A stretch of DNA of 64,000 bases. It comes from Aliiroseovarius sp. S1339 (GTDB lineage: Bacteria > Pseudomonadota > Alphaproteobacteria > Rhodobacterales > Rhodobacteraceae). The position numbers and the translations under genes are program-made. Below are positions 1 to 64,000 of this stretch, one piece after another (within the stretch, counting starts at the first letter, position 1; every line of letters starts with the position of its first letter). The DNA lies in assembly GCF_023195695.1 (NCBI RefSeq), contig NZ_JALPQG010000006.1, forward strand, positions 186,001 to 250,000, read 5' to 3'. The notes under the pieces were generated by a model, which worked only from the letters and a program-made list of their open reading frames with translations, did no database searches and was not told the DNA's origin.

Positions 1-419
1 GCGAGAAGATCGTCATACGAGATGCCAAAGACCTCGACGCCTGCGTTGTTCTGACCCGAACTGGCCATCACCTGGCCCTTGATCAGCGGCGCGGCGCGGG
101 TGACACCGGGCACCTGCGCGATGCGTGCAGCCCAGCCTTCGAAATCGGTGATTGACCGTTCAACCTGCCCGGCCTCGTTCACATGGCTTTGGGCAAAAAC
201 TTCGACATGGGCATTGGCGCCAAGGATTGTGTCGACAAATTCGTCGCGAAACCCGGTGCGCACGGCCAGCGTGATGATCAGGGCCGCGACCGCCAGCGTG
301 ATGCCAATCAGGCTGATCCACGTCATCGTGCTGACACCGCCGTCAGAACGGCGTGCGCGCAGGTACCGCCACGCGATTTGCCACTCAAACCGGGAAAACG
401 GGGCTGTGTGTTTGGACAC
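1..419 (-). CDS. lolC: Lipoprotein-releasing ABC transporter permease LolC/LolE, N-terminal part (cut by window start)
   Basis: Inner-membrane permease of the LolCDE complex, which extracts outer-membrane lipoproteins and hands them to LolA. The visible 139 residues start FSRFEWQIAWRYLRARR and run into one strong membrane helix (WISLIGITLAVAALIITLAV, about residues 29-48), followed by the TGFRDEF...ILGANAHVEV stretch that opens the MacB-like periplasmic domain. This matches the N-terminus of the LolC/LolE family. The start is GTG at 419, preceded by AGGAGACACAG; the nearest upstream ATG is out of frame. The protein runs off the window at base 1, so LolC and LolE cannot be told apart. The symbol is therefore tentative, while the family is well supported. 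Confidence 0.82.
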   Translation of the reverse strand, partial: MSKHTAPFSRFEWQIAWRYLRARRSDGGVSTMTWISLIGITLAVAALIITLAVRTGFRDEFVDTILGANAHVEVFAQSHVNEAGQVERSITDFEGWAARIAQVPGVTRAAPLIKGQVMASSGQNNAGVEVFGISYDDLL

Positions 420-745
420 CTGTGTCTCCTGACATCTTCTGTTTCGCGGCAAACTGGGGGTTCGGGGTGATAAGGTCAAGCAGAGTGCAATAAACCGGCT
501 TCGTTCCGCCTTCACACACAGGTCACCCTAACCTGTGGAGAAACAAATGTTTTCTGTGGACAACTCCTTCACACGGGAAAGTTTATCTTTACAGCGACTC
601 GGTGACCTGACACCATATCTAGTAAGGGCAAGGCGCGTAGAACGCCGAACCTAGTACAGGCATCAAGCTTTAGTGGCCATTTTGGGTCCAACTCCGACCC
701 GCCACAGGTCGGCCACATAGCTGAAAAGAATGGAAGGGCAGCGCT
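420..745. other. Divergent intergenic region between lolC/E and the ybjN-like gene
   Basis: 326 bases without a credible gene. It must hold the promoters of both divergent neighbours. I see no convincing -35/-10 pair, no riboswitch and no strong palindrome. The only clear element is the AAGGG ribosome-binding site just before the ATG at 746. Confidence 0.5.
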
Positions 746-1249
746 ATGTCCGCGACCGAGCATTTCATCGACAGTGAAGATCTTCACCCTATCGACATCG
801 TGGAAACGATTGCGGAACACCACGCGTGGGAATTCGACCGCGTCGCGGATGATCAGATCGCCATGGCGGTCGAAGGGCAATGGCGGACCTATTCGATCAC
901 GCTGGCTTGGTCGGCCTATGACGAAACCCTGCGCCTGATCTGCACGTTTGAGATGGAGCCGCCGGAAGAAAGCTTGCCGCGGCTATACGATGCGCTGAAC
1001 CGCACCAATGACATGTGCTGGACCGGGGCATTCACCTATTGGCACGAACAGCGCCTGATGGTCTATCGCTATGGTCTTGCGCTGAACGGCGGGCAGATCG
1101 TCAGCCCACAACAGATCGACCAGCTGATTTCAAGCGCAGTCGCCACGTCCGAGCGGTTCTATCCCGCCTTCCAACTGGTCTGCTGGACCGATCGCACCAT
1201 AGACGACGCGCTTCAGGTCGCCATCGCCGAAGCTTACGGCCGCGCCTAA
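746..1249 (+). CDS. YbjN domain-containing protein
   Basis: 167-residue soluble protein of the YbjN family (type III secretion chaperone-like fold, function unknown). The sequence has the family pattern: an acidic N-terminus with DIVETIAEHHAWEFDR, then AVEGQWRTYSITLAW and LRLICTFEMEPPEE, and a helical ALNRTNDMCWTGAFTYW segment. There is no signal peptide or membrane helix. An AAGGG element lies upstream of the ATG. Its stop is followed by a good intrinsic terminator before proC, so it is probably its own transcription unit. Family assignment is firm; the biochemical role is unknown. Confidence 0.8.
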   Translation: MSATEHFIDSEDLHPIDIVETIAEHHAWEFDRVADDQIAMAVEGQWRTYSITLAWSAYDETLRLICTFEMEPPEESLPRLYDALNRTNDMCWTGAFTYWHEQRLMVYRYGLALNGGQIVSPQQIDQLISSAVATSERFYPAFQLVCWTDRTIDDALQVAIAEAYGRA

Positions 1250-1273
1250 ACCCAACTTTCGACATTCCATAAG

Positions 1274-1303
1274 AAAGGCTCGGTCCATGACCGGGCTTTT
1301 TTT
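1274..1303 (+). terminator. Rho-independent terminator after the ybjN-like gene
   Basis: An 11-pair stem (AAAG-CTCGGTC against GACCGGGCTTT, one bulged G and one G-U pair) with a CAT loop, followed by a run of T. It lies 25 bases behind the stop at 1249 and separates this gene from proC. Confidence 0.75.
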
Positions 1304-1359
1304 CTGGCCCCACGCCCAAGCCGCGCGTTATCCATGACCTCAACAACGGAGGACGCATC

Positions 1360-2187
1360 ATGGGCGCTGGTGATATGAAGGATCTGGAAGCACGCGGTCT
1401 TGTGCTTCTGGGCTGCGGAAAAATGGGGTCGGCGATGCTGGAAGGTTGGCTGGCACAAGGTCTGCCCGCCGGGTCGGTCTGGGTGAACGATCCTTATCCA
1501 TCGGACTGGCTGTCTGCGCAGGAGGGTCTGAACTTGAACGTGGACCTGCCCGACAACCCGGCGATCGTTCTGGTCGCCGTGAAGCCGCAAATGATGGCAG
1601 ATGCGCTACCAACACTGGCAAGCTTCGGCAACGGCACGACCCTGTTCCTATCGGTTGCCGCCGGCACGCCGATAGCGGCCTATGAGGCGATGCTGGGGGA
1701 CCAAACCCCGATCATCCGCGCCATGCCCAACACCCCCGCCGCCATCGCGCGCGGCATCACCGCGATCTGCGGCAACGATCAAGCGACCCCCGCCCATCTG
1801 GATATGGCCGAGGCGCTATTGTCCGCCGTCGGGCAAGTTGTCCAGCTGGACGGCGAGCATCAGATGGACGCCGTGACCGCCGTGTCCGGCTCTGGCCCCG
1901 CCTATGTCTTTCACCTGATTGAAACGCTGGCCACTGCAGGGGCGGCGCAGGGTCTGACACCAGAGCTATCATTGCAGCTTGCCAAGGCCACCGTCGCCGG
2001 TGCAGGCGCGCTGGCGATGCAGGCCAATGACGACCCGGCCCAGTTGCGGGTCAACGTGACCAGCCCCGGCGGCACCACGGCAGCCGCGCTTGAGGTGTTG
2101 ATGAACGAAACAGACGGCTTCCCCGCCCTGCTGAACCGCGCCGTCGCAGCCGCCGCCAACCGATCCAAGGAGCTTGCAAATGGGTGA
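1360..2187 (+). CDS. proC: Pyrroline-5-carboxylate reductase
   Basis: Catalyses the last step of proline synthesis, NAD(P)H reduction of 1-pyrroline-5-carboxylate to L-proline, in the cytoplasm. The 275 residues are the normal family length. The N-terminal Rossmann motif GCGKMGSAML is at about residues 18-27, RAMPNTPAAI lies near residue 120, and the C-terminal dimer domain carries the AVSGSGPAYVF signature (about 173-183) and VTSPGGTTAAAL. GGAGG sits 9 bases before the ATG at 1360; a second in-frame ATG at 1375 is possible but less well placed. The 3' end overlaps the next gene by 8 bases, and the three genes to 3468 appear to form one operon. Confidence 0.95.
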   Translation: MGAGDMKDLEARGLVLLGCGKMGSAMLEGWLAQGLPAGSVWVNDPYPSDWLSAQEGLNLNVDLPDNPAIVLVAVKPQMMADALPTLASFGNGTTLFLSVAAGTPIAAYEAMLGDQTPIIRAMPNTPAAIARGITAICGNDQATPAHLDMAEALLSAVGQVVQLDGEHQMDAVTAVSGSGPAYVFHLIETLATAGAAQGLTPELSLQLAKATVAGAGALAMQANDDPAQLRVNVTSPGGTTAAALEVLMNETDGFPALLNRAVAAAANRSKELANG

Positions 2188-2518
2188 TCTTAGCTTCGAC
2201 GATTTCCTGAAAGTGGACATTCGCAAGGGGACCATCACCCGCGCCGAACCCTTCCCCGAGGCCCGCAAGCCCGCCATCAAGCTTTGGGTCGATTTCGGGC
2301 CAGAGCTTGGCGAGAAGAAAAGCTCGGCCCAGATCACCACGCATTACGACCCCGAAATGCTGGTGGGCAAAGAGGTTCTGGCCGTCGTCAACTTCCCACC
2401 TCGCCAGATCGGCCCGGTGATGAGCGAGGTTCTGGTGCTTGGCCTACCTGACGAGAACGAAGATATCGTGCTGTTGACCCCGGATAAATCTGTGCCCAAC
2501 GGCGCAAGGATGTATTGA
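2180..2518 (+). CDS. tRNA-binding-domain protein, CsaA-like
   Basis: 112-residue protein consisting of a single OB-fold tRNA-binding domain (EMAP/CsaA family). Diagnostic stretches are FLKVDIRKGTI at the start, KKSSAQIT near the middle, and VNFPPRQIGPVMSEVLVLG toward the C-terminus. CsaA proteins are described as small dimeric chaperone-like or tRNA-binding proteins. The ATG at 2180 has AAGGAG 7 bases upstream, inside the end of proC, which argues for translational coupling. The stop overlaps the next start (TGATG). I use no gene symbol because the family has several subgroups. Confidence 0.85.
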   Translation: MGDLSFDDFLKVDIRKGTITRAEPFPEARKPAIKLWVDFGPELGEKKSSAQITTHYDPEMLVGKEVLAVVNFPPRQIGPVMSEVLVLGLPDENEDIVLLTPDKSVPNGARMY

Positions 2519-3468
2519 TGAAGCTCTTTATCTCTCGCCCCCTGCCCGACGCCGTGATCGACCGCGCCCGTGCCGGTTTCGATGTGACTCTGCGCGAGGA
2601 TACCACATCCATGTCGCATGACGAGATGGTGACGAGCCTGCGTGATTTCGACCTGGTGCTGCCCACGCTGGGCGATTTCTACTCGGCCGAGGTGTTCAAG
2701 GCGGCAGGGACTATCCGCGCCAAGTTGCTGGCCAATTTCGGTGTGGGCTACAACCATATCGACGTGGACGCCGCCCGCGCGCATGGCGTCGCAGTCTCAA
2801 ACACACCGGGCGCGGTGACAGACGCCACCGCCGACACGGCGATGACGCTGACCCTGATGACCGCGCGCCGGGCGGGTGAAGGCGAACGGCTGGTGCGGGC
2901 CGGTAGATGGGAAGGCTGGCACCCGACGCAGATGCTTGGCCTGCACGTCACCGGCAAAACCATCGGCATCATTGGGATGGGGCGGATTGGCGAGGCGATT
3001 GCCGCGCGGTGTCATCATGGATTCGGCATGGACGTGATGTTCTACAACCGCTCCCCGAAATCCCCACCCTTTCCAGCGCGCCAGATGGACAGCATTGGGG
3101 ACGTTGCCGCCGCCAGTGATATTCTGGTAATCGCCGTGCCGGGCGGGGCTGACACTAGACACTTGATCGGCGCGGACACCTTCGCCGAGATGCAAAACCA
3201 CGCCATCTTCGTGAACATCGCGCGCGGAGAGATCGTGGATGAAGCCGCCCTGATCAACGCGCTGGACGCCGGGCAAATCGCGGGCGCGGGGCTGGACGTT
3301 TACGAATTTGAACCCAAAGTGCCCGACGCGCTGATTGCCCGCGAAAACGTCACCCTGCTGCCCCATCTGGGCACCGCGACGTTAGAGGTGCGCACAGCAA
3401 TGGGCATGTTGGCCGTAGAAAACCTGGAAGCCTTCGCGGCGGGTGACGATTTGGTCAGCCCTGTCTGA
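2518..3468 (+). CDS. D-isomer-specific 2-hydroxyacid dehydrogenase (glyoxylate/hydroxypyruvate reductase-like)
   Basis: 316-residue NAD(P)-dependent dehydrogenase. The catalytic-domain signature KLLANFGVGYNHIDV is near residue 75, the Rossmann motif GMGRIGEAI near 157, NIARGEIVDEAAL with the substrate-binding Arg near 240, and LLPHLGTAT with the catalytic His near 285. The conserved Glu lies in the VYEFEPKV region. The GVGYNHIDVDAA pattern and length fit glyoxylate reductase-type members (GyaR/GRHPR), but formate or other 2-ketoacids as substrate cannot be excluded. It starts at the ATG overlapping the previous stop. The ORF ends one base before the end of convergent tdk. Confidence 0.85.
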   Translation: MKLFISRPLPDAVIDRARAGFDVTLREDTTSMSHDEMVTSLRDFDLVLPTLGDFYSAEVFKAAGTIRAKLLANFGVGYNHIDVDAARAHGVAVSNTPGAVTDATADTAMTLTLMTARRAGEGERLVRAGRWEGWHPTQMLGLHVTGKTIGIIGMGRIGEAIAARCHHGFGMDVMFYNRSPKSPPFPARQMDSIGDVAAASDILVIAVPGGADTRHLIGADTFAEMQNHAIFVNIARGEIVDEAALINALDAGQIAGAGLDVYEFEPKVPDALIARENVTLLPHLGTATLEVRTAMGMLAVENLEAFAAGDDLVSPV

Positions 3469-3469
3469 C

Positions 3470-4063
3470 CTAAGCGCCGGTGTCAGGATCCCCGACCGCC
3501 TCGCGCCAGTGACGGCGGCAGAGCGAAACATAGGTCTCGTTCCCACCGATCTGCACCTGATCACCATCGGTCAGCACGTTACCGGCATCGTCTTGCCGCA
3601 CCACCATCGTGGCTTTCTTGCCGCAATGGCAAATCGTGCGCACCTCGCGCATTTCATCTGCCAGCGCCAGCAACGCCGCCGATCCCGGAAACAGATTGCC
3701 CTGAAAATCAACGCGCAATCCGTAGCACATGACAGGCACGCCAAGGTCATCGACCGCACGCGCAAGTTGCCACACCTGATCGGGTTCAAGAAATTGGGCT
3801 TCGTCAATGAAAACACACGCGCACGGGCCTGCGTCCAATCGCGTTTTGATTTTCTGAAACAGATCCTCGCCGACCTCGAATGTGTCAGCGTCCGATCCAA
3901 TCCCGATCCGGCTGCCAATCCGGGCAGACCCGATTCGATCATCAAGTTTTGCCGTGATCAAATAGGTCTGCATACCGCGTTCGCCATAATTATGGCTGGC
4001 TTGCAAAAGCAGGGTCGATTTGCCCGCATTCATCGTCGAATATTGAAAGTACAGTTTGGCCAT
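3470..4063 (-). CDS. tdk: Thymidine kinase (class II)
   Basis: ATP-dependent phosphorylation of thymidine for salvage. The 197 residues match the bacterial class II enzyme: P-loop MNAGKST (about 11-17), DDRIGSARIGSRIG, the catalytic-base segment VFIDEAQFLE (about 86-95), CYGLRVDFQG, and a zinc-binding set TICHCGKKA plus CRRHW with the same C-x-C spacing that E. coli Tdk shows. The nucleoside-binding lasso GGNETYVS is present. It converges on the 2-hydroxyacid dehydrogenase with a one-base gap. No strong ribosome-binding site is obvious before the ATG. Confidence 0.95.
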   Translation of the reverse strand: MAKLYFQYSTMNAGKSTLLLQASHNYGERGMQTYLITAKLDDRIGSARIGSRIGIGSDADTFEVGEDLFQKIKTRLDAGPCACVFIDEAQFLEPDQVWQLARAVDDLGVPVMCYGLRVDFQGNLFPGSAALLALADEMREVRTICHCGKKATMVVRQDDAGNVLTDGDQVQIGGNETYVSLCRRHWREAVGDPDTGA

Positions 4064-4423
4064 GCACAGGGATTACGCGTCACCAACGCTGTGATCAAGA
4101 GCATCCCTCAATGCGCGCGCAGGCGAAAAGGGGGCGACAGGACGAATTCGTTACCGAGGCCTGCGGGTCGAAACCCTGGGGATGGAACGGACCTCATACT
4201 CAATACTCGTGCCCTGCCGACACTGACCTGGACAACATGCCCAAATCTCCCACCATCAAACACATGATGGGCCCTTTCCACGCGCTGGCGCAACTTGCGC
4301 CAAGCACTCGATAAACTCACCAACTTGCCACAGTTTAAATAAGCCATTCCATTGCGCGTAGAATAATGGGAAAAGAAAGTCGTATTTCCCCGCAATGTAA
4401 TGCGGTCTTGCAGAGTTTACGTG
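4064..4423. other. Divergent intergenic region, tdk to the CII-like gene
   Basis: 360 bases without a credible coding region. It contains one clean small hairpin, TGGCGCA-ACT-TGCGCCA at 4286-4302, not followed by T residues, and an AT-rich stretch at 4320-4400 that probably holds the promoter of the gene at 4424. A stretch near 4160-4180 (GCGGGTCGAAACCC) looks like a tRNA T-arm, but no cloverleaf can be built around it. Confidence 0.45.
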
Positions 4424-4882
4424 ATGGAAAGTACTGGCAGCTACTTGAAAAAACACACCGAGGCGCTGGTCAAGGATGTGGGACTTGAGGCGGCGTGTGA
4501 ACTTACCGGCAAATCCAAGGCCACGCTGGGCCGATATTATTCCGACAGCGACGAACATTCTGACAGGTTTATGCCGGTGGACGCGGTGGCCGCGCTGGAA
4601 AAAGCCTCGCGCTATCCGCATGTCACCAGCGCGCTGGCTGAACTTCAGGGCATCACCATGTCCTATGATGCCGAACGCAAGAACGCACCGGACGGCGGCG
4701 TAAATTCCGACGTTATTGCCCTGTCGCAGCGCTTTGCGATGCTGATGGGCGAATATCAGCAGTCCATTTTGGACGGTGTAATCTCGATCAATGAAGCCAA
4801 ACGCCTGCTGCGCGAAACGCTAGCGCTTCAACATGTTCTGATCGACATGAAGCTGCATCTGGAAGAAGAAAGCGGAAGCTAA
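4424..4882 (+). CDS. Putative small DNA-binding protein with CII-like helix-turn-helix
   Basis: 152 residues, function not known to me. The N-terminal third (LVKDVGLEAACELTGKSK then ATLGRYYSD) has the spacing of a helix-turn-helix like that of phage CII or Cro-type regulators. The C-terminal half is helical and acidic (ALSQRFAMLMGEY, INEAKRLLRETLAL, ending EEESGS) and may oligomerise. No membrane helix or signal peptide is present. An earlier in-frame ATG at 4400 would add MRSCRVYV; I prefer 4424 because the similarity to HTH proteins begins just after it, but neither start has a clear ribosome-binding site. The gene stands alone between divergent tdk and a convergent IMPACT-family gene. Confidence 0.7.
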   Translation: MESTGSYLKKHTEALVKDVGLEAACELTGKSKATLGRYYSDSDEHSDRFMPVDAVAALEKASRYPHVTSALAELQGITMSYDAERKNAPDGGVNSDVIALSQRFAMLMGEYQQSILDGVISINEAKRLLRETLALQHVLIDMKLHLEEESGS

Positions 4883-4914
4883 TCGGCGCTTGGTGGCGAC
4901 ACAAGATCTCCACC

Positions 4915-5283
4915 CTAGCTGCGCGCGGGCAGATCAGCATGAGCTATGTAATGGTCCACGCAATCCTGCACACGACGAAACCGATCACCACCCAGTTTGG
5001 TGCCGCCGAACCAGCGGGTGACGACGATGACGTGACCGTGCAGCCCTTCACGCTCTAACATCCGCAAGATGACCAGCCCAGCCCCGGCCTCTCCATCATC
5101 GCCTTTAACGGGGCCCGCGTCGAGCAGCAGCGCCGCCCATGTGTTGTGAGATGCCTTGGCGAACCGTTTGTCGCGCGTCAGCGTTTTCAAAAAAGCCTTC
5201 ACATCGGCGCGCGACGCGACGGGGCCACCCGACACAGCGTATTTTGACCCTCGGTCCGTCAGAAATCCGTTGAACTGCTGCAT
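4915..5283 (-). CDS. IMPACT (UPF0029/YigZ-N) family protein
   Basis: 122 residues covering just the IMPACT N-terminal domain. Signatures are DRGSKYAVSGGPV, KASHNTWAALL, the GDDGEAGAG turn, and VVTRWFGGTKLGGDRF. Bacterial YigZ has an extra C-terminal domain that is missing here, a short form common in alphaproteobacteria. The family is implicated in translation regulation or ribosome association by homology to yeast Yih1 and mammalian IMPACT; the bacterial role is uncertain. The ATG at 5283 lies about 90 bases from the divergent start at 5377. Confidence 0.82.
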   Translation of the reverse strand: MQQFNGFLTDRGSKYAVSGGPVASRADVKAFLKTLTRDKRFAKASHNTWAALLLDAGPVKGDDGEAGAGLVILRMLEREGLHGHVIVVTRWFGGTKLGGDRFRRVQDCVDHYIAHADLPARS

Positions 5284-5376
5284 ATACCCCCGCTGATCAT
5301 CCCAGTATAAGCAGCGCTACCCTCCGCGACCAGACGAGGCGCTGGCCTTTGGCGCGTGATCGCGTAAACTCGACAT

Positions 5377-5619
5377 ATGTTTACTATTGAGCACGAATTT
5401 GATGCCACCGTCGTTACCCTTGTGGACGAAGGCGGCCAGCATTTGAACGAAGATGTCACCATCAACGCGTTTGACGATTGCGTCACGCTGGAACAATGGG
5501 ATCCGCGCACTGATCTGGTGCATCGGATCACGCTGTCCCTTGCGCAGCTTGGTGACCTGACAGCGGCGTTAAACCTGCCAGAAGGGATTTATCGGTCCGC
5601 CAAAACTACGGGCGACTAA
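5377..5619 (+). CDS. Conserved small hypothetical protein
   Basis: 80-residue acidic protein beginning [19 protein letters not shown] and containing [15 protein letters not shown] and [18 protein letters not shown]. It has alternating beta-strand character and no membrane segments. I do not recognise a named domain. It looks real because base use at third positions is G/C-biased as in its neighbours and its end overlaps the end of convergent glpK by 14 bases. No function can be assigned. Confidence 0.65.
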
Positions 5620-7072
5620 GCGTTCGGCTGACCGCATCCTGCCACGCGTCATAACGGCGGTCGCGGGTGGGTGCGTCCATCTTGACCTCGAACCGGTGGT
5701 CCAGCGCCCAGCGCGTGGCAAACCCATCTTGATCCGGATAAATACCCGCTTTCATCCCGGCCAGCCACGCGACGCCCAGCGCCGTGGTCTCCAGCACAGT
5801 CGGGCGATCCACAGCCGCACCGGTGATGTCTGCCAAGAACTGCATGGTCCAATCGGACGCCGCCATACCGCCATCGACGCGCAAAACCGTTTCGCTGTCA
5901 TGGCCCATATCTGCCTGCATTGCCGTCAAAAGGTCACGGGTCTGAAAGCCGAAGCTTTCAAGTGCCGCGCGGGCAAATTCCTTCGGGCCAGACGCGCGCG
6001 TCAAACCAAAAACTGCGCCGCGGCATTCCGCATCCCAATAGGGCGCACCAAGCCCGGTGAAAGCCGGGACGAGAATGACCTCTTGTTCGGGATCGGCGGC
6101 TTCTGCCATCTCACCCGTCTGCGCGGCATCATCAATAACCCCCAACCCATCGCGCAGCCACTGCACTGCGGCCCCGGCGATAAATATCGACCCCTCCAGT
6201 GCATAGGTCGGCTTGCCGTCCAGTTGATAGGCAATGGTCGTCAGTAGCCGATTGGTCGATGCAACGGGCACATCCCCCGTGTTCAGAAGCGCAAAACATC
6301 CAGTTCCATAGGTCGATTTCATCATGCCGGGCTTGAAACAGGCCTGCCCGATTGTCGCTGCTTGCTGATCACCCGCCACGCCAAGGATGGGCGTCTTGCC
6401 CCCCAACAAATCCGTCGCGCCAAACTCGGCGGCGCAATCCAGCACCTCGGGCAGCATCGACATCGGAATGTTCAGAAGCGCACAAATGTCCGCATCCCAC
6501 GCGCCGGTTTTGATGTCGTAAAGCATGGTGCGCGCAGCGTTGGTGGCGTCGGTAACATGCCGCGCCCCACCCGTCAGACGCCAGATCAGGAACGTATCGA
6601 CCGTGCCAAACGCCAACTTACCAGCCTCGGCGCGCGCGCGGGCACCATCGACATTGTCCAAAATCCACGCCAGCTTCGTGGCCGAGAAATAGGGGTCCAA
6701 CAACAACCCCGTGCGATCTGTCACAAGCGCTTCGTGCCCCGCTTGTTTCAGCGCCGCGCAATTGTCTGCGGTGCGACGGTCCTGCCAGACTATAGCGTTG
6801 TGGATCGCTTTGCCTGTGGCACGGTCCCATACCAGCGTCGTCTCGCGCTGGTTGGTGATCCCGATGGCCGCGACATCTGCGCCGTTGGCGACCTCAAGGC
6901 AGGTTTCGCGGACGGTATTCCAGATATCTTCCGGATCATGTTCTACCCAACCGGAGGCCGGGAAATGCTGTTTAAACTCTCGCTGCGCGCTTCGGGTCGG
7001 GCGTATGTCTTCATCAAACAAAATGGCGCGCGACGATGTGGTGCCCTGATCAATGGCTAGAATTTGGGTCAT
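5606..7072 (-). CDS. glpK: Glycerol kinase
   Basis: Phosphorylates glycerol to sn-glycerol-3-phosphate with ATP. FGGY family, 488 residues. The N-terminal phosphate-binding motif DQGTTSSRA is at about 7-15, the glycerol-contact segment [11 protein letters not shown] follows, then [16 protein letters not shown], the second ATPase motif [13 protein letters not shown], and the C-terminal hinge signature [20 protein letters not shown]. The ATG at 7072 has GGAG 6 bases upstream and begins [10 protein letters not shown]; a longer reading to 7129 adds only non-homologous residues. No glpD, glpF or glpR is adjacent. Its promoter shares the 138-base gap with the divergent flavoprotein at 7211. Confidence 0.95.
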
Positions 7073-7210
7073 GAAATCTCCGATCACCGAATGAATCGCC
7101 GCCCTGTCGCGACAAGATATCGCTAACATTCCGGTGCGGACCTGTCACGGGGGATTGCGACTATACCTTGCGCCTGCTCAGGCATACTTTGCATGAAAAC
7201 AGGAGGTCAC

Positions 7211-8617
7211 ATGGATTTGTTGGAACGCCTTCGCAAGACCATCGGCGAGGCCCATGTGCTGACTGGGGCCGATACGGCCCCTTGGGCCAGCGACTGGCTG
7301 GGCAAGTATCACAGCGCCCCGATGGCCGTGCTGCGGCCCGGCACGACCGCAGATGTGCAGGCTGTCATGGCAATCGCGCATGAGACCGGAACGCCAGTGG
7401 TGCCAGTCTCGGGCAACACCAGCCTGTCTGGTGGCACGCAAGCGCCTGCAGGCAGTCTTGTTCTGTCTTTGTCGCGCATGAACCGCATCCGCGACATCCG
7501 TCCCGAGGCACGGCTTGCCGTCGTCGATGGTGGCGTGGTGCTGGTAAATCTGCAAACCGCTGTCGCGTCCCACGGCCTGAGCTTTCCAATGAGTTTCGGT
7601 GCCAAAGGGTCGTGCATGATCGCCGGGATGCTCGCCACCAATGCGGGCGGGTCAAACGTCGTGCGCCATGGTAACACCCGTGACCTGTGCATCGGTATCG
7701 AAGCAGTTTTACCGAACGGTGAGCTGCTTGATCTGATGAGCGAGTTGCACAAGGACAATTCCGGCTATGATCTGCGTGATTTGTTGATCGGGTCAGAAGG
7801 CACGCTGGCGATTATCACCGGTGCGGTTTTGAAGCTTGTCCCTGCCCCAAAAGCACGCGCAACGGCCATGCTCGCCGTTAAGTCGCTGGGCGACGCGCTG
7901 GCAATCCTGAACCAATTACAAGACGCGACAGGCCGCGCGGTTGAGGCGTTCGAATATATGCCCGACCGGTATTTCGACGCCTTGGCGGCGAAACGACCGG
8001 ATTTCCGCCCGCCATTTGCAGACCCTCACGCGATCAACATCTTGGCCGAGATCGGGTCGACCGTGGCGCGGGATGCCACGCACGAAGACGATGGCTCGGT
8101 GCCGCTGAACAACCGGCTGGAAGAGGTTCTGGCGGGCTTCATGGAAGATGGCGCGATCATCGATGCCGTCATCGCCCAGAACGACGCCCAGCGCGCCCAG
8201 ATGTGGGAAAGTCGCGAAGCCGCCGCCGAGGTCATCCTGTCGCGCCACCCGCTGGTGAACAACGACATCGCCTTGCCACTGGATCGGGTCGAGGCATTTC
8301 TGACGCGCATGGGCGATGAGCTGACTCAAATCGACCCGCTTGCCGAGGTCATCGAGGTCGCGCATCTGGGCGACGGAAACATCCACTACACGGTCTTTCC
8401 CAGCGACGCCGCCCTTGCCGATCCGATCATGGAACGGGTCGAGGAAGTGACCATCGCCCTAGGTGGCAGTTTCTCGGCCGAGCACGGCATTGGGCTGTCA
8501 AAACTGCCCTCCATGCGGCGGCGCAAAGACAGAGTTGCTTTGGCTGTGATGCGGCAAGTCAAGCAGGCGTTGGACCCAAAGGGGATCATGAATCCGGGGA
8601 AGATGCTGCCGGACTAA
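7211..8617 (+). CDS. FAD-linked oxidoreductase of the GlcD / D-2-hydroxyglutarate dehydrogenase family
   Basis: 468-residue flavoprotein of the VAO/PCMH family that oxidises a D-2-hydroxyacid, reducing FAD. The FAD-binding loop is PVVPVSGNTSLSGGT, followed by GAKGSCMIAGMLATNAGGS and LLIGSEGTLAIIT. The C-terminal FAD-oxidase half ends with the metal/substrate segments VAHLGDGNIHYTVF and FSAEHGIGLSKL. This layout is shared by glycolate oxidase GlcD, D-lactate dehydrogenase and D2HGDH; the sequence alone does not choose the substrate. AGGAGG lies 4 bases before the ATG at 7211, which decides against an in-frame ATG at 7193. There are no glcE/glcF neighbours, so it probably works alone. Confidence 0.88.
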   Translation: MDLLERLRKTIGEAHVLTGADTAPWASDWLGKYHSAPMAVLRPGTTADVQAVMAIAHETGTPVVPVSGNTSLSGGTQAPAGSLVLSLSRMNRIRDIRPEARLAVVDGGVVLVNLQTAVASHGLSFPMSFGAKGSCMIAGMLATNAGGSNVVRHGNTRDLCIGIEAVLPNGELLDLMSELHKDNSGYDLRDLLIGSEGTLAIITGAVLKLVPAPKARATAMLAVKSLGDALAILNQLQDATGRAVEAFEYMPDRYFDALAAKRPDFRPPFADPHAINILAEIGSTVARDATHEDDGSVPLNNRLEEVLAGFMEDGAIIDAVIAQNDAQRAQMWESREAAAEVILSRHPLVNNDIALPLDRVEAFLTRMGDELTQIDPLAEVIEVAHLGDGNIHYTVFPSDAALADPIMERVEEVTIALGGSFSAEHGIGLSKLPSMRRRKDRVALAVMRQVKQALDPKGIMNPGKMLPD

Positions 8618-8906
8618 CACGCGCGGGGAAAGACCGGATAGCGGCATTGAGTCCAGAGCGCTTAACCCTCGGGGGTTGTCAAATTTCCGAAGGATGCGGA
8701 GGTCGGCCATTCGTTGACGGTTCGGCTGGAGAGAACCCAGACAACCGATGATGGACATGTGCATGGTAAGCCACGAGGTGTTGTAAGAACATCCGCCTCA
8801 CAAAATGGCGCTTCGCGTGGTCAGTCAAGTGGCACAGGCTCTAGGCAACTTTGTGACCGTGCAGCCAGTCAGCCAAGTGCAAATTTCGTAATGTTTCTAA
8901 CCCGTG
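8618..8906. other. Intergenic space between the flavoprotein and a convergent MFS-like gene
   Basis: 289 bases. A plus-strand open frame crosses it into the MFS gene, but it has no ribosome-binding site and no recognisable family. I see no terminator with a T-run. Base composition begins to fall in GC here, marking the left edge of a compositionally distinct patch that includes the permease gene. Confidence 0.4.
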
Positions 8907-9998
8907 CTATTTCGTGGGACGCAAGACGGTATTTATCAAGGTGGGAATTGCGCAGGCTAGAACAGCCAAGCCAATAGTGATTTGGTGGACATTCCCGCCG
9001 ATGAGCGTCCCAAACACAATAGGGCCAGCGATCGCCCCCAGCATAACGGTTGGTGCCAAGAAACGGACGGCCAATTGCGGGTATTCCTGCGCAACCGTCC
9101 CTTGAGCATAAGTCGCCAAAATGTTCAGGGATATTTCGAGGAAAACGACGACAAAAAGGATGATTTCTAGCGGGCCTTCACCGATCAGTGCGAACACGCA
9201 TGATATTTCTGCCATGCCCCACAGGATCAAACCCTTGTTGTCACCACTTTTGATGAGAGCGGTGTTGAAAGCGATCAGTAACACACCCGCCGCAATTCGC
9301 GGGACACTGAAGACAAGCAGCAACAAGTTGATATCGTCAAATTCGAAGGAGGCGTGCAAGGAATAGAAGCCGGGTTGCCCCACAAAAATCAACCACAGCA
9401 ATGCAAACCCTGCAAGCGGTAGAACCCATGACGGCGGCCCTTTCACGTGCGGCGGTCTGACCTTTGCCGCACAGATCTTCACATCGGGGAAGCCGGCCAG
9501 CAAATACAGGTAAATTACCGCTAGAATAAGGAACAAACCCGCCAGGTTGAGCGACCCAAAAAGCACTGTGAGCAAGCTGATGACAATGCCCGTGTTGATC
9601 AACGAATAGCCCAGTCGGGTGGCGAAGGCCTTCGGCTTATCATCCGCGGTGATCGACACGCAGGTCCCGAAAAACATCAGCACCCCGCTAGATATCCTCA
9701 ACAGAAAACCAAGGATTAGCAGTTTGGTAACATCCACTTGGGCGAACGTTGCCATAAAAGTGCTACGATGCTCACCGCAAAAAGACAGCCGCGCCACCCA
9801 TGTTAATGAAAAGCTGGTAGAGACATTGCCCAGAATCAATGCTGCGGCCAGTTGTCCTGTCATGATGGATGCGGGGAAGGTGCCGACTACCGGCAGGGAC
9901 ATCGCCAAATCGTTGGCCAGCAAAATCAGCAGAAACGGCGAGGCGTGGAAGGGGATGATCCCGAAAACGCTGAAAGCTGGTTCGAAAAATGAGGCCAC
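8907..9998 (-). CDS. Putative major-facilitator-type permease
   Basis: 363 residues, mostly hydrophobic, with about ten or eleven predicted membrane helices (for example SPFLLILLAND, VTKLLILGFLL, INTGIVISLLTVLFGSLN, ILFVVVFLEISLNILATY, ITIGLAVLACAIPTLI). The broken 6+6-like pattern and the VARLSF loop suggest a divergent MFS permease, but no substrate-specific motif is recognisable. The start is GTG at 9998, the first available after an in-frame stop, without a good ribosome-binding site. It is short for an MFS protein (usually near 400), so the N-terminus may be trimmed or the true start internal. Its base composition is visibly more AT-rich than its neighbours. Confidence 0.6.
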   Translation of the reverse strand: MASFFEPAFSVFGIIPFHASPFLLILLANDLAMSLPVVGTFPASIMTGQLAAALILGNVSTSFSLTWVARLSFCGEHRSTFMATFAQVDVTKLLILGFLLRISSGVLMFFGTCVSITADDKPKAFATRLGYSLINTGIVISLLTVLFGSLNLAGLFLILAVIYLYLLAGFPDVKICAAKVRPPHVKGPPSWVLPLAGFALLWLIFVGQPGFYSLHASFEFDDINLLLLVFSVPRIAAGVLLIAFNTALIKSGDNKGLILWGMAEISCVFALIGEGPLEIILFVVVFLEISLNILATYAQGTVAQEYPQLAVRFLAPTVMLGAIAGPIVFGTLIGGNVHQITIGLAVLACAIPTLINTVLRPTK

Positions 9999-10298
9999 TT
10001 CGCAGATTGATTGTTAAAAATCGTCCATTGCTCAAACACAATTCGTACAGTCTGCTCAAGCGCTTCAAACAAACACCCATTCTCACATTTGTTCTACTCC
10101 ATAAGCCAGTGCCCTTACTTCGGCGTTCCCGGCAAACAAGGGGGGTTCAGCCAGCTAAAGTGCACGATTGAGGGGTTCAAAGACCTCCGACTTCTACCAT
10201 TGCTTGTGCGGTATTCCGCGCGCTATCCTGCCTTCATCTTGACCGGAATGCTTCAGTGCTGAACGGTTGGATGGCTTTCTTATTTTGGGGGACTCAAT
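9999..10298. other. Divergent intergenic region, MFS-like gene to ggt
   Basis: 300 bases of AT-richer sequence with no supported gene. It must contain both promoters. The only element I can place is a purine-rich TTGGGGGAC shortly before the GTG start of ggt. Confidence 0.4.
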
Positions 10299-12023
10299 GT
10301 GAAACGGATAATTACAGGTGCGCTATGCGCATCAATTGTCACTTCTTCAGCATCTTACGCACAGCAAGCTGCCATCTATTCCGGCGACGATCGTGTGCAT
10401 CCAGTTTATGCCGAAAATGGTATGGTTGCCGCACAAGAAGCTTTGGCGGCGCAGGTCGGGCTGGACATTCTGGAAGCAGGCGGCAACGCAATTGACGCCG
10501 GGATCGCGGTGGCTTTTGCACTGGCGGTCACGCTGCCGCGCGCGGGCAATCTTGGCGGTGGTGGTTTCATGCTGGTTCATGATGCCGAGTCCAACGAAAC
10601 ACGTGCGATCGACTACCGTGAAATGGCGCCTTCCGGTGCCGAACGCGATATGTTCCTTGATGCTGATGGCAATGCCGACAGCGAATTGTCCCGCTTCACT
10701 GGTTTGGCCTCGGGTGTCCCCGGCACGGTCGCTGGCATGAAAATGGCTTTGGATGAATACGGAACCATGTCGTGGGAAGAGGTGCTCAACCCTGCAATTG
10801 CTTTGGCGCGCGATGGTATTGCCGTAACACCGGGATTGGCCGACAGCCTGAAAGGGCTGGATGAGCGGCTCAAGAAATGGCCATCGTCGGAAAAGATATT
10901 CTACAAAGAAGGTGGTGATTACTATGAACCCGGCGAGCTGCTGGTTCAGGCCGATCTGGCGACCACACTGCAAAAAATCTCTGACGAAGGTGTTGACGGT
11001 TTTTACAAGGGAAGCGTTGCCGAACAGATTTCAGCTTCTGTGCAAGCGGCAGGTGGACGCATCACGGTCGAAGACATGGCCGCCTATAAACCCGTCCTGC
11101 GCGAACCCGTGACCGGTGAATATCGGGGTTACGAGATTGTTTCGATGCCGCCACCCAGTTCGGGCGGGGCTCATATCGTGCAGATCTTGAACATCCTTGA
11201 AGATTATCCCATCGGGTTCCTTGGTCACAATTCGGCCGACACAATCCACCTGATGTCTGAAGCAATGAAACGCGCCTATGCGGACCGGTCTGAATATCTG
11301 GGCGATAGTGATTTCGTCGACGTCCCATTGGACGAGATCACGTCGAAAGACTATGCGGCGGATATCAGGAACCAGATCAGCCTGAACGTGGCCACGCCGT
11401 CGGATACGATCAAACCGGGTGATCTTGCTTCTTACGAAAGCAACGAGACCACTCATTTCTCGATCGTGGATCAGTGGGGCAATGCGGTGTCGAACACCTA
11501 TACGATCAACTTCTCATACGGCACCGGCATGGTCGCCGATGGCACGGGTGTTTTGATGAACAACGAGATGGATGATTTTTCGGCCAAATCTGGCGTCGCC
11601 AACGCCTATGGTCTAATTGGTGGCGACGCAAACGCGGTGGAAGCAGGCAAGCGCCCGCTATCTTCGATGTCGCCGACCATCGTCATGAAGGACGACGATG
11701 TGTTTCTGGTGACAGGAAGCCCTGGTGGGTCGCGGATCATCACGACCACATTGCAGATCATCATGAATGTCATCGACCATGGCATGAACATCGCCGAAGC
11801 ATCGGTTGCGCCGCGTATTCACCACCAGTGGCTACCTGATGAAATCCGCATCGAAGATGGCATCAGCAAGGATACGATCCGCATTCTGGAACAACGCGGC
11901 CATAATGTGAAAGCAAAGTCTGTCATGGGATCGACGCAATCGATCATGGTCGATTCAGAGGCCGGTCTTTTGTTTGGTGCGTCAGACCCCCGTCGGGTTG
12001 ATGCAGCAACTCTGGGTTACTAG
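10299..12023 (+). CDS. ggt: Gamma-glutamyltransferase, secreted
   Basis: Cleaves or transfers the gamma-glutamyl group of glutathione and related compounds in the periplasm. 574 residues. The signal peptide MKRIITGALCASIVTSSASYA is predicted to be cut after Ala21. Family markers are GGNAIDAGIAVAFALAVT, GNLGGGGFMLV, DYREMAP, GLASGVPGTVAGM and PPPSSGGAHIVQILN. The autocatalytic site is E383-T384-T385-H-F-S, where Thr384 should become the N-terminus of the small subunit, followed by GNAVSNTYTIN and the RPLSSMSPTIV loop. The start is GTG at 10299. An intrinsic terminator follows. It converges on gshA, so glutathione synthesis and breakdown genes are neighbours. Confidence 0.94.
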   Translation: MKRIITGALCASIVTSSASYAQQAAIYSGDDRVHPVYAENGMVAAQEALAAQVGLDILEAGGNAIDAGIAVAFALAVTLPRAGNLGGGGFMLVHDAESNETRAIDYREMAPSGAERDMFLDADGNADSELSRFTGLASGVPGTVAGMKMALDEYGTMSWEEVLNPAIALARDGIAVTPGLADSLKGLDERLKKWPSSEKIFYKEGGDYYEPGELLVQADLATTLQKISDEGVDGFYKGSVAEQISASVQAAGGRITVEDMAAYKPVLREPVTGEYRGYEIVSMPPPSSGGAHIVQILNILEDYPIGFLGHNSADTIHLMSEAMKRAYADRSEYLGDSDFVDVPLDEITSKDYAADIRNQISLNVATPSDTIKPGDLASYESNETTHFSIVDQWGNAVSNTYTINFSYGTGMVADGTGVLMNNEMDDFSAKSGVANAYGLIGGDANAVEAGKRPLSSMSPTIVMKDDDVFLVTGSPGGSRIITTTLQIIMNVIDHGMNIAEASVAPRIHHQWLPDEIRIEDGISKDTIRILEQRGHNVKAKSVMGSTQSIMVDSEAGLLFGASDPRRVDAATLGY

Positions 12024-12055
12024 TCTGACAGGCAATCCGCAAAGACAGAACCGCG

Positions 12056-12085
12056 CGACCTCCGATTTTTTCGGAGGTCGTTTTT
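12056..12085 (+). terminator. Rho-independent terminator after ggt
   Basis: A perfect 10-pair stem, CGACCTCCGA against TCGGAGGTCG, with a five-T loop and five T residues after the stem, 32 bases behind the ggt stop. Confidence 0.9.
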
Positions 12086-12354
12086 CTGTAAAGAAGGGCC
12101 TCGCACACCTTTGCGGCGTTAGAAACAGCTCAATGCTCAAGCCGCTCTTGTGCGCCAATTAGATGACAACTGACACGCCGGGCTTACTGCTTTCTCGCTT
12201 GCCAGCTTCTTTTCAGTAGTTCTGGGCCAAACTGCGCTTTAGCCGCGAATATGCATCGGAGTTTGCTGCACATGGGGTCACGGCGATGGCATGTGTCTGG
12301 TTTGTCCGCAGACCGAACACCCATCAACTCACGCCACCCAACACACACCATGCT
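12086..12354. other. Intergenic space between ggt terminator and convergent gshA
   Basis: About 270 bases between the two convergent genes. I see no open frame with a ribosome-binding site, no structured RNA signature and no terminator for gshA with a clear T-run. Confidence 0.4.
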
Positions 12355-13725
12355 TCAGTAACTGTATTCGGCGTAAATCCGGCTAAGATCGCCATCCCAC
12401 TCGCCATGGTATTTGGCCAGCAATTCACACGCGGGGGACCGGCCTTCCTCGACACTCTCCTGAACGGCGTTCAGGAAATGGGTTTCGTCCGGCACCAATC
12501 CGGCATTGCCTGCCCGCGCGCGCGCTTTCAGGCCAGCTTCGGCGATCTTCACGGCCTCGCGCGCAAGGTCGTGCAGTTTCACGCCGCCCGCCTCGCCTTG
12601 CAAGCCTTTGACCGATGCCGCAACGCGTAACCCCTCGCGCGTTTCGGCATCAAGGTTTTTGATCAAGTCCCACGCCGCATCAAGGCTGCCTGCGTCATAC
12701 ATCAACCCGACCCAGAACGCCGGCAGCGCGCAAAGGCGCCGCCACGGGCCGCCATCGGCGCCGCGCATTTCCATATATTGTTTGATACGGGCTTCGGGGA
12801 AGATTGTGGTCAGGTGGTCGGCCCAATCGGACAGCGTCGGCGTTTCACCCGGCAGTGCGGGCAGTTTGCCTTGCATGAACTCACGGAAGGACTGGCCCAG
12901 CGCGTCGATATACTGCCCGTCGCGATAGACAAAATACATCGGCACATCGAGCGCGTATTGCACATAGCGCTCGAACCCCATGCCGTCTTCAAATACGAAG
13001 GGCAGCATTCCGGTGCGGGCCGGGTCCAGATCGCGCCAGATGCGCGACCGCCATGACTTGTGGCCGTTGGGTTTGCCCTCAAAAAACGGCGAATTGGCGA
13101 AAAGCGCGGTGGCAACGGGCTGCAGGGCCAGCGCCACGCGGAATTTCTGCACCATGTCAGCCTCGCTTGCGAAGTCGAGGTTCACTTGAACCGTGCAGGT
13201 CCGATACATCATCTGTTTGCCGTGCGTGCCCACTTTGTCCATGTAGTCGGTCATCAGCTTGTAGCGCCCCTTGGGCATCACCGGCATCTGCTCATGCGAC
13301 CATTCGGGGGCAGCACCAAGACCGATGAATCGCGCGCCAATCTTGTCAGCAACCTCTTGCACTTCGCGAAGGTGTTCGTTCACCTCGTCACAGGTCTGGT
13401 GGATGCTATCCAATGGCGCGCCGGACAGTTCAAACTGCCCGCCCGGCTCTAGACTGATATTCGCGCCGTCACGCTCTAGCCCGATCAGGTTGCCCGCCTC
13501 GCGCACCTCGGACCAGTTGAAACGGTCACGCAGACCTTCCAGCATCGCCAGGATCGACCGCGGTCCGTCATAAGGCAGCGGCTTTAGCGTGTCCTTGCAA
13601 TAGCCGAACTTCTCATGCTCGGTGCCGATCTTCCACGCATCGCGTGGCTTGCAGCCGTCCGACAGGTATTGAGCCAACTGGTCTTGGTGGGTGATCGGTC
13701 CGCCGCCGGACTGAGGGATGGACAT
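12355..13725 (-). CDS. gshA: Glutamate-cysteine ligase (alphaproteobacterial/plant type)
   Basis: ATP-dependent ligation of L-glutamate and L-cysteine, the first step of glutathione synthesis. The 456 residues belong to the GCS2 group shared by alphaproteobacteria and plants. Markers are KIGTEHEKFGYC near residue 33, ISLEPGGQFELSGAPL near 90, the YMDKVGTHGKQMMYRTCTVQVNLDF region, FANSPFFEGKPNGHKSWR, and ARIKQYMEMRGADGGPW. GGAGA lies before the ATG at 13725. The three genes upstream on this strand (PH-like, GNAT, rsmE) are tightly packed and may be cotranscribed, with a 63-base gap before gshA. Confidence 0.95.
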   Translation of the reverse strand: MSIPQSGGGPITHQDQLAQYLSDGCKPRDAWKIGTEHEKFGYCKDTLKPLPYDGPRSILAMLEGLRDRFNWSEVREAGNLIGLERDGANISLEPGGQFELSGAPLDSIHQTCDEVNEHLREVQEVADKIGARFIGLGAAPEWSHEQMPVMPKGRYKLMTDYMDKVGTHGKQMMYRTCTVQVNLDFASEADMVQKFRVALALQPVATALFANSPFFEGKPNGHKSWRSRIWRDLDPARTGMLPFVFEDGMGFERYVQYALDVPMYFVYRDGQYIDALGQSFREFMQGKLPALPGETPTLSDWADHLTTIFPEARIKQYMEMRGADGGPWRRLCALPAFWVGLMYDAGSLDAAWDLIKNLDAETREGLRVAASVKGLQGEAGGVKLHDLAREAVKIAEAGLKARARAGNAGLVPDETHFLNAVQESVEEGRSPACELLAKYHGEWDGDLSRIYAEYSY

Positions 13726-13788
13726 GGGCGTCTCCTACTGTTCGCGCCTTGCAAGGTCATTCAGTGGTGGTCCAATGGGCCGGGACTG

Positions 13789-14301
13789 TCAATGCAGCTT
13801 AACGACAGCGCGCTGCCAGATCACGACGGTTTCATTGGGTGGGGCGTTGGCCGCATGGATGGCTGCATCAATGTCTGCGCCTGATAGGGCGGTGAGCGCA
13901 TCAAACAATGCTTCGGCCCCTTCAGCGCGCACTGGGATAAACAGAATTTCGCTGCCCGTGCGCAGGGACCAAACCGCCATACCCGCACGATCTTTGGTGA
14001 TTTCGATCCGCTGAACATCGTCCAAAGATGCAAAGCCGCCTCCGATTGGGGCTAGATAGGTGATTTGCCGTTCGTCCACCTGCACGACACCGACACCACC
14101 GTGCCCGGCACGGATGCGCGCGTGACGCAGGCCCGACCACAGGATCAACGCGCCAAACGCGGCCAGTACCAATCCCATCCATTTTATGAGCCCCAAAGAG
14201 CCCCACGCCCACCACAGACCTAGCAATAGCACGCTGCCGCCAACCAGCGCCTCGCGATAGCGCGCCAGTGCAACTGATGCATCGGGTCGAACAAAGCTCA
14301 T
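13789..14301 (-). CDS. Membrane protein with PH-like domain, hypothetical
   Basis: 170 residues with two adjacent membrane helices (VGGSVLLLGLWWAWGSLGL and IKWMGLVLAAFGALILWSGL, about residues 21-60), then a cytoplasmic beta-rich domain containing VGVVQVDERQITYLAP, FASLDDVQRIEITKD and WSLRTGSEILFIPV. This organisation resembles bacterial PH-domain membrane proteins (DUF304/YdbT-like), but I assign no function. The ATG overlaps the GNAT stop (ATGA), so translation is probably coupled. Confidence 0.7.
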   Translation of the reverse strand: MSFVRPDASVALARYREALVGGSVLLLGLWWAWGSLGLIKWMGLVLAAFGALILWSGLRHARIRAGHGGVGVVQVDERQITYLAPIGGGFASLDDVQRIEITKDRAGMAVWSLRTGSEILFIPVRAEGAEALFDALTALSGADIDAAIHAANAPPNETVVIWQRAVVKLH

Positions 14302-15152
14302 GCGACACCCAATATGACAGGCTCTTTCAGTATAGCCAGCGCGTAGGAGCCGATGTGGCGAAATCCAATGGCTTCATAGGCGCGACAGGCGGCGGGTCCG
14401 CTGGCAAACAGGATGGCGCTTGCCACGCCTTGCTCGCGCTCCTCGGCGAGGTGGAGAGCAACGACGCGGCGGGCATACCCCTTGCCACGCAGATCCCGAG
14501 GTGTGTAGACGCCCCCGATCTGGATCATGTCGGGCAGGCGGGCGTTGATCGCAGTCATGGCAACCGGCTGACCGTTGACCTCCAGAATGCGCACGTCACC
14601 AGTTTCCAATGCTCGGTCCGTTCGGCCCTGCGCCTCTTCATCCAGTCGTTCGGGCGAAGACATATGAAGTTCAGCAGCATATGCGCGCGCCCATGAAAAG
14701 ATCAGATCCCTGTCCGCTTCAACCGATTTTCGAATAGTGCCGGGTTGATCTGGCACGTTAAGATTCGCCAAAGGCAATCGGTAAAGTGGCTCAGGCGCAT
14801 CGAGCGCCCAGTCCGCGTCTTCTACCCTCAGAGCCCGTTTTGCGGCATCGACCTGCCTGGTTTCCCCCGTGATGCCCGCCAGTTGCCGCCCGGCAACTTC
14901 AGCTGCAAACGCGTCCCAATGGGCGGCAGTCACACGTGGCGCCTGGCTCATTGCAAACCCGGTGTTTGAGATGCCGAACACAGCCTCAATCTGCTCTGAG
15001 CCAGACAGCCAGAATTCTGTCGCGTGCGTATGCTCGCGATTGAACAACCCAAATCGTGAAAGGTTCGAGCGTAGAAACATGCTCGTCTCGGCGTGATGTG
15101 CCAGGAATGTGTCGATGGCAGCTTCGTCGCCTGCCTGCTCGGACCGTATCAC
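14298..15152 (-). CDS. GNAT family N-acetyltransferase
   Basis: 284 residues. The C-terminal half is a GNAT domain: GDVRILEVNGQPVAMTAINA, then the acetyl-CoA pyrophosphate loop GVYTPRDLRGKGYARRVVAL (R/Q-x-x-G-x-G/A form) and ILFASGPAACRAYEAIGFRHIG. The N-terminal half (IRSEQAGDEAAIDTFLAHH) is a second, degenerate GNAT-like repeat often seen in such two-domain proteins. I choose the GTG at 15152, which overlaps the rsmE stop by four bases (GTGA) and has GGGGGA 6 bases upstream; a GTG at 15179 would overlap rsmE by 31 bases. The substrate is unknown. Confidence 0.8.
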   Translation of the reverse strand: MIRSEQAGDEAAIDTFLAHHAETSMFLRSNLSRFGLFNREHTHATEFWLSGSEQIEAVFGISNTGFAMSQAPRVTAAHWDAFAAEVAGRQLAGITGETRQVDAAKRALRVEDADWALDAPEPLYRLPLANLNVPDQPGTIRKSVEADRDLIFSWARAYAAELHMSSPERLDEEAQGRTDRALETGDVRILEVNGQPVAMTAINARLPDMIQIGGVYTPRDLRGKGYARRVVALHLAEEREQGVASAILFASGPAACRAYEAIGFRHIGSYALAILKEPVILGVA

Positions 15153-15874
15153 GTCCAATCCCCCAACGTATGCTGCCACAAGGTCATCGCTGCCACCGCG
15201 GCTGTATCCGCCCGCAAGATACGCGGACCAAGGCTGACGGGGTGGGCGATATCCATTGCGTGCAGACGCGCGCGTTCACGGTCGGAAAAGCCACCTTCCG
15301 GCCCGATGAAGATCGCCCAGCGATGGCCGCTGGCTGCACTCAGAGTCTCTGCCGCGCCCACAAGCGCTTCGTCACAAAACATGATCTGGCGATCATCTGG
15401 CCATGCGCCCAACAGCCTGTCCATGCGCATCAGGTCCACGACCTCGGGCACATAAGTGCCGCCGCATTGTTCGGCGGCCTCGATGGCATGGGCCTGCAGC
15501 CGGTCGCGCCGGATGCGTTCGGAATTGGTGTATTCGGTCGACATGGGCTGGATCAGGGCCGCGCCCATCTCGGCCGCTTTTTCGACGATGAAATCGGTGC
15601 GCGCTTTCTTGATCGGCGCAAAGCACAGCCACAGGTCGGGCGGCATGTGCAATGGGCGCGACTGCGCCTGACATTCCAGAACGCCCTTGCGCTTCCCGGC
15701 TTCAATCACACGGGCCGGGAACTCTCCGTCCCGACCATTGAACAGGGCGACAAGGTCGCCCTCACCCAGCCGCATCACCCCGAAAAGGTAATGCGCCTGA
15801 TCGCGATCCAGCGAAACGGTTTGCCCCTTGCCCAAGGGGTGATCTACATAGAGCCTGACTTTCGCCTGTTTCAT
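15149..15874 (-). CDS. rsmE: 16S rRNA m3U1498 methyltransferase
   Basis: SPOUT-class, SAM-dependent N3-methylation of U1498 in 16S rRNA. 241 residues. The N-terminal PUA-like part contains HYLFGVMRLGEGD and LFNGRDGEF. The knotted SAM-binding C-terminal domain shows KKARTDFIVEKAAEMGA, ALIQPMSTEYT, AAEQCGGTYVPEV, FIGPEGGFSDRE and LGPRILRADTAAVAAM, all diagnostic of RsmE. It starts at ATG 15874, only 11 bases from the divergent ATG of ubiA. Confidence 0.94.
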   Translation of the reverse strand: MKQAKVRLYVDHPLGKGQTVSLDRDQAHYLFGVMRLGEGDLVALFNGRDGEFPARVIEAGKRKGVLECQAQSRPLHMPPDLWLCFAPIKKARTDFIVEKAAEMGAALIQPMSTEYTNSERIRRDRLQAHAIEAAEQCGGTYVPEVVDLMRMDRLLGAWPDDRQIMFCDEALVGAAETLSAASGHRWAIFIGPEGGFSDRERARLHAMDIAHPVSLGPRILRADTAAVAAMTLWQHTLGDWT

Positions 15875-15885
15875 GAGGGAAACCT

Positions 15886-16854
15886 ATGACCCAAAACGCC
15901 AATATGCCAGAGCCAAAAGGGCAAGTCGCCGATGCCTATACCGGCAATTGGGTCGATCGTCGCGCACCGGGTTGGAGCCGCCCTTACCTGCGCCTCAGTC
16001 GCGCGGACCGGCCCATTGGCACCTGGCTGTTGCTGCTGCCGTGCTGGTGGGGGCTGCTTCTCGCCGCCAATGCGACCGGGCGGTTCGGCTGGTTCGATCT
16101 GTGGATCATGCTGGGCTGCGCCATCGGGGCATGGCTGATGCGTGGTGCGGGTTGCACGTGGAACGACATCACCGACCGCGACATTGATGCACAGGTCGAA
16201 CGCACCCGCAGCAGGCCCATTCCGTCCGGGCAAGTCACCGCAAAACAGGCCGCGATATGGATGGCCCTGCAGGCATTGATCGCCTTCGGGATTTTGCTGA
16301 CCTTCAACGGCACAACCATCTTGCTGGGCATTGTGTCGCTGGCCCCGGTCGCGATCTATCCGTTTGCCAAGCGATTCACATGGTGGCCGCAGGTCTTTCT
16401 GGGCATCGCCTTCAACTGGGGCGCGTTGCTGGCTTGGACCGCACATACCGGGAGCCTTGGCTGGCCCGCTGTGGTGCTATATGCCGCAGGTATCGCGTGG
16501 ACACTGTTTTATGACACGATCTATGCACATCAAGACACCGAGGATGATGCCCTGATCGGGGTTAAATCCACCGCGCGGCTCTTCGGCGACAACAGCCGCA
16601 AGTGGCTGCTTTTGTTCCAGATCCTTACCATTATCCTGATGGCGATTTCCGTTGCTTTGGCCTTAATTCCCAATGAAAACGTTCTGTCGCTGGTGGTTGC
16701 GCTGGGTGGCGTGTGGTTCATGGGCTGGCATATGATGTGGCAGCTTGGGCAGCTAAAAACGGACGACCCCGAGACATGCTTGCGGCTGTTTCGGTCCAAT
16801 CGAGATACCGGGCTGATCGTTGTGCTGTTTCTCGCCATTGCGAAATTGCTGTGA
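15886..16854 (+). CDS. ubiA: 4-hydroxybenzoate polyprenyltransferase
   Basis: Membrane prenyltransferase that attaches the polyprenyl chain to 4-hydroxybenzoate in ubiquinone synthesis. 322 residues with about eight membrane helices. The two aspartate-rich, Mg-diphosphate-binding motifs are NDITDRDIDAQVERTRSRP (near residue 90) and YDTIYAHQDTEDD (near 210). The RPIGTWLLLLPCWWGL start of helix 1 is typical. The N-terminus is extended by about 40 residues relative to E. coli UbiA. GAGGGAAACCT precedes the ATG and lies against the divergent rsmE start, so the two promoters must each lie inside the other gene. Confidence 0.93.
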   Translation: MTQNANMPEPKGQVADAYTGNWVDRRAPGWSRPYLRLSRADRPIGTWLLLLPCWWGLLLAANATGRFGWFDLWIMLGCAIGAWLMRGAGCTWNDITDRDIDAQVERTRSRPIPSGQVTAKQAAIWMALQALIAFGILLTFNGTTILLGIVSLAPVAIYPFAKRFTWWPQVFLGIAFNWGALLAWTAHTGSLGWPAVVLYAAGIAWTLFYDTIYAHQDTEDDALIGVKSTARLFGDNSRKWLLLFQILTIILMAISVALALIPNENVLSLVVALGGVWFMGWHMMWQLGQLKTDDPETCLRLFRSNRDTGLIVVLFLAIAKLL

Positions 16855-16918
16855 TTGCGCCGAGCTTCGACACACCTTAAGAAGCGTAGGATTCACCAGA
16901 TAACGGACGCCACCCAGT

Positions 16919-18892
16919 ATGCGCCTTTCGCAAGTTTTCCTAGTTCCTGCCTCGTTCTTTATCGCGGCATTGGTGTCATTGTTTGTTGCGAACTTTGCCG
17001 TTTCTACAATCGAGAGGACATCGCAGGAATCAGTCGAAAGCGAGCTGTTCTTGCAAAGCCATGAATGGGCCAGTGTCGAAGCCGACGGTTTACAAGTGGT
17101 CCTTTCCGGTACTGCCCCCAGCGAAGCGGCGCGTTTTCGCGCTTTGGCCGCCGCGAGCAAGGTTGTCGATTCGACCCGCGTCATTGACAACGTCACCATT
17201 CCCGAAGCGGAAGCCATTAAGCCACCGCGCTTTTCGATTGAAATCCTGCGCAACGATGCCGGTATTTCCATGATTGGCTTGATCCCGGCGGCGTCGGACC
17301 GTGAAGGCCTGAACGACGATGTCAACGCGATCACAGGCGTTTTGCATGTCACCGACCTGCTTGAGGTAGCCGACTACCCAGTGCCTGCCAACTGGGACGA
17401 GGTACTGGCATTCGCGATCTATGCGCTTGAGACCCTGCCACGATCCAAGATCTCGATGGATGCGGGCAAGGTGGCGATCACGGCATTGGCGGACAGTGAA
17501 GCACAGAAAGCCAAATGGGCGCGTGATTTGAAGCGCCAAGCGCCGCGCTCGGCCCTGCTGGCGATTGATATTTCTGCGCCCCGTCCAGTGATCACGCCAT
17601 TCACACTTCGGTTTTTGATCGACGAAGAAGGCGCACGATTTGATGCCTGTTCAGCCCATACCACGGTCGGCCGCGCCAAGATCGTGTCCGCCGCTACGGA
17701 AGCTGGCTTGACCGGCAGCGCCAACTGCACAATCGGACTGGGCGTGCCTTCGCCGGACTGGCCGGACGCCGTCGCAACCGGCATTCTTGCGGTCAAAGAA
17801 TTGGGCGGCGGTTCGATCACGTTTTCGGATGCTGACGTAACGCTTATCGCGCCCGACACCACGCCACAGACCGACTTTGATCGCGTGGTGGGAGAGTTGG
17901 AAAACGATCTGCCAGACCTGTATTCACTGCATTCCGTGTTGCCCGCGCCGGTTAAGATCGACGGAAGCGGCGACGGCGTCGGGACGCCCGAATTCGTCGC
18001 CACACGCAGCCCCGAAGGACTGGTGCAATTGCGCGGCCGCTTAACCGATGAAACTCTGCGCAGCGCCACAGACAGCTTCGCGCGGGCAAAATTTGGGTCG
18101 GGCAATGTGTATCCCGCAACCCGGCTGGATCAAGATCTGCCGACCGACTGGCCCACCCGCGTCCTTGCCGCGTTGGAAGCACTATCCTATCTGGCCAGCG
18201 GCTCGGTCGTGGTCCAGCCAGAGGTCGTGGACATTCGCGGTGTGACCGGCGACAAAGATGCCAGCGCGACGGTTTCGCGTATCCTTAGCGAAAAACTGGG
18301 CGCCTCGAAAAACTTTCAAGTCAATGTGGAGTATCAGGAGGAGTTGGACCCGCGCCACGCGCTGCCCAGCCCTGAGCAATGCGCCGCGAACATAAATGCC
18401 GCCATGGCTGAGGCGAAAATCACCTTTGCGCCGGGCTCGGCCAATATCGAGGCCACGGCCGCTGACACAATCGACAAGATCGCCGAGATCATGAAAGACT
18501 GCGCCGATGTGCGGATGGAAATCGCAGGCTACACCGACAGTCAGGGACGCGAAGAAATGAACCTTTCGCTGTCGCAAAACCGCGCCCAGGCGGTCCTGAA
18601 TGCCCTATTGTCGCGACGTATCCTGACCACGAACCTGACCGCTCAGGGTTACGGCGAAGAAAACCCGATTGCCGATAACGGAACCGAAGACGGGCGCGAA
18701 GCCAATCGCCGCATTGAATTCCGCCTGCTTGATGCCCCCACGACCGACGCGACCGAGGGGGCAGACGACGGTGCCGAGCCGCAAGCTGAAGGCGACGAAG
18801 AAGCAGATGCAGCCGACCCCCCTTTCAGTGGCGTAGATGTATTTGCACCCAAACCCGATGACGCCCGCCCCAAACCGCGCCCCGAGCGCTAG
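16919..18892 (+). CDS. OmpA-family envelope protein with BON-like repeats
   Basis: 657 residues. It starts with an uncleaved-looking membrane anchor (VFLVPASFFIAALVSLFVANFA, about 6-27). A long periplasmic region of repeated BON-like units (LQVVLSGTAPSEAARFRAL, LVQLRGRLTDETLR, VVDIRGVTGDKDAS) follows. Then comes a C-terminal OmpA peptidoglycan-binding domain (ITFAPGSANIEATAADTIDKI, MEIAGYTDSQG, LSQNRAQAVLNALLSR, GYGEENPIADNGTEDGREANRRIEF). The acidic, proline-rich tail ends KPRPER. It probably tethers the inner membrane to peptidoglycan. It is followed after 24 bases by a small membrane protein that is likely cotranscribed. Confidence 0.85.
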   Translation: MRLSQVFLVPASFFIAALVSLFVANFAVSTIERTSQESVESELFLQSHEWASVEADGLQVVLSGTAPSEAARFRALAAASKVVDSTRVIDNVTIPEAEAIKPPRFSIEILRNDAGISMIGLIPAASDREGLNDDVNAITGVLHVTDLLEVADYPVPANWDEVLAFAIYALETLPRSKISMDAGKVAITALADSEAQKAKWARDLKRQAPRSALLAIDISAPRPVITPFTLRFLIDEEGARFDACSAHTTVGRAKIVSAATEAGLTGSANCTIGLGVPSPDWPDAVATGILAVKELGGGSITFSDADVTLIAPDTTPQTDFDRVVGELENDLPDLYSLHSVLPAPVKIDGSGDGVGTPEFVATRSPEGLVQLRGRLTDETLRSATDSFARAKFGSGNVYPATRLDQDLPTDWPTRVLAALEALSYLASGSVVVQPEVVDIRGVTGDKDASATVSRILSEKLGASKNFQVNVEYQEELDPRHALPSPEQCAANINAAMAEAKITFAPGSANIEATAADTIDKIAEIMKDCADVRMEIAGYTDSQGREEMNLSLSQNRAQAVLNALLSRRILTTNLTAQGYGEENPIADNGTEDGREANRRIEFRLLDAPTTDATEGADDGAEPQAEGDEEADAADPPFSGVDVFAPKPDDARPKPRPER

Positions 18893-18916
18893 GCCACCAA
18901 ACAAGGACTTCCGCCG

Positions 18917-19246
18917 ATGAACAGAACCGAGTTTATCATCGTCACCGCCATCATCCTGTTTGTGGCATTTGCTCTGGGGTGGTTTGCCCACTGGCTGATC
19001 CATCGTTTCGTGCAAGTCGCTGGCAGCGAAATGGGCGAACTGGACAAAATGGCCCAAGCCCTTCACGAGGCTGAAGAAACCCGCGATCAGGCGATGACTT
19101 ATCTGCAGCAACGCGAAGCGGAAATGTCGAACCAGTTACAACAGACCGAAGCAGAGCTAAGCGCCGCCATGGACGGTTTGCGCGACGCACGGCAGGAAGC
19201 GGGCGAACTGCGCGCCTATATCGAGCGGGTCCAACAGGGCAGCTAG
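18917..19246 (+). CDS. Small membrane-anchored coiled-coil protein
   Basis: 109 residues: one N-terminal membrane helix (FIIVTAIILFVAFALGWFAHW, about 6-26) followed by a continuous heptad-rich helix (MGELDKMAQALHEAEETRDQ ... LQQTEAELSAAMDGLRDARQ). I know no named family. Together with the upstream OmpA-family gene it looks like a two-gene envelope unit. The topology (N-in helix, long coiled coil) resembles small divisome or envelope scaffolds, but that is only an analogy. It converges with the demethylase gene, leaving 7 bases. Confidence 0.72.
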   Translation: MNRTEFIIVTAIILFVAFALGWFAHWLIHRFVQVAGSEMGELDKMAQALHEAEETRDQAMTYLQQREAEMSNQLQQTEAELSAAMDGLRDARQEAGELRAYIERVQQGS

Positions 19247-19253
19247 CGCGTCC

Positions 19254-21296
19254 TTAGATATCCTTGACCAACCGTAGCGCGTCATAGATCGCCGCATGGG
19301 TGTTGCGCGCAGATACCGCATCACCGATCCGGAAAAGCTGAAACGCGCCGTCTGGATTGGTGCGGATCGACTGCGGGCGACCCTCGATCAGGGCGGCTTG
19401 ATCCACTTCGCCACGGTTCACGGACGTCTCTTTCAGATCGAAATAAAGGTCCGCCATCGGCAACGTGCCGTAGTTGACCACCACCTGATCATAGGTCGCT
19501 TCGCGGGTGTAATCTGAATAGTCCGTGCCAAGGGTCACACGCAGGCGGTTGCCATCTCGTGCGATGTCCAGCAGCCGCTCGGTCACGGTGAACCGCACGC
19601 CTTTGGGTTGGAGCGACCGCATGTAGGGCACCAAGTTCATCGCCATGATGTCAGGGGCGAAGACGCGATCAGGCGTCATCACCTCGACTGTGGCCCCTGC
19701 CTCGGCGGCAATTTCGGCGGCTTGCAGCGCCGGATGGTCCCCGCTTTCGTCGTAGATCAGCACATCACCTGCGCATTTCACGTCGCCCGCGATCACATCC
19801 CACGCGCTGACGGCCAAGTCCTGATCGCCCTTGCTTTCAAACAGCTCAAGGTTCGGCAGGCCGCCGGTGGCGACAATCACCACATCCGGGTCCAGCGCCG
19901 TCACGTCATCGGCTTCCGCCCATGTGTTGAAATGAAACGTTACATCCCGCGCGGCACATTGCGCCATGCGCCAGTCGATGATCCCGATCATCTCGCGCCG
20001 ACGCGGGGTTTGGGCGGTCAGGCGCACCTGCCCACCGGGGTTGGGTTGCGCCTCAAAAACGGTCACATCATGACCACGCTCGGCGGCGACGCGGGCGGCT
20101 TCCAGCCCGGCCGGACCAGCACCGACGATCACGACTTTACGGTTCTGGGGGGCGGTTTTGACCACATGCGGCATCGTCAATTCGCGCCCGGTGGCGGCAT
20201 TGTGGATGCACAACGCATCGCCCGCCTGATAGATACGGTCCAGACAGTAGGTCGCGCCGACGCAGGGGCGGATATCATCCTCGCGCCCCTCGACGATCTT
20301 CTGCACGATATGGGGGTCAGCCATGTGCGCGCGCGTCATGCCCACCATATCGAGCTGGCCCGAGGAAATTGCATGACGCGCCGTTGCCACGTCAGGGATA
20401 CGGGCGGCGTGAAAGGTCGGCATACCGACTTCAGCGCGCACCCGCCCGGCAAAATCCAGGTGCGGCGACGAGGGCGCGCCCTGAATGGGGATCATATCTG
20501 TCATCGCCGGGTCCGTATGAATGCGCCCGCGGTTGATGTTCAGATAATCCACCTGCCCGCTATCGCGCAGCATCTTGGCAATCTCCATGCCCATTTCCGG
20601 GTCAATGCCACCGTCCTGAGCTTCGTCCGGGGCAAAACGCACGCCGAGGATAAATTCATTGCCGACGCGTCCACGCACGGCATCAATGATGTCCATCGTC
20701 AGTCGCATCCGCCCTGTCAGATCACCGCCGTAGGGTCCATCGAGACGGTTGGTAAGGGGCGAAATGAACTGATCCAGCAAATGCCCATGGGTCATGATCT
20801 CGACCCCATCCATGCCGCCCTCTTTCATCCGCTCAGCCGCGTCGGCAAAATCGGAAATGATGCGGGTGATATCCCAGTCCTCTGCCAATTTTGGAAAAGC
20901 GCGGTGGGCCGGTTCACGGTGCGGTGTGGAACAGACCGGCGGCAACCAGTCGCCTTTGTTCCAACCCGTGCGCCGCCCAAGATGGGTCAGCTGGATCATG
21001 CAGGCCGCGCCATGTTCATGGACAGCATCGGTTAGGTTCCTGATCCACGGCACCACCTCGTCCTTATAGGCGAGGATGTTGTTGAAGACGGGTGGGCTGT
21101 CCTTTGACACCGCCGCCGACCCTGCCGTCATCGCCATCGCGACGCCGGCCTTGGCACGTTCCGCGTGATAGGCCGCATAGCGTTCCTTGGGCATTCCATC
21201 TTCGGGATAGGCCGGTTCATGGCTGGTGGTCATGATCCGATTACGCAGTATCAGGTGGCCCAATTGATAGGGCTGCAATAGAGGATCAGTGGACAT
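19254..21296 (-). CDS. FMN/FAD oxidoreductase of the TMADH / dimethylglycine (N-methylproline) demethylase family
   Basis: 680 residues in the two-domain old-yellow-enzyme plus NAD(P)/FAD layout of trimethylamine dehydrogenase and 2,4-dienoyl-CoA reductase. The FMN barrel occupies about residues 1-340 (QLTHLGRRTGW, GGMDGVEIMTHGHLLDQF with SPLTNRLDGPYGG). A cluster segment with C345, C351 and C363 follows. The FAD/ADP-binding domain begins VVIVGAGPAGLEAARVAAERG. The cluster motif reads C-V-G-A-x-Y-C, so the second cysteine of the usual C-x2-C-x2-C is alanine. By similarity it resembles DgcA/N-methylproline demethylases, which remove N-methyl groups from methylated amines. The ATG at 21296 follows AAGGAAG. 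It lies 24 bases behind mttB-like, in one operon. Confidence 0.85.
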   Translation of the reverse strand: MSTDPLLQPYQLGHLILRNRIMTTSHEPAYPEDGMPKERYAAYHAERAKAGVAMAMTAGSAAVSKDSPPVFNNILAYKDEVVPWIRNLTDAVHEHGAACMIQLTHLGRRTGWNKGDWLPPVCSTPHREPAHRAFPKLAEDWDITRIISDFADAAERMKEGGMDGVEIMTHGHLLDQFISPLTNRLDGPYGGDLTGRMRLTMDIIDAVRGRVGNEFILGVRFAPDEAQDGGIDPEMGMEIAKMLRDSGQVDYLNINRGRIHTDPAMTDMIPIQGAPSSPHLDFAGRVRAEVGMPTFHAARIPDVATARHAISSGQLDMVGMTRAHMADPHIVQKIVEGREDDIRPCVGATYCLDRIYQAGDALCIHNAATGRELTMPHVVKTAPQNRKVVIVGAGPAGLEAARVAAERGHDVTVFEAQPNPGGQVRLTAQTPRRREMIGIIDWRMAQCAARDVTFHFNTWAEADDVTALDPDVVIVATGGLPNLELFESKGDQDLAVSAWDVIAGDVKCAGDVLIYDESGDHPALQAAEIAAEAGATVEVMTPDRVFAPDIMAMNLVPYMRSLQPKGVRFTVTERLLDIARDGNRLRVTLGTDYSDYTREATYDQVVVNYGTLPMADLYFDLKETSVNRGEVDQAALIEGRPQSIRTNPDGAFQLFRIGDAVSARNTHAAIYDALRLVKDI

Positions 21297-21320
21297 GGTC
21301 GTCTTCCTTAAAACCAAGCA

Positions 21321-22877
21321 TTAATACCAAGCATCGTCCATGGACGCCTTCTTGCGGGCTATGTACTCTTTCAGGGCATCGTCAACAGCGGCGTCGATGG
21401 GCGGCGCCTCATAGGCAGCTAACTGGGCCTTCCAGCGCAAATTGGCACGAGCGGCCATATCAACCTCGCCCTGCTCATCCCACGTTTCCCATGGTTGATG
21501 GTCGTCCAAGGCACTGTCGTAATAGGCGGTTTTGTAGTGGCGCATCGTGTGGGCGGTTGAGAACAGATGCTCGCCCGGCCCCTTTTCGGCCAGCGCGTCG
21601 AAGCCCAAAGTATCCTCGTTCACCACAACCCCGTCCAGATAGGCGTGAAGCGCGCCACAAAGATCGAGGTCGAGCATGAATTTCTCGTAAGACATCGACA
21701 GCAATCCATCCAGGAACCCTGCTGAATGCAGCAGGTAATTCGCGCCGCTGTGGATAGCCGACATCATCGACATCATGGCTTGCTGCATCGCCTGTGCATC
21801 TGGTAGTTTCGAGGTCGAGAAGTTGCCTGCGCAGCGCAGGGGCAAGTTCAGACGACGCGCAAGTTGGCCAAAGACCAGACTGCCCACCGCCGCCTCGGAC
21901 GTTCCAAATGTGGGTGACCCGGATCGCAAAGACATGGTGCTTAGGAAACTTGCCAGCACAACCGGTGCGCCGGGGCGTTCAAGTTGGGCGATTGCACAAG
22001 ATACCATGCTTTCGGCCAGACATTGTGCCGCCGACCCCGCCATGGTCAGGGGCGACACTGCGCCACCAAGCAAGAACGGCAAGTGGATCGACCCCTGCCC
22101 CGCCTTCGCATATTCGCGAATACCTTGCGAGGTCACACCGTCAATCACCAACGGGCTGGTCGTATTGAAATTGCCCATGATCACGCAATTCTGATCTACG
22201 AAATCTGCCCCGAACAGGATGCGGCACATCTCGACGCTATCGGCGGCACGCTCGGGCGCTGTGACCGACCCAAGGAAGGGCCGGTTAGAATACCGCATGT
22301 GCGAATAGACCATATCCAGATGGCGCTTGTTCACCGGGATGTCGGTCGGCTCGCACACTGTGCCGCCAGAATGGTGCAGCCAAGGGCTCATTTGGCCCAA
22401 CTTCACGAAGTTCTGGAAGTCCTCAAGCGTGCCGTATCGCCGCCCCCGGTCCAGATCCATGACGAAGGGGCTGCCATAGGATGGTGCGAACACCACGTTG
22501 TCACCGCCGATTTGCACATTGTTGGCCGGGTTGCGCGCGTGCTGGGTGAATTCAGCCGGGGCAGTTTTCAGGATTTCGCGGATCATGCCGGGGGCGAATT
22601 TGATGTTCCGGCGCGTGGGGTCAATATCTGTGACCTGCCCGCCCGCCTTGCGAAACATCTCGACCGTGTCCGGATCGTCGCGAAACTCGATCCCGATCTC
22701 GGCCATGATGCGGTCTGCGGTCGCCTCAATCTGCTCAAGCGCATCATCGCCCAGAATATCGTAAGTGGGGATACCGCGTTTGATGAACGGACGTTCCAGA
22801 TGCGGGTTCTGCCCCGGCTGACTGTCACGCTGTCCACGGGTGCTGCTGCGACGACGTCGCTTGATCACTTCGTTCAT
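21321..22877 (-). CDS. Trimethylamine methyltransferase (MttB) family protein, non-pyrrolysine type
   Basis: 518 residues of the MttB superfamily, corrinoid-dependent methyltransferases acting on quaternary or tertiary amines. It has the TIM-barrel signatures ALEQIEATADRIMAEIGIEF, YGTLEDFQNFVKLGQMSP, GNFNTTSPLVIDG, LLGGAVSPLTMAGSAAQCLAE and GSPTFGTSEAAVGSLVFGQLAR. No in-frame TAG interrupts the gene, so it belongs to the pyrrolysine-lacking branch whose known members demethylate betaines such as glycine betaine or proline betaine. No corrinoid (MttC-like) protein gene is adjacent. The ATG at 22877 has GGGAGG 5 bases upstream; a longer start is unsupported. It is divergent from tetR. Confidence 0.88.
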   Translation of the reverse strand: MNEVIKRRRRSSTRGQRDSQPGQNPHLERPFIKRGIPTYDILGDDALEQIEATADRIMAEIGIEFRDDPDTVEMFRKAGGQVTDIDPTRRNIKFAPGMIREILKTAPAEFTQHARNPANNVQIGGDNVVFAPSYGSPFVMDLDRGRRYGTLEDFQNFVKLGQMSPWLHHSGGTVCEPTDIPVNKRHLDMVYSHMRYSNRPFLGSVTAPERAADSVEMCRILFGADFVDQNCVIMGNFNTTSPLVIDGVTSQGIREYAKAGQGSIHLPFLLGGAVSPLTMAGSAAQCLAESMVSCAIAQLERPGAPVVLASFLSTMSLRSGSPTFGTSEAAVGSLVFGQLARRLNLPLRCAGNFSTSKLPDAQAMQQAMMSMMSAIHSGANYLLHSAGFLDGLLSMSYEKFMLDLDLCGALHAYLDGVVVNEDTLGFDALAEKGPGEHLFSTAHTMRHYKTAYYDSALDDHQPWETWDEQGEVDMAARANLRWKAQLAAYEAPPIDAAVDDALKEYIARKKASMDDAWY

Positions 22878-22914
22878 CGCAACCTCCCTTTTGCGAGTCA
22901 CACTCTTTACATAT

Positions 22915-22942
22915 CTGTCATCCCATTTGACAGTTGTGTCAA
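22915..22942. promoter_or_regulatory. Two overlapping inverted repeats, probable TetR operator
   Basis: The first repeat is CTGTCA-N7-TGACAG at 22915-22933. The second is TTGACA-GTTG-TGTCAA at 22927-22942. They share the TGACA half-site at 22928-22932, giving three TGTCA/TGACA half-sites. The site covers the -35 boxes of both divergent genes, as expected for a repressor operator. The function is inferred. Confidence 0.65.
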
Positions 22943-22954
22943 GTTTTCTAAGAT
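22927..22954 (+). promoter_or_regulatory. Predicted tetR promoter (leaderless transcript)
   Basis: A consensus -35 TTGACA (22927-22932), a 16-base spacer and -10 TAAGAT (22949-22954). The expected start of transcription falls on or within a base or two of the A of the tetR ATG at 22961, and there is no ribosome-binding site. The mirror-image TTGACA at 22942-22937 could serve the divergent mttB-like gene, although its -10 is weak. Confidence 0.55.
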
Positions 22955-22960
22955 GCGGGC

Positions 22961-23578
22961 ATGAACAAGATTACCCCAACCCGCCCGCGTGCCTCCGATC
23001 AAATGTGGCTGGATGCAGCTTTGGAATTGCTGATTGAGGCTGGCGTGGACGCCGTAAAAGTCATGCCGTTGGCGAAGCAGCTTGGGCTGACCCGCACCGG
23101 TTTCTATCATCATTTTCGCGATCGAGAGGCGTTGCTGGACGCGATGATCGCGCGGTGGGAAGATAAGAACACCGGCAACCTGATCGCCCGGTGCGAGGCT
23201 TACGCCGAGACGATTTGCGAGGCGATGTTCAACCTTCAGGACTGCTGGATCGACCGATCCCTTTTCGACGCCCCGCTGGATCATGCAATCCGCAGCTGGG
23301 CGCGCCATGACCCACCTTTGAAGCAACGTCTGGACCAAGCGGATGCGCGGCGAAAAGCAGCGGTGCTCGCGATGTTTCGACGGTTTGGGTATGCTAGGGG
23401 CGACGCCGAAATACGAGCGATGACGATCCTTTACACGCAGGTCGGATACATCTCGATGGAGGTCGAAGAAGATCCCGCCCGTCGCATCAACCGCGTTCCC
23501 GCTTACGTAGAGCTTTTCACCGGTGAAACACCTTCAAAGAGGGAAATTGACCGGTTCCGCACCAGAAACGGATATTGA
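22961..23578 (+). CDS. TetR/AcrR family transcriptional regulator
   Basis: 205 residues. The N-terminal DNA-binding domain is complete: WLDAALELLIEAGVDAVKV, then the helix-turn-helix MPLAKQLGLTRTGFYHHF and RDREALLDAMI. The C-terminal part is a ligand-binding helical domain with WARHDPPLKQRLDQADARR, of the kind seen in several environmental TetR proteins; the effector is unknown. It is divergent from the mttB-like operon, with the operator-like palindromes between them. It lies 84 bases upstream of the hydrolase-rdhA pair on the same strand, so it probably controls both arms and itself. Confidence 0.9.
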   Translation: MNKITPTRPRASDQMWLDAALELLIEAGVDAVKVMPLAKQLGLTRTGFYHHFRDREALLDAMIARWEDKNTGNLIARCEAYAETICEAMFNLQDCWIDRSLFDAPLDHAIRSWARHDPPLKQRLDQADARRKAAVLAMFRRFGYARGDAEIRAMTILYTQVGYISMEVEEDPARRINRVPAYVELFTGETPSKREIDRFRTRNGY

Positions 23579-23662
23579 CTCCAATAGGGGGGTAGCACCC
23601 CATTCCCGTCCATGCTCAATTGATTCCATTGCGAACAGAATGACTTGCGGAGGGGGCCGCAC

Positions 23663-25318
23663 ATGGCGCCAAACATCCTTTTCATCATGTATGACCAGCT
23701 GCGGTTCGACTACCTTAGCTGCGCTGGACACCCGACGCTTGAGACGCCGAATTTCGACCGGGTCGCCGCGCGGGGCGTGCGGTTTGATCGCGCCTATTGC
23801 CAATCGCCCGTCTGTGGCGCCAGCCGGATGAGCACATATACCGGGCGTTACGTGTCCTCGCACGGAGCGGCACACAACAACTTCCCATTGAAGGTCGGCG
23901 AGATGACGATGGGCGACCATCTGCGCAAGGCCGGGATGGCATGCTGGTTGATCGGCAAGACCCATATGAAGGCCGACGCCGAAGGGATGGTGCGCCTTGG
24001 CCTGTCGCCGGACAGCGTGATCGGTGCGCGCGTTGAGGAATGCGGCTTTGATGTGCGGATCAGGGACGACGGTTTGTGGGCTGAAGGACCCGACGGGTTT
24101 TATGACCAGAAACGCTCGCCCTATAACGAATACCTTAAAGCCAAAGGATATCCGGCTGATAACCCGTGGCACGACAATGCGAATGCGGGCCTAACGGATG
24201 CAGGCGATATCGCATCGGGTTTTCTGATGATGCACGCCGACAAGCCCGCCAATATCCGCGAAAAAGACAGTGAAACGCCATGGCTGACCGGGCGCACGAT
24301 TGACTTTTTCGAGGCACAGAAAGGCAAAGGCCCGTGGTGCGCCCATGTCAGTTTCATCAAGCCCCACTGGCCCTATATCGTGCCCGCGCCCTATCACGAT
24401 ATGTATGGGCATAACCACATCAAGCCGGTCGTTCGGTCCGAGGACGAACGCCGCGACCCCCACCCCGTCTTTGGCGCGTATATGGAGGGCGGCGTCGGGC
24501 AAGCCTTTTCGCGCGACGAGGTGCGCGAGACGGTGATCCCCGCCTATATGGGCCTGATCAAGCAATGCGACGACCAACTTGGGCGGCTGCTGGATTATCT
24601 TGATGACAACGGGCTGGCGGACGATACCGTGATCGTGCTTACCTCGGATCACGGCGATTATCTGGGCGATCATTGGATGGGGGAAAAGGACCTGTTTCAC
24701 GACCCCTCGGTTCGTGTGCCGTTGATCATCGCCGATCCACGCGCGCAGGCTGACGCGACCCGCGGCACGGTCTGCGACAAGCTGGTCGAACAGATCGACC
24801 TCGCCGCCACGTTTGTCGAGATGGCGGGCGGCGAGGTGCCACGCCACATCCTTGAAGGTCGGTCGTTGCTGCCACTTCTGGAAGGACGCGACACAGACTG
24901 GCGCGACTTTGCGGTGAGTGAATATGATTTCTCAACTTCTGGCGCGGCCACAAAACTTGGGCTTGCGCCAAAAGATTGTCGTCTGTTCATGATCGCCACC
25001 GACCGCTGGAAGATGATGCATGCAGAAGGTGGGTTTCGGCCAATGCTGTTCGATCTGCACAATGACCCGGATGAACTGACCGATCTGGGTGCATCCAAGG
25101 ATCATGCCGCTATCATCGAAACGCTCTATGACCACCTGTTCACGTGGGCCCGCCGTCAATCCCAACGCACCACCATATCTGACGCGCAGATCGAGGCGCG
25201 GCGCAAAGGAGGCTCAGGCCGCGTCGGTATTCTGCTGGGCCTGTTCGGTGACGAAGACATCCCCGAAGAATATCTGTCCAAATACACCGGCCCGGCGACC
25301 AAGTCAGAGCCCAACTGA
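23663..25318 (+). CDS. Sulfatase-family hydrolase, phosphonate monoester hydrolase-like
   Basis: 551 residues of the alkaline-phosphatase superfamily, formylglycine-dependent branch. Metal-binding N-terminus is NILFIMYDQLRFDYL. The modification motif is C51-G-A-S-R, with STYTGR after it, so Cys51 should become formylglycine. The second metal site is TSDHGDYLGDHWMGEKDLFHD. The single Asp in YDQ-R and the C-terminal region (DWRDFAVSEYDF, LFDLHNDPDELTDLG, TWARRQSQRTTIS) resemble phosphonate monoester hydrolases/phosphodiesterases more than classical arylsulfatases. Substrate may therefore be a sulfate ester, phosphate diester or phosphonate ester. There is no signal peptide, so it is cytoplasmic. 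GGAGGGGG precedes the ATG. It ends one base before rdhA. Confidence 0.87.
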   Translation: MAPNILFIMYDQLRFDYLSCAGHPTLETPNFDRVAARGVRFDRAYCQSPVCGASRMSTYTGRYVSSHGAAHNNFPLKVGEMTMGDHLRKAGMACWLIGKTHMKADAEGMVRLGLSPDSVIGARVEECGFDVRIRDDGLWAEGPDGFYDQKRSPYNEYLKAKGYPADNPWHDNANAGLTDAGDIASGFLMMHADKPANIREKDSETPWLTGRTIDFFEAQKGKGPWCAHVSFIKPHWPYIVPAPYHDMYGHNHIKPVVRSEDERRDPHPVFGAYMEGGVGQAFSRDEVRETVIPAYMGLIKQCDDQLGRLLDYLDDNGLADDTVIVLTSDHGDYLGDHWMGEKDLFHDPSVRVPLIIADPRAQADATRGTVCDKLVEQIDLAATFVEMAGGEVPRHILEGRSLLPLLEGRDTDWRDFAVSEYDFSTSGAATKLGLAPKDCRLFMIATDRWKMMHAEGGFRPMLFDLHNDPDELTDLGASKDHAAIIETLYDHLFTWARRQSQRTTISDAQIEARRKGGSGRVGILLGLFGDEDIPEEYLSKYTGPATKSEPN

Positions 25319-25319
25319 C

Positions 25320-28300
25320 ATGCGGCTGTTTTCCACCAAAAACCGCCCGGCCCATCTGGGCCCTTATCCGCTTGAACGGCTGGAAAGAATGAGCGGAGCA
25401 CCGGACCTATCCAATGTTCCACCACAACGGCCTGTGCGATTTGATCGCTCCGACAAGCCCGAAAACATCGTAAATGCGATGGCACCCTATCAGGCCGCGC
25501 TGGATGCGATCCGTGATGGCGACGTGAACCCGGTTCAGTCCACCATCCCTGATGATCACATCACGCGCGCCGAGCATCTGAAAGCATTTGGCTATTTCTC
25601 GGATGCGTCACTGGTGGGTATCGCGGATATACACGCGGACGATCTGCTGGATCAGCCGATTGCGAACCGCGGTATCGACGCCCTTGTGGCATCGCTTGAC
25701 ACCCGCGAGGTGCGCACGCTGGCCGCTGGCATCGACACGTTGATGGCCGAGTTGCGCGACAGCCTTGGCGCGACACGTCGTCCGGTCAGCGCCCACCGGC
25801 ACGCGCTTGTGTTCTTGTATGAATACCACCGCGACCCCAGACCGGACGAGCCGGGGTCAGAATGGATCACGGACGCACAAGACCAACGTGCCTGCCTGCT
25901 TGGGGCCGAGACAGCGATTGTCATCGCAAACTACATCCGCCTTCTGGGGTTTGACGCCAAAGCGCATACGGGGGCTGCCACCGATGTTGACCTCAACCGT
26001 CTGGCGATTACCGCAGGATTGACCACAGTCGAAGATGGCCAGCTTGTGGCCCCGTGGATTGGCCCGCGGTTCGGATTGGCAGCCGTGACCACTGAGATGG
26101 CGCTGCAGCCGGATCAGCCGCTTGCCCCTTTGCACAAGCAACCTTGGCACAAGACCAACGGGCCTGCCTGGTGGCTTGGCACCGGAACCGTGAAGTCAGC
26201 TCTGAACCGCGACCCTTACGCCAAGCGCGACTATGCGATGGGCGCGCATCCGTTTGAACGCCTAAAACGGGTCGGCAGCCCGACCACCTATATCGACGAG
26301 CCAAACGTCGCCCGTGTACCTAAACGCGCCGACATGTTTGCTCGCGCGCAATTTGGGGACATGGGAAAGCACCTGCAGGAATGTTCGTCAGGTGGGTATT
26401 ATGTGCGCAAGGCGGCACCAAGCTATGCCCAGCGGCGAGCTTTGGGGGTGCTGACACCCCTACAAGACGGCCCGGTCAACGATCTGCTCCACCGCCCCAG
26501 CGACCCGACCGAAAATGCAGCCGCGCTGAAGGCGGCCAGTTATTTCCTAAGCATTGACGCAGTGGGCACCAGCCGCTGCCCGGACTGGGTGTGGTACAGC
26601 CACGACGCGACGGGGGCCGAAATCACGCCTCCGCATAACCACGCCGTTTCGATGATCGTGGATCAGGGGTTTGAAACGATGGAGGGCGCGTCAGGTGATG
26701 ACTGGATTGCCGTCAGCCAATCCATGCGCGCTTATCTGCGGTTTTCCCTAATCGGTGGCGTGATTGCGCAGCAGATCCGAAACCTCGGCTTTTCGGCCAA
26801 GGCGCATACCGTGATGGACGGCGCTGTCCTGCAACCGCCTCTGCTTCTTTTGGCCGGGTTGGGCGAGGTCAGCCGGATTGGCGAGGTCATCCTGAACCCC
26901 TATCTCGGCCCGCGCCTGAAGTCGGGCGTGGTGACGACCGATATGCCGATAGCGCATGACAAACCGATCGACTTCGGTCTGCAACGGTTCTGCGAAGCCT
27001 GCAACAAGTGCGCGCGGGAATGCCCGTCGGGCGCGATCACCGCCGGGCCAAAGCTGATTTTCAACGGGTATGAAATCTGGAAATCAGACAGCCAGAAGTG
27101 CACCACCTATCGCGTGACGCAACCGGGTGGTGCGATGTGCGGGCGGTGTATGAAAACATGTCCTTGGAACCTTGAAGGGCTGTTCGCGCAAGCGCCGTTC
27201 CGGTGGGCGGCATCAAACCTGCCGGGGGCGGCACCGATCTTGGCCAAGCTGGACGATGCGGTGGGCAATGGCGAGTTGAACGACATAAAGAAGTGGTGGT
27301 GGGATCTGAAGCTGGGCGCGGATGGCGGGTATCACCCAACAGACAACCCGGTGAACAGACGCGGCCTCAACCGCGATCTGGACCTTAGATACGAAGATCA
27401 GACCCTTGCCGTTTATCCCGCCTCGCTGGCCCCGCCGCCCTATCCGTATCCCTTCCCGATGGATCGCGAGGCGGGCATCGCCGCGTATCAAGCGATGATC
27501 CCGGCACGTGATTATCGCGCACGACTGGGTGCGAGCGACCGCTCCATGATCAACCAATATACGGTTTCGGAAGATACCCCTGTGTTGCAGCTTGTCGTCA
27601 ACCGGATTGAGCCGATGACAAGCGACATTACCAAATATGAATTCGCCGCCCTTGATGGCGCACCGCTACCAGAATGGACCGCCGGAGCGCATCTGGACGT
27701 GCTGGTGTCGCCGGATTTCCTACGTCAGTATTCATTGTCGGGCGATCCGGCGGACCGAAAGACCTATGAAATCGGCGTCCTGCGTGAACCCGATGGCCGT
27801 GGTGGGTCGGCGCTGTTGCACCGTATTTTCACCGAGGGCCGCAAAGTGTTCGTCGCCAAGCCGATCAACCATTTTGAACTGGACGAGAGTGCGACAAAAA
27901 CCTTGCTGATGGGCGGCGGTATCGGCATCACGCCGATGATCGCCTTTGCCCACCGCTTGCACGCCATCGGTGCAGATTTCGTGCTCCATTACTCGGCCAG
28001 CCGTCGCGCGGATGCGGGCTTTCTAAAGGATCTCGCGTCCATGCCATGGGCAGACCATGTGCATCTTCATTTCTCGGATGAAGGCACGCGGGCTGATTTC
28101 GATGCGGTTCTCGCAGGCGCCCCCCACGGCACCCATGTTTATTGCTGCGGGGCCGATCGTTATATGAGCGCCGTGATGGAGGCCGCCGAACGGCAAGATA
28201 TCCCCGAAAACGCGCGGCACTTGGAGTATTTCAACCCGCCTGAACAGCCAGAGTATGAAAACCATCCCTTCACCATCAAACTGAAAGATGGTCGTCGGGT

Positions 28301-28526
28301 TGAAGTGCACGAAGATCAGACCGCTGCTGATGCCCTGAACGCTGCGGGCATCCACGTGGATGTGAAGTGCGCGGACGGACTTTGTGGCGTGTGCAAATGC
28401 GGCGTCATCGCAGGCTTGGTCGAGCATCGCGATTTCGTGCTGTCAAACGCTCAGCGCAACGACGCGATGATCCTGTGCCAAAGCCGGGCAGCAGACCCGG
28501 AGGGTGAGATCGAACTGGACCTTTGA
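25320..28526 (+). CDS. rdhA: Self-sufficient (catabolic, cytoplasmic) reductive dehalogenase: RdhA fused to FMN/NAD/[2Fe-2S] reductase
   Basis: 1068 residues. The N-terminal half has two related nitroreductase-like segments (about 78-268 and 394-545), the second expected to bind cobalamin. Next come two bacterial-ferredoxin cluster motifs, C558-x2-C-x2-C-x3-C568-P and C594...C607-x2-C610-x3-C614-P. From about 770 there is a phthalate-dioxygenase-reductase-type module: flavin motif R802-Q-Y-S-L-S, nucleotide motif GGGIGITPM at 865-873, and a plant-type [2Fe-2S] site C1017-x4-C1022-x2-C1025...C1053. This is the architecture of Comamonas BhbA and Nitratireductor NpRdhA, which remove ortho halogens from phenolic compounds using NAD(P)H. 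No Tat signal and no RdhB anchor are present. The start ATG at 25320 follows the hydrolase stop by one base; an upstream in-frame extension overlaps the hydrolase and is rejected. Confidence 0.9.
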   Translation: MRLFSTKNRPAHLGPYPLERLERMSGAPDLSNVPPQRPVRFDRSDKPENIVNAMAPYQAALDAIRDGDVNPVQSTIPDDHITRAEHLKAFGYFSDASLVGIADIHADDLLDQPIANRGIDALVASLDTREVRTLAAGIDTLMAELRDSLGATRRPVSAHRHALVFLYEYHRDPRPDEPGSEWITDAQDQRACLLGAETAIVIANYIRLLGFDAKAHTGAATDVDLNRLAITAGLTTVEDGQLVAPWIGPRFGLAAVTTEMALQPDQPLAPLHKQPWHKTNGPAWWLGTGTVKSALNRDPYAKRDYAMGAHPFERLKRVGSPTTYIDEPNVARVPKRADMFARAQFGDMGKHLQECSSGGYYVRKAAPSYAQRRALGVLTPLQDGPVNDLLHRPSDPTENAAALKAASYFLSIDAVGTSRCPDWVWYSHDATGAEITPPHNHAVSMIVDQGFETMEGASGDDWIAVSQSMRAYLRFSLIGGVIAQQIRNLGFSAKAHTVMDGAVLQPPLLLLAGLGEVSRIGEVILNPYLGPRLKSGVVTTDMPIAHDKPIDFGLQRFCEACNKCARECPSGAITAGPKLIFNGYEIWKSDSQKCTTYRVTQPGGAMCGRCMKTCPWNLEGLFAQAPFRWAASNLPGAAPILAKLDDAVGNGELNDIKKWWWDLKLGADGGYHPTDNPVNRRGLNRDLDLRYEDQTLAVYPASLAPPPYPYPFPMDREAGIAAYQAMIPARDYRARLGASDRSMINQYTVSEDTPVLQLVVNRIEPMTSDITKYEFAALDGAPLPEWTAGAHLDVLVSPDFLRQYSLSGDPADRKTYEIGVLREPDGRGGSALLHRIFTEGRKVFVAKPINHFELDESATKTLLMGGGIGITPMIAFAHRLHAIGADFVLHYSASRRADAGFLKDLASMPWADHVHLHFSDEGTRADFDAVLAGAPHGTHVYCCGADRYMSAVMEAAERQDIPENARHLEYFNPPEQPEYENHPFTIKLKDGRRVEVHEDQTAADALNAAGIHVDVKCADGLCGVCKCGVIAGLVEHRDFVLSNAQRNDAMILCQSRAADPEGEIELDL

Positions 28527-28534
28527 ATGCCCCA

Positions 28535-29923
28535 TCAAGAAGCGTGTTCAACTTCCTTGGGCAAGGTCAGAAGGAACGACGTGCCATCCGGGCCTGACCT
28601 TTCTAACTCAAGCGTGCCGCCATGGCCGCGCACAAGCTCAGCTGCGATGGCCAGACCCAGACCCGAGCCGCCTTTCCGGTTGGTACCGGCGAAGGGTTGA
28701 AACAGATGTTCCTGCGACATCTTTGGAAGTCCCGGCCCGGTATCCACAACCCGAATTTGCCAGTCTTGGTCCGTCTCAACCGCCTGCACGGCGATCTCGC
28801 CCGGTTTGCCGGTTGCGACGATGGCTTGGCGTGCATTGCGTACAAGGTTCAAAAGCACGCGATACAACTGTTCGGGATCGGCCCGCAGGGTAAGACCGGT
28901 CGGGATATCCTCGGCGAACGAAAGGTCATGATCGCCCGCTGCAAGCCGTTCGCTGTCAAATATGTCGCTCGCCAAATCGGCCAATCCAATCCAGCCCAAT
29001 GCCGGTGCAGGCTCTTCGGCCTTGCCAAAGGTCAACGTGTTCTCGCAAAGGCTGACGGCGCGGTGGATCGAGTTCACTAGTTTTGGCCCCACCCGTTTGA
29101 CCATCGGGTCTTCGCTGTTTTCCATGCGGTCGGCAAACAGTTGCGCGGTGGTCAGGATGTTTCGCAAGTCGTGACTGATCCGCGCAATAGCCCCGCCCAA
29201 CTGCGCTAGGCGTTCTTTTTGTTTCAAAGCGCCCGTCAGGTCCGTCTGAAGGCTTTTCAACGCCAGCTCTGCATCGCGCAGTTCGGTGACATTGGTTCCG
29301 GGCTGGATAATTCGACGCGCGTCTTCCGGGTCGATCGCATAGTCTTTCATGTTGCCGACCAACCGTTTGATCGGACGCACCATAAGCGAGCGCACGGCCA
29401 GAAACAGAAGGCTGGCGGTGATCACCGAGATAACCGCCGACAGGTAAAGAATATTCAAGCCGTAGTCGATCATCGCACTGCGCAACTTGCCAGTCATCAT
29501 GGTGATTTCAATGACCAAACCGCCTGCGCGCACAGGGTCGCCGATCACGCGGATCACCTCGGGTTCGGGTGCAAACAAGCGCGCCATCGCATCGCGGATC
29601 AGGGTAAGCGGCGTTGACTGGCGCAAATCAAAGCTTTTATCGACTGCCGCTGGCATGGGCGAAGACAACATCAACTCGCGCACCTCGTCGCGGCGCAGCA
29701 CCACGTTATAGACCTCGGCGTTTTCCAGCAGTTCGGCTTCCAGTTCCGGGGCGATCATGTCGTCGGCCAGCAGCACAAGAGATGCGATTTGCGCGCGTTC
29801 CAGCCGGGTTCTCAGGTAATCCTCGCGAAAGCGCGCGACCGAGGGCACGAAGATCAACACTTCGGCCAGCATGACGAACAGTGTCGTCAAGATCAGGAAA
29901 CGGCCTGAAAGAGTGTTCAACAC
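28535..29923 (-). CDS. Sensor histidine kinase, orphan
   Basis: 462 residues. Two membrane helices flank a periplasmic sensor domain (about residues 8-28 and 155-178), followed by a HAMP-like linker (RSLMVRPIKRLVGNM). The phosphoacceptor motif is ARISHDLRNILTTAQ, the N-box LLNLVRNARQAI, G1 VVDTGPGLP and G2 KGGSGLGLAIAAEL, so the kinase core looks intact. The start is GTG at 29923 after GGCGGAG. No response-regulator gene is adjacent on either side, so its partner is elsewhere. It converges with rdhA across 8 bases, and a link to it is not implied. Confidence 0.87.
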   Translation of the reverse strand: MLNTLSGRFLILTTLFVMLAEVLIFVPSVARFREDYLRTRLERAQIASLVLLADDMIAPELEAELLENAEVYNVVLRRDEVRELMLSSPMPAAVDKSFDLRQSTPLTLIRDAMARLFAPEPEVIRVIGDPVRAGGLVIEITMMTGKLRSAMIDYGLNILYLSAVISVITASLLFLAVRSLMVRPIKRLVGNMKDYAIDPEDARRIIQPGTNVTELRDAELALKSLQTDLTGALKQKERLAQLGGAIARISHDLRNILTTAQLFADRMENSEDPMVKRVGPKLVNSIHRAVSLCENTLTFGKAEEPAPALGWIGLADLASDIFDSERLAAGDHDLSFAEDIPTGLTLRADPEQLYRVLLNLVRNARQAIVATGKPGEIAVQAVETDQDWQIRVVDTGPGLPKMSQEHLFQPFAGTNRKGGSGLGLAIAAELVRGHGGTLELERSGPDGTSFLLTLPKEVEHAS

Positions 29924-29947
29924 GTCGCGCGCTCCGCCTTTATGTCC

Positions 29948-31318
29948 TTACGGTAGAACCTTTTGCACCAGTCCGACAATCCGCTTAACCCAAGGGTTAT
30001 CAAACAGTCGCGGCGAGAAATAGGCCCCTGCTGCGCGTTTGCTGACTTCCGCCATCGTGGGGTATGGCGCGACCATAGCCGCGATCTGCCCCATTTTCAG
30101 CTTGTTGGCCAAGGCCAGCACCCAAAGGTTGATCATTTCGCCCGCCCCCGGCCCAACAATTGACACCCCCACGGGCCGCCCTTTGACCACCATGACCTTG
30201 ATCAGCCCGTTGGTTTGCTGCGTCGCGATCGCGCGGTCATTGCCAGCGAAATCGAACCGTGCGACTTCGACCTTGTCGCCATGTTCCTCATGCGCCTGTG
30301 CCTCGGTCAGACCAATTTGCGCCATTTCAGGTGAGGTGTAGGTGGCCCACGGGATATGATCCGTGCGGGATTTTGACGGCAGACCGAACAGCATTGACCG
30401 GATGATCACGCCAGCATGATAGCCCGCCACATGGGTAAACTGCAGCCCACCCGCCACGTCGCCAATGGCATAGACCCTGCGGTTGGTCGTGCGCAGGCCC
30501 ACGTCCACCTTGATGCCCGCGCGCGTGGGCTCAATACCTGCGGCCTCCAGATTTAGCTTGTCGGTGTTGGCTTTACGCCCCACCGCAACCAGCAGGTGCG
30601 AGCCTTTGAAGGCGCGCCCGTCTTTGACCTCGACCTCAATCGCACCGACCTTGCCACGAACCTCAGCGGCCAGCGCCTCTTCTTCAATGGCGATGCCTTC
30701 GTCTCGCAGAGCATCTAGCACCTGCGCGACCATTTCCGGGTCGTCATTGCCCAGCGCCTTCGCACCTTCGATCACCGTCACCTCACAGCCCAGCCGCCGA
30801 TGCGCCTGCGCCATTTCCATGCCAATCGGACCGCCACCGATGATCAGCAGGTGCTTGGGCTGTTCTTTCAAATCAAAAAGGGTCTCGTTCGTTAGATGCG
30901 GCACCTTGTCCAACCCCGGAATGGGCGGCACCAAGGGCGACGATCCGGTGGCTATCACGAAGCGGCGCGCCTCGATTATATGGTCGCCCGCTTCGACCTC
31001 GGTTGGCGAAGTAAAACGGCCATAGTCCTGAATGACACGCACGCCCAGCCCTTCGAACCGCTCAACCGAGTCGTGCGGTTCAATAGTCGCGATGGTCTGG
31101 CGCACATGGGCGTGGGCCTCGTCCCAGCCCATGCCCGACTTTGCCGCGTGCAGCAGCGCTTTTGATGGCACACAGCCATAGTTCAGGCAGTCGCCGCCCA
31201 TTTTGTGACCTTCCAGCAGTACAACGGAGGCGCCCATCTGAACCGCGCCCGACGCCACCGACAAACCACCTGATCCGCCCCCGATGACGCAAACATCAAC
31301 CTTGATACGTTCGGCCAT
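29948..31318 (-). CDS. Pyridine nucleotide-disulfide oxidoreductase, mercuric-reductase-like
   Basis: 456-residue flavoprotein with FAD motif VIGGGSGGLSVASGA, redox-active disulfide GGDCLNYGCVPSKALLHA (about 42-59), NAD motif LIIGGGPIGMEMAQAHRRLG, and the second FAD motif YAIGDVAGG. In the C-terminal interface the dihydrolipoamide-dehydrogenase His-Pro pair is replaced by Tyr in APYPTMAEVSKRA, as in mercuric reductases, but the vicinal Cys pair of MerA's C-terminus is absent. A role in lipoamide or mercury chemistry is therefore unlikely to be simple. It follows the TVP38 gene with a one-base gap, a pairing also known from other proteobacteria. Confidence 0.85.
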   Translation of the reverse strand: MAERIKVDVCVIGGGSGGLSVASGAVQMGASVVLLEGHKMGGDCLNYGCVPSKALLHAAKSGMGWDEAHAHVRQTIATIEPHDSVERFEGLGVRVIQDYGRFTSPTEVEAGDHIIEARRFVIATGSSPLVPPIPGLDKVPHLTNETLFDLKEQPKHLLIIGGGPIGMEMAQAHRRLGCEVTVIEGAKALGNDDPEMVAQVLDALRDEGIAIEEEALAAEVRGKVGAIEVEVKDGRAFKGSHLLVAVGRKANTDKLNLEAAGIEPTRAGIKVDVGLRTTNRRVYAIGDVAGGLQFTHVAGYHAGVIIRSMLFGLPSKSRTDHIPWATYTSPEMAQIGLTEAQAHEEHGDKVEVARFDFAGNDRAIATQQTNGLIKVMVVKGRPVGVSIVGPGAGEMINLWVLALANKLKMGQIAAMVAPYPTMAEVSKRAAGAYFSPRLFDNPWVKRIVGLVQKVLP

Positions 31319-31319
31319 T

Positions 31320-32063
31320 TCAGGCTCCCTTTTTGAAACGCTTCAGCACCATGGGAAGGGCGGCGAGCGCGGCCAGTCCCAAGATGGGCAGAAGGATGTG
31401 AGGCTCAAAGATGACGCCAAGATCGGGGGTTTCGCCACGGGCAAAAACCTCGCCCAGCCCAGCGCCGACCGAGGTGTAGACCAAACCGCCCGGAATGATC
31501 CCAAAGAAGGTCGAGATCAGGAACCGGTGCAGCGGCACGCCGACCAGCGCGGGGATCAGGTTGGCCACAAAGAACGGCACAGCCGGCACAAGGCGGATCA
31601 GGAACAGGACGGACCACTGGTTTTCGTCGATCCCGTCCTTGATCGCTTTCACCTTGCCCTCGCTTGTTTCCATCTTGGCGGCGAGTTTTTCACCCAAACC
31701 CCAACGGGCGGCCAGAAAGATGATCGTGGCCCCGATGGTGGCAGCCGTGACGTTGAACAACACGCCGGGGAAGGTCGAGAACAGAAAGCCTCCGGTAAGT
31801 GTCGCGATCGTCGCGCCGGGCAGTGAAAAGCCGACAATGACCACATAGGCCGCAATGAACGCCAGCACCGTCATCAGGTAGTTTGCATCGCGAAACGCCA
31901 AAAGCGCCTCGCGGTTTTCGGCCAGCGTTTCAAAGCTGAGGTAGTCACGCAGCGTAAACGCGCCAATCGCCGCAACGCTCAGTATCGCGATCAGCGGAAG
32001 GCGGCGCAGGATTGGGCTTTGGGTCTTTTTCGCGGTTTCCGAATTGGGTTCGGTCATCATCAT
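31320..32063 (-). CDS. TVP38/TMEM64 (DedA-like) family membrane protein
   Basis: 247 residues with five or six membrane helices. The SNARE-associated/DedA core is visible: VVIVGFSLPGATIATLTGGFLF, the glycine-rich FNVTAATIGATIIFLAARW, then RLVPAVPFFVANLIPALVGV and FFGIIPGGLVYTSVGAGLG. Family members are thought to act in lipid scrambling or membrane homeostasis. I choose the first ATG of MMMTEPN at 32063 because GGAAAG lies just upstream; an in-frame ATG at 32084 has no ribosome-binding site. It is cotranscribed with the downstream flavoprotein. Confidence 0.83.
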   Translation of the reverse strand: MMMTEPNSETAKKTQSPILRRLPLIAILSVAAIGAFTLRDYLSFETLAENREALLAFRDANYLMTVLAFIAAYVVIVGFSLPGATIATLTGGFLFSTFPGVLFNVTAATIGATIIFLAARWGLGEKLAAKMETSEGKVKAIKDGIDENQWSVLFLIRLVPAVPFFVANLIPALVGVPLHRFLISTFFGIIPGGLVYTSVGAGLGEVFARGETPDLGVIFEPHILLPILGLAALAALPMVLKRFKKGA

Positions 32064-32324
32064 GGATCTTTCCAGTGCCGTCATGGCATAATAAGCTGGG
32101 TAGCATGTTGGTCTCGCTGCAAGATGAGCGCAAATGCGCCCCTTGCCCACCCACATCACGCGTGCTTGAACGGGGCTGACGAAAACGTTCCCGCCTGTAA
32201 CAAAAGGCGTAAAAATAATGCATCGGGCATTTGACTTGCCCTCGAATGCCGCCTATAGACCGGGCTTCGAATAACACACGCTCCGAATCCACCGGGATTG
32301 GGACGCAAATGACGGAGACGGGCG

Positions 32325-32459
32325 ATGAAACGCACCTACCAACCTTCGAACCTGGTTCGCAAACGCCGCCACGGCTTCCGTGCGCGCATGGCTACTGTTG
32401 CTGGCCGCAAGATTCTGAACGCGCGCCGTGCACGCGGTCGGAAGTCGCTGAGCGCATAA
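32325..32459 (+). CDS. rpmH: 50S ribosomal protein L34
   Basis: 44 residues, [20 protein letters not shown] through to GRKSLSA, an exact fit to the L34 family in length and basic composition. CGGAGACGGGCG precedes the ATG. It is first in the rpmH-rnpA-yidD group usually found near yidC. Confidence 0.96.
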
Positions 32460-32476
32460 GCCGTCGGGTCGCAGTC

Positions 32477-32917
32477 ATGTCTGCGCCCAAAGCTGACACA
32501 TCGAAAACCGCCGGGACCGAAGGGTCTGCGGCGGTTTCCGTTTGCGCGAATGATCGCACGATCGCAACCTTGACCGAACGGCGCGATTTTCTGGACGCCG
32601 CCCGTGCCCGCCGCGCGCCTGCGCCTGCCTTTCTGTTGCAGGCCCGTCGTCGCCGTGAGGACGAAAAAGCGCCGGCCGACCAAACCCGCATCGGTTACAC
32701 CTGCTCTAAAAAAGTCGGCAATGCGGTGGCGCGCAACCATGCCAAGCGGCGCTTGAGAGCCATTGCGCGCGAGGTGCTGCCGTCGCTTGGCAAACCTGGC
32801 TGGGACTATGTGCTGATCGGTCGCGCTGAAAAGACCGCCAGCCGTGCTTATGTTGACATGAAAGCGGACCTTGCCCGCGCCATCGAACAAATCCACGCCC
32901 CGCGCAAGAAGCCATGA
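32477..32917 (+). CDS. rnpA: Ribonuclease P protein component
   Basis: Protein subunit of RNase P, which trims the 5' ends of pre-tRNA. 146 residues from the ATG at 32477, 17 bases after rpmH. The core reads [21 protein letters not shown], then the signature [27 protein letters not shown] (RNR-like motif) and [12 protein letters not shown]. The N-terminus carries about 30 residues of low-complexity extension ([20 protein letters not shown]), typical of alphaproteobacteria. A longer open frame upstream overlaps rpmH and is not used. Its stop overlaps yidD. Confidence 0.94.
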
Positions 32918-33168
32918 GTCCCGCCGCCTTCATCCTGTCCCTGCCAATCCGGGCCTATCGGCTGATCTTCAGCCCATGGGTTGGGTTCAACTGCCGCTAT
33001 CAGCCCACCTGCAGCGCGTACGCGTTGGAAGCCCTGCAAAAGCATGGGGCGATTAAGGGCGGCTGGTTTGCAGCCAAACGGATTGCGCGTTGTAACCCAT
33101 GGGGGTCGTGCGGCTATGACCCAGTGCCGGACGATCAACCGGGCTGCGATCACGACCACTCGCACTGA
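32914..33168 (+). CDS. yidD: Membrane protein insertion efficiency factor
   Basis: 84 residues. YidD assists YidC-dependent insertion. Family motif is [20 protein letters not shown] with [17 protein letters not shown] and [17 protein letters not shown], including the three conserved cysteines. The ATG overlaps the rnpA stop (ATGA). yidC itself is 3.3 kb downstream, separated by ttcA and an EAL gene. Confidence 0.95.
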
Positions 33169-33527
33169 CCGCCCTGTGTCCACATCGCCACACCAAGTGG
33201 CCCGGTTGCCACGCCCGTTGATTTTTTCGCTGTTTGCGCTATAAGCCCCCATCCGCAACGCTAGAGCAAGAAGGAGGCGTTTCATGATAGATACCAGCGC
33301 TTTTCACCTTGCCTGTGACCTTGCGGTGCTTTGGGGCTGCTAAACTTCGTGACCTTCGCGTCGCGAGACTGACCGCCCCAATTCAACGCCTGTAGTCAGG
33401 CTTTCTCTCGTCTCGAAACTCATCCTGTCCTGACGCCCGAATTGCGTCTGCGATCACGTCTGTTTTTGGGATGTCGCAACCATAACTTCAAAACAAGAGG
33501 GCCGATATTCGCATCGGTATCCAACCC
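33169..33527. other. Intergenic region between yidD and the DUF1127 gene
   Basis: 359 bases with no long gene. It contains the 19-codon small ORF at 33284-33343 and a short hairpin CCGAT-ATTCGC-ATCGG at about 33502-33517, just before the DUF1127 start. The remaining 180 bases between the two could encode a regulatory RNA, since DUF1127 genes and small RNAs are linked in Rhodobacter, but I see no diagnostic motif. Confidence 0.4.
33284..33343 (+). CDS. Small ORF, 19 codons, with perfect ribosome-binding site
   Basis: The ORF begins ATG ATA GAT ACC and ends TGC TAA, encoding MIDTSAFHLACDLAVLWGC. AAGGAGG lies 6 bases upstream of the ATG, the strongest Shine-Dalgarno in this part of the window. 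No attenuator-type run of one amino acid codon is present. It could be a true microprotein or a leader peptide for the region ahead of the DUF1127 gene. No homologue is known to me. Confidence 0.45.
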   Translation: MIDTSAFHLACDLAVLWGC

Positions 33528-33752
33528 ATGATGGACTCGAATATTCAGTCAGAGCCGCTGCGGCTCAACAATCTCGTTGACGATCTTGTCACACATCACG
33601 GCGCATGGCGCGTCGTGCGTGTGCTGGTCGCGAACCTTGCAACACGGCGCCGCCGGCGACCGCGCACGGACCACTTGTCCGACCACCTGCGTCGCGACGT
33701 GGGGCTTGCGCCCGACCACCCTCCGCCAAGGTTGCGCGGCCTGCGACTGTAA
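33528..33752 (+). CDS. DUF1127 domain-containing small protein
   Basis: 74 residues, very arginine-rich. The C-terminal segment [20 protein letters not shown] followed by LAPD matches the DUF1127/YjiS pattern (LSDxxLRDIGL). In Rhodobacter sphaeroides such proteins are RNA-binding and linked to stress small RNAs (CcaF1). The ATG at 33528 lacks a good ribosome-binding site, in contrast to the small ORF upstream. A 9-pair hairpin follows the stop closely. Confidence 0.75.
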
Positions 33753-33757
33753 CCCCA

Positions 33758-33785
33758 ATGCCCCGCGGCCTTTGCTGCGGGGCAT
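33758..33785 (+). terminator. Strong hairpin after the DUF1127 gene
   Basis: Perfect stem ATGCCCCGC / GCGGGGCAT with a 10-base loop, starting 5 bases after the stop. It is not followed by a T-run, so it may be an RNA 3'-end stabiliser or processing site rather than an intrinsic terminator. Confidence 0.5.
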
Positions 33786-33841
33786 CCATCACGCCTTCGC
33801 AATGCTTGCCAGGTGCAGTGAAAGCGCTTAGACGCCCGTCC

Positions 33842-34705
33842 ATGACCGATCTTATCAGCAACGACCTGGACGACATCCACCCGCTTTTTCACGGCGCGCC
33901 TTCGACCACCGAATTCAAGAAGCTGCGCAAACGGATCGTGCGCAATGTGCGCGAGGCTTTGGATCAATACGGTATGGTGGAGCGCGGCGCGAAATGGCTG
34001 GTCTGCCTGTCCGGCGGCAAGGACAGCTATACGATGTTGGCCGCGCTTTACGAGCTGAAATGGCGCGGCATTCTTCCGGTCGAAATTTTAGCTTGCAACC
34101 TTGATCAGGGGCAGCCCGGCTTTCCGGCCACGGTATTGCCCGAGTTTCTTGCAAAGATGCAGGTTCCGCATCGGATAGAATACCAAGACACATATTCTAT
34201 CGTCATGGACAAAATTCCGCAGGGCAGGACGTTCTGCGCGCTTTGTTCGCGCCTGCGTCGCGGCAACCTTTATAGAATCGCGCGCGAGGAAGGGTGTTCG
34301 GCCGTTGTGCTGGGCCATCACCGCGATGATATCCTTGAAACCTTCTTTATGAATCTGTTTCACGGCGGGCGGATGGCGACGATGCCACCAAAATTGGTGA
34401 ACGAGGAAGGCGACTTGTTCGTCTATCGCCCCCTTGCCCATGTGGCCGAGGCGGATTGCGAGAAGTTCGCCACCCAGATGGGTTATCCGATCATTCCTTG
34501 TGACCTCTGCGGGTCACAAGACGGGCTGCAACGTCAGCAGGTCAAGAAGATCCTCGATGGGTGGGAGACTAACTTTCCCGGCCGCCGCCAAATCATGTTC
34601 AAAGCCCTGATGAACACGCGCCCAAGCCATCTGCTGGACCCGCAACTGTTTGACTTCAAAGGATTATCTTGCACACACCCGGCGGGTCAAGACAATTCGC
34701 TCTAA
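33842..34705 (+). CDS. ttcA: tRNA 2-thiocytidine biosynthesis protein
   Basis: ATP- and [4Fe-4S]-dependent thiolation of C32 in tRNA. 287 residues. The PP-loop motif is [15 protein letters not shown] (about 54-68). The cluster ligands are [11 protein letters not shown] and PCDLCGSQ plus the upstream context, and [21 protein letters not shown] is the TtcA signature. I start at the ATG 33842 (MTDLISND); the open frame extends 5' but that part overlaps the DUF1127 gene and has no similarity. TtcA is well conserved in length. Confidence 0.94.
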
Positions 34706-34821
34706 TTTTCCGACGCGCGTTAACATCTGATTGACCACATGTTCCTAGTTTGTCCTTGGACCGGGCGCGTGTTTATGAACGCGGGCCCTTTGTGTGTGAT
34801 CCGCGACAAAAGGAACCTGTC

Positions 34822-36354
34822 ATGGCGTTAGTTCAGGGTGGCGAACAAGTGAAGCGGCGCGTGCGCGCAATTCTGACGGCACCTCATCTGGCCGCTTTCC
34901 TGCCCGCGATCATGATCACGGCATATTGGTATGGAGGGGAGCATTTGATGGTGCTTGTCGCCATCCTGTTCCCCGGCCTTCTTGCCATTGGCGGGGCTTT
35001 GACGCGTCCCGCACCGCCAAAACAGCGTAAAAATGACGTGATCACTGGGTTACCACCGCGGCCAAAACTGCTTGAGCAACTGGACCGCGGCTTCGCAAGC
35101 GATGCGGAATACGAAAAATCCTGCCTCGCTTTGGAGATAGATGATATCCAGAAGCTGACCGCACAATTGGGCACAGAAGGCATCCGTCAGGTCCTCAGGG
35201 CGACGTCAGATCGGCTGCGAGCGACGTTGCGTGACACGGATTTGGTATGCGCATTGGGCGCTGGCAGGTTCGGCGTCTCGATTGACAGACGGCAACGCGT
35301 TGATCTGGAAGCCACGCTACAACTGGCCGCACGACTTCAGGCAGCGGTCAGCGAACCGATCTCGATTGATCAATCACGCGTGCTTCTGTCCTCCTGCGTC
35401 GGGTTTGCCTTGCCAAGCCGCGCACCGGAAGCAACCGGAGAGGCGCTGTTGGCCGCCGCCGAAAGTGCGCTTGGTGCCGCGCTGTTGGCCGGGCCGGGGT
35501 CTATTCGCGCCTTTTCGAACGGGATGACTGCACGTGTCGAACGCAGCGAACATAATCGTGATGAACTAAGCCGCGCCCTTGATACAGGCGAGATTATGCC
35601 GTGGTTTCAGCCTCAGGTCTGTGTCAAGACCGGGCACGTCACGGGGTGCGAGGCGTTGGTACGTTGGCAGCACCCGACAATGGGGCTGATCGCGCCCGGA
35701 GCCTTTTTGCCCGCTATCGCCAAGGCTGGGCTTTTGGAACGGTTGGGCGAGGTCGTGTTGTTTGGTGCGCTTTCTGCCCTGCAGGACTGGGACCGCCAAG
35801 GCGTGGACGTTCCCGCCGTGGCGATCAACATCTCCGCCGAAGAACTGAACAACCCAAACCTATCAGAGAAAATCAAATGGGAGCTGGACCGGTTTGACAC
35901 GCAACCCGATCGGTTGGTGATCGAAATCCTTGAAACCGTTGTCGCACAAACCGAAGACGACGTCGCCAGACACAACATCAACGCGTTGGCGGACTTGGGG
36001 TGCAAGATCGACCTTGACGACTTTGGGACCGGCAACGCGTCGATCGCCAGCATTTCACGTTTCAACGTACACCGTATCAAGATTGACCGGTCCTTCGTGA
36101 CCCATATCGACACCGATACCGACCAGAAAAACATGATCTCGGCGATTCTGACCATTGCCGATCAACTTAATGTTGGGACCGTCGCGGAAGGTGTCGAAAC
36201 ACATGGCGAGCATATGAAGCTTGCGGCATTGGGTTGCGATCATGCGCAGGGTTATTCAATTGCCAAACCGATGCCCGCGCAGGCCTTTCTGGACTGGGTT
36301 AAAGCCCATGAGCCAAAATTAACGACACAAAGGGTTGTTCCCAAGCTCGCATGA
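34822..36354 (+). CDS. c-di-GMP phosphodiesterase (EAL) with degenerate GGDEF domain
   Basis: 510 residues. A short N-terminal membrane segment (IMITAYWYGGEHLMVLVAILFPGLLAIGG) precedes a GGDEF-like domain that begins VITGLPPRPKLLEQLDRG and has GAGRFGV where GGDEF would be, so it cannot be an active cyclase. The EAL domain keeps GCEALVRWQHP (EAL motif), NISAEELNN, IEILETVV, LDDFGTGNASI, IKIDRSFV and AEGVETH, so phosphodiesterase activity is likely, with the degenerate domain regulatory. The ATG at 34822 follows AAAAGGAA. It is placed between ttcA and yidC without obvious cotranscription. Confidence 0.9.
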   Translation: MALVQGGEQVKRRVRAILTAPHLAAFLPAIMITAYWYGGEHLMVLVAILFPGLLAIGGALTRPAPPKQRKNDVITGLPPRPKLLEQLDRGFASDAEYEKSCLALEIDDIQKLTAQLGTEGIRQVLRATSDRLRATLRDTDLVCALGAGRFGVSIDRRQRVDLEATLQLAARLQAAVSEPISIDQSRVLLSSCVGFALPSRAPEATGEALLAAAESALGAALLAGPGSIRAFSNGMTARVERSEHNRDELSRALDTGEIMPWFQPQVCVKTGHVTGCEALVRWQHPTMGLIAPGAFLPAIAKAGLLERLGEVVLFGALSALQDWDRQGVDVPAVAINISAEELNNPNLSEKIKWELDRFDTQPDRLVIEILETVVAQTEDDVARHNINALADLGCKIDLDDFGTGNASIASISRFNVHRIKIDRSFVTHIDTDTDQKNMISAILTIADQLNVGTVAEGVETHGEHMKLAALGCDHAQGYSIAKPMPAQAFLDWVKAHEPKLTTQRVVPKLA

Positions 36355-36462
36355 TGCCGCGAAACACCTGCATCCCAACGGCGCGCGACTTAAAACTGCT
36401 TGACCTTTTGTGCCCTGCCCTGTTGAACCACTCTGACCGAAATTGATGAGTGGTGGGGCCCT

Positions 36463-38274
36463 ATGGACGACCAGAACAAGAACCTAATCCTCGCAACAGT
36501 GCTGAGTTTTCTCGTCATCACTGGATGGATGATCTTGTTTCCACCTGCAGAACCTGTCCAAGACAGCGCCCCAACAGAGCAGGTCGCAGCCGAAGGTCAA
36601 GTTGTCCCGACGCTGCCTGAAACCAACAGCGCGGCCGCCACGGCAGCCACCACCACAGATGTTTCGGCCGAGCAAGCCAATGTCGGGCGCGTCGAAATCG
36701 ACACACCCGTCCTGTCCGGCTCAATTTCGTTGCTGGGTGGTCGCTTCGATGATCTTAAGCTAAAGGATTATCACGTCGAACTCTCGAAAGAGAGCGACAT
36801 CGTTAAACTGCTGCACCCCACTGGCGAGCCCGAGGCCTATTACGCGCTTTATGGCTGGACCCCTGGCGGACAGACCGCGCTGGAGGACGTCCCCGGCCCA
36901 ACCACAATCTGGTCGGTTGAGAACGGTACAAAGCTAACCTCGCAAACCCCGATTACGTTGCGCTGGGACAATGGCAACGGATTGACCTTCCGTCGCACTG
37001 TGTCGGTTGATGAAAACTTCATGTTCACGGTCAACCAATCGGTCGAGAATACAAGTGCTACTGCCCACCGCATGGCCCCTTACGGCGTTTTGGCCCGTCA
37101 CGGCGAACCATCTAATCAGAAAGGGTTTTTTATCCTTCATGAAGGCATCATTCGTCAGGTCGACAAGGAGCTGGAAGAAACCGATTATTCCGACGTGGCC
37201 GACCTGTCATTTGACGAACGCGAAGGCGCAAGAGCTGATGTCGCACAGGTGCAAGAAAACGGCTGGATCGGCTTCACTGACCATTACTGGATGACCACGC
37301 TGATCCCGGAACCCGGGCAAGGTTTCACATCGGTGGTGCGCTATGCTGACAGCGCCGACATTTACCAGACCCAGATCAGAATGCAGACACAGGACGTGGC
37401 ACCCGGCGCATCTGCCAGTGTCGAGACACGCCTGTTTGCCGGTGCGAAAGAATGGGAAGCCATCCGAGCCTATCAAAACGAGAACGGCATTTACAGATTT
37501 GTCGACTCGATCGATTGGGGCTGGTTCTTCTTCCTGACCAAGCCGATTTTTGCGGTTCTGCACTGGCTAAACGGCGTGATCGGCAACATGGGCTGGGCAA
37601 TCATCGGCCTGACCTTGGTGATCAAGGCCGTTCTGTTCCCCTTGGCGTATAAGTCCTATGTCTCGATGGCGAAAATGAAAGAGCTCCAGCCCCAGATGGA
37701 GAAGTTGAAAGAGAGCGCAGGCGATGACCGCGCAAAGCTTCAGCAGGCAATGATGGAGTTGTACAAGCGCGAGAAGGTAAACCCTGCCTCTGGCTGTCTG
37801 CCAATCCTTCTGCAAATCCCGATTTTCTTTTCACTCTACAAGGTTATCTTTGTAACGCTTGAACTGCGTCACGCGCCTTGGATTGGCTGGATCAACGACC
37901 TATCAGCCCCCGACCCCAGCTCAATCCTGAACCTGTTCGGCCTTCTGCCCTACGCCCCTCCGGGTCCGGAAAGCCTTCTGGCGATCGTTTCTCTTGGGGT
38001 TCTGCCGATTGTCCTTGGTATCTCGATGTGGTTGCAGCAGAAGTTGAACCCGGCACCCACCGATGCAACACAGGCGATGATCTTTGCATGGATGCCTTGG
38101 GTGTTCATGTTCATGCTGGGACAGTTTGCATCGGGTCTGGTGGTTTACTGGATCGCGAACAACACGATCACGTTCATCCAGCAATATACGATCATGCGCA
38201 GCCACGGTCATAAGCCGGACGTGTTGGGCAATGTGTTTAAAACCTTCAAACGCAAGTCGAAGGACGCGGGATAA
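36463..38274 (+). CDS. yidC: Membrane protein insertase YidC
   Basis: 603 residues, Oxa1 superfamily. The N-terminal signal anchor is NLILATVLSFLVITGWMILF (about 7-26). A large periplasmic beta domain follows (for example GRFDDLKLKDYHVELS and GFTDHYWMTTLIPEP). The C-terminal insertase core has about five helices: GWFFFLTKPIFAVLHWLNG, WAIIGLTLVIKAVLFPLAYKS, the cytoplasmic hairpin MKELQPQMEKLKE, NPASGCLPILLQIPIFFSLYKVIF, and VFMFMLGQFASGLVVYWIANN. It is first of a tight set with MOSC and engB. Confidence 0.96.
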   Translation: MDDQNKNLILATVLSFLVITGWMILFPPAEPVQDSAPTEQVAAEGQVVPTLPETNSAAATAATTTDVSAEQANVGRVEIDTPVLSGSISLLGGRFDDLKLKDYHVELSKESDIVKLLHPTGEPEAYYALYGWTPGGQTALEDVPGPTTIWSVENGTKLTSQTPITLRWDNGNGLTFRRTVSVDENFMFTVNQSVENTSATAHRMAPYGVLARHGEPSNQKGFFILHEGIIRQVDKELEETDYSDVADLSFDEREGARADVAQVQENGWIGFTDHYWMTTLIPEPGQGFTSVVRYADSADIYQTQIRMQTQDVAPGASASVETRLFAGAKEWEAIRAYQNENGIYRFVDSIDWGWFFFLTKPIFAVLHWLNGVIGNMGWAIIGLTLVIKAVLFPLAYKSYVSMAKMKELQPQMEKLKESAGDDRAKLQQAMMELYKREKVNPASGCLPILLQIPIFFSLYKVIFVTLELRHAPWIGWINDLSAPDPSSILNLFGLLPYAPPGPESLLAIVSLGVLPIVLGISMWLQQKLNPAPTDATQAMIFAWMPWVFMFMLGQFASGLVVYWIANNTITFIQQYTIMRSHGHKPDVLGNVFKTFKRKSKDAG

Positions 38275-39026
38275 TGGCGCATGTCGCCGAAATCTGGCGA
38301 CATCCTATCAAGTCGCATGGGCGTGAAGCGCTTTTGCAGGTCATGCTGAAAGTGGGTGAATGCCTGCCCCATGATCGCCAATGGGCGGTGGCGCATGAAG
38401 CTGCGAAGCTGGTTGAAACTGGCGAATGGGCGCCATGTTCGAATTTCTCACGCGGGGCGAAGGCCCCATTGCTGATGGCGTTGTCTGCAAGTTTTGACGC
38501 GACCAGCAACACGATCACGCTGACGCATCCGCTCCAGCCCGGCCTTACCTTCAATCCCGACCGCCCTGACGACAACGCGCGGTTCATCGAGTGGGTCACC
38601 CCCCTTTGCCCGCCAGAACGCGCAGCGCCTGTGCAGCTTGTAGCGGCTGATCGCGGGATGACGGACACAGATTTCCCCTCGATCTCGTTGATCAATCTGA
38701 CCTCGCATAAAGCGGTCGAGGCGCATCTGAACCAAGAACTTTCACCGCAACGCTGGCGCGGAAACCTGTTGCTGGCCGGACTTGCGGCCTGGGATGAAAA
38801 AAGCTGGGTGGGCAAACATATTCAGGTGGGCGAAGCGGAGCTGGAGGTCCGCGAAGAGATTACACGTTGCCTTGCCACCACAGCCAATACGCGCACGGGC
38901 GAGCGTGACGCAGATACATTGGGGGCGCTGAAGCAAGGCTGGGGTCATCAGGAGTTCGGCGTCTACGGCTACGTCGTAAGACCCGGTATCGTCCATGTCG
39001 ACAGTCCGGTGCAGGTGATCGCATGA
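38274..39026 (+). CDS. MOSC domain-containing protein
   Basis: 250 residues. MOSC domains bind molybdenum cofactor or carry sulfur to it. The N-terminal MOSC-N barrel is MAHVAEIWRHPIKSHGREAL. The C-terminal MOSC part has RRWRGNL-like FSPQRWRGNLLLAG, WVGKHIQVGEAELEV, and the conserved Cys in EITRCLATTANTRTGERD, followed by FGVYGYVVRPG. Its ATG overlaps the yidC stop by one base (TAATG) and its stop overlaps engB, which is an arrangement common in this order. Confidence 0.85.
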   Translation: MAHVAEIWRHPIKSHGREALLQVMLKVGECLPHDRQWAVAHEAAKLVETGEWAPCSNFSRGAKAPLLMALSASFDATSNTITLTHPLQPGLTFNPDRPDDNARFIEWVTPLCPPERAAPVQLVAADRGMTDTDFPSISLINLTSHKAVEAHLNQELSPQRWRGNLLLAGLAAWDEKSWVGKHIQVGEAELEVREEITRCLATTANTRTGERDADTLGALKQGWGHQEFGVYGYVVRPGIVHVDSPVQVIA

Positions 39027-39676
39027 GCCAGTTGCCCTTCCCCTTGGCAGAAGACCCGGACGCACCGGAACGTGAAGCGGGCCGCCTGCTATTTGCCGCT
39101 AACACTGACTTTCTGAAAGGTGTTGTGGCGATGGACGGACTACCCGACCCAGACCGGATCGAGGTATGCTTCGCCGGGCGATCGAACGTTGGGAAATCAA
39201 GCCTGATCAACGCCTTGACGGGCCGTAAGGGGCTTGCACGCGCGTCAAACACGCCGGGCCGGACGCAAGAGATTAACTTCTTCACGACGACCAACGGCCC
39301 CTATCTGGTGGACCTTCCCGGCTATGGTTATGCCAACGCACCGGTAAAGGTGGTCGAGAAATGGCAGCGGCTGCTGAAATCTTACCTCTCGGGGCGTCAA
39401 AACCTGCGCCGCGCCTTCGTTTTGATCGACGCCCGCCACGGCGTGAAACTTGTGGACGACGAGATCATGTCGCTACTGGACAAATCCGCTGTGACATTTC
39501 AGGCGGTTCTGACAAAGGCTGATAAGGTCAAGGAAAAAGACCGCGAGAAGATGCTGACGCAAGTGCGAAGCGCACTGTCCAAACACCCGGCGGCCTTTCC
39601 GGAAATGGTGCTGACATCCTCGGAAAAAGGCCTGGGCATCGAGACATTGCGCGCCATCATCGCGTCGCTGGACTAA
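39023..39676 (+). CDS. engB: Ribosome biogenesis GTP-binding protein YihA/EngB
   Basis: 217-residue GTPase involved in large-subunit assembly. G1 is GRSNVGKSSLINAL (about 57-70), G2 is TPGRTQEINFF, G3 is DLPGYGYANAP, G4 is TKADKVK, and the G5-like LTSSEKGLGIETL closes the domain. Length and order are typical. The ATG overlaps the MOSC stop by four bases. Confidence 0.95.
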   Translation: MSQLPFPLAEDPDAPEREAGRLLFAANTDFLKGVVAMDGLPDPDRIEVCFAGRSNVGKSSLINALTGRKGLARASNTPGRTQEINFFTTTNGPYLVDLPGYGYANAPVKVVEKWQRLLKSYLSGRQNLRRAFVLIDARHGVKLVDDEIMSLLDKSAVTFQAVLTKADKVKEKDREKMLTQVRSALSKHPAAFPEMVLTSSEKGLGIETLRAIIASLD

Positions 39677-39688
39677 CCAAACGCGGGC

Positions 39689-40423
39689 CTACACGTGCTG
39701 GGCGCCATTCACCTCGATCTCGGTTCCCGAGATATACGAGCTGTCATCCGAACACAGGAAATAGATCGCGGCGGCGACTTCCTCGGGCTGACCGAGGCGG
39801 CGCATTGGCAGTTTCTCGACAATTTTTTCGGTTCCCGGCGACAAGATCGAGGTTTCGACCTCGCCGGGCGCGATCGCATTGACCCGCACGCCGAGTGGCC
39901 CGAAATCATGCGCCATTTCACGCGTCAGCGCGGCAAGGGCCGCTTTTGAGGTCGCATAGGCCGCGCCAGCAAATGGGTGGACGCGCACGCCTGCGATTGA
40001 CGTCACATTCACCACAGCCCCTTTGGCCGCCGCTAGTTCGTCTTTCAACCCCCGCGCCAGAACCACGGATGCAAAGAAGTTCACATGGAACACCTTGCCC
40101 CAATCCATCAGGTCGGTGTTCAGCGTGCTCAGCCGCTCTCCATTCGGCCCCTTCGGAGAAATACCGGCGTTGTTGACCAGCGCATCGAGGCGTCCATCCA
40201 GTTTATCTTGAATGACCCCAACAGCATTAATCGTATCTGTGGGGTCGGACAGGTCCACTTGCACGTGATCCTCACCAGCTCCGCCCCAAGGACATTCTTC
40301 AGGGATCGCGTGGCGCGAACAGGTGATGACCCGCCAGCCTTCAAGATTGAACCGGCGCACGGTTGCATGGCCGATACCGCGGCTGGCTCCGGTCAGAAGA
40401 AGGGTCTTTTGTCGCTCGGCCAT
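39689..40423 (-). CDS. Short-chain dehydrogenase/reductase
   Basis: 244-residue classical SDR. The cofactor motif is TGASRGIGHATVRRF (about 10-24), with VDLSDP, NNAGISPKG, catalytic Ser in NVTSIAG, and Y-x3-K in GAAYATSKAALAAL. The C-terminus IYFLCSDDSSYISGTEIEVNG is typical of the FabG-like group. The substrate is unknown. I prefer the ATG at 40423 (MAERQ), 9 bases after AGGA; another ATG lies three codons upstream. It converges with engB and is divergent from argB. Confidence 0.87.
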   Translation of the reverse strand: MAERQKTLLLTGASRGIGHATVRRFNLEGWRVITCSRHAIPEECPWGGAGEDHVQVDLSDPTDTINAVGVIQDKLDGRLDALVNNAGISPKGPNGERLSTLNTDLMDWGKVFHVNFFASVVLARGLKDELAAAKGAVVNVTSIAGVRVHPFAGAAYATSKAALAALTREMAHDFGPLGVRVNAIAPGEVETSILSPGTEKIVEKLPMRRLGQPEEVAAAIYFLCSDDSSYISGTEIEVNGAQHV

Positions 40424-40540
40424 GATCGCCATTCCTGTCGGTTGGGTTCGCCGCAACCCTAGCAGCACGCGGGCCGGGCGCAATGCCCCTTGGCAGCGGG
40501 TTGCCGACGCTCTAACACGGGGTGGCACGAGGAATAAAAG

Positions 40541-41401
40541 ATGAAGACGCAAGAAATGAACCGCGACTGGATCGCCACCGCCCGCACTCTTTCCCAAGCC
40601 CTGCCCTATTTGCAGCGCTATGCTGGGGCCACTGTTGTCATCAAGTTTGGCGGCAATGCCATGGGCGATGACGAGGCGATGGCGAGCTTTGCGCGCGACA
40701 TTGTCCTGATGCGTCAGGTGGGCGTGATGCCTGTGGTCGTGCATGGCGGCGGGCCGATGATCAACTCCATGCTGGATCGGTTGCAGATCAAAAGCGAGTT
40801 TGTGAACGGCAAGCGTGTGACGGACGCCGCCACCGTTGAAGTGGTCGAAATGGTGCTTTCAGGCAGCGTCAACAAGCGGATCGTGCAGGCGATCAACGCA
40901 GAAGGCGGCAAAGCCGTCGGGCTTTCGGGCAAGGACGCCAACCTTGTGATATGCGACCAGTCCAACCCCGATCTGGGCTTTGTCGGCACGCCGGTCGATG
41001 TGGACGTGTCCGTTCTGCACGATCTGGCCACCACTGAAACCATCCCGGTCATCGCCCCATTGGGGGCGGGCCGCAACGGTGAGACGTTCAACATCAACGG
41101 TGACACGATGGCCGGGGCAATCGCGGCTGGCCTGAAGGCGGACCGCTTGTTGCTTTTGACTGATGTCGAGGGCGTCAAGAACGCGGACGGAGAGGTTCTG
41201 ACCGAACTGACGCCCACGCAAATTCGCGAGATGACGGCCGCGGGCGTGATTGCTGGGGGGATGATCCCCAAAACCGAAACCGCGCTTGCTGCGATTGACG
41301 GCGGCGTGCGGGCGGTGGTCATCCTTGATGGACGCGCGCCCAATGCCTGCCTGCTGGAACTTTACACCGATCACGGTGCAGGGTCGTTGATCCGCGCCTA
41401 G
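40541..41401 (+). CDS. argB: Acetylglutamate kinase
   Basis: Phosphorylates N-acetylglutamate in arginine synthesis; in cyclic-pathway organisms it is feedback-inhibited by arginine. 286 residues: [12 protein letters not shown] (about 30-41), [44 protein letters not shown], and the C-terminal [16 protein letters not shown] with [18 protein letters not shown]. The N-terminal helix [18 protein letters not shown] is the extra helix found in arginine-sensitive hexameric enzymes. It stands apart from other arg genes. Confidence 0.95.
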
Positions 41402-41468
41402 ACGTCGCGGCACAATTCGTCGCGGGAATGTGTCTTGCGCTTGGGTGGGTAGTCCATAAATACGCTGT

Positions 41469-42263
41469 ATGGAATATGAACTCATCCTTCGCCTTGGCAC
41501 GTTTCTTGGCCTATTCGCGCTTTTCGCAACTATCGAGGCCAAAGTGCCGCGACGGCCGCGCACCCAACCAAGGCAGACGCGTTGGTTCACCAATTTGTCG
41601 ATCATTGTTGTCGACACCCTGACCCTGCGCTTGATGAATGTTCTTCTGCCCTTGTTGGCCGTCGGTGCAGCTTTGGATGCTGCCGCCCAAGGCTGGGGGC
41701 TGTTCAACATGATCACGCTGTCCGTCTGGGTCGAGGTCATCGCCGCCATGGTGATCCTTGATCTTGCCATCTGGGCGCAGCACCTCGTCTTTCACAAAGT
41801 GCCTGTCTTGTGGCGCCTGCACCGCGTGCATCACGCCGACCGCGATTTCGACGTGACCACCGCGCTTAGGTTTCACCCGGTCGAGATTGCGGCCTCGATG
41901 ATCATCAAGATCGGGGTTGTCTATCTGATCGGCGCACCCGCGCTTGGCGTGATCTTGTTTGAGGTCGTGTTGAACGGCTCGGCCATGTTCAACCACGCCA
42001 ATATGCGTCTGCCGCTGGGTCTGGACCGCTGGCTAAGGCTGATCCTCGTCACCCCCGACATGCACCGCGTGCACCATTCCGTTCACCGGGACGAAACGGA
42101 CAGCAACTATGGCTTCTGTCTGTCGATCTGGGATCGTATATTCAAGACATACACGGATCAGCCCCGCGACGGGCATGACGACATGGTGATCGGGCTGCAA
42201 TGGCAAGACGACAATCCATCAAAACTGGGCTGGAGCCTGATGCTGCCGTTTCGCCGGAAATGA
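41469..42263 (+). CDS. Sterol desaturase / fatty acid hydroxylase family protein
   Basis: 264 residues, membrane-embedded di-iron enzyme family. The histidine clusters are H-x-x-x-H in AQHLVFHKVP, HRVHH in WRLHRVHHADRDFD, FNHANMRLP and HRVHHSVHRDETDSNYG, followed by the LSIWDRIFKTY motif. About four hydrophobic helices precede and separate them. Substrates in marine alphaproteobacteria may be lipids, carotenoids or hopanoid-type molecules; none is indicated here. No good ribosome-binding site is visible. Its stop overlaps the ferredoxin start (ATGA). Confidence 0.88.
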   Translation: MEYELILRLGTFLGLFALFATIEAKVPRRPRTQPRQTRWFTNLSIIVVDTLTLRLMNVLLPLLAVGAALDAAAQGWGLFNMITLSVWVEVIAAMVILDLAIWAQHLVFHKVPVLWRLHRVHHADRDFDVTTALRFHPVEIAASMIIKIGVVYLIGAPALGVILFEVVLNGSAMFNHANMRLPLGLDRWLRLILVTPDMHRVHHSVHRDETDSNYGFCLSIWDRIFKTYTDQPRDGHDDMVIGLQWQDDNPSKLGWSLMLPFRRK

Positions 42264-42886
42264 CGCTGGAGCGGCTGGCGCGGGATGCGCGCGCCGTTCA
42301 GTTGGACGTGTTCGGCGTGTTGCATGATGGGCCGGATACGGTGGTTCTGCTTGGGCCGCATGAGCCCGGTTTCTGGGCGACCTTCACCGCAAGCCCTGAA
42401 TACGCCGATCAAGCCGCAGACCCGATGGATCGTTGGTCCAAACGCACGATCGGGAACTTGGCAAACCGCTGGCGCGGGACTGCGGTCTTTCCATCCGATG
42501 GTCCGCCCTATCCACCGTTTTTCGACTGGGCGTTGCGATCTGGTCGGGCGTGGCAATCCCCCGTGGCGTTATTGGTTCATGATACGGCGGGGCTGTGGGT
42601 CAGCTATCGCGGCGCGGTAAGGGTGCCGGGCCATCTGACCTTGCCAGACGCGGTGGCACGCCCCTGCGACGGGTGCGCTGCCCCGTGCCGCACTGCTTGC
42701 CCGGTGGATGCGCTGAGGGCGGCACACTACGACGTTTCGGCCTGCATCACCCATCTGAACGGGCCCGACAGCGTCGATTGCATGGGGGAAGGATGCGCGG
42801 TTCGCCGCTCTTGCCCTGTCAGTCGGTCTTATGGCAGGTTGGCCGCTCAGTCTGCCTTCCATATGAAAGCATTTAACCCGACATGA
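42260..42886 (+). CDS. 4Fe-4S ferredoxin-type protein
   Basis: 208 residues. The first 135 residues are a soluble domain I do not recognise (VFGVLHDGPDTVVLLGPHEPG, LLVHDTAGLWVSYRGAV) that resembles the non-catalytic part of epoxyqueuosine-reductase-like proteins. The C-terminus carries C-D-G-C-x3-C-R-T-A-C-P and a further cysteine group with GEGCAVRRSCPVS, enough for one or two clusters. I use the ATG at 42260 overlapping the previous stop, and not a longer frame. It may pass electrons to the hydroxylase family protein upstream, given the coupled translation, but that is inferred. Confidence 0.78.
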   Translation: MTLERLARDARAVQLDVFGVLHDGPDTVVLLGPHEPGFWATFTASPEYADQAADPMDRWSKRTIGNLANRWRGTAVFPSDGPPYPPFFDWALRSGRAWQSPVALLVHDTAGLWVSYRGAVRVPGHLTLPDAVARPCDGCAAPCRTACPVDALRAAHYDVSACITHLNGPDSVDCMGEGCAVRRSCPVSRSYGRLAAQSAFHMKAFNPT

Positions 42887-43386
42887 CACTGACACTGATC
42901 CTGACCCGACATGCGAAATCCAGCTGGGGCGATGCTGATCTGGAAGATCACGCCCGCCCGCTGAACAAGCGGGGACGCGCATCGGCCAAGGCGATCGGGC
43001 GTTGGCTGGTCAGCAAGGCGCTTTTCCCGGACACCGTGCTGTGTTCCGACGCCGAACGCACGCGCGAAACATGGGCGTTGATCGCTGACAAATTCGTTGG
43101 TGCGCCGAAGGCTACGTATCTTCGCGAGCTTTATTTGGCTGACCCGGACACGATGCTGGCGGCACTCAAGAAAGCACAAAGCGAAACGGCGATGATGATT
43201 GCCCATAATCCGGGCTCGGCATATATGGCGCGTCGGCTTGCCTCCGAGCCTTTTGCCCACGCGAAATTCTTTCACTATCCGACCGCCGCGACAGCCGCAA
43301 TCGAGTTTGACGTGGACAAATGGGAAGACGTGGATTGGGGCACAGGCCGGGTGGTCGACTTCGTTGTGCCGCGTGAATTGATTTAG
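42883..43386 (+). CDS. Histidine phosphatase family protein, SixA-like
   Basis: 167 residues of the phosphoglycerate-mutase-like superfamily. The catalytic RHG is T-R-H-A-K-S-S-W near residue 9, with the DHARPLNKRGRASAK motif, CSDAERTRETW and the second His in MMIAHNPGSAYM. SixA-type enzymes dephosphorylate histidine phosphotransfer proteins. The start overlaps the ferredoxin stop by four bases. A bidirectional terminator follows. Confidence 0.87.
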   Translation: MTLTLILTRHAKSSWGDADLEDHARPLNKRGRASAKAIGRWLVSKALFPDTVLCSDAERTRETWALIADKFVGAPKATYLRELYLADPDTMLAALKKAQSETAMMIAHNPGSAYMARRLASEPFAHAKFFHYPTAATAAIEFDVDKWEDVDWGTGRVVDFVVPRELI

Positions 43387-43426
43387 CGACGACCCACACA
43401 GGCACGGCCCAACAGCGGGCATAGAA

Positions 43427-43455
43427 AAAGCCCTGCCGGATGATGGCAGGGCTTT
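43427..43455. terminator. Bidirectional terminator between sixA-like gene and the amino-acid transporter operon
   Basis: Perfect 11-pair stem AAAGCCCTGCC / GGCAGGGCTTT with loop GGATGAT. A-rich sequence lies on the left and TTTCGTTTTTC on the right, so it can stop both the plus-strand phosphatase transcript and the minus-strand transporter transcript. Confidence 0.88.
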
Positions 43456-43477
43456 CGTTTTTCTTACTTATCAGGGC

Positions 43478-44263
43478 TCAGAGGATCTGGCTCAGGAACA
43501 GTTTGGTGCGTTCGTTCTGTGGGTTGTTGAAGAACTCTTCCGGTTCGTTCTGTTCCACAATCTGGCCCGCATCCATGAAGATCACGCGGTTGGCGACTTC
43601 CTTGGCGAAGCCCATTTCGTGGGTGACGCACAGCATGGTCATGCCTTCTTCGGCAAGCTCTACCATGGTTTCCAGCACCTCCTTGATCATCTCGGGGTCA
43701 AGTGCTGAGGTGGGTTCGTCAAACAGCATGATACGCGGCATCATGCACAGCGAGCGGGCGATGGCCACACGCTGCTGCTGCCCCCCCGACAACATGCCGG
43801 GGTATTTAAGCGCCTGTTCCGGGATCTTCACCTTCTCAAGAAAATGCATCGCAATTTCTTCCGCCTCTTTGCGGGGCGTTTTGCGCACCCAGATCGGCGC
43901 CAGCGTGCAGTTTTCCAGAATGGTCAGGTGCGGGAAAAGGTTGAAGTGTTGGAACACCATCCCCACTTCCGAACGCACCTTATCCACGTTCTTCAAGTCC
44001 GAGGTCAGCTCGGTCCCATCGACGATGATCTGCCCTTCCTGGTGCTCCTCCAACCGGTTGATGCAGCGGATCAGCGTGGATTTACCGGACCCTGATGGCC
44101 CCGCGATGACGATCCGTTCGCCTTGATAGACTTTCAGGTCGATGTCACGCAGCACGTGAAAGGCACCATACCACTTGTTCATGTCACGGATTTCGATGGC
44201 AACTTCGTCCGAGACTTCCATCTTGGAACGGTCGGCGTGGGTTTCGAGAGTAATAGACGACAT
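43478..44263 (-). CDS. bztD: Amino acid ABC transporter ATP-binding protein (BztD/AapP)
   Basis: 261 residues. Walker [14 protein letters not shown] (about 56-68), Q-loop [12 protein letters not shown], signature [15 protein letters not shown], Walker [15 protein letters not shown] and the H-loop VTHEMGFA are intact. It powers the general/acidic amino-acid importer encoded upstream. It is the last gene of the operon, 12 bases behind bztC, and is followed by a strong terminator. Homology is to AapP of Rhizobium and BztD of Rhodobacter capsulatus. Confidence 0.94.
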
Positions 44264-44274
44264 AGGTCGCTCCT

Positions 44275-45783
44275 TTAACTATGGTCCGTGCGAAGTCGAC
44301 GTTCGAGATACATCGAATAACGCGACATCGAGAAACAGAAGACGAAGAACATGAAGGCGATGAAGCCGTAAAGCTCCCACACCACCCCGTTCCAGTCCTG
44401 GTCTGCACGGATAGCATTTGACAGTCCCAACGGATCAAGCAGGCCGATGATCGACACCAGCACCGTGTCTTTGAACACGCCGATAAACGTCGACACGATC
44501 CCGGGGATCGAGATCTTCAGGGCTTGCGGCATGATGATCAGACGCTGGGCTTTCCAGTAGTCCAGCCCAAGCGCATCCGCGGCCTCGTATTGGCCTTTGG
44601 GAAGGGCCGCAAGCCCGCCCCGAACGACCTCGGCCATATAGGCTGCGGCGAACAGGGTCACCATGATCAGCACCCGTAGGATGATGTCAAAATTGGTGCC
44701 GGGTGGCAGGAAGATGTTCAAAAGCGTGGACGCCACGAACAGAAGCGTGATCAGCGGCACACCGCGAATGAACTCGATAAAGCCCACGCACAGCGCCTTG
44801 ACGATCAACAGATCGGATTGACGCCCCAAGGCCAGAACGACGCCAATGGGCAACGAACAGGCAATGGCCACGACGCCGATGGTGATCGACAACATGAAGC
44901 CCCCGAAGTTCCGGCTTTCGACGGGTTCAAGAGCCAAAAGGTTCTCTGCCCCCGGCCCTTCTCCAATCGTAAACAATGCATCCAGTTGATCAACCATCGG
45001 AGCCATAAGTAGGAGCCACCAGATCAGCGCGGCCAACACTGCGATGATCAACCCTGCAAGACTGCCAACGACAGGAGCAAGGAAGCGGTAGGCGAAGTAA
45101 CCAACCACAAAACCCAGTGCGGCACCAACGGGCAACCAGATCGACCCACCCCACAGCAACCAAGGCGCGATGAAGGGATAGATCGCCGAGAAGATAAAGG
45201 GGTTGGGCAGACGCTTGGCCCCGGATTCGATTTCGGCAGCACGATCCTCTTTCGACGTGGTGAAGGCCTTGAAGCCAACGAAGCCAGCCGCGCCAAGAAG
45301 CAGCAGACCCGCGATGATACCCAATGCACCACCAAGATAGAGCCCCGCCAGACCAAGCACAGCCAGCAGCAACACCCAGTTCATCCGACGCGAGATCATG
45401 TTGAACAGCACCGGGATCAGCGCCACGAACAAAAGCCCAAAGCCGACGATCGGGCGCCAACGCTCTGCTTCTGGATAGAAGCCGAACAATAGCTGCACCC
45501 AGCGTTCACGGATTACGCCCCAGCAGGCAGCACCATGACCGCCATCAGCGCCAAAAATCTCGCGACATTCATTCAGCGAACCGCTGTTCCAGGTCGGCGC
45601 GAAAATCCAAGGCAGAAGTGCGGACAGAATGTACCACAGGAAAATGAGCGACAGGATGGTCAGGATCGAGTTGCCAACTCCATTGAACAGATTGGCGCGG
45701 ATCCAGCCGACAAACCCAATCTGCGATGCAGGTGGAGCGCGTTCAGGCAACATTTCAGAGCGAACGTAGGACATATCAGACAT
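44275..45783 (-). CDS. bztC: Amino acid ABC transporter permease (BztC/AapM), extended form
   Basis: 502 residues. The C-terminal 230 residues are a regular HisMQ-type permease domain with the EAA-like loop [22 protein letters not shown] and [18 protein letters not shown]. The N-terminal half contains an extra block (about residues 100-250) of several membrane helices ([73 protein letters not shown]) that makes it longer than the roughly 380-435-residue AapM/BztC proteins I know. The start is 1 base behind the bztB stop, with GGAGCG upstream. Confidence 0.92.
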
Positions 45784-45784
45784 A

Positions 45785-47047
45785 TCAGCGCTCCTTCAGC
45801 TTCACGGATTCATTGTACCAGTTCATCACCGCCGAAATCGTCAGCGAGATGGTCAGGTAGACCAGCATCAGCAACAAAACCGTTTCAAGCTCGCGGCCTG
45901 TCTGGTTCATTGTGATGCCACCCAAAGTGCCCGTGATGTCCATGTAACCCACGGCAATCGCCAGCGAGCTGTTCTTGGTGAGGTTCAGGTAATTCGAAAT
46001 GAGCGGCGGGATGATCACCCGCAGCGCTTGGGGCAGAACCACAAGGCTCATGGTGCGGTTCGGACGCATGCCCAAAGCACCGGCAGCTTCGGTCTGTCCC
46101 TTTGACACGGCCAGAATACCAGACCGCACGATTTCGGCGATGAAGGCCCCGGTGTAAAGCGACAGCGCCAACCAAAGCGCAATAAGCGAATTGCGCAGGT
46201 GCGTGCCGCCCTTGAAGTTGAAGCCCTTCAGCTCGGGATAGCCGAGGTAGAACCCCAAAACGGCCAGAACCAAAATGAACGGAACAACAATGGCGCCAAC
46301 GCGCAAGTGCCATGTGCGCGGCCGCTCACCCGTTGCCTCTTGAATAACATCGGCGCGACGTTTGATCAGCACTGAGGTCAGAATGCCCGCGATCAAAACT
46401 GCCAGAAGCGCCAGCAAGTCAAGGCTGACATCAAATCGTAGGGCGGAAGAGCCCAGAAGGTGGATATCACCCAAGCTACGCGAGAAAAGTGGCTCGGGGA
46501 TATAAACACCCCGGTTCGTAATGGCCACAGTGTCCCACAGGGACATGCTGGCCTCGCCTTTGCGGAACGCACTTGGTTGCGGCAGTGTTTCGATCAGTAC
46601 CGCCATTATGAACACGATCCACAACAGAACCGGGACATTGCGGAAGCCTTCCACATACACAGCGGACAGGCGCGCGACGATCCAGTTGGGCGACAAGCGC
46701 AAGACGCCGACGATCACGCCGATGACTGTTGCAGCAATGCAGCCCATGGCTGCCACAAGAAGCGTGTTCAGAAGCCCCATAAGGGACGCGCGCAAGTGCG
46801 AATCCTGTGAATTGTAATCCAGAAGTCGTTGATTGATGTCATAGCCTGCGGGTTCAAACATGAAGCTGAAGCCGGGTTCTTTGCCAAGATCAGCAAGGTT
46901 CTGGGCGGTGTTTGAGAGCAGCCAGCCGATCAGCATCAGAAAGCCGATCAAGGCGACAATCTGAATGGTCATCGAGCGGTACCGGCTGTCATACAAAAGC
47001 ATGGATAGTCGGAACTGGCCCTGATGAGGGTCGGTTGTAGTTGTCAT
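45785..47047 (-). CDS. bztB: Amino acid ABC transporter permease (BztB/AapQ)
   Basis: 420 residues with an N-terminal helix (IVALIGFLMLIGWLL) and the paired permease halves characteristic of AapQ, including LLNTLLVAAMGCIAATVIGVI and the EAA loop AGALGMRPNRTMSLVVLPQALRV followed by NYLNLTKNSSLAIAVGYMDI. GRELE and MNWYNESVKLKER close the protein. It forms the heteromeric translocation channel with BztC. Confidence 0.94.
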   Translation of the reverse strand: MTTTTDPHQGQFRLSMLLYDSRYRSMTIQIVALIGFLMLIGWLLSNTAQNLADLGKEPGFSFMFEPAGYDINQRLLDYNSQDSHLRASLMGLLNTLLVAAMGCIAATVIGVIVGVLRLSPNWIVARLSAVYVEGFRNVPVLLWIVFIMAVLIETLPQPSAFRKGEASMSLWDTVAITNRGVYIPEPLFSRSLGDIHLLGSSALRFDVSLDLLALLAVLIAGILTSVLIKRRADVIQEATGERPRTWHLRVGAIVVPFILVLAVLGFYLGYPELKGFNFKGGTHLRNSLIALWLALSLYTGAFIAEIVRSGILAVSKGQTEAAGALGMRPNRTMSLVVLPQALRVIIPPLISNYLNLTKNSSLAIAVGYMDITGTLGGITMNQTGRELETVLLLMLVYLTISLTISAVMNWYNESVKLKER

Positions 47048-47131
47048 AGAAGACGTCCCCGTTGCCCTTGGCTTTATTTTTTAAATGTGCGGATTGAGCC
47101 GCTGTGCCAAGGTGCGTTTAGATAGAACTGA

Positions 47132-47158
47132 AAAGGGCGTGGAAGAACCACGCCCTTT
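47132..47158 (-). terminator. Hairpin in the bztA-bztB gap
   Basis: Perfect 11-pair stem AAAGGGCGTGG / CCACGCCCTTT with loop AAGAA, starting 13 bases behind the bztA stop and 85 bases before bztB. The T-run is short. It probably works as a partial terminator or 3'-stabiliser, giving more binding-protein mRNA than permease mRNA. Confidence 0.7.
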
Positions 47159-47170
47159 CCAAAGATATTC

Positions 47171-48190
47171 TTAGCGGAACGGCGGCGAGTAGATCAGACC
47201 GCCATCTTTCCACTGAGCGTTCAGGCCACGGGCCAAAGCGATCGGTGTGCTTTCGCCAATGTTTTTAGCGAACACTTCACCATAGTTACCGCCCGCCATG
47301 ATAGCGCGCTTCGCCCAGTCAGCATCAAGGCCGAGCATTTCGCCCAAGTTTCCTTCGGTGCCCAACATACGGTTGATTTCCGGGTTGTCGCCGGCAGCCG
47401 CCGACAGCTCGCCGATATTGGCCGATGTGATGCCCAGCTCTTCTGCCGAGATCAAAGCGTTCAGCGTCCAGCGAACAATGTCGCCCCATTCGTTGTCGCC
47501 GTGACGGACCAATGGGCCCAGCGGCTCCTTCGAGATGATTTCAGGCAGAACGACGTGGTCCGACGGGTTTTCGAAGGTGGCGCGCGTTGCTGCCAGACCC
47601 GATGCGTCGGTGGTGTAGGTGTCGCACGCACCAGCAAGATATTGCTGCTGACCTTCGGCGTTGGTTTCGATCGGCACGGGTTCGTAGCTGATGTTATTTG
47701 CGCGGAAGAAATCCGCCAGGTTCAGCTCGGTGGTGGTGCCGGTCTGGATGCAGACGGTTGCGCCGTCCAGATCCTTGGCCGAGCTTACGCCCATCTCTTT
47801 TGAGACAAGGAAACCCTGACCGTCATAGTAGTTCACGCCAATGAAGTCGAACTTCAGGTCGACATCGCGCGACAGCGTCCATGTGGTGTTACGTGCCAGC
47901 ATGTCGACCTCGCCCGAAGCAAGGGCGGTGAAACGTGTTTTGCCGGTGGTCGGAACAAACTCGACCGCGTTGGCGTCGCCAAGCACAGCAGCTGCGACTG
48001 CACGGCAGAAGTCGACGTCGAAACCTTCCCACTTGCCGTTTGCGTCCGGCGCGGCGAAGCCAACAAGACCGGTGGTCACACCGCAGTTCAGCTTGCCGCG
48101 CGCCTTGACGTCATCAAGGGTCGCAGCTGCCGATGCACCAGCAGCAATGCTGGCGACTGTCAGTGCGCCAAAAAAAACGGTTCTTTTCAT
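47171..48190 (-). CDS. bztA: Amino acid ABC transporter substrate-binding protein (BztA/AapJ)
   Basis: 339 residues, periplasmic. The signal peptide MKRTVFFGALTVASIAAGASA precedes ATLDDVKARGKLNCGV. The family signature is GFDVDFCRAVAAAVLGD with PTTGKTRFTALASGEVDMLARNTTW, VNYYDGQGFL, CIQTGTTTELNLADFF and the terminal GLNAQWKDGGLIYSPPFR. It closely matches the glutamate/glutamine/aspartate/asparagine-binding protein BztA of Rhodobacter in its motifs. AGGAAGAGG lies upstream of the ATG. Confidence 0.94.
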   Translation of the reverse strand: MKRTVFFGALTVASIAAGASAAATLDDVKARGKLNCGVTTGLVGFAAPDANGKWEGFDVDFCRAVAAAVLGDANAVEFVPTTGKTRFTALASGEVDMLARNTTWTLSRDVDLKFDFIGVNYYDGQGFLVSKEMGVSSAKDLDGATVCIQTGTTTELNLADFFRANNISYEPVPIETNAEGQQQYLAGACDTYTTDASGLAATRATFENPSDHVVLPEIISKEPLGPLVRHGDNEWGDIVRWTLNALISAEELGITSANIGELSAAAGDNPEINRMLGTEGNLGEMLGLDADWAKRAIMAGGNYGEVFAKNIGESTPIALARGLNAQWKDGGLIYSPPFR

Positions 48191-48253
48191 AATTACCTCT
48201 TCCTGATCGTTGCCCGTAGTTTCGGGTTAATTCGCAGCCATTGTGGCCGCAAC

Positions 48254-48288
48254 CATGTTTACGAAAGGGGTACCCCCCTTTCAACATG
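48254..48288. promoter_or_regulatory. Long inverted repeat in the bztA leader
   Basis: Inner arms GAAAGGGG / CCCCTTTC with spacer TACC, and outer arms CATGTT / AACATG, with a 3-base bulge on one side; 14 pairs in total. It lies 64-98 bases upstream of the bztA start, just after the predicted promoter. It has no T-run, so it is either an operator or a 5'-UTR hairpin. Confidence 0.6.
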
Positions 48289-48293
48289 GAAAG

Positions 48294-48323
48294 AGTTTGA
48301 AAGAATTGATCAGTTATCGTCAA
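48294..48323 (-). promoter_or_regulatory. Predicted promoter of the bztABCD operon
   Basis: On the minus strand, -35 TTGACG (48323-48318) and a weak -10 CAAACT about 18 bases downstream. Placement just ahead of the inverted repeat and about 100 bases ahead of bztA is reasonable. This is a pattern match only. Confidence 0.4.
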
Positions 48324-48397
48324 GGGCAACATCGTGAATTGCGATACTTAACCAAGAGGAAAGCAAGAATATTATCAAAGCTAAGGTATTGGTTGCG

Positions 48398-49114
48398 TTA
48401 TGTTTCGCGGCGGCTGGCGTGGAAGAACCATGCGGCGTTCACAATCTCGATACGTTTTTTCTCTGCAAGTTCCGAGGCTTCTTCATCGACGCCCCATTGT
48501 TCTGCCTGCCAGACCTCGTCCAGACGAGAAATTTCCCATGCCTCATCGGCAGATATCCTTTCGGCGGTAACGGCGAATGCCAATACCAGAGAGCCACTGA
48601 TTGCAACAAGATCGTGAAAGCCCGTTAGTTCGAAATCAGACAGTAAATGCACCCGTCCCGCGAGCCGATTCAGCGCGTTGCTATCCTGCGGTTGATGGAT
48701 GATTCCCGACACAGGCAGCAAGCGCGCGCCCAAGGCATCGGACGCCCAGTCCAAAAGCGGGTCCCATCGGTCGGCCTGACGCACCACAAGGCTTTCGGGT
48801 TCAGCGGCGCGATAACACAGAAGGTCGCAGTCACCATAGGCGGCCAGCATATCGGCCACCTCGGTAAACTGATGTGCGACCTTATCCAGCGCCGAATTCG
48901 CCATTCGGGTGATCGGCATGGTCGCAGGGTCGACCTGTTCACCCTGCGCGTCCCATTCCTTGGCGATGGCCTCTGCAAGGGTCTGGGTTGGCACTTGAAG
49001 CAAGGTCTTTGCTGGCGTTTTGATCAAGCGGCCATCAAGTTCAACAGTGAAACCTTCGTCTGTCGCGACCGCTTTTGCGTCCTTCCAAAAGCGCTTTGCT
49101 GCCCAACCGCTCAT
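48398..49114 (-). CDS. ATP12 chaperone family protein
   Basis: 238 residues, homologue of the mitochondrial F1-ATPase assembly chaperone Atp12. Markers are KRFWKDAKAV, GFTVELDGRLIKTPAKTLL, EAIAKEWDAQGEQVDPATMP, YGDCDLLCYRA and WDPLLDWA, with LTGFHDLVAISGSLVLAFAV. Such proteins are common in alphaproteobacteria and likely aid F1 alpha-subunit folding. The ATG at 49114 has GGGGGAAGG just upstream and overlaps the HAD stop by four bases. Confidence 0.9.
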   Translation of the reverse strand: MSGWAAKRFWKDAKAVATDEGFTVELDGRLIKTPAKTLLQVPTQTLAEAIAKEWDAQGEQVDPATMPITRMANSALDKVAHQFTEVADMLAAYGDCDLLCYRAAEPESLVVRQADRWDPLLDWASDALGARLLPVSGIIHQPQDSNALNRLAGRVHLLSDFELTGFHDLVAISGSLVLAFAVTAERISADEAWEISRLDEVWQAEQWGVDEEASELAEKKRIEIVNAAWFFHASRRET

Positions 49115-49800
49115 GCCTTCCCCCAAAGTTTGTCAAGCGCCGCAGACAACTCGGCGTAGGTGTCGATCAACAGATCGGCACCGGCTGCCAACAAGCCTTC
49201 GCGCGGATGATAGCCCCACGTCACGCCGATGGTGCGGTAGCCCGCTGCCCGGCCCATTTCCATGTCAAAACTCGTGTCACCAATCATCACTGCATTTGCA
49301 GCCTCGGCACCGGTTTCAGACAATGCGGCGTGCAACATCGACGGGTGCGGTTTTGACGGGTGGTTGTCCGCCGTCTGGCTCGTCACAAAGAAGCGCCGCA
49401 AGTCATGTGCGTCATAGGCATGGTCAAGCCCGCGCCGCGCTTTGCCAGTCGCGACACCCAACAACACTTCGTCCTGTTTGTGCAATGCGTCCAAGGCTTC
49501 GCGTGCACCGCGATAAAGCGGGGCCGCAGCCTCGCCCCCTTTTTCGGCGCGCAGCTTGATAAACATGTCTTTGTACTGCTGTGACGCCTCGGCAACACTT
49601 GCTTGCGACAGGCTGGGCACAAGGCGTTCAATCGCATCGTGTAGCGACAATCCGACGATCGACAAAATCTCGGCGCGGGTGGGCAGTGCGACGCCCATCT
49701 CGCCAAAGGCGCGGTTCATCGCCTCGACGATGAAATCCTGACTGTCGATCAGCGTCCCGTCGACATCGAAAACCACCAGACGCAAAGGAGGCGAGGTCAT
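49111..49800 (-). CDS. HAD-superfamily hydrolase (phosphoglycolate phosphatase-like)
   Basis: 229 residues, HAD subfamily IA. Motif I is VVFDVDGTLIDSQ (about 9-21), motif II VATGKARRGL, motif III KPHPSML and motif IV MIGDTSFDMEMGRAAG. The substrate cannot be fixed; members of this group hydrolyse phosphoglycolate, pyrophosphate or sugar phosphates. Start ATG at 49800 overlaps the rluC stop (ATGA) and a longer frame is not used. It sits in the chain rluC-HAD-atp12, likely cotranscribed. Confidence 0.88.
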   Translation of the reverse strand: MTSPPLRLVVFDVDGTLIDSQDFIVEAMNRAFGEMGVALPTRAEILSIVGLSLHDAIERLVPSLSQASVAEASQQYKDMFIKLRAEKGGEAAAPLYRGAREALDALHKQDEVLLGVATGKARRGLDHAYDAHDLRRFFVTSQTADNHPSKPHPSMLHAALSETGAEAANAVMIGDTSFDMEMGRAAGYRTIGVTWGYHPREGLLAAGADLLIDTYAELSAALDKLWGKA

Positions 49801-50846
49801 TCCAGTTCCTCGAACGGGTCGGCGGGCACGTCGCCATCCTGCCACCCCATGTAATCCCACGTCCGCTGCATATGTTCGGGCAACGGTGCGGTGATTGTCA
49901 TGGGTTTTTTGGTAACCGGATGAGTGAAACTGATCGAGCGTGCATGAAGGTGCAGCTTCTTGGACAGCTCGCCGCCCAACTGTGCGCCCCAGCCGTCCCC
50001 AAGGTTTTCCTGACTTGATCCGCCGTATTTTCCGTCACCCGCGATCGGGTGCCCAAGCTCGGCCATATGGGCGCGAAGCTGGTGGGTGCGACCCGTCACG
50101 GGCACCAATGCCACCCAAGCGGCCCGGCTGCCAAGTGTCGTCAGCACAGCGTAATCGGTGGTCGCACGCTTTGCTCCGGGCGTTTCATCAACATGGCGCG
50201 GGTGAACGCAGACCATCTTTTCACCCTCGCCCTTGCCACCATGGCCGGGCGCTTTGACCAGCCCCCAGCGCAATGTGCCCCAGCGGGGTTGTGGCACGCC
50301 GGCGACGATGGCCCAGTAAATCTTGCGGGTGTCGCGCGCGCGGAAAGCTTGCGTCAGTTCGCCCGCCATTTTTTGACTGCGCGCCAGCAGCAACACGCCA
50401 GACGTGTCCTTGTCCAGCCGGTGCACAAGGCGCGGCTTGTCATCACGGCCAAATTTTAGTGCTTCGGCCAACCCGTCCACATGGCGGGTCTGTTTGCTTC
50501 CGCCCTGACTTGGCAGACCCGGCGGTTTGTTCAGCGCAATGATGTGGTCATCGCGATACAGCACACAGGACTGGATCAGCTTTGCATCCGCATCGCTAAC
50601 ACGCGGCTGGGGTTTGGGGCGGTCCTGCGCGTCCGACGTGTCAGGCAGCGGCGGCAGGCGAACCTCGGCCCCCGGACCAACTCGGGTCGATGGTTTGACC
50701 TTCTCGCCATCCACGCGGATTTCGCCCTTGCGACAGGCCCTTTCAATGCGGCCCTGCCCAACATGGGGGAAGTTGCGCCGCACCCAGCGATCTAGCCGCT
50801 GTTCGGCGTCATCGGCCGCGACGGTGATGATTTGAACGCCGCTCAT
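49797..50846 (-). CDS. rluC: Pseudouridine synthase RluC-type
   Basis: 349 residues of the RluA family. The N-terminal S4 RNA-binding domain is LDRWVRRNFPHVGQGRIERACRKGEIRVDG. The catalytic domain has IIALNKPPGLPSQGG, the catalytic-Asp motif RLVHRLDKDTSGVLLLA, and TGRTHQLRAHMAELGHPIAGDGKYGG. Such enzymes make pseudouridines in 23S rRNA at 955/2504/2580. It overlaps crcB by four bases. Confidence 0.9.
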   Translation of the reverse strand: MSGVQIITVAADDAEQRLDRWVRRNFPHVGQGRIERACRKGEIRVDGEKVKPSTRVGPGAEVRLPPLPDTSDAQDRPKPQPRVSDADAKLIQSCVLYRDDHIIALNKPPGLPSQGGSKQTRHVDGLAEALKFGRDDKPRLVHRLDKDTSGVLLLARSQKMAGELTQAFRARDTRKIYWAIVAGVPQPRWGTLRWGLVKAPGHGGKGEGEKMVCVHPRHVDETPGAKRATTDYAVLTTLGSRAAWVALVPVTGRTHQLRAHMAELGHPIAGDGKYGGSSQENLGDGWGAQLGGELSKKLHLHARSISFTHPVTKKPMTITAPLPEHMQRTWDYMGWQDGDVPADPFEELE

Positions 50847-51220
50847 GTCAGCACCATACGGGCTGCAAACAGCCCCGCAAAAAGCCCCGCGAGCGACAGC
50901 ACTACAGACCCGACCACATAGGAACCAGCCGCCGCGATCTGACCGCGCTCATACAGCGTTATCGCATCCAGCGAGAAAGCCGAAAACGTGGTGAAGCCGC
51001 CCAGAAGCCCCGTCATCAAGAACGGCGCCGCCGCCTGACCGCCTTTGCGTGCCAAAGCCACGACCAGAACGCCCATCAGAAACGAGCCGATCACGTTCAC
51101 GACCATCGTGCCTGCCGGGAAGCCATGCCCCAGCGCGCGCGTTACAGCGTTGCCGGTTAGATACCGTGCCGAGGCACCGATTGCGCCACCAAGTGCGACT
51201 TGAATAAGGGGTGTCATCAT
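50843..51220 (-). CDS. crcB: Fluoride efflux channel CrcB (Fluc)
   Basis: 125 residues with four membrane helices. The Fluc signatures GGAIGASARYLTGNAV, GTMVVNVIGSFLMGVLVV with the conserved Asn, and GLLGGFTTFSAFSLD with the phenylalanine box are all present. It forms a dual-topology dimer. I see no fluoride riboswitch upstream. The stop overlaps rluC, so it is cotranscribed. Confidence 0.94.
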   Translation of the reverse strand: MMTPLIQVALGGAIGASARYLTGNAVTRALGHGFPAGTMVVNVIGSFLMGVLVVALARKGGQAAAPFLMTGLLGGFTTFSAFSLDAITLYERGQIAAAGSYVVGSVVLSLAGLFAGLFAARMVLT

Positions 51221-51244
51221 GGGGTCTAACTCGGATGCGCGGGC

Positions 51245-51868
51245 TCAGTTGTCAAGCATTGCATCGGATTTTGGTGGTGCCTTTGGGTGGTCGTCGCGCA
51301 CCTCCTTCCAGCCTGTTATCATTGGGCGGACCAGATCTTCGTCTTTCCAAAAGCGGTAATACAGGATCGCGCCGATATGCAGCCCGACAAGGGCCAACAG
51401 AAGCTTGGAAGACAGCCGGTGTGCGCTTGCCGCCCAGCGCGCTGTGTCGAATTCCACCCAGCGTGCAAGCGGCCCGACATTCACAAAATCATCCGGGTCG
51501 GCAATCAAACCTGTCGCAACCTGCAATGCGAGCACCGCCAGCATTGCAAAGACGGACAAGGCCCCGACCGGGTTGTGCCCCGGCCAGTGGCTTGGCACGC
51601 GTTTGGCCATCCGTTTGATATAGACCAGCGTCGTTGCCGGCCCATAGATGAAGGTGCGAAAACGCACAGGTTGCGGCCCTCTGAACCCCCAGTAGATCCG
51701 AAGAACCAACAGCGCGGCCACCGTATAACCCATGTAGTAATGCACCGACAGGACCGTCGGGCCAAACCGACCCAACGACCACCCAGTGACCACGGCGACC
51801 ACAAGCGACCAGTGAAACAGGCGCGTGACGGGGTCCCAGACCCGTTGCTTTCGCGACTTATGGCTCAT
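51245..51868 (-). CDS. Cytochrome b561-family membrane protein
   Basis: 207 residues with four membrane helices. Heme-ligand histidines are plausible in TRLFHWSLVVAVVTGW, VHYYMGYTVAALLVLRIYWGF and SSKLLLALVGLHIGAILYYRFW. FRTFIYGPATTLVYIKRMAKR is typical of the di-heme b-type subunits paired with c-type cytochromes. It probably carries electrons between quinol and a soluble cytochrome; the partner is not adjacent. Confidence 0.85.
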   Translation of the reverse strand: MSHKSRKQRVWDPVTRLFHWSLVVAVVTGWSLGRFGPTVLSVHYYMGYTVAALLVLRIYWGFRGPQPVRFRTFIYGPATTLVYIKRMAKRVPSHWPGHNPVGALSVFAMLAVLALQVATGLIADPDDFVNVGPLARWVEFDTARWAASAHRLSSKLLLALVGLHIGAILYYRFWKDEDLVRPMITGWKEVRDDHPKAPPKSDAMLDN

Positions 51869-51910
51869 AGCGGTTCCTTGTCCTTGGGGGCGTGGGCTTG
51901 GCGATGATGA

Positions 51911-53233
51911 TCAGTCGGACCGTTTGGATCGAAGCCGCGCGAAATAATCGGTGCGCTTCTTTAATTCGCGTTCAAACCCGCGTTCAACTGGCACATAAAA
52001 GACGCCGCGCTTGACCCCATCGGGAAAATAGTTTTGCCCCGAAAAGCCATCCGGCGCGTCGTGGTCATAGGCGTAACCTGCGCCGTAGCCCTGATCCTCC
52101 ATCAACTGAGTGGGCGCGTTCAGGATGTGTTTGGGCGGAGGCTCCGACCCGGTTTTCTTAGCCGCTGCCATTGCCGCCTTGTAAGCCACATAGGCGGCAT
52201 TGGATTTCGGGGCGAGCGCCAGATAGGTGACGGATTGCGCCAACGCCAGTTCACCTTCAGGGCTGCCAAGGCGTTCATATGTCTCCCACGCGTCCAGACA
52301 GACGCGGTGGGCTTGTGGATCAGCCAGGCCGATATCCTCGACCGCCATCCGGGTGATGCGCCTCGCCAGATAGCGGGGGTCTTCGCCACCGGTCAGCATC
52401 CGCGCCAGCCAATACAGCGCTGCATCGGGGTCCGAGCCGCGCACAGATTTGTGCAGGGCCGAGATCAGGTTGAAATGTTCATCCCCCGATTTGTCATAGA
52501 CCGCGGCCCGCTTCATCAGGCGCGACGACAGCCCGGCGACATCCAGCTTCTTGTCGATTTTCCAAGCGAAAACTTGTTCGGCAAGGTTCAGAAGCGCACG
52601 CCCGTCACCATCGGCCATTTCCAGCAAGGCCTCGCGCGCCTCACCCGTCAGGGGCAAGGGGCGGTCCAACTCTTGTTCAGCCCGCTGGGCAAGGCGTTCA
52701 AGATCAGCCAGCGTCAGGCGGGTCAGCACAAGAACCTGCGCACGCGACAACACGGCGGCGTTCAATTCAAATGACGGGTTTTCCGTGGTGGCGCCGACCA
52801 AAAGAATAGTGCCGTCTTCCATATGCGGCAGGAACCCATCCTGCTGGGCTTTGTTAAAGCGGTGAACCTCGTCCACGAACAGCAATGTGCCCTGCCCGTT
52901 CGACCGCCTGTGGCGTGCGGCCTCGAACACCTTTCGAAGCTCAGGGACGCCGGTGAAAATCGCGCTGATCTGAACAAAATGCAGATCCGTTTCCTGCGCC
53001 AGCAACCGCGCGATGGTCGTTTTGCCAACACCGGGCGGCCCCCAAAAAATCAGCGAGCCAAGACTGCCCGACGCAAGCATCGTGCCCAAAGGCGCGTCCG
53101 GGCCAAGAACCTGCTCCTGACCAATCACCTCGGACAGCGTGCGGGGTCTCAGCCGGTCGGCCAGAGGGCGCGGGGCGGATTTCGCACCGTCGACCGCGTC
53201 CATCGCAGGGTCGTTATCAAACAGATCAGTCAT
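51911..53233 (-). CDS. rarA: Replication-associated recombination protein RarA (MgsA/WRNIP1)
   Basis: 440-residue AAA+ ATPase acting at stalled replication forks. N-terminal PLADRLRPRTLSEVIGQEQVLG, Walker A FWGPPGVGKTTIARLLA, Walker B LFVDEVHRFNKAQQDGFLPHME, sensor-1 GATTENPSFELNAAVLSR, and the C-terminal KSVRGSDPDAALYWLARMLTGGEDPRYLARRITRMAVEDIG are all diagnostic. A 42-base gap separates it from the b561 gene. The gene orientation suggests a unit down to crcB. Confidence 0.95.
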   Translation of the reverse strand: MTDLFDNDPAMDAVDGAKSAPRPLADRLRPRTLSEVIGQEQVLGPDAPLGTMLASGSLGSLIFWGPPGVGKTTIARLLAQETDLHFVQISAIFTGVPELRKVFEAARHRRSNGQGTLLFVDEVHRFNKAQQDGFLPHMEDGTILLVGATTENPSFELNAAVLSRAQVLVLTRLTLADLERLAQRAEQELDRPLPLTGEAREALLEMADGDGRALLNLAEQVFAWKIDKKLDVAGLSSRLMKRAAVYDKSGDEHFNLISALHKSVRGSDPDAALYWLARMLTGGEDPRYLARRITRMAVEDIGLADPQAHRVCLDAWETYERLGSPEGELALAQSVTYLALAPKSNAAYVAYKAAMAAAKKTGSEPPPKHILNAPTQLMEDQGYGAGYAYDHDAPDGFSGQNYFPDGVKRGVFYVPVERGFERELKKRTDYFARLRSKRSD

Positions 53234-53292
53234 GATCCAAATCTAGGGGTCGGACGCGCGCGTTAAAAGGCGAAAAGACCACCGGGGCCAGA

Positions 53293-53907
53293 TCACAGCA
53301 GGTTATATTCCTGCGCGCGCTGGATCGCTTCGGCGGTTGTACGCACAAACAGCCGGTCGCGCGCGCTGCGCAACCGCGCCTTCAAGGCACTTTCCGAGAT
53401 ACCCAGAAGCGAGGCAGCTTCGGCATGTCGGCTGCCTTTGGCAATCAGCCGCAGCGCCATCCGCTGGGCAGAGGTCAGATGCTCGGGCGGAGTGGATTTC
53501 TCATGCAGCTCAATAACCAACTTGTGAATTTCGGTGATCTCGTCATCGGTGAATTCGCGGTCATCGCGCGCGAAACCGCCAATGGTGCGCGACGAGGTGT
53601 CGCCATGCGAAACGGCCACCCCGTAATGCAACCCGAAGCCTGCGGCCTGCGCCAGAATTCCGTGCGGGTCGGGCAGATCAAGCGCGCTCCACCGAATGGT
53701 GCCTTCGTTGCCGAAGCCCCAGAAGACCATCGGGTCGGCCAGCATATAGCCCTTTTCGGTGTAGACTTGGCTCCAACGCGGGTCATAGGTCTGAATCATG
53801 ATGTGGGCCGAAGCATAGCGGATGTGCAAACCCAGCGCATAGCCCTTTGGCGCCAAGTCAGACAACTTGGCCAGCCCCTGATCAAGACCAAAATCTTCGA
53901 CCATCAT
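53293..53907 (-). CDS. LuxR-family transcriptional regulator with autoinducer-binding domain (solo)
   Basis: 204 residues from the ATG at 53907. The N-terminal autoinducer-binding domain retains W-S-x2-Y, the K-G-Y-M-L-A-D-P motif, W in TIRWSAL and the GFGLHYGVAVSHGD segment. The C-terminal helix-turn-helix is LTSAQRMALRLIAKGSRHAEA, ASLLGISESALKARLRSARD. No luxI-type synthase is visible in the window, so it may respond to signals from elsewhere or from neighbours. It is downstream of the convergent ribosomal operon end and 60 bases upstream of rarA. Confidence 0.85.
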   Translation of the reverse strand: MMVEDFGLDQGLAKLSDLAPKGYALGLHIRYASAHIMIQTYDPRWSQVYTEKGYMLADPMVFWGFGNEGTIRWSALDLPDPHGILAQAAGFGLHYGVAVSHGDTSSRTIGGFARDDREFTDDEITEIHKLVIELHEKSTPPEHLTSAQRMALRLIAKGSRHAEAASLLGISESALKARLRSARDRLFVRTTAEAIQRAQEYNLL

Positions 53908-54031
53908 TTTTTTCCCCAATCCCCAGCACCTATCCTTTTAGACAGTCGCGCCAGAGTCAAACAACTTAAAAGTGTTGCGGAGGTTTTCAGGGCGGGATTG
54001 CGCGCCGACCACATGTTTCGGGGCCTACCAA

Positions 54032-54062
54032 CAAAAAACCCCGCACGAAATCGCGCGAGGTT
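54032..54062 (-). terminator. Rho-independent terminator of the rpsM-rpsK-rpoA-rplQ operon
   Basis: On the minus strand, stem AACCTCGCGCG / CGTGCGGGGTT with an ATTT loop, then TTTTTTG. It lies 27 bases behind the rplQ stop. Confidence 0.9.
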
Positions 54063-54088
54063 CTTGTGGGCCAGTATTTGGACCGATC

Positions 54089-54517
54089 TTATTCGCCAGC
54101 TGCGTCCGCAGCTTCTTCTGCTTCCAAACGCGCACGATCAGCAGCGCCTTTGGCGTCGGCATCGCGGTCAACGAATTCGATGATCGCCATCGGCGCCATG
54201 TCGCCATAGCGGAAGCCAGCTTTCAGAACGCGAACATAACCACCTTGGCGCTCAGCGAAGCGCGGGCCCAAAACGTCGAACAATTTGGCGACGTGCTGGT
54301 CTTGTTTCAGACGCGACGCAGCCTGACGGCGGGCATGAATGTCTCCGCGTTTGGCCAGCGTGATCATTTTTTCAATGATCGGGCGCAGTTCTTTTGCTTT
54401 CGGCAGAGTCGTTTTGATCTGTTCGTGTTCGATCAGCGAACCAGCCATATTTGCGAACATCGCTTTGCGGTGTTCATGTGTGCGATTCAGGCGGCGGTAA
54501 CCACGAGCGTGACGCAT
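54089..54517 (-). CDS. rplQ: 50S ribosomal protein L17
   Basis: 142 residues, [20 protein letters not shown] onward with [20 protein letters not shown], a perfect family fit. The alanine/glutamate-rich tail ([11 protein letters not shown]) is longer than in E. coli. It is the last gene of the alpha operon, before the terminator. Confidence 0.97.
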
Positions 54518-54636
54518 TTTCTTAATCCTTCTTTGGTGCTCTTGAGTGAGCGGTGCTTTGTCTGAGAACCGATGCGTGTCGGTCCCTCTCCTTGGGGCAG
54601 GATCGCCCAGATGTTCCCCGCCAAGTGCGGGCATGT

Positions 54637-54659
54637 GGGGGGCCAGAAACCCGGCCCCC
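54637..54659 (-). terminator. Hairpin between rpoA and rplQ
   Basis: GGGGGCC / GGCCCCC stem with loop AGAAACCC (plus-strand sense), 9 bases after the rpoA stop, without T-run. Possibly an mRNA processing or stabilising element that separates rplQ expression from rpoA. Confidence 0.45.
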
Positions 54660-54667
54660 GTCGATGA

Positions 54668-55684
54668 TCAGAACTGATCTTCGAATTTCTTAGCAAGCTC
54701 TTCGATGTTCTCAGGCGGCCATTCTTCGACATCCATGCCGAGGTGCAGACCCATGCCCGAAAGCACTTCTTTGATCTCGTTCAGCGACTTGCGGCCGAAG
54801 TTCGGCGTGCGCAGCATCTCTGCTTCGGTCTTCTGGATCAGATCGCCGATATACACGATGTTGTCGTTCTTCAGGCAGTTTGCCGAACGGACAGACAGTT
54901 CCAGCTCGTCCACTTTCTTCAGCAAAAGCGGGTTGAACTCGAGCCCATCGTCTTCGTCCTGACGACCAGCCGCTTCCGGCTCGTCAAAGTTCACGAAGAT
55001 CGACAGTTGGTCCTGAACGATGCGCGCGGCAAAAGCCACGGCGTCTTCCGGGGTGACCGACCCGTCGGTTTCAAGCTTCAGCGTCAGCTTGTCATAGTCC
55101 AGAACCTGACCTTCACGGGTCGGTTGAACGTCATAGCTGACTTTCTTGACCGGCGAATAGATCGCATCGACCGGGATCAGGCCAATCGGCGCATCTTCCG
55201 GCTTGTTCTTGTCCGAGGCAACATAGCCCTTGCCAGTGTTAACGGTCAGTTCCATGAACAGGTCGGCGCCATCGTCGAGGTGACAGATCACGTGATCTTT
55301 ATTCAGAATCTCAATGCCAGCGGTTTCCGAGATGTCGCCAGCAGTGACAACCATCGGGCCTTTGGCTGAAATCGACAGGCGCTTGGGGCCTTCGACTTCC
55401 ATGTTGATCGCAACACCTTTGAGGTTCAGCACGATGTCGGTCACGTCTTCACGTACACCGGCAACCGAGCTAAACTCGTGCAGCACGTTGTCGATCTGAA
55501 CCGAGGTGATGGCCGCACCTTGCAGCGAGCTCATCAGCACGCGGCGCAGGGCGTTGCCCAAGGTCAGACCAAAGCCGCGTTCCAGCGGCTCGGCGACAAC
55601 AGTTGCCTGACGTGCAGGGTCGTTGCCCGGCTTGACGTCCAGCTGTGTAGGCTTGATCAGTTCAGCCCAATTTTTGTGGATCAT
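54668..55684 (-). CDS. rpoA: DNA-directed RNA polymerase subunit alpha
   Basis: 338 residues. The N-terminal assembly domain has [27 protein letters not shown] and [21 protein letters not shown]. The C-terminal DNA- and activator-binding domain has [22 protein letters not shown] and [21 protein letters not shown]. The true start is [10 protein letters not shown] at 55684, after GGAGGG. Confidence 0.97.
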
Positions 55685-55789
55685 GCGTCCCTCCATACTT
55701 GTCCTGTCCCGATGTCCAAAGGGCAGGACGCCCGAGGTTAAAATGACGGAAACCGGGCCGCGACAACCGCAGCCCGGCGAAAATACTGA

Positions 55790-56179
55790 TTATACGCGGC
55801 GACGCTTCGGCGGGCGGCAGCCATTATGCGCAATCGGAGTCACGTCACGGATTGATGTGATGTTGAAACCGACGGCAGCCAGCGCACGCAGGGCCGATTC
55901 ACGACCCGAACCGGGGCCCTGAACTTCGACTTCCAACGTTTTCACGCCGTGTTCCTGTGCTTTCTTGCCTGCGTCTTCAGCGGCCATCTGGGCAGCATAA
56001 GGGGTCGATTTGCGCGAACCCTTGAAACCCATGGTGCCAGCCGACGACCACGCAATTGCGTTGCCTTGAACGTCCGAGATCAGAATTTTTGTGTTGTTGA
56101 ACGAGCTGTTCACGTGGGCAACGCCCGACGCGATATTCTTACGCTCTTTTTTCTTCGTACGAGTCTTTTCGCGAGCCAT
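55790..56179 (-). CDS. rpsK: 30S ribosomal protein S11
   Basis: 129 residues. Recognised from [30 protein letters not shown]-like [17 protein letters not shown] and the C-terminal [11 protein letters not shown]. It lies 15 bases behind rpsM. Two small hairpins lie in the 105-base gap to rpoA. Confidence 0.97.
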
Positions 56180-56194
56180 CTGTCGAACCCTCCC

Positions 56195-56563
56195 TTACTT
56201 CTTCTTGCCAGCGATTGCTTTCGCCGGACCTTTGCGCGTGCGCGCGTTGGTATGAGTACGCTGACCGCGTACGGGAAGGTTGCGGCGATGGCGCAGACCG
56301 CGATAGGCCCCCAGATCCATCAGGCGCTTGATGTTCATCTGCGTTTCGCGACGCAGGTCACCTTCTACGGTGAAAGTCGCGTCGATATGTTCACGGATTG
56401 CCAGGACTTCAGCGTCCGACAATTCGTTTACACGACGGCTAGGGTCGATTTTCACGGCTTCGCAGATGGCTTTGGCCGAAGTATGACCAATTCCGGTGAT
56501 ATATGTCAGGGCGATCGGGACCCGCTTGTGGGTCGGGATGTTTACGCCGGCAATACGTGCCAC
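56195..56563 (-). CDS. rpsM: 30S ribosomal protein S13
   Basis: 122 residues, [20 protein letters not shown] onward with [20 protein letters not shown] and [11 protein letters not shown]. First gene of the alpha operon. The gap to adk is 287 bases and contains adk's terminator, so rpsM has its own promoter. Confidence 0.97.
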
Positions 56564-56585
56564 GTGTCACTTTCCTTTTCGTTGC

Positions 56586-56605
56586 GGTTCCGTAGCTCCG
56601 GAACC
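56586..56605. promoter_or_regulatory. Hairpin in the rpsM leader
   Basis: GGTTCC / GGAACC stem with an 8-base loop, 23 bases upstream of the rpsM ATG and therefore near the ribosome-binding site. On the plus strand it is followed by six T residues and looks like a terminator for antisense transcription. It could alternatively be a regulatory leader hairpin. Confidence 0.4.
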
Positions 56606-56799
56606 TTTTTTCACAACGGAAGCCCGCCGGATTAGTCCTGCGGGCCGCGCTGAATTTCTGGTCTGGCAGTCTAGGGGAGCGACCCCCGAACACATGCCGA
56701 TTCCCGTTAGGGATGGGGTCACTTAGTAGGGATTGCCTTGGGCGTCAACCCGTCATATCCTTCGGGTCGGGGAATCTGGCATCCCTGCCCTAAAAAGAA

Positions 56800-56828
56800 C
56801 AAGCGCCACTAAGAAAAAGCGGCGCTTG
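56800..56828 (-). terminator. Rho-independent terminator after adk
   Basis: On the minus strand CAAGCGCC / GGCGCTTG with a 13-base loop followed by TTCTTTTT, 22 bases behind the adk stop. Confidence 0.85.
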
Positions 56829-56850
56829 AGAAGCTCTTGGTCAGGCAAGA

Positions 56851-57495
56851 TCAGGCGTCCAGAACGCCCGCGATTTCGGCCTTCACCTCGTCAATTTCGC
56901 CCAGCCCATTCACAGACTGCAAATCGCCTTTGGCGTGGTAATACCCAATCAACGGCGAGGTCTTCTTGTAGTATTCCATCAGCCGCGTGCGCAGGCTTTC
57001 TTCGTTGTCGTCTGCGCGGCGTTTGAAGTCAGTGCCGCCGCAGTTCGAACATTTGCCATCTGCCGGGATTGGCTTCGAGATATCGTTATATCCCTCGCCG
57101 CAATTGCCGCAGGTCGACCGCGCGGTGATCCGCGACACCAATGCGTCGTCGTCCACCCGCATTTCGACCACTGCATCCAGCTTGGCACCATGTTTTTCAA
57201 GCAACGCGCCCAACGCATCCGCTTGGGCCAATGTGCGCGGGAAGCCGTCAAAGATGAAACCGCCCGCTTGGTCACCTTCCAGTTTCTCGTCGATCAGGCC
57301 GATGACGATCTCGTCTGTGACAAGCTCGCCCGCATCCATGATCGCGGCAACCTTCTTGCCCATCTCGGTGCCTGACGAGCGCGCATCGCGCAGCATGTCA
57401 CCTGTCGACAGCTGGATCATTCCACGCTCGTCGACCAGAATTCGGGCCTGAGTGCCTTTGCCGGCACCCGGCGGTCCAAGCAGAATGATATTCAT
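56851..57495 (-). CDS. adk: Adenylate kinase, zinc-lid type
   Basis: 214 residues. P-loop [11 protein letters not shown] (about 7-17), [13 protein letters not shown], and a long lid with C-G-N-C and C-S-N-C-G-G (four cysteines) that should bind structural zinc, followed by the [17 protein letters not shown] motif. It interconverts AMP, ADP and ATP. Its ATG overlaps the secY stop by four bases. Confidence 0.96.
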
Positions 57496-58847
57496 TTACG
57501 CGAAGGCCCCTTCTTGGCACGTTTCTTGCCGCGAAGCTGCGATTTCTCGATCAGGCCTTCATATTGGTGCGCCAGCAGATGCGATTGAACCTGTTGGATC
57601 GTATCCATCGTCACCGACACAACAATTAGCACCGAGGTTCCGCCGAAATAGAACGGAATGGCCAGTTGGCTACGCAGGATTTCCGGCAGCAGACAAACAG
57701 CGGCCAAATAGCCCGAGCCCAGAACCAAAAGGCGGGTCACAACGTAGTCTAGGTATTCCTCGGTTTTCTTGCCGGGGCGAATGCCGGGCACAAAACCGTT
57801 CTGGTTTTTCAGATTGTCCGCAACCTCGTCCGTCTTAAACGCAACTTCTTTGGTGTAGAAGAAGGTGAAGAACACGATCATCGCCGTGAAAAACAGCAGA
57901 TAGAGCGGCTGTCCGGGGCCAAAATAGGCGAGTAACGTCGACATGACGGGCCCTGCTTGGCCTGATGAGAAGGTCGAGACCGTTGTCGGCAGCAGCAATA
58001 GCGCAGACGCGAAGATCGCGGGGATAACACCAGCGGGGTTCACCTTGATCGGCAAGTGGCTGGAGCCACCATCATAGACTTTCATGCCCACCTGACGGCG
58101 CGGATACTGGATGTGAATCTTGCGCAGAGCACGCTCCATAAACACGACGAACCCGATCACGGCGACGATCATCACCAGAACGCCAATGATCACCGCAGGG
58201 CTGATCGCACCCGACCGACCTGACGCCAGGAATTGTGCCATAGCGGCCGGAATTTCGGCCACGATGCCCACGAAGATGATCAGCGAAATACCGTTGCCAA
58301 TGCCGCGTGCAGTGATCTGCTCACCCAGCCACATCAGGAACATGGTGCCGCCCACAAGGGTAATGACACAGGCGGCAATGAAGAACCCGCCGGGGGTCGT
58401 GACCAAATCACCAGCTTGCAGGCTGTTTGCCAGCGCAAAGGCCTGACCGGTGGCCAGCAGAACGGTGCCATAGCGGGTGTATTGGTTGATCTTCTTGCGA
58501 CCCTGTTCGCCTTCTTTCTTCAACTGCTTCAGGGGCTCCCACATGGAAGACAGAAGCTGCACGATGATCGAGGCAGAGATGTAGGGCATGATGCCAAGGG
58601 CAAACACACCCATACGGCTCAGCGCGCCACCGGTGAACATGCCAAGCACGCCCGCGATGCCGGATTGAGCTTGATCCATGAATTCGCGCAGGGCGGCGCC
58701 GTCGATCCCCGGAATGGGTATATAGGTGCCAATGCGATAAATGATCAGAAGCCCGATCGTGAAGAATATCCGCTGACGCAACTCGGTCGCCTTACCAAAG
58801 GCGCCCCAGCTCATGTTTGCGGCCATTTGTTCTGCTGCAGATGCCAT
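57492..58847 (-). CDS. secY: Preprotein translocase subunit SecY
   Basis: 451 residues, ten membrane helices. The translocon signatures are [52 protein letters not shown], and [20 protein letters not shown], with [20 protein letters not shown] near the C-terminus. The start [19 protein letters not shown] at 58847 is chosen over a longer frame because GGGGGCC precedes it and homology begins there. Confidence 0.97.
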
Positions 58848-58953
58848 AAGGCCCCCTCGATCCAAGTAAAACGCCGCCGGACCGTTCCCGGCTCCGGCGG
58901 CGCTTGAAAACATAGCAAGATATGTAAGGGGCAGCGTCGCCCCTCACAAGGTC

Positions 58954-59424
58954 TTATTCAGCTGCGGCCGGCGCTGCGACGGTCAATTTTCCGCCAGCTT
59001 TTTCGACAGCTTCGACAGCTGATTTCGACGCGCCGGTCACGGTGATGGTGGCTTTGGCAGAAATTTCGCCTTTTGCCAGCACACGGATGCCGTCCAGCTT
59101 GCGACGCACCAGACCCGAAGCAACCAATGTGTCTTCGGTGATGTCTTTTGCGTCGAGCTTCTTCTCGTCGATGAATTTCTGGATCAGACCCAGGTTGATA
59201 ACAGCAAATTTTTTGCGGTTCGGTTTATTAAATCCACGCTTGGGCAGACGTTGATAGAGCGGCATTTGGCCGCCTTCATAGCCTTTGATGGCCACACCCG
59301 AACGGGCTTTTTGACCTTTGATACCACGGCCACCCATTTTACCGGTGCCGGAACCCGGACCACGGCCAATGCGTTTGCGGGGTTTGGTTGCGCCAGGATT
59401 GTCGCGCAGTTCATTCAGTTTCAT
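58954..59424 (-). CDS. rplO: 50S ribosomal protein L15
   Basis: 156 residues: [52 protein letters not shown]-like [20 protein letters not shown]. The ATG at 59424 has AAGGAGAAGCG upstream. It is now first gene of a downstream fragment of the spc operon because the upstream gene is not rpmD but an inserted, oppositely oriented methyltransferase. Confidence 0.97.
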
Positions 59425-59801
59425 ATCGCTTCTCCTTTGCCGGAACTGACCCATGAAGCGTAAGGGGCCAAACGCGGCTTTTCTTGGTTTTGATTCTGTG
59501 ACGCAACACGCCACCGGGGGCGTATAGACCCAAGTAGACCGCCACGCAAGTCTTGCGTCCGCTACGGCATGACAGGCAGCCCCGGCCCGCACGGATTGTT
59601 CGGCTGAGAGCGGCCAACCCGGACCTGACAAGGCGGCGACCACGTTAGGGAAACGGGTATCGGTCACGAACCCCATACGACCTCCATTTGATTGAGAGAT
59701 AACCCAATTTGCAAACTATGAGATTTGATAGAAAATTTGTGCTACAGAAGCGCCTGAGGCTTTGCACTTCCCCCGCGCTCCATATCCAGAGGAACAACTT
59801 C
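59425..59801. other. Divergent intergenic region, rplO to the inserted methyltransferase
   Basis: 377 bases. It must now supply promoters for rplO-secY-adk (minus) and for the methyltransferase (plus). A dyad ACGCAAG-T-CTTGCGT lies at 59544-59558. On the minus strand, TTGCAA (59723-59718) and TCAAAT 17 bases on could be a promoter. The same frame as rplO is open back to 59676 with a GGAGG before an ATG there, but nothing in that extension resembles L15, so I do not call it coding. Confidence 0.45.
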
Positions 59802-60638
59802 ATGGAATTGAATTTCGCCGATTTTGCTGACAACAAGCCACATTTGCGCGACCGTATGGACGAACGATCAAAGCGTATCGTCGTTGAAAACCTTGACGCC
59901 TTCCAGAACAAATCAGTTTTGGATATCGCTGCCAATAATGGTCGTTGGACCTATGCAGCGGCTCTTGCTGGTGCCAGCCACGTGACAAGCATCGAAGGCC
60001 GGGCTGAACGGGTTGCCGATGCAAAGGACTTTCTGACGAAACATGGCTGCATCGACAAAGTGTCGCTGAACACAGGCGACATGTATGACTTCTTGTTTGA
60101 AAACAAGGGTAAGAACTTCAACACCGTGCTGTGTCTGGGAGTCTACTATCATGTGATGGACCACTCTTTGTTCCTGAAGATGATGACCCAGCTCGATCCC
60201 CAAACCATCATCATCGACAGCGGTTTTGTGCGCAGCTTCCGGTCGCAGGTTCACGTTCAATACGAAGACCCAAGCCTGCACTTGAATGCGTTGGCCAACT
60301 ATGAGGGGCAAAAGTACGAACCTGTTGGTTTCATCTCACTTGGCCTTATGATCCAGTTGGCATGGAACCTCGGTTACAGCTGCCGCCCTGTTGTGTGGGA
60401 TCCAAAGGATGTTGGGAACAAGAACGCTGTCCACGATTACATGATCGGTAAACGCTATACTTTGCGCCTCGAAAAAATGGACGGGCATTATGATGCCGAC
60501 TGGAAGACACACTGGCAAAAAGCGCTTGTTGCTTTGGACCCTTCTTTCGAAAACCTTTTCGACAAAGAGACCCATGACCCAGCTTCGGATGAGCGGTCTC
60601 GCTATCCACAACGGCACTTCCCATTTACGTTCCTCTGA
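59802..60638 (+). CDS. SAM-dependent methyltransferase, inserted in the spc operon
   Basis: 278 residues, class I methyltransferase. SAM motif VLDIAANNGRWTYAAALAGASHV (about 44-66) followed by the acidic residue in TSIEGRAERV and LNTGDMYDFLF. NTVLCLGVYYHVMDH fits the motif IV/post-IV region. No substrate can be named; relatives act on small molecules or saccharides. AGAGGAAC precedes the ATG at 59802. Base composition is clearly lower in GC than the ribosomal genes on both sides. It stands on the opposite strand between rpmD and rplO, which are normally adjacent. Confidence 0.8.
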   Translation: MELNFADFADNKPHLRDRMDERSKRIVVENLDAFQNKSVLDIAANNGRWTYAAALAGASHVTSIEGRAERVADAKDFLTKHGCIDKVSLNTGDMYDFLFENKGKNFNTVLCLGVYYHVMDHSLFLKMMTQLDPQTIIIDSGFVRSFRSQVHVQYEDPSLHLNALANYEGQKYEPVGFISLGLMIQLAWNLGYSCRPVVWDPKDVGNKNAVHDYMIGKRYTLRLEKMDGHYDADWKTHWQKALVALDPSFENLFDKETHDPASDERSRYPQRHFPFTFL

Positions 60639-60663
60639 AACATTTGCAGAGCTTGAACGAAAA

Positions 60664-60689
60664 CACCCCGGCCATTTCTGACCGGGGTG
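60664..60689. terminator. Bidirectional terminator between methyltransferase and rpmD
   Basis: Stem CACCCCGG / CCGGGGTG (8 pairs) with loop CCATTTCTGA. On the minus strand it is followed by TTTTCGTT, on the plus strand by CTTCAATC. It should end the rplX-to-rpmD transcript and, more weakly, the methyltransferase transcript. Confidence 0.8.
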
Positions 60690-60721
60690 CTTCAATCTCA
60701 CAAGAGTAGCTTAGCCGAAGC

Positions 60722-60910
60722 TCAGCCCTTCTCTTCGATGATCTCAACCATGTGCGAGATCGAGGAAACCATGCCGCGCACGGCGGGAGTGTCTTCGAGT
60801 TCACGGGTTTTGTGCATCTTGTTCAGGCCCAGACCAATAAGCGTTTGGCGCTGTTTGGCGGGGCGGCGGATCGGTGATCCGACCTGCTTGACGACGATGG
60901 TTTTAGCCAT
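60722..60910 (-). CDS. rpmD: 50S ribosomal protein L30
   Basis: 62 residues, [40 protein letters not shown] and [14 protein letters not shown]. It is 12 bases behind rpsE and now the last gene before a terminator. Confidence 0.97.
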
Positions 60911-60922
60911 GGTTCAGTCTCC

Positions 60923-61492
60923 TTACGCGTCTTCGGCTTCGGCAGCTGCCGGAGCTTCAGATTTGGCACCCAGGATGTCGGCGACTTTCTTGCCGCGACG
61001 TTGGGCGATCATGCGGGGGCTGGCTTCTTTTTGCAGCCCGTCGATCGTGGCGCGGATCATGTTGTAGGGGTTTGCAGACCCCAACGACTTGGAAACAACG
61101 TCTTTGATGCCCAGCATTTCGAACACGGCACGCATCGGACCACCGGCGATGATACCAGTACCTTCCGGGGCGGTCCGCATAACCACTTTACCAGCGCCAT
61201 GACGGCCTTCGATATCGTGGTGCAGGGTGCGGCCTTCACGAAGCGGCACGCGGATCATTTGGCGCTTGGCTTGCTCGGTGGCTTTGCGGATGGCCTCGGG
61301 GACCTCTTTCGCTTTACCTTTACCAAAGCCTACGCGGCCTTTTTGGTCGCCAACAACGACAAGCGCGGCGAAGCCAAAGCGCTTACCACCCTTAACGGTT
61401 TTCGACACGCGGTTGATCGCAACCAGACGATCGGCGAATTCCGGAGTTTCGTCGCGGTCGCGACGGCCCCGGCGGTTATCACGTTCTGCCAT
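60923..61492 (-). CDS. rpsE: 30S ribosomal protein S5
   Basis: 189 residues: [60 protein letters not shown]. The N-terminus is arginine-rich ([15 protein letters not shown]) and the C-terminus is alanine-rich ([12 protein letters not shown]), as often in alphaproteobacteria. Confidence 0.97.
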
Positions 61493-61573
61493 CAGGCATT
61501 CCTTTCATGGTGGCGCGGATTGGCGCCGTTTATCTCAATCCTGGTGAGCGCGGAATGCGCCCCCGGATCATCG

Positions 61574-61593
61574 GGGCGGCGAGAACGCCGCCC
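61574..61593 (-). terminator. Perfect hairpin between rplR and rpsE
   Basis: GGGCGGCG / CGCCGCCC with a 4-base loop, 9 bases after the rplR stop, inside the operon. On the minus strand there is no T-run after it, so it is more likely a processing or stability element than a terminator. On the plus strand TCAGGTTTTTT follows. Confidence 0.55.
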
Positions 61594-61602
61594 TCAGGTT
61601 TT

Positions 61603-61962
61603 TTAGAACTTCAAGCCACCTTCACGCGCGGCGTCGGCCAGAGCCTTCACCTTGCCGTGAAACAGGAAGCCACCGCGGTCGAAGTAGCATACTTCGACAC
61701 CGGCTTTTTTGGCTCGCTCGGCGATCGCAGTGCCCACTTTGGCGGCTGCTTCGACGTTGTTTTTGCCAACCACGCCCAGATCCTTCTCGAGGGAAGAAGC
61801 CGAGGCCAGGGTGACGCCATTCACGTCGTCGATCAGCTGAGCGCTGATGTTCTTGTTCGAGCGATGCACCGACAGGCGCATTTTGCCTACGTTGTGCTTG
61901 CGCAGACTGTTCCGGACGCGCAGGCGGCGCTTGAGGAACAGGGTCCGTTTGCTGTTTGCCAT
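61603..61962 (-). CDS. rplR: 50S ribosomal protein L18
   Basis: 119 residues, [40 protein letters not shown] and [20 protein letters not shown]. 110 bases separate it from rpsE, with the hairpin in between. Confidence 0.97.
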
Positions 61963-61973
61963 CTGTCTGGTCC

Positions 61974-62507
61974 TTACTTCTTCTTACCTTCCTTGCGGAA
62001 GATATACTCGTCTTTGTATTTGATACCTTTGCCTTTATAAGGCTCGGGTTTCCGCCATGCGCGGATATTAGCCGCGACTTGGCCGACGAGTTGTGGATCG
62101 ATGCCTTCAACGACGATTTCGGTCTGCTTCGGAGCGGTCACGGTAACGCCCTCCGGTGCAACAAAATCAACGTCATGCGACAGGCCGAGGTTCAGTTTCA
62201 GGACGTTGCCCTGCATCTGAGCACGATAACCAACACCGTTGATTTCCAGCTCTTTCTTGAAACCGTCGGTGACACCGGTGACCATGTTGGCAACCACTGT
62301 GCGGCTCATGCCCCACTGCTGACGGGCGCGCTTGGATTTACCACGCGGCGCGACATTAAGCTGGTTGTCCTCAACGGTGATGGTGACATCATCGGTTGCG
62401 GTGAAGCTCAGGACGCCTTTCGGGCCCTTCACTTCTACGGTCTGACCCGACTGCGTAACTGTTACGCCAGCGGGCAGCTCGACCGGTTTCTTACCAATAC
62501 GAGACAT
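61974..62507 (-). CDS. rplF: 50S ribosomal protein L6
   Basis: 177 residues, [33 protein letters not shown] and the C-terminal [20 protein letters not shown]. It is 10 bases behind rpsH. Confidence 0.97.
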
Positions 62508-62517
62508 TCAGACCTCC

Positions 62518-62910
62518 CTAGAAGATGGTGCAAAGCACTTCGCCACCAACATTTTGGCTGCGAGCGTTTGCATCAGACATAACGCCTTTGGGGGTCGAAA
62601 TGATCGAAACACCCAGACCCTGACGGACCTGCGGAATTCCTTTCACGCCCATATAGACGCGACGGCCAGGGGTCGAAACCCGCTTCAGTTCACGGATAAC
62701 CGGAACACCGTCATAGTATTTGAGGCTGATTTCGAGGGTGGGGTGCCCACGCTCGTCAGTGCCTTTTTCGTAGCCGCGGATGTAGCCTTCGTCGGCCAGT
62801 ACATCCAGAACCCAAGCGCGCAATTTGGAAGCAGGTGTCGAAACAACTGACTTACCGCGCATTTGCGAGTTGCGGATACGGGTGAGCATATCGCCGATAG
62901 GATCGTTCAT
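62518..62910 (-). CDS. rpsH: 30S ribosomal protein S8
   Basis: 130 residues, [40 protein letters not shown] and the C-terminal GEVLCTIF. Gap of 13 bases from rpsN. Confidence 0.97.
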
Positions 62911-62923
62911 ATCTATCTCTCCC

Positions 62924-63229
62924 TTACCAGCTTGATTTCACCATGCCGGGGATTTGGCCATTCGAGCCAAGTTCCCGCAGCGCGATCCGCGACACTTTGA
63001 GCTTACGATAGTAAGCGTGCGGACGACCGGTCAGCTGGCAACGGTTGTGCAGCCGGGTCGCCGAGCTATTGCGCGGCAGTTTTGCAAGCTTCAGGCGAGC
63101 GGTGAACCGCTCTTCCATCGTCTTGCTCTCATCGTTTGCGATCTCTTTCAGCGCAGCACGCTTGGCGGCGTATTTTTCCACCAGCTTCTGACGCTTCTTC
63201 TCGCGTTCGATCATTGCTTTTTTAGCCAT
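62924..63229 (-). CDS. rpsN: 30S ribosomal protein S14, zinc-free form
   Basis: 101 residues, [20 protein letters not shown] onward with [20 protein letters not shown] and [20 protein letters not shown]. The C-x-x-C zinc pairs of the short form are absent, so this is the long C-minus type. Confidence 0.97.
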
Positions 63230-63248
63230 GTCTATTCCTTCCCGCGGA

Positions 63249-63812
63249 TCAGCTGTTAAAGGGCATGTTGAAGTGCTTCAACATACTCTTTGCTTCCGCG
63301 TCGGTGTGCGCGGTGGTGGCAATCACGATGTCCATGCCCCAGGTCTCATCGACTTTATCAAAGTCGATTTCCGGGAACACGATATGCTCTTTCAGACCCA
63401 TGGCATAGTTGCCACGACCATCAAAAGAGGTGCCCGGAACGCCGCGGAAGTCGCGGATACGAGGCATCGCAATGGTGATCAGACGGTCCAGAAATTCATA
63501 CATCCGGTCACCGCGCAAGGTCACTTTCGCACCCAGCGGCATGTCCTCGCGAACACGGAAACCAGCGATGGATTTCTTGGCCTTGGTCGATAGAGCCTGT
63601 TGGCCAGCGATCACAGACAGGTCAGCAACAGCCGACTTGGCTTTTTTCGAGTCACGAACAGCTTCAGCACCACAACCGATGTTCAGAACGATTTTATCCA
63701 GACGCGGGATTTGCATGTCGTTCTTGTATCCGAATTCCTCTTTCAGGGCAGCGCGAATGCTGTCCTTGTAAAGGGCCTTCAGGCGGGGGGTGTAATTTGC
63801 AGTATCCAGCAT
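63249..63812 (-). CDS. rplE: 50S ribosomal protein L5
   Basis: 187 residues, [60 protein letters not shown] and [20 protein letters not shown]. Its ATG overlaps the rplX stop by one base (TGATG). Confidence 0.97.
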
Positions 63813-64000
63813 CAGACAGTCTCCCCTGTGGTTTTGGCGAAACGCACTTTCTTGCCGTCTTCCTCGCGGAAGCCCACGCGCGTTGCTTTGCCGTTCTTGT
63901 CCAGCAGAGCCAGGTTCGACAATTGGATCGGCATCGCTTTCGGGATGCGGCCACCTTGTGCGGTCTGGCTTTGGCGGGTGTGGCGGATTGAGATGTTCAC
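63812..64000 (-). CDS. rplX: 50S ribosomal protein L24, C-terminal part (cut by window end)
   Basis: The last 62 codons are visible. [40 protein letters not shown] and FAKTTGETV match the C-terminal two thirds of L24, whose family length is about 100. The N-terminal KOW part lies beyond base 64000. Confidence 0.93.

Follow-up and report, generated by a model that had tools for sequence, protein, structure and literature searches.

The window, by which we mean the whole 64,000-nucleotide stretch of Aliiroseovarius DNA analysed here, carries a gene, rdhA, whose product is, judging from its sequence, an RdhA-PDOR fusion of the catabolic class and a further member of a known enzyme type, very probably a functional ortho-halophenol dehalogenase. 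The best explanation of the locus, held with evenly divided confidence, is a cytosolic, cobalamin-dependent, NAD(P)H-driven enzyme that would dehalogenate ortho-bromo or ortho-iodo phenols downstream of an arylsulfatase; the likelihood that the coupled substrate is a sulfated bromophenol, such as algal lanosol disulfate, falls somewhat short of even. The enzyme type itself is already known, and it is the pairing with an arylsulfatase that appears to be new: a full-text literature search, with most subscription papers outside its scope, returned no report of a reductive dehalogenase-sulfatase link or of bacterial lanosol debromination. Coordinates are given in Table 1.

Table 1. Features of the rdhA locus, with window positions, strand and the evidence for each
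Feature	Position	Strand	Evidence
TetR-type regulator, upstream of the sulfatase	22961..23578	+	neighbour scan
Arylsulfatase, SpAS2 (4UPL) type, probable ATG start 23663	23645..25318	+	PDB match, CGASR motif
rdhA, predicted self-sufficient catabolic reductive dehalogenase, 1068 aa, RdhA part plus phthalate-dioxygenase-reductase-like module	25320..28526	+	frame, NCBIfam, PDB, alignment, model
Vestigial N-terminal duplicate of the cobalamin-binding core, residues 76-269	25545..26126	+	hhalign
Functional cobalamin-binding core, residues 392-551, with S468, M469, Y472, K534	26493..26972	+	alignment
Two [4Fe-4S] cluster motifs plus R598 (NpRdhA R552), residues 558-617	26991..27170	+	alignment
FMN/NAD(P)H/[2Fe-2S] reductase module, phthalate dioxygenase reductase type, residues 753-1064	27576..28511	+	2pia match, motifs

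The preliminary description read a single 1068-residue frame joining an RdhA part to a reductase, and this reading was borne out. The frame runs from an ATG at 25320 with no internal stop; the mechanical open reading frame reaches upstream to a GTG at 25089, its added part overlapping the sulfatase frame, and near-full-length matches in other genomes start at query residue 1-4, among the matches listed. The product scores 185.9 bits against the NCBIfam reductive dehalogenase model TIGR02486 (cut-off 160.35) and 23.5 bits against the QueG model TIGR00276, under its cut-off of 200, which places it with RdhA rather than with epoxyqueuosine reductase. Its best PDB match is NpRdhA (4ras, E 5.4e-159, best stretch residues 158-739), while the stretch 753-1064 resembles phthalate dioxygenase reductase (2pia, E 5.3e-50), in keeping with the intact flavin/NAD/[2Fe-2S] reductase described earlier. 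In the predicted model, NpRdhA chains again lead the PDB matches (E 1e-59 to 1e-56), with 2pia lower down; since model confidence is moderate (mean pLDDT 74.6, with residues 1014-1058 below 50), no reading is taken from the domain arrangement. The Pfam Dehalogenase model PF13486 has no match in the product, and a PF13486 profile search of the whole genome, also without a match, is uninformative because the profile was equally silent in all 14 control genomes.

A chance frame is excluded, because a copy in another Aliiroseovarius genome is 84% identical over residues 1-1067 and homologues at E 1e-100 or better occur in 151 of 394 Rhodobacteraceae genomes, sampled at about one per genus. The same count contradicts, within this family, the earlier statement that the type is rare; the host genus agrees with the marine-type alphaproteobacterium that had been proposed. 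The N-terminus of the product, MRLFSTKNRPAHLGP, has by reading no twin-Arg motif and hence no TAT signal, as expected of a cytosolic enzyme. The TAT signal and membrane anchor RdhB that characterize respiratory RdhA are not seen at this locus, where no RdhB was found among the scanned neighbour genes (frames of at least about 100 aa, a size that a small RdhB could escape).

The vestigial and functional cobalamin cores align with an hhalign probability of 99.6% and 31% identity over 158 columns, the vestigial copy having Cys at the position of the catalytic Tyr of the functional one, and on this comparison the product has the duplicated core of catabolic RdhA. NpRdhA S422, M423, Y426 and K488 correspond to S468, M469, Y472 and K534, and the Tyr, Lys and Arg whose presence had been left to an alignment with NpRdhA and BhbA are all retained (Y472, K534, R598). 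None of the 85 aligned fusions, BhbA included, departs from F340, S468, M469, Y472, K534 and R598. The two ferredoxin-type motifs are as previously claimed, with [4Fe-4S] ligands C558/C561/C564/C568 and C594/C607/C610/C614; these and the [2Fe-2S] cysteines C1017, C1022, C1025 and C1053 are Cys in every one of the 85 sequences (three same-genome duplicates included). The reductase motifs R802-x-Y804-S805, G866-G867-x-G869-x-T871, C943-G944 and C1017/C1022/C1025/C1053 are present, with cofactors assigned as is usual for the family; of the 85 sequences, 81 have Y and 4 have F at the Y804 position. This alignment holds only matches of more than 900 columns without a stop, its three duplicates being dropped for the tree; a second comprises the window protein with 38 of the 80 named loci and excludes locus L190, whose rdhA frame is interrupted.

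The stop codon of the arylsulfatase lies one base ahead of the rdhA start codon (TGA-C-ATG). The best PDB match of this protein is 4UPL (E 5.6e-236, residues 8-548), and its CGASR, against CGSSR in 4UPL, is a formylglycine-type motif. No NCBIfam sulfatase cut-off is reached; similarity and the Cys motif both place the protein in the SpAS2 type, and arylsulfatase activity is predicted. Complete cluster and active-site residues in the dehalogenase, the one-base junction and the tendency of the two genes to occur in the same genomes across genera underlie the reading of desulfation followed by debromination. In such a route the arylsulfatase would unmask the phenolic OH by removing sulfate from a sulfated bromophenol, and the phenol would sit over the cobalamin through K534, R598 and S468 with its bromine on cobalt. 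Electrons would pass from NAD(P)H to the C-terminal FMN, the [2Fe-2S] cluster, the two [4Fe-4S] clusters and cobalt, and Y472, with K534, would protonate the ring carbon as bromide departs.

Among characterized enzymes, the closest in design is JtRdhA, a fusion from Jhaorihella thermophila which, according to the available part of its account, reduces bromo- and iodophenols, is merely inhibited by chlorinated analogues, uses NADPH and needs no partner protein (PMC10463259). By analogy with this fusion, the brominated aromatic substrate proposed earlier is the best guess. JtRdhA and the window protein share the lack of TAT, the duplicated cobalamin domain, two [4Fe-4S] clusters and the C-terminal reductase, and the active-site residues named for JtRdhA, compared by description rather than by direct alignment, exist in the rdhA product; activity is biochemically shown for the former and predicted for the latter, and the account, as far as available, names no sulfatase, unlike the window locus (PMC10463259). 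The preliminary description likened the protein to BhbA and NpRdhA as catabolic fusions: the class and the likeness to BhbA stand, whereas NpRdhA is described, in the same partly available source, as a truncated type lacking the reductase module (PMC10463259). BhbA (Comamonas sp. 7D-2, plasmid pBHB) is a full-length fusion with 49% identity over 1065 columns and the same core catalytic residues; the 19 kb shown of its annotated context, in an incomplete gene table, include ligA, an extradiol dioxygenase beta subunit and porins and list no sulfatase. NpRdhA (Nitratireductor pacificus; 4ras, 6zxu, 6zxx, 6zy0, 6zy1) has the same catalytic fold at 43% identity over 681 columns, its Y426/K488/R552 being Y472/K534/R598 here, but several outer pocket residues differ. 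Ros_A3X954, the Roseobacter sp. MED193 debrominase active on 2,6-dibromophenol, is likewise a catabolic RdhA of a marine roseobacter but matches PF13486 and carries its cluster motifs at 283-345; the positions quoted in the accessible text suggest that it is far shorter than the fusions and does not belong to their class (PMC13101508). On the sulfatase side, 4UPL is SpAS2, a Silicibacter pomeroyi arylsulfatase with a kcat/Km of 2.1e5 M-1 s-1 on p-nitrophenyl sulfate (PMC12421950), whose accounts, in their available parts, mention no tie to a dehalogenase, unlike the window sulfatase (PMC12421950, PMC5870055).

Across the 394 genomes, both genes, rdhA only, the sulfatase only and neither were found in 110, 41, 66 and 177, respectively (OR 7.2, p 4e-19), so that 41 of 151 rdhA genomes have no sulfatase at E 1e-180. 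Presence was called at one setting each: E 1e-100 for rdhA, E 1e-180 for the sulfatase and at least 60% identity for MttB. Within a 275-genome subset, the association persists among the genomes positive for choline sulfatase (OR 7.4), and in genomes without choline sulfatase it is not significant (OR 2.8, p 0.11); choline sulfatase itself also co-occurs with rdhA (OR 2.1, p 0.021). On an 81-genus YidC tree, built from 80 of 234 matching genomes (74 taken alternately among the matches listed, plus six) and the window, 16 independent pairs differing in rdhA were concordant for the sulfatase in 9.2 and opposite in 1.5 cases on average (median p 0.039, range 0.001-0.34). The reciprocal test, with 18 pairs differing in the sulfatase, gave 9.5 concordant and 1.4 opposite (median p 0.0225). 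Controls lean the same way without significance and with few informative pairs (choline sulfatase 2.9 to 1.0, MttB 3.5 to 0.6).

The two genes lie within 6 kb of each other in five sampled genera besides that of the window, among the matches listed. Uniform placement, assuming 1.0-1.5 copies of the sulfatase in a genome of 3.9 Mb, would predict 0.32-0.57 such genera (about 0.45; P 2e-5 to 3e-4). Same-contig distances were read by eye where a match was listed, which applied to the sulfatase in about 93 of 110 genomes with both genes and to choline sulfatase in 63 of the 90 rdhA genomes that have it, loci common to both genome sets being counted once as genera. The pairs appear at scattered places in the RdhA tree, with 9 changes; the sulfatase tree has 5, of which 4 are forced by supported branches, and a single origin of the pair is thus unsupported.

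A reading of lower but appreciable probability is that the enzyme is instead a free-standing debrominase acting on free halophenols, for detoxification or scavenging, with the observed co-occurrence arising from a common marine, algae-associated lifestyle and common accessory regions rather than from a joint pathway. Compatible with this are the independence of JtRdhA from any partner, the repeated gain and loss of rdhA (28 changes on the 81-genus tree) and the plasmid location of some copies. No conserved rdhA operon was found, since at most 6 of 60 genus-level loci share any one neighbour family, and in 33 of these 60 the nearest gene on the same strand is over 100 bases away; these counts are approximate, resting on our own GC-position gene calling, which missed rdhA in locus L113 and in 5 of 80 named loci. 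Nor does proximity to the sulfatase significantly exceed that of control genes among the matches listed (5/91 against 0/62 for choline sulfatase, p 0.071, and 0/21 for MttB, p 0.35). The association, however, survives both restriction to choline-sulfatase-positive genomes and the tree-aware test, and the close pairs in five further genera exceed the uniform expectation.

The neighbouring genes suggest another reading, an unlikely one, in which the sulfatase belongs functionally to a divergent OYE-MttB-TetR cassette, perhaps for a sulfated methylated amine, with rdhA inserted behind it as a promoter passenger. Of 15 MttB loci that were fetched, 11 have TetR as a neighbour of MttB and none shows rdhA, and in genome G173 the MttB/OYE/TetR cassette is followed by the sulfatase while rdhA is on another contig, an arrangement on account of which the sulfatase may serve the cassette. 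In G373, by contrast, the sulfatase-rdhA pair and the cassette are on different contigs; over 394 genomes MttB co-occurs neither with the sulfatase (OR 0.99) nor with rdhA (OR 0.71), leaving MttB unsupported as a functional partner; and SpAS2 formed no choline from choline-O-sulfate, according to the accessible part of its account (PMC5870055). In G528, of the same genus, TetR adjoins rdhA without the sulfatase, which counts against the sulfatase partnership. Control of rdhA by TetR may be supposed; elsewhere TetR accompanies divergent MttB/OYE genes without rdhA, and as a general rule a dedicated rdhA regulator was rejected. That drift has made the rdhA product a catalyst of some different reduction (epoxyqueuosine-like, a dehydroxylation or other) and no longer a dehalogenase is very improbable: the silent Pfam model and an outer pocket unlike that of NpRdhA (K307 to S, F310 to Y, A419 to V, N452 to V) would fit such drift, but the six invariant active-site residues and the low QueG score argue against it.

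Within the window, a promoter and terminator scan gave counts equal to those of shuffled sequences, no Rfam family reached its gathering score, giving no cobalamin riboswitch at that threshold, and no tRNA was found. Family profile searches of the genome returned no match for CobN or BtuB and none over cut-off for CobJ or PobA. If desulfation followed by debromination is correct, the rdhA product may use cobalamin made by other organisms, and algal bromine and sulfate-ester chemistry would be tied to a step that common marine bacteria carry out aerobically and with cobalamin. An RdhA fusion is present in 150 of 393 sampled genera of the family, nearly four in ten, often without close partners, so neighbours usually say little; the accessible parts of the cited papers name no natural substrate for the marine fusions. 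An associated partner sulfatase would narrow the candidates to a short list, the sulfated bromophenols, and the red alga Vertebrata lanosa is described, in the part of the source available, as having lanosol-4,7-disulfate among its major metabolites (PMC9322897).

A broader proposal, tentative and rather doubtful, is that sulfated bromophenols from algae are processed by a two-part module, desulfation and debromination, in which Rhodobacteraceae RdhA fusions supply the debrominating part; a G379-type operon would encode the whole route and the window a minimal version, arylsulfatase plus RdhA. In genome G379 the order is ligA, ligB, arylsulfatase, alkylsulfatase-like, aryl-alcohol-dehydrogenase-like, rdhA, galB-like, ligK and ligI-like, which by similarity includes a protocatechuate 4,5-cleavage set and a second sulfatase-like gene; the BhbA gene likewise lies beside aromatic-degradation genes. 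Along this route two sulfatases would remove both sulfates from lanosol-4,7-disulfate, the aryl-alcohol dehydrogenase would oxidise the benzylic alcohol, RdhA would then remove bromine, and the protocatechuate formed would enter 4,5-cleavage through LigAB, LigI-like, GalB-like and LigK proteins. At the Ruegeria sp. HKCCD8929 locus, TRAP transporter genes, arylsulfatase, sulfotransferase, ASST and rdhA occur together.

The rdhA frame opens with ATG and runs free of internal stops for 1068 aa, as the preliminary description had read it, and its product is recognized by the NCBIfam reductive dehalogenase model TIGR02486 (185.9 bits, cut-off 160.35); the NCBIfam QueG model reaches only 23.5 bits of 200, which favors RdhA over epoxyqueuosine reductase. 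The Pfam Dehalogenase model has no match in the protein, and a twin-arginine motif is absent from its N-terminus. By sequence, the top PDB match is NpRdhA (E 5.4e-159), best over residues 158-739 and also over 1-109; NpRdhA is itself of the truncated type, not a fusion as the preliminary description had it. Residues 753-1064 are matched by 2pia, a phthalate dioxygenase reductase (E 5.3e-50), as well as by the reductase portions of self-sufficient P450s, bearing out the proposed C-terminal reductase fusion. The 14 best PDB matches of the AlphaFold2 model (mean pLDDT 74.6) are NpRdhA chains (TM 0.85-0.87 by target length), followed by self-sufficient P450s and then 2pia.

NpRdhA Y426, K488, R552, S422, M423 and F291, whose roles are taken from PMC7565698, correspond to Y472, K534, R598, S468, M469 and F340 of the window RdhA. 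Each is identical in 85/85 aligned fusions, a set that includes BhbA and three same-genome duplicates, and all 12 cluster cysteines, including the motifs noted previously, are likewise kept in 85/85. The outer pocket differs from that of NpRdhA (F290 to M, K307 to S, F310 to Y, P311 to V, A419 to V, N452 to V). The first half of the protein holds a second copy, at 76-269, of the segment 392-551 (alignment probability 99.6%, 31% identity over 158 columns), with a Cys in the first copy at the position of the catalytic Tyr in the second; this repeat is the vestigial duplicate known from catabolic RdhAs (PMC10463259). The window RdhA is an ordinary enzyme type, well preserved, and its residues together with the analogy to JtRdhA, a fusion acting on bromo- and iodophenols, predict an ortho-halophenol debrominase.

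The type had been described as rare, a view that does not hold in this family. Homologues at E 1e-100 or better occur in 151/394 family genomes (150/393 genera) and 147/292 order genomes (47/112 genera), nearly full-length in most of the matches listed, with one listed copy carrying an internal stop. Eight of nine plasmid records with a match hold at least 80% of the gene as a single stretch, among them pBHB with BhbA, and rdhA presence on an 81-genus YidC tree needs 28 changes. By these counts, plasmid copies and tree changes, rdhA is common in the family and often gained or lost. Three rdhA fusions (L134, L159, L181) occur in a single strain, Ruegeria sp. HKCCD8929. Rhodobacteraceae-type fusions also lie in metagenome-assembled contigs labelled Flavobacteriales (L167) and Granulosicoccaceae (L176), reflecting either transfer or binning error.

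Genes surrounding rdhA in the window
Feature	Coordinates	Strand
OYE-like flavin oxidoreductase	19254-21317	-
MttB family protein	21321-22901	-
TetR	22961-23578	+
Sulfatase	23645-25318	+
rdhA	25320-28526	+
Histidine kinase	28535-29923	-
FAD-disulfide oxidoreductase	29948-31318	-

A single base lies between the stop codon of the sulfatase and the rdhA start codon (TGA-C-ATG). No NCBIfam sulfatase model scores the upstream protein over its cut-off; its top PDB match is 4UPL (E 5.6e-236). This structure is SpAS2, with a kcat/Km of 2.1e5 M-1 s-1 on p-nitrophenyl sulfate (PMC12421950), and choline formation from choline-O-sulfate was not detected for SpAS1 or SpAS2 (PMC5870055).

The proposed partnership with this arylsulfatase appears to be the new element, and at the level of gene presence it is well supported. 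Sulfatase homologues at E 1e-180 or better occur in 176/394 genomes, and the counts for both genes, rdhA only, sulfatase only and neither are 110/41/66/177 (OR 7.2, p 4e-19), against an OR of 0.71 (p 0.23) for the control MttB at 60% identity or higher. In a 275-genome subset, choline sulfatase gives an OR of 2.1 (p 0.021) with rdhA, falling to 0.9 in arylsulfatase-negative genomes and standing at 2.4 (p 0.17) in positive ones; rdhA and arylsulfatase give 7.4 (p 6e-11) in choline-sulfatase-positive genomes and 2.8 (p 0.11) in the 67 lacking it. Relatedness was addressed with independent pairs on the 81-genus tree. Among 16 pairs differing in rdhA, an average of 9.2 showed arylsulfatase changing the same way and 1.5 the opposite way (median p 0.039; range 0.001-0.34), and the reciprocal test with 18 pairs gave 9.5 vs 1.4 (median p 0.0225; range 0.0005-0.27). 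The controls lean in the same direction (choline sulfatase 2.9 vs 1.0, MttB 3.5 vs 0.6), not significantly and with few informative pairs.

By position, the partnership is only suggestive once control genes are used. Among the matches listed, with distances read by eye, the two are no more than 6 kb apart in G000 (the window's genome), its congener G373, and G064, G137, G176, G251 and G379, representing five genera besides the window's; in G057 the distance is 9.7 kb. Uniform placement expects 0.32-0.57 such pairs (91-108 genomes, 1.0-1.5 copies), with P 2e-5 to 3e-4 for five or more. Outside the window's genus, and among the matches listed, choline sulfatase lies within 6 kb of rdhA in 0/62 and MttB (at least 60% identity) in 0/21, and one MttB at 55% identity adjoins rdhA in G200; neither control is significantly exceeded (p 0.071 and 0.35, respectively). 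This leaves some room for a shared marine, algae-associated lifestyle, rather than a joint pathway, as the source of the link, which we think possible but doubtful. The pairs occur in several arrangements and at scattered positions in the RdhA tree (9 changes, clustering no greater than with shuffled labels), and further ones were found outside the sample in Ruegeria sp. HKCCD8929 (L181), Sulfitobacter sp. M05 (L185) and MAG SAT2 (L190).

The rdhA neighbourhood is in general not conserved. Among 60 loci with rdhA called, of 61 sampled at about one per genus (in L113 the gene caller missed rdhA), the most recurrent neighbour family appears in at most 6/60, and in 33/60 every same-strand gene is more than 100 bases away. 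No Pfam family is common to the 50 close same-strand partners, which come from 26 loci; the most frequent occurs in 5/50. Within the window's genus, the pair is present in G000, G373 and G478, and G528 has rdhA and lacks the sulfatase.

In several operons the genes around rdhA are informative. In G379 (L227, the same locus as L173; 3161-15736) the order is ligA, ligB, a 94-aa opposite-strand frame, arylsulfatase, an alkylsulfatase-like metallo-hydrolase, an SDR whose closest model is coniferyl-alcohol dehydrogenase (227.9 bits, below the cut-off of 242), rdhA, a presumably PIG-L/GalB-like gene, LigK (TIGR02798, 351.7 bits, cut-off 304.5), a 93-aa opposite-strand frame and a presumably LigI-like gene (nearest model 4-sulfomuconolactone hydrolase, 207 bits, below 500). 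The run brings LigAB and a pair of sulfatase-like genes together with rdhA, an aryl-alcohol-dehydrogenase-like gene and genes for the lower part of protocatechuate 4,5-cleavage. In a close relative in L190, the reading frame of rdhA is interrupted. In Oricola nitratireducens (L157), rdhA is followed by DUF1932, extradiol-dioxygenase-like (306 bits, below 320.2), GalB-like, LigK-like and 4-oxalomesaconate tautomerase (531.5 bits, cut-off 440) genes; in Nitratireductor sp. OM-1 the fusion lies near pobA, ring-cleavage genes, a PIG-L gene and a LigK-type aldolase; and in L181, TRAP transporter, arylsulfatase, sulfotransferase and arylsulfotransferase genes lie upstream.

A sulfated phenol would be the coupled substrate, its ester masking the phenol, the known ligand of RdhA. 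Desulfation followed by debromination, predicted from genes, has as a whole an even prospect of being right. Lanosol-4,7-disulfate is a major metabolite of Vertebrata lanosa according to PMC9322897, and its conversion to protocatechuate would require loss of two sulfates, alcohol oxidation and loss of two bromines, all of which the G379 operon could supply. As named there (2,3-dibromo-5-hydroxybenzyl-1',4-disulfate), it carries just a single bromine ortho to a phenolic oxygen, which makes it uncertain that RdhA could complete the debromination on its own. Of this route the window holds arylsulfatase and RdhA only, and no PobA scores over cut-off in G000. That genome (99.99% complete) encodes a cobalamin-dependent enzyme type, although neither CobN nor a BtuB equivalog was found in it and no CobJ match exceeded the cut-off; cobalamin may therefore be salvaged via another importer, or pathway forms may have been missed by the models, and auxotrophy with an unrecognised importer is possible.

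The non-pyrrolysine-type MttB gene and OYE, divergent from TetR (19254-23578), form a recurrent cassette. Across 15 other MttB loci examined, an OYE relative adjoins MttB in 13 and TetR in 11, and rdhA is seen in none, which rules out TetR as a general rdhA regulator. In G373 the cassette lies on a different contig from the sulfatase-rdhA pair. A MarR-type regulator gene adjoins the start side of rdhA in L337, L340, L094, L110 and L112, where it may control rdhA.
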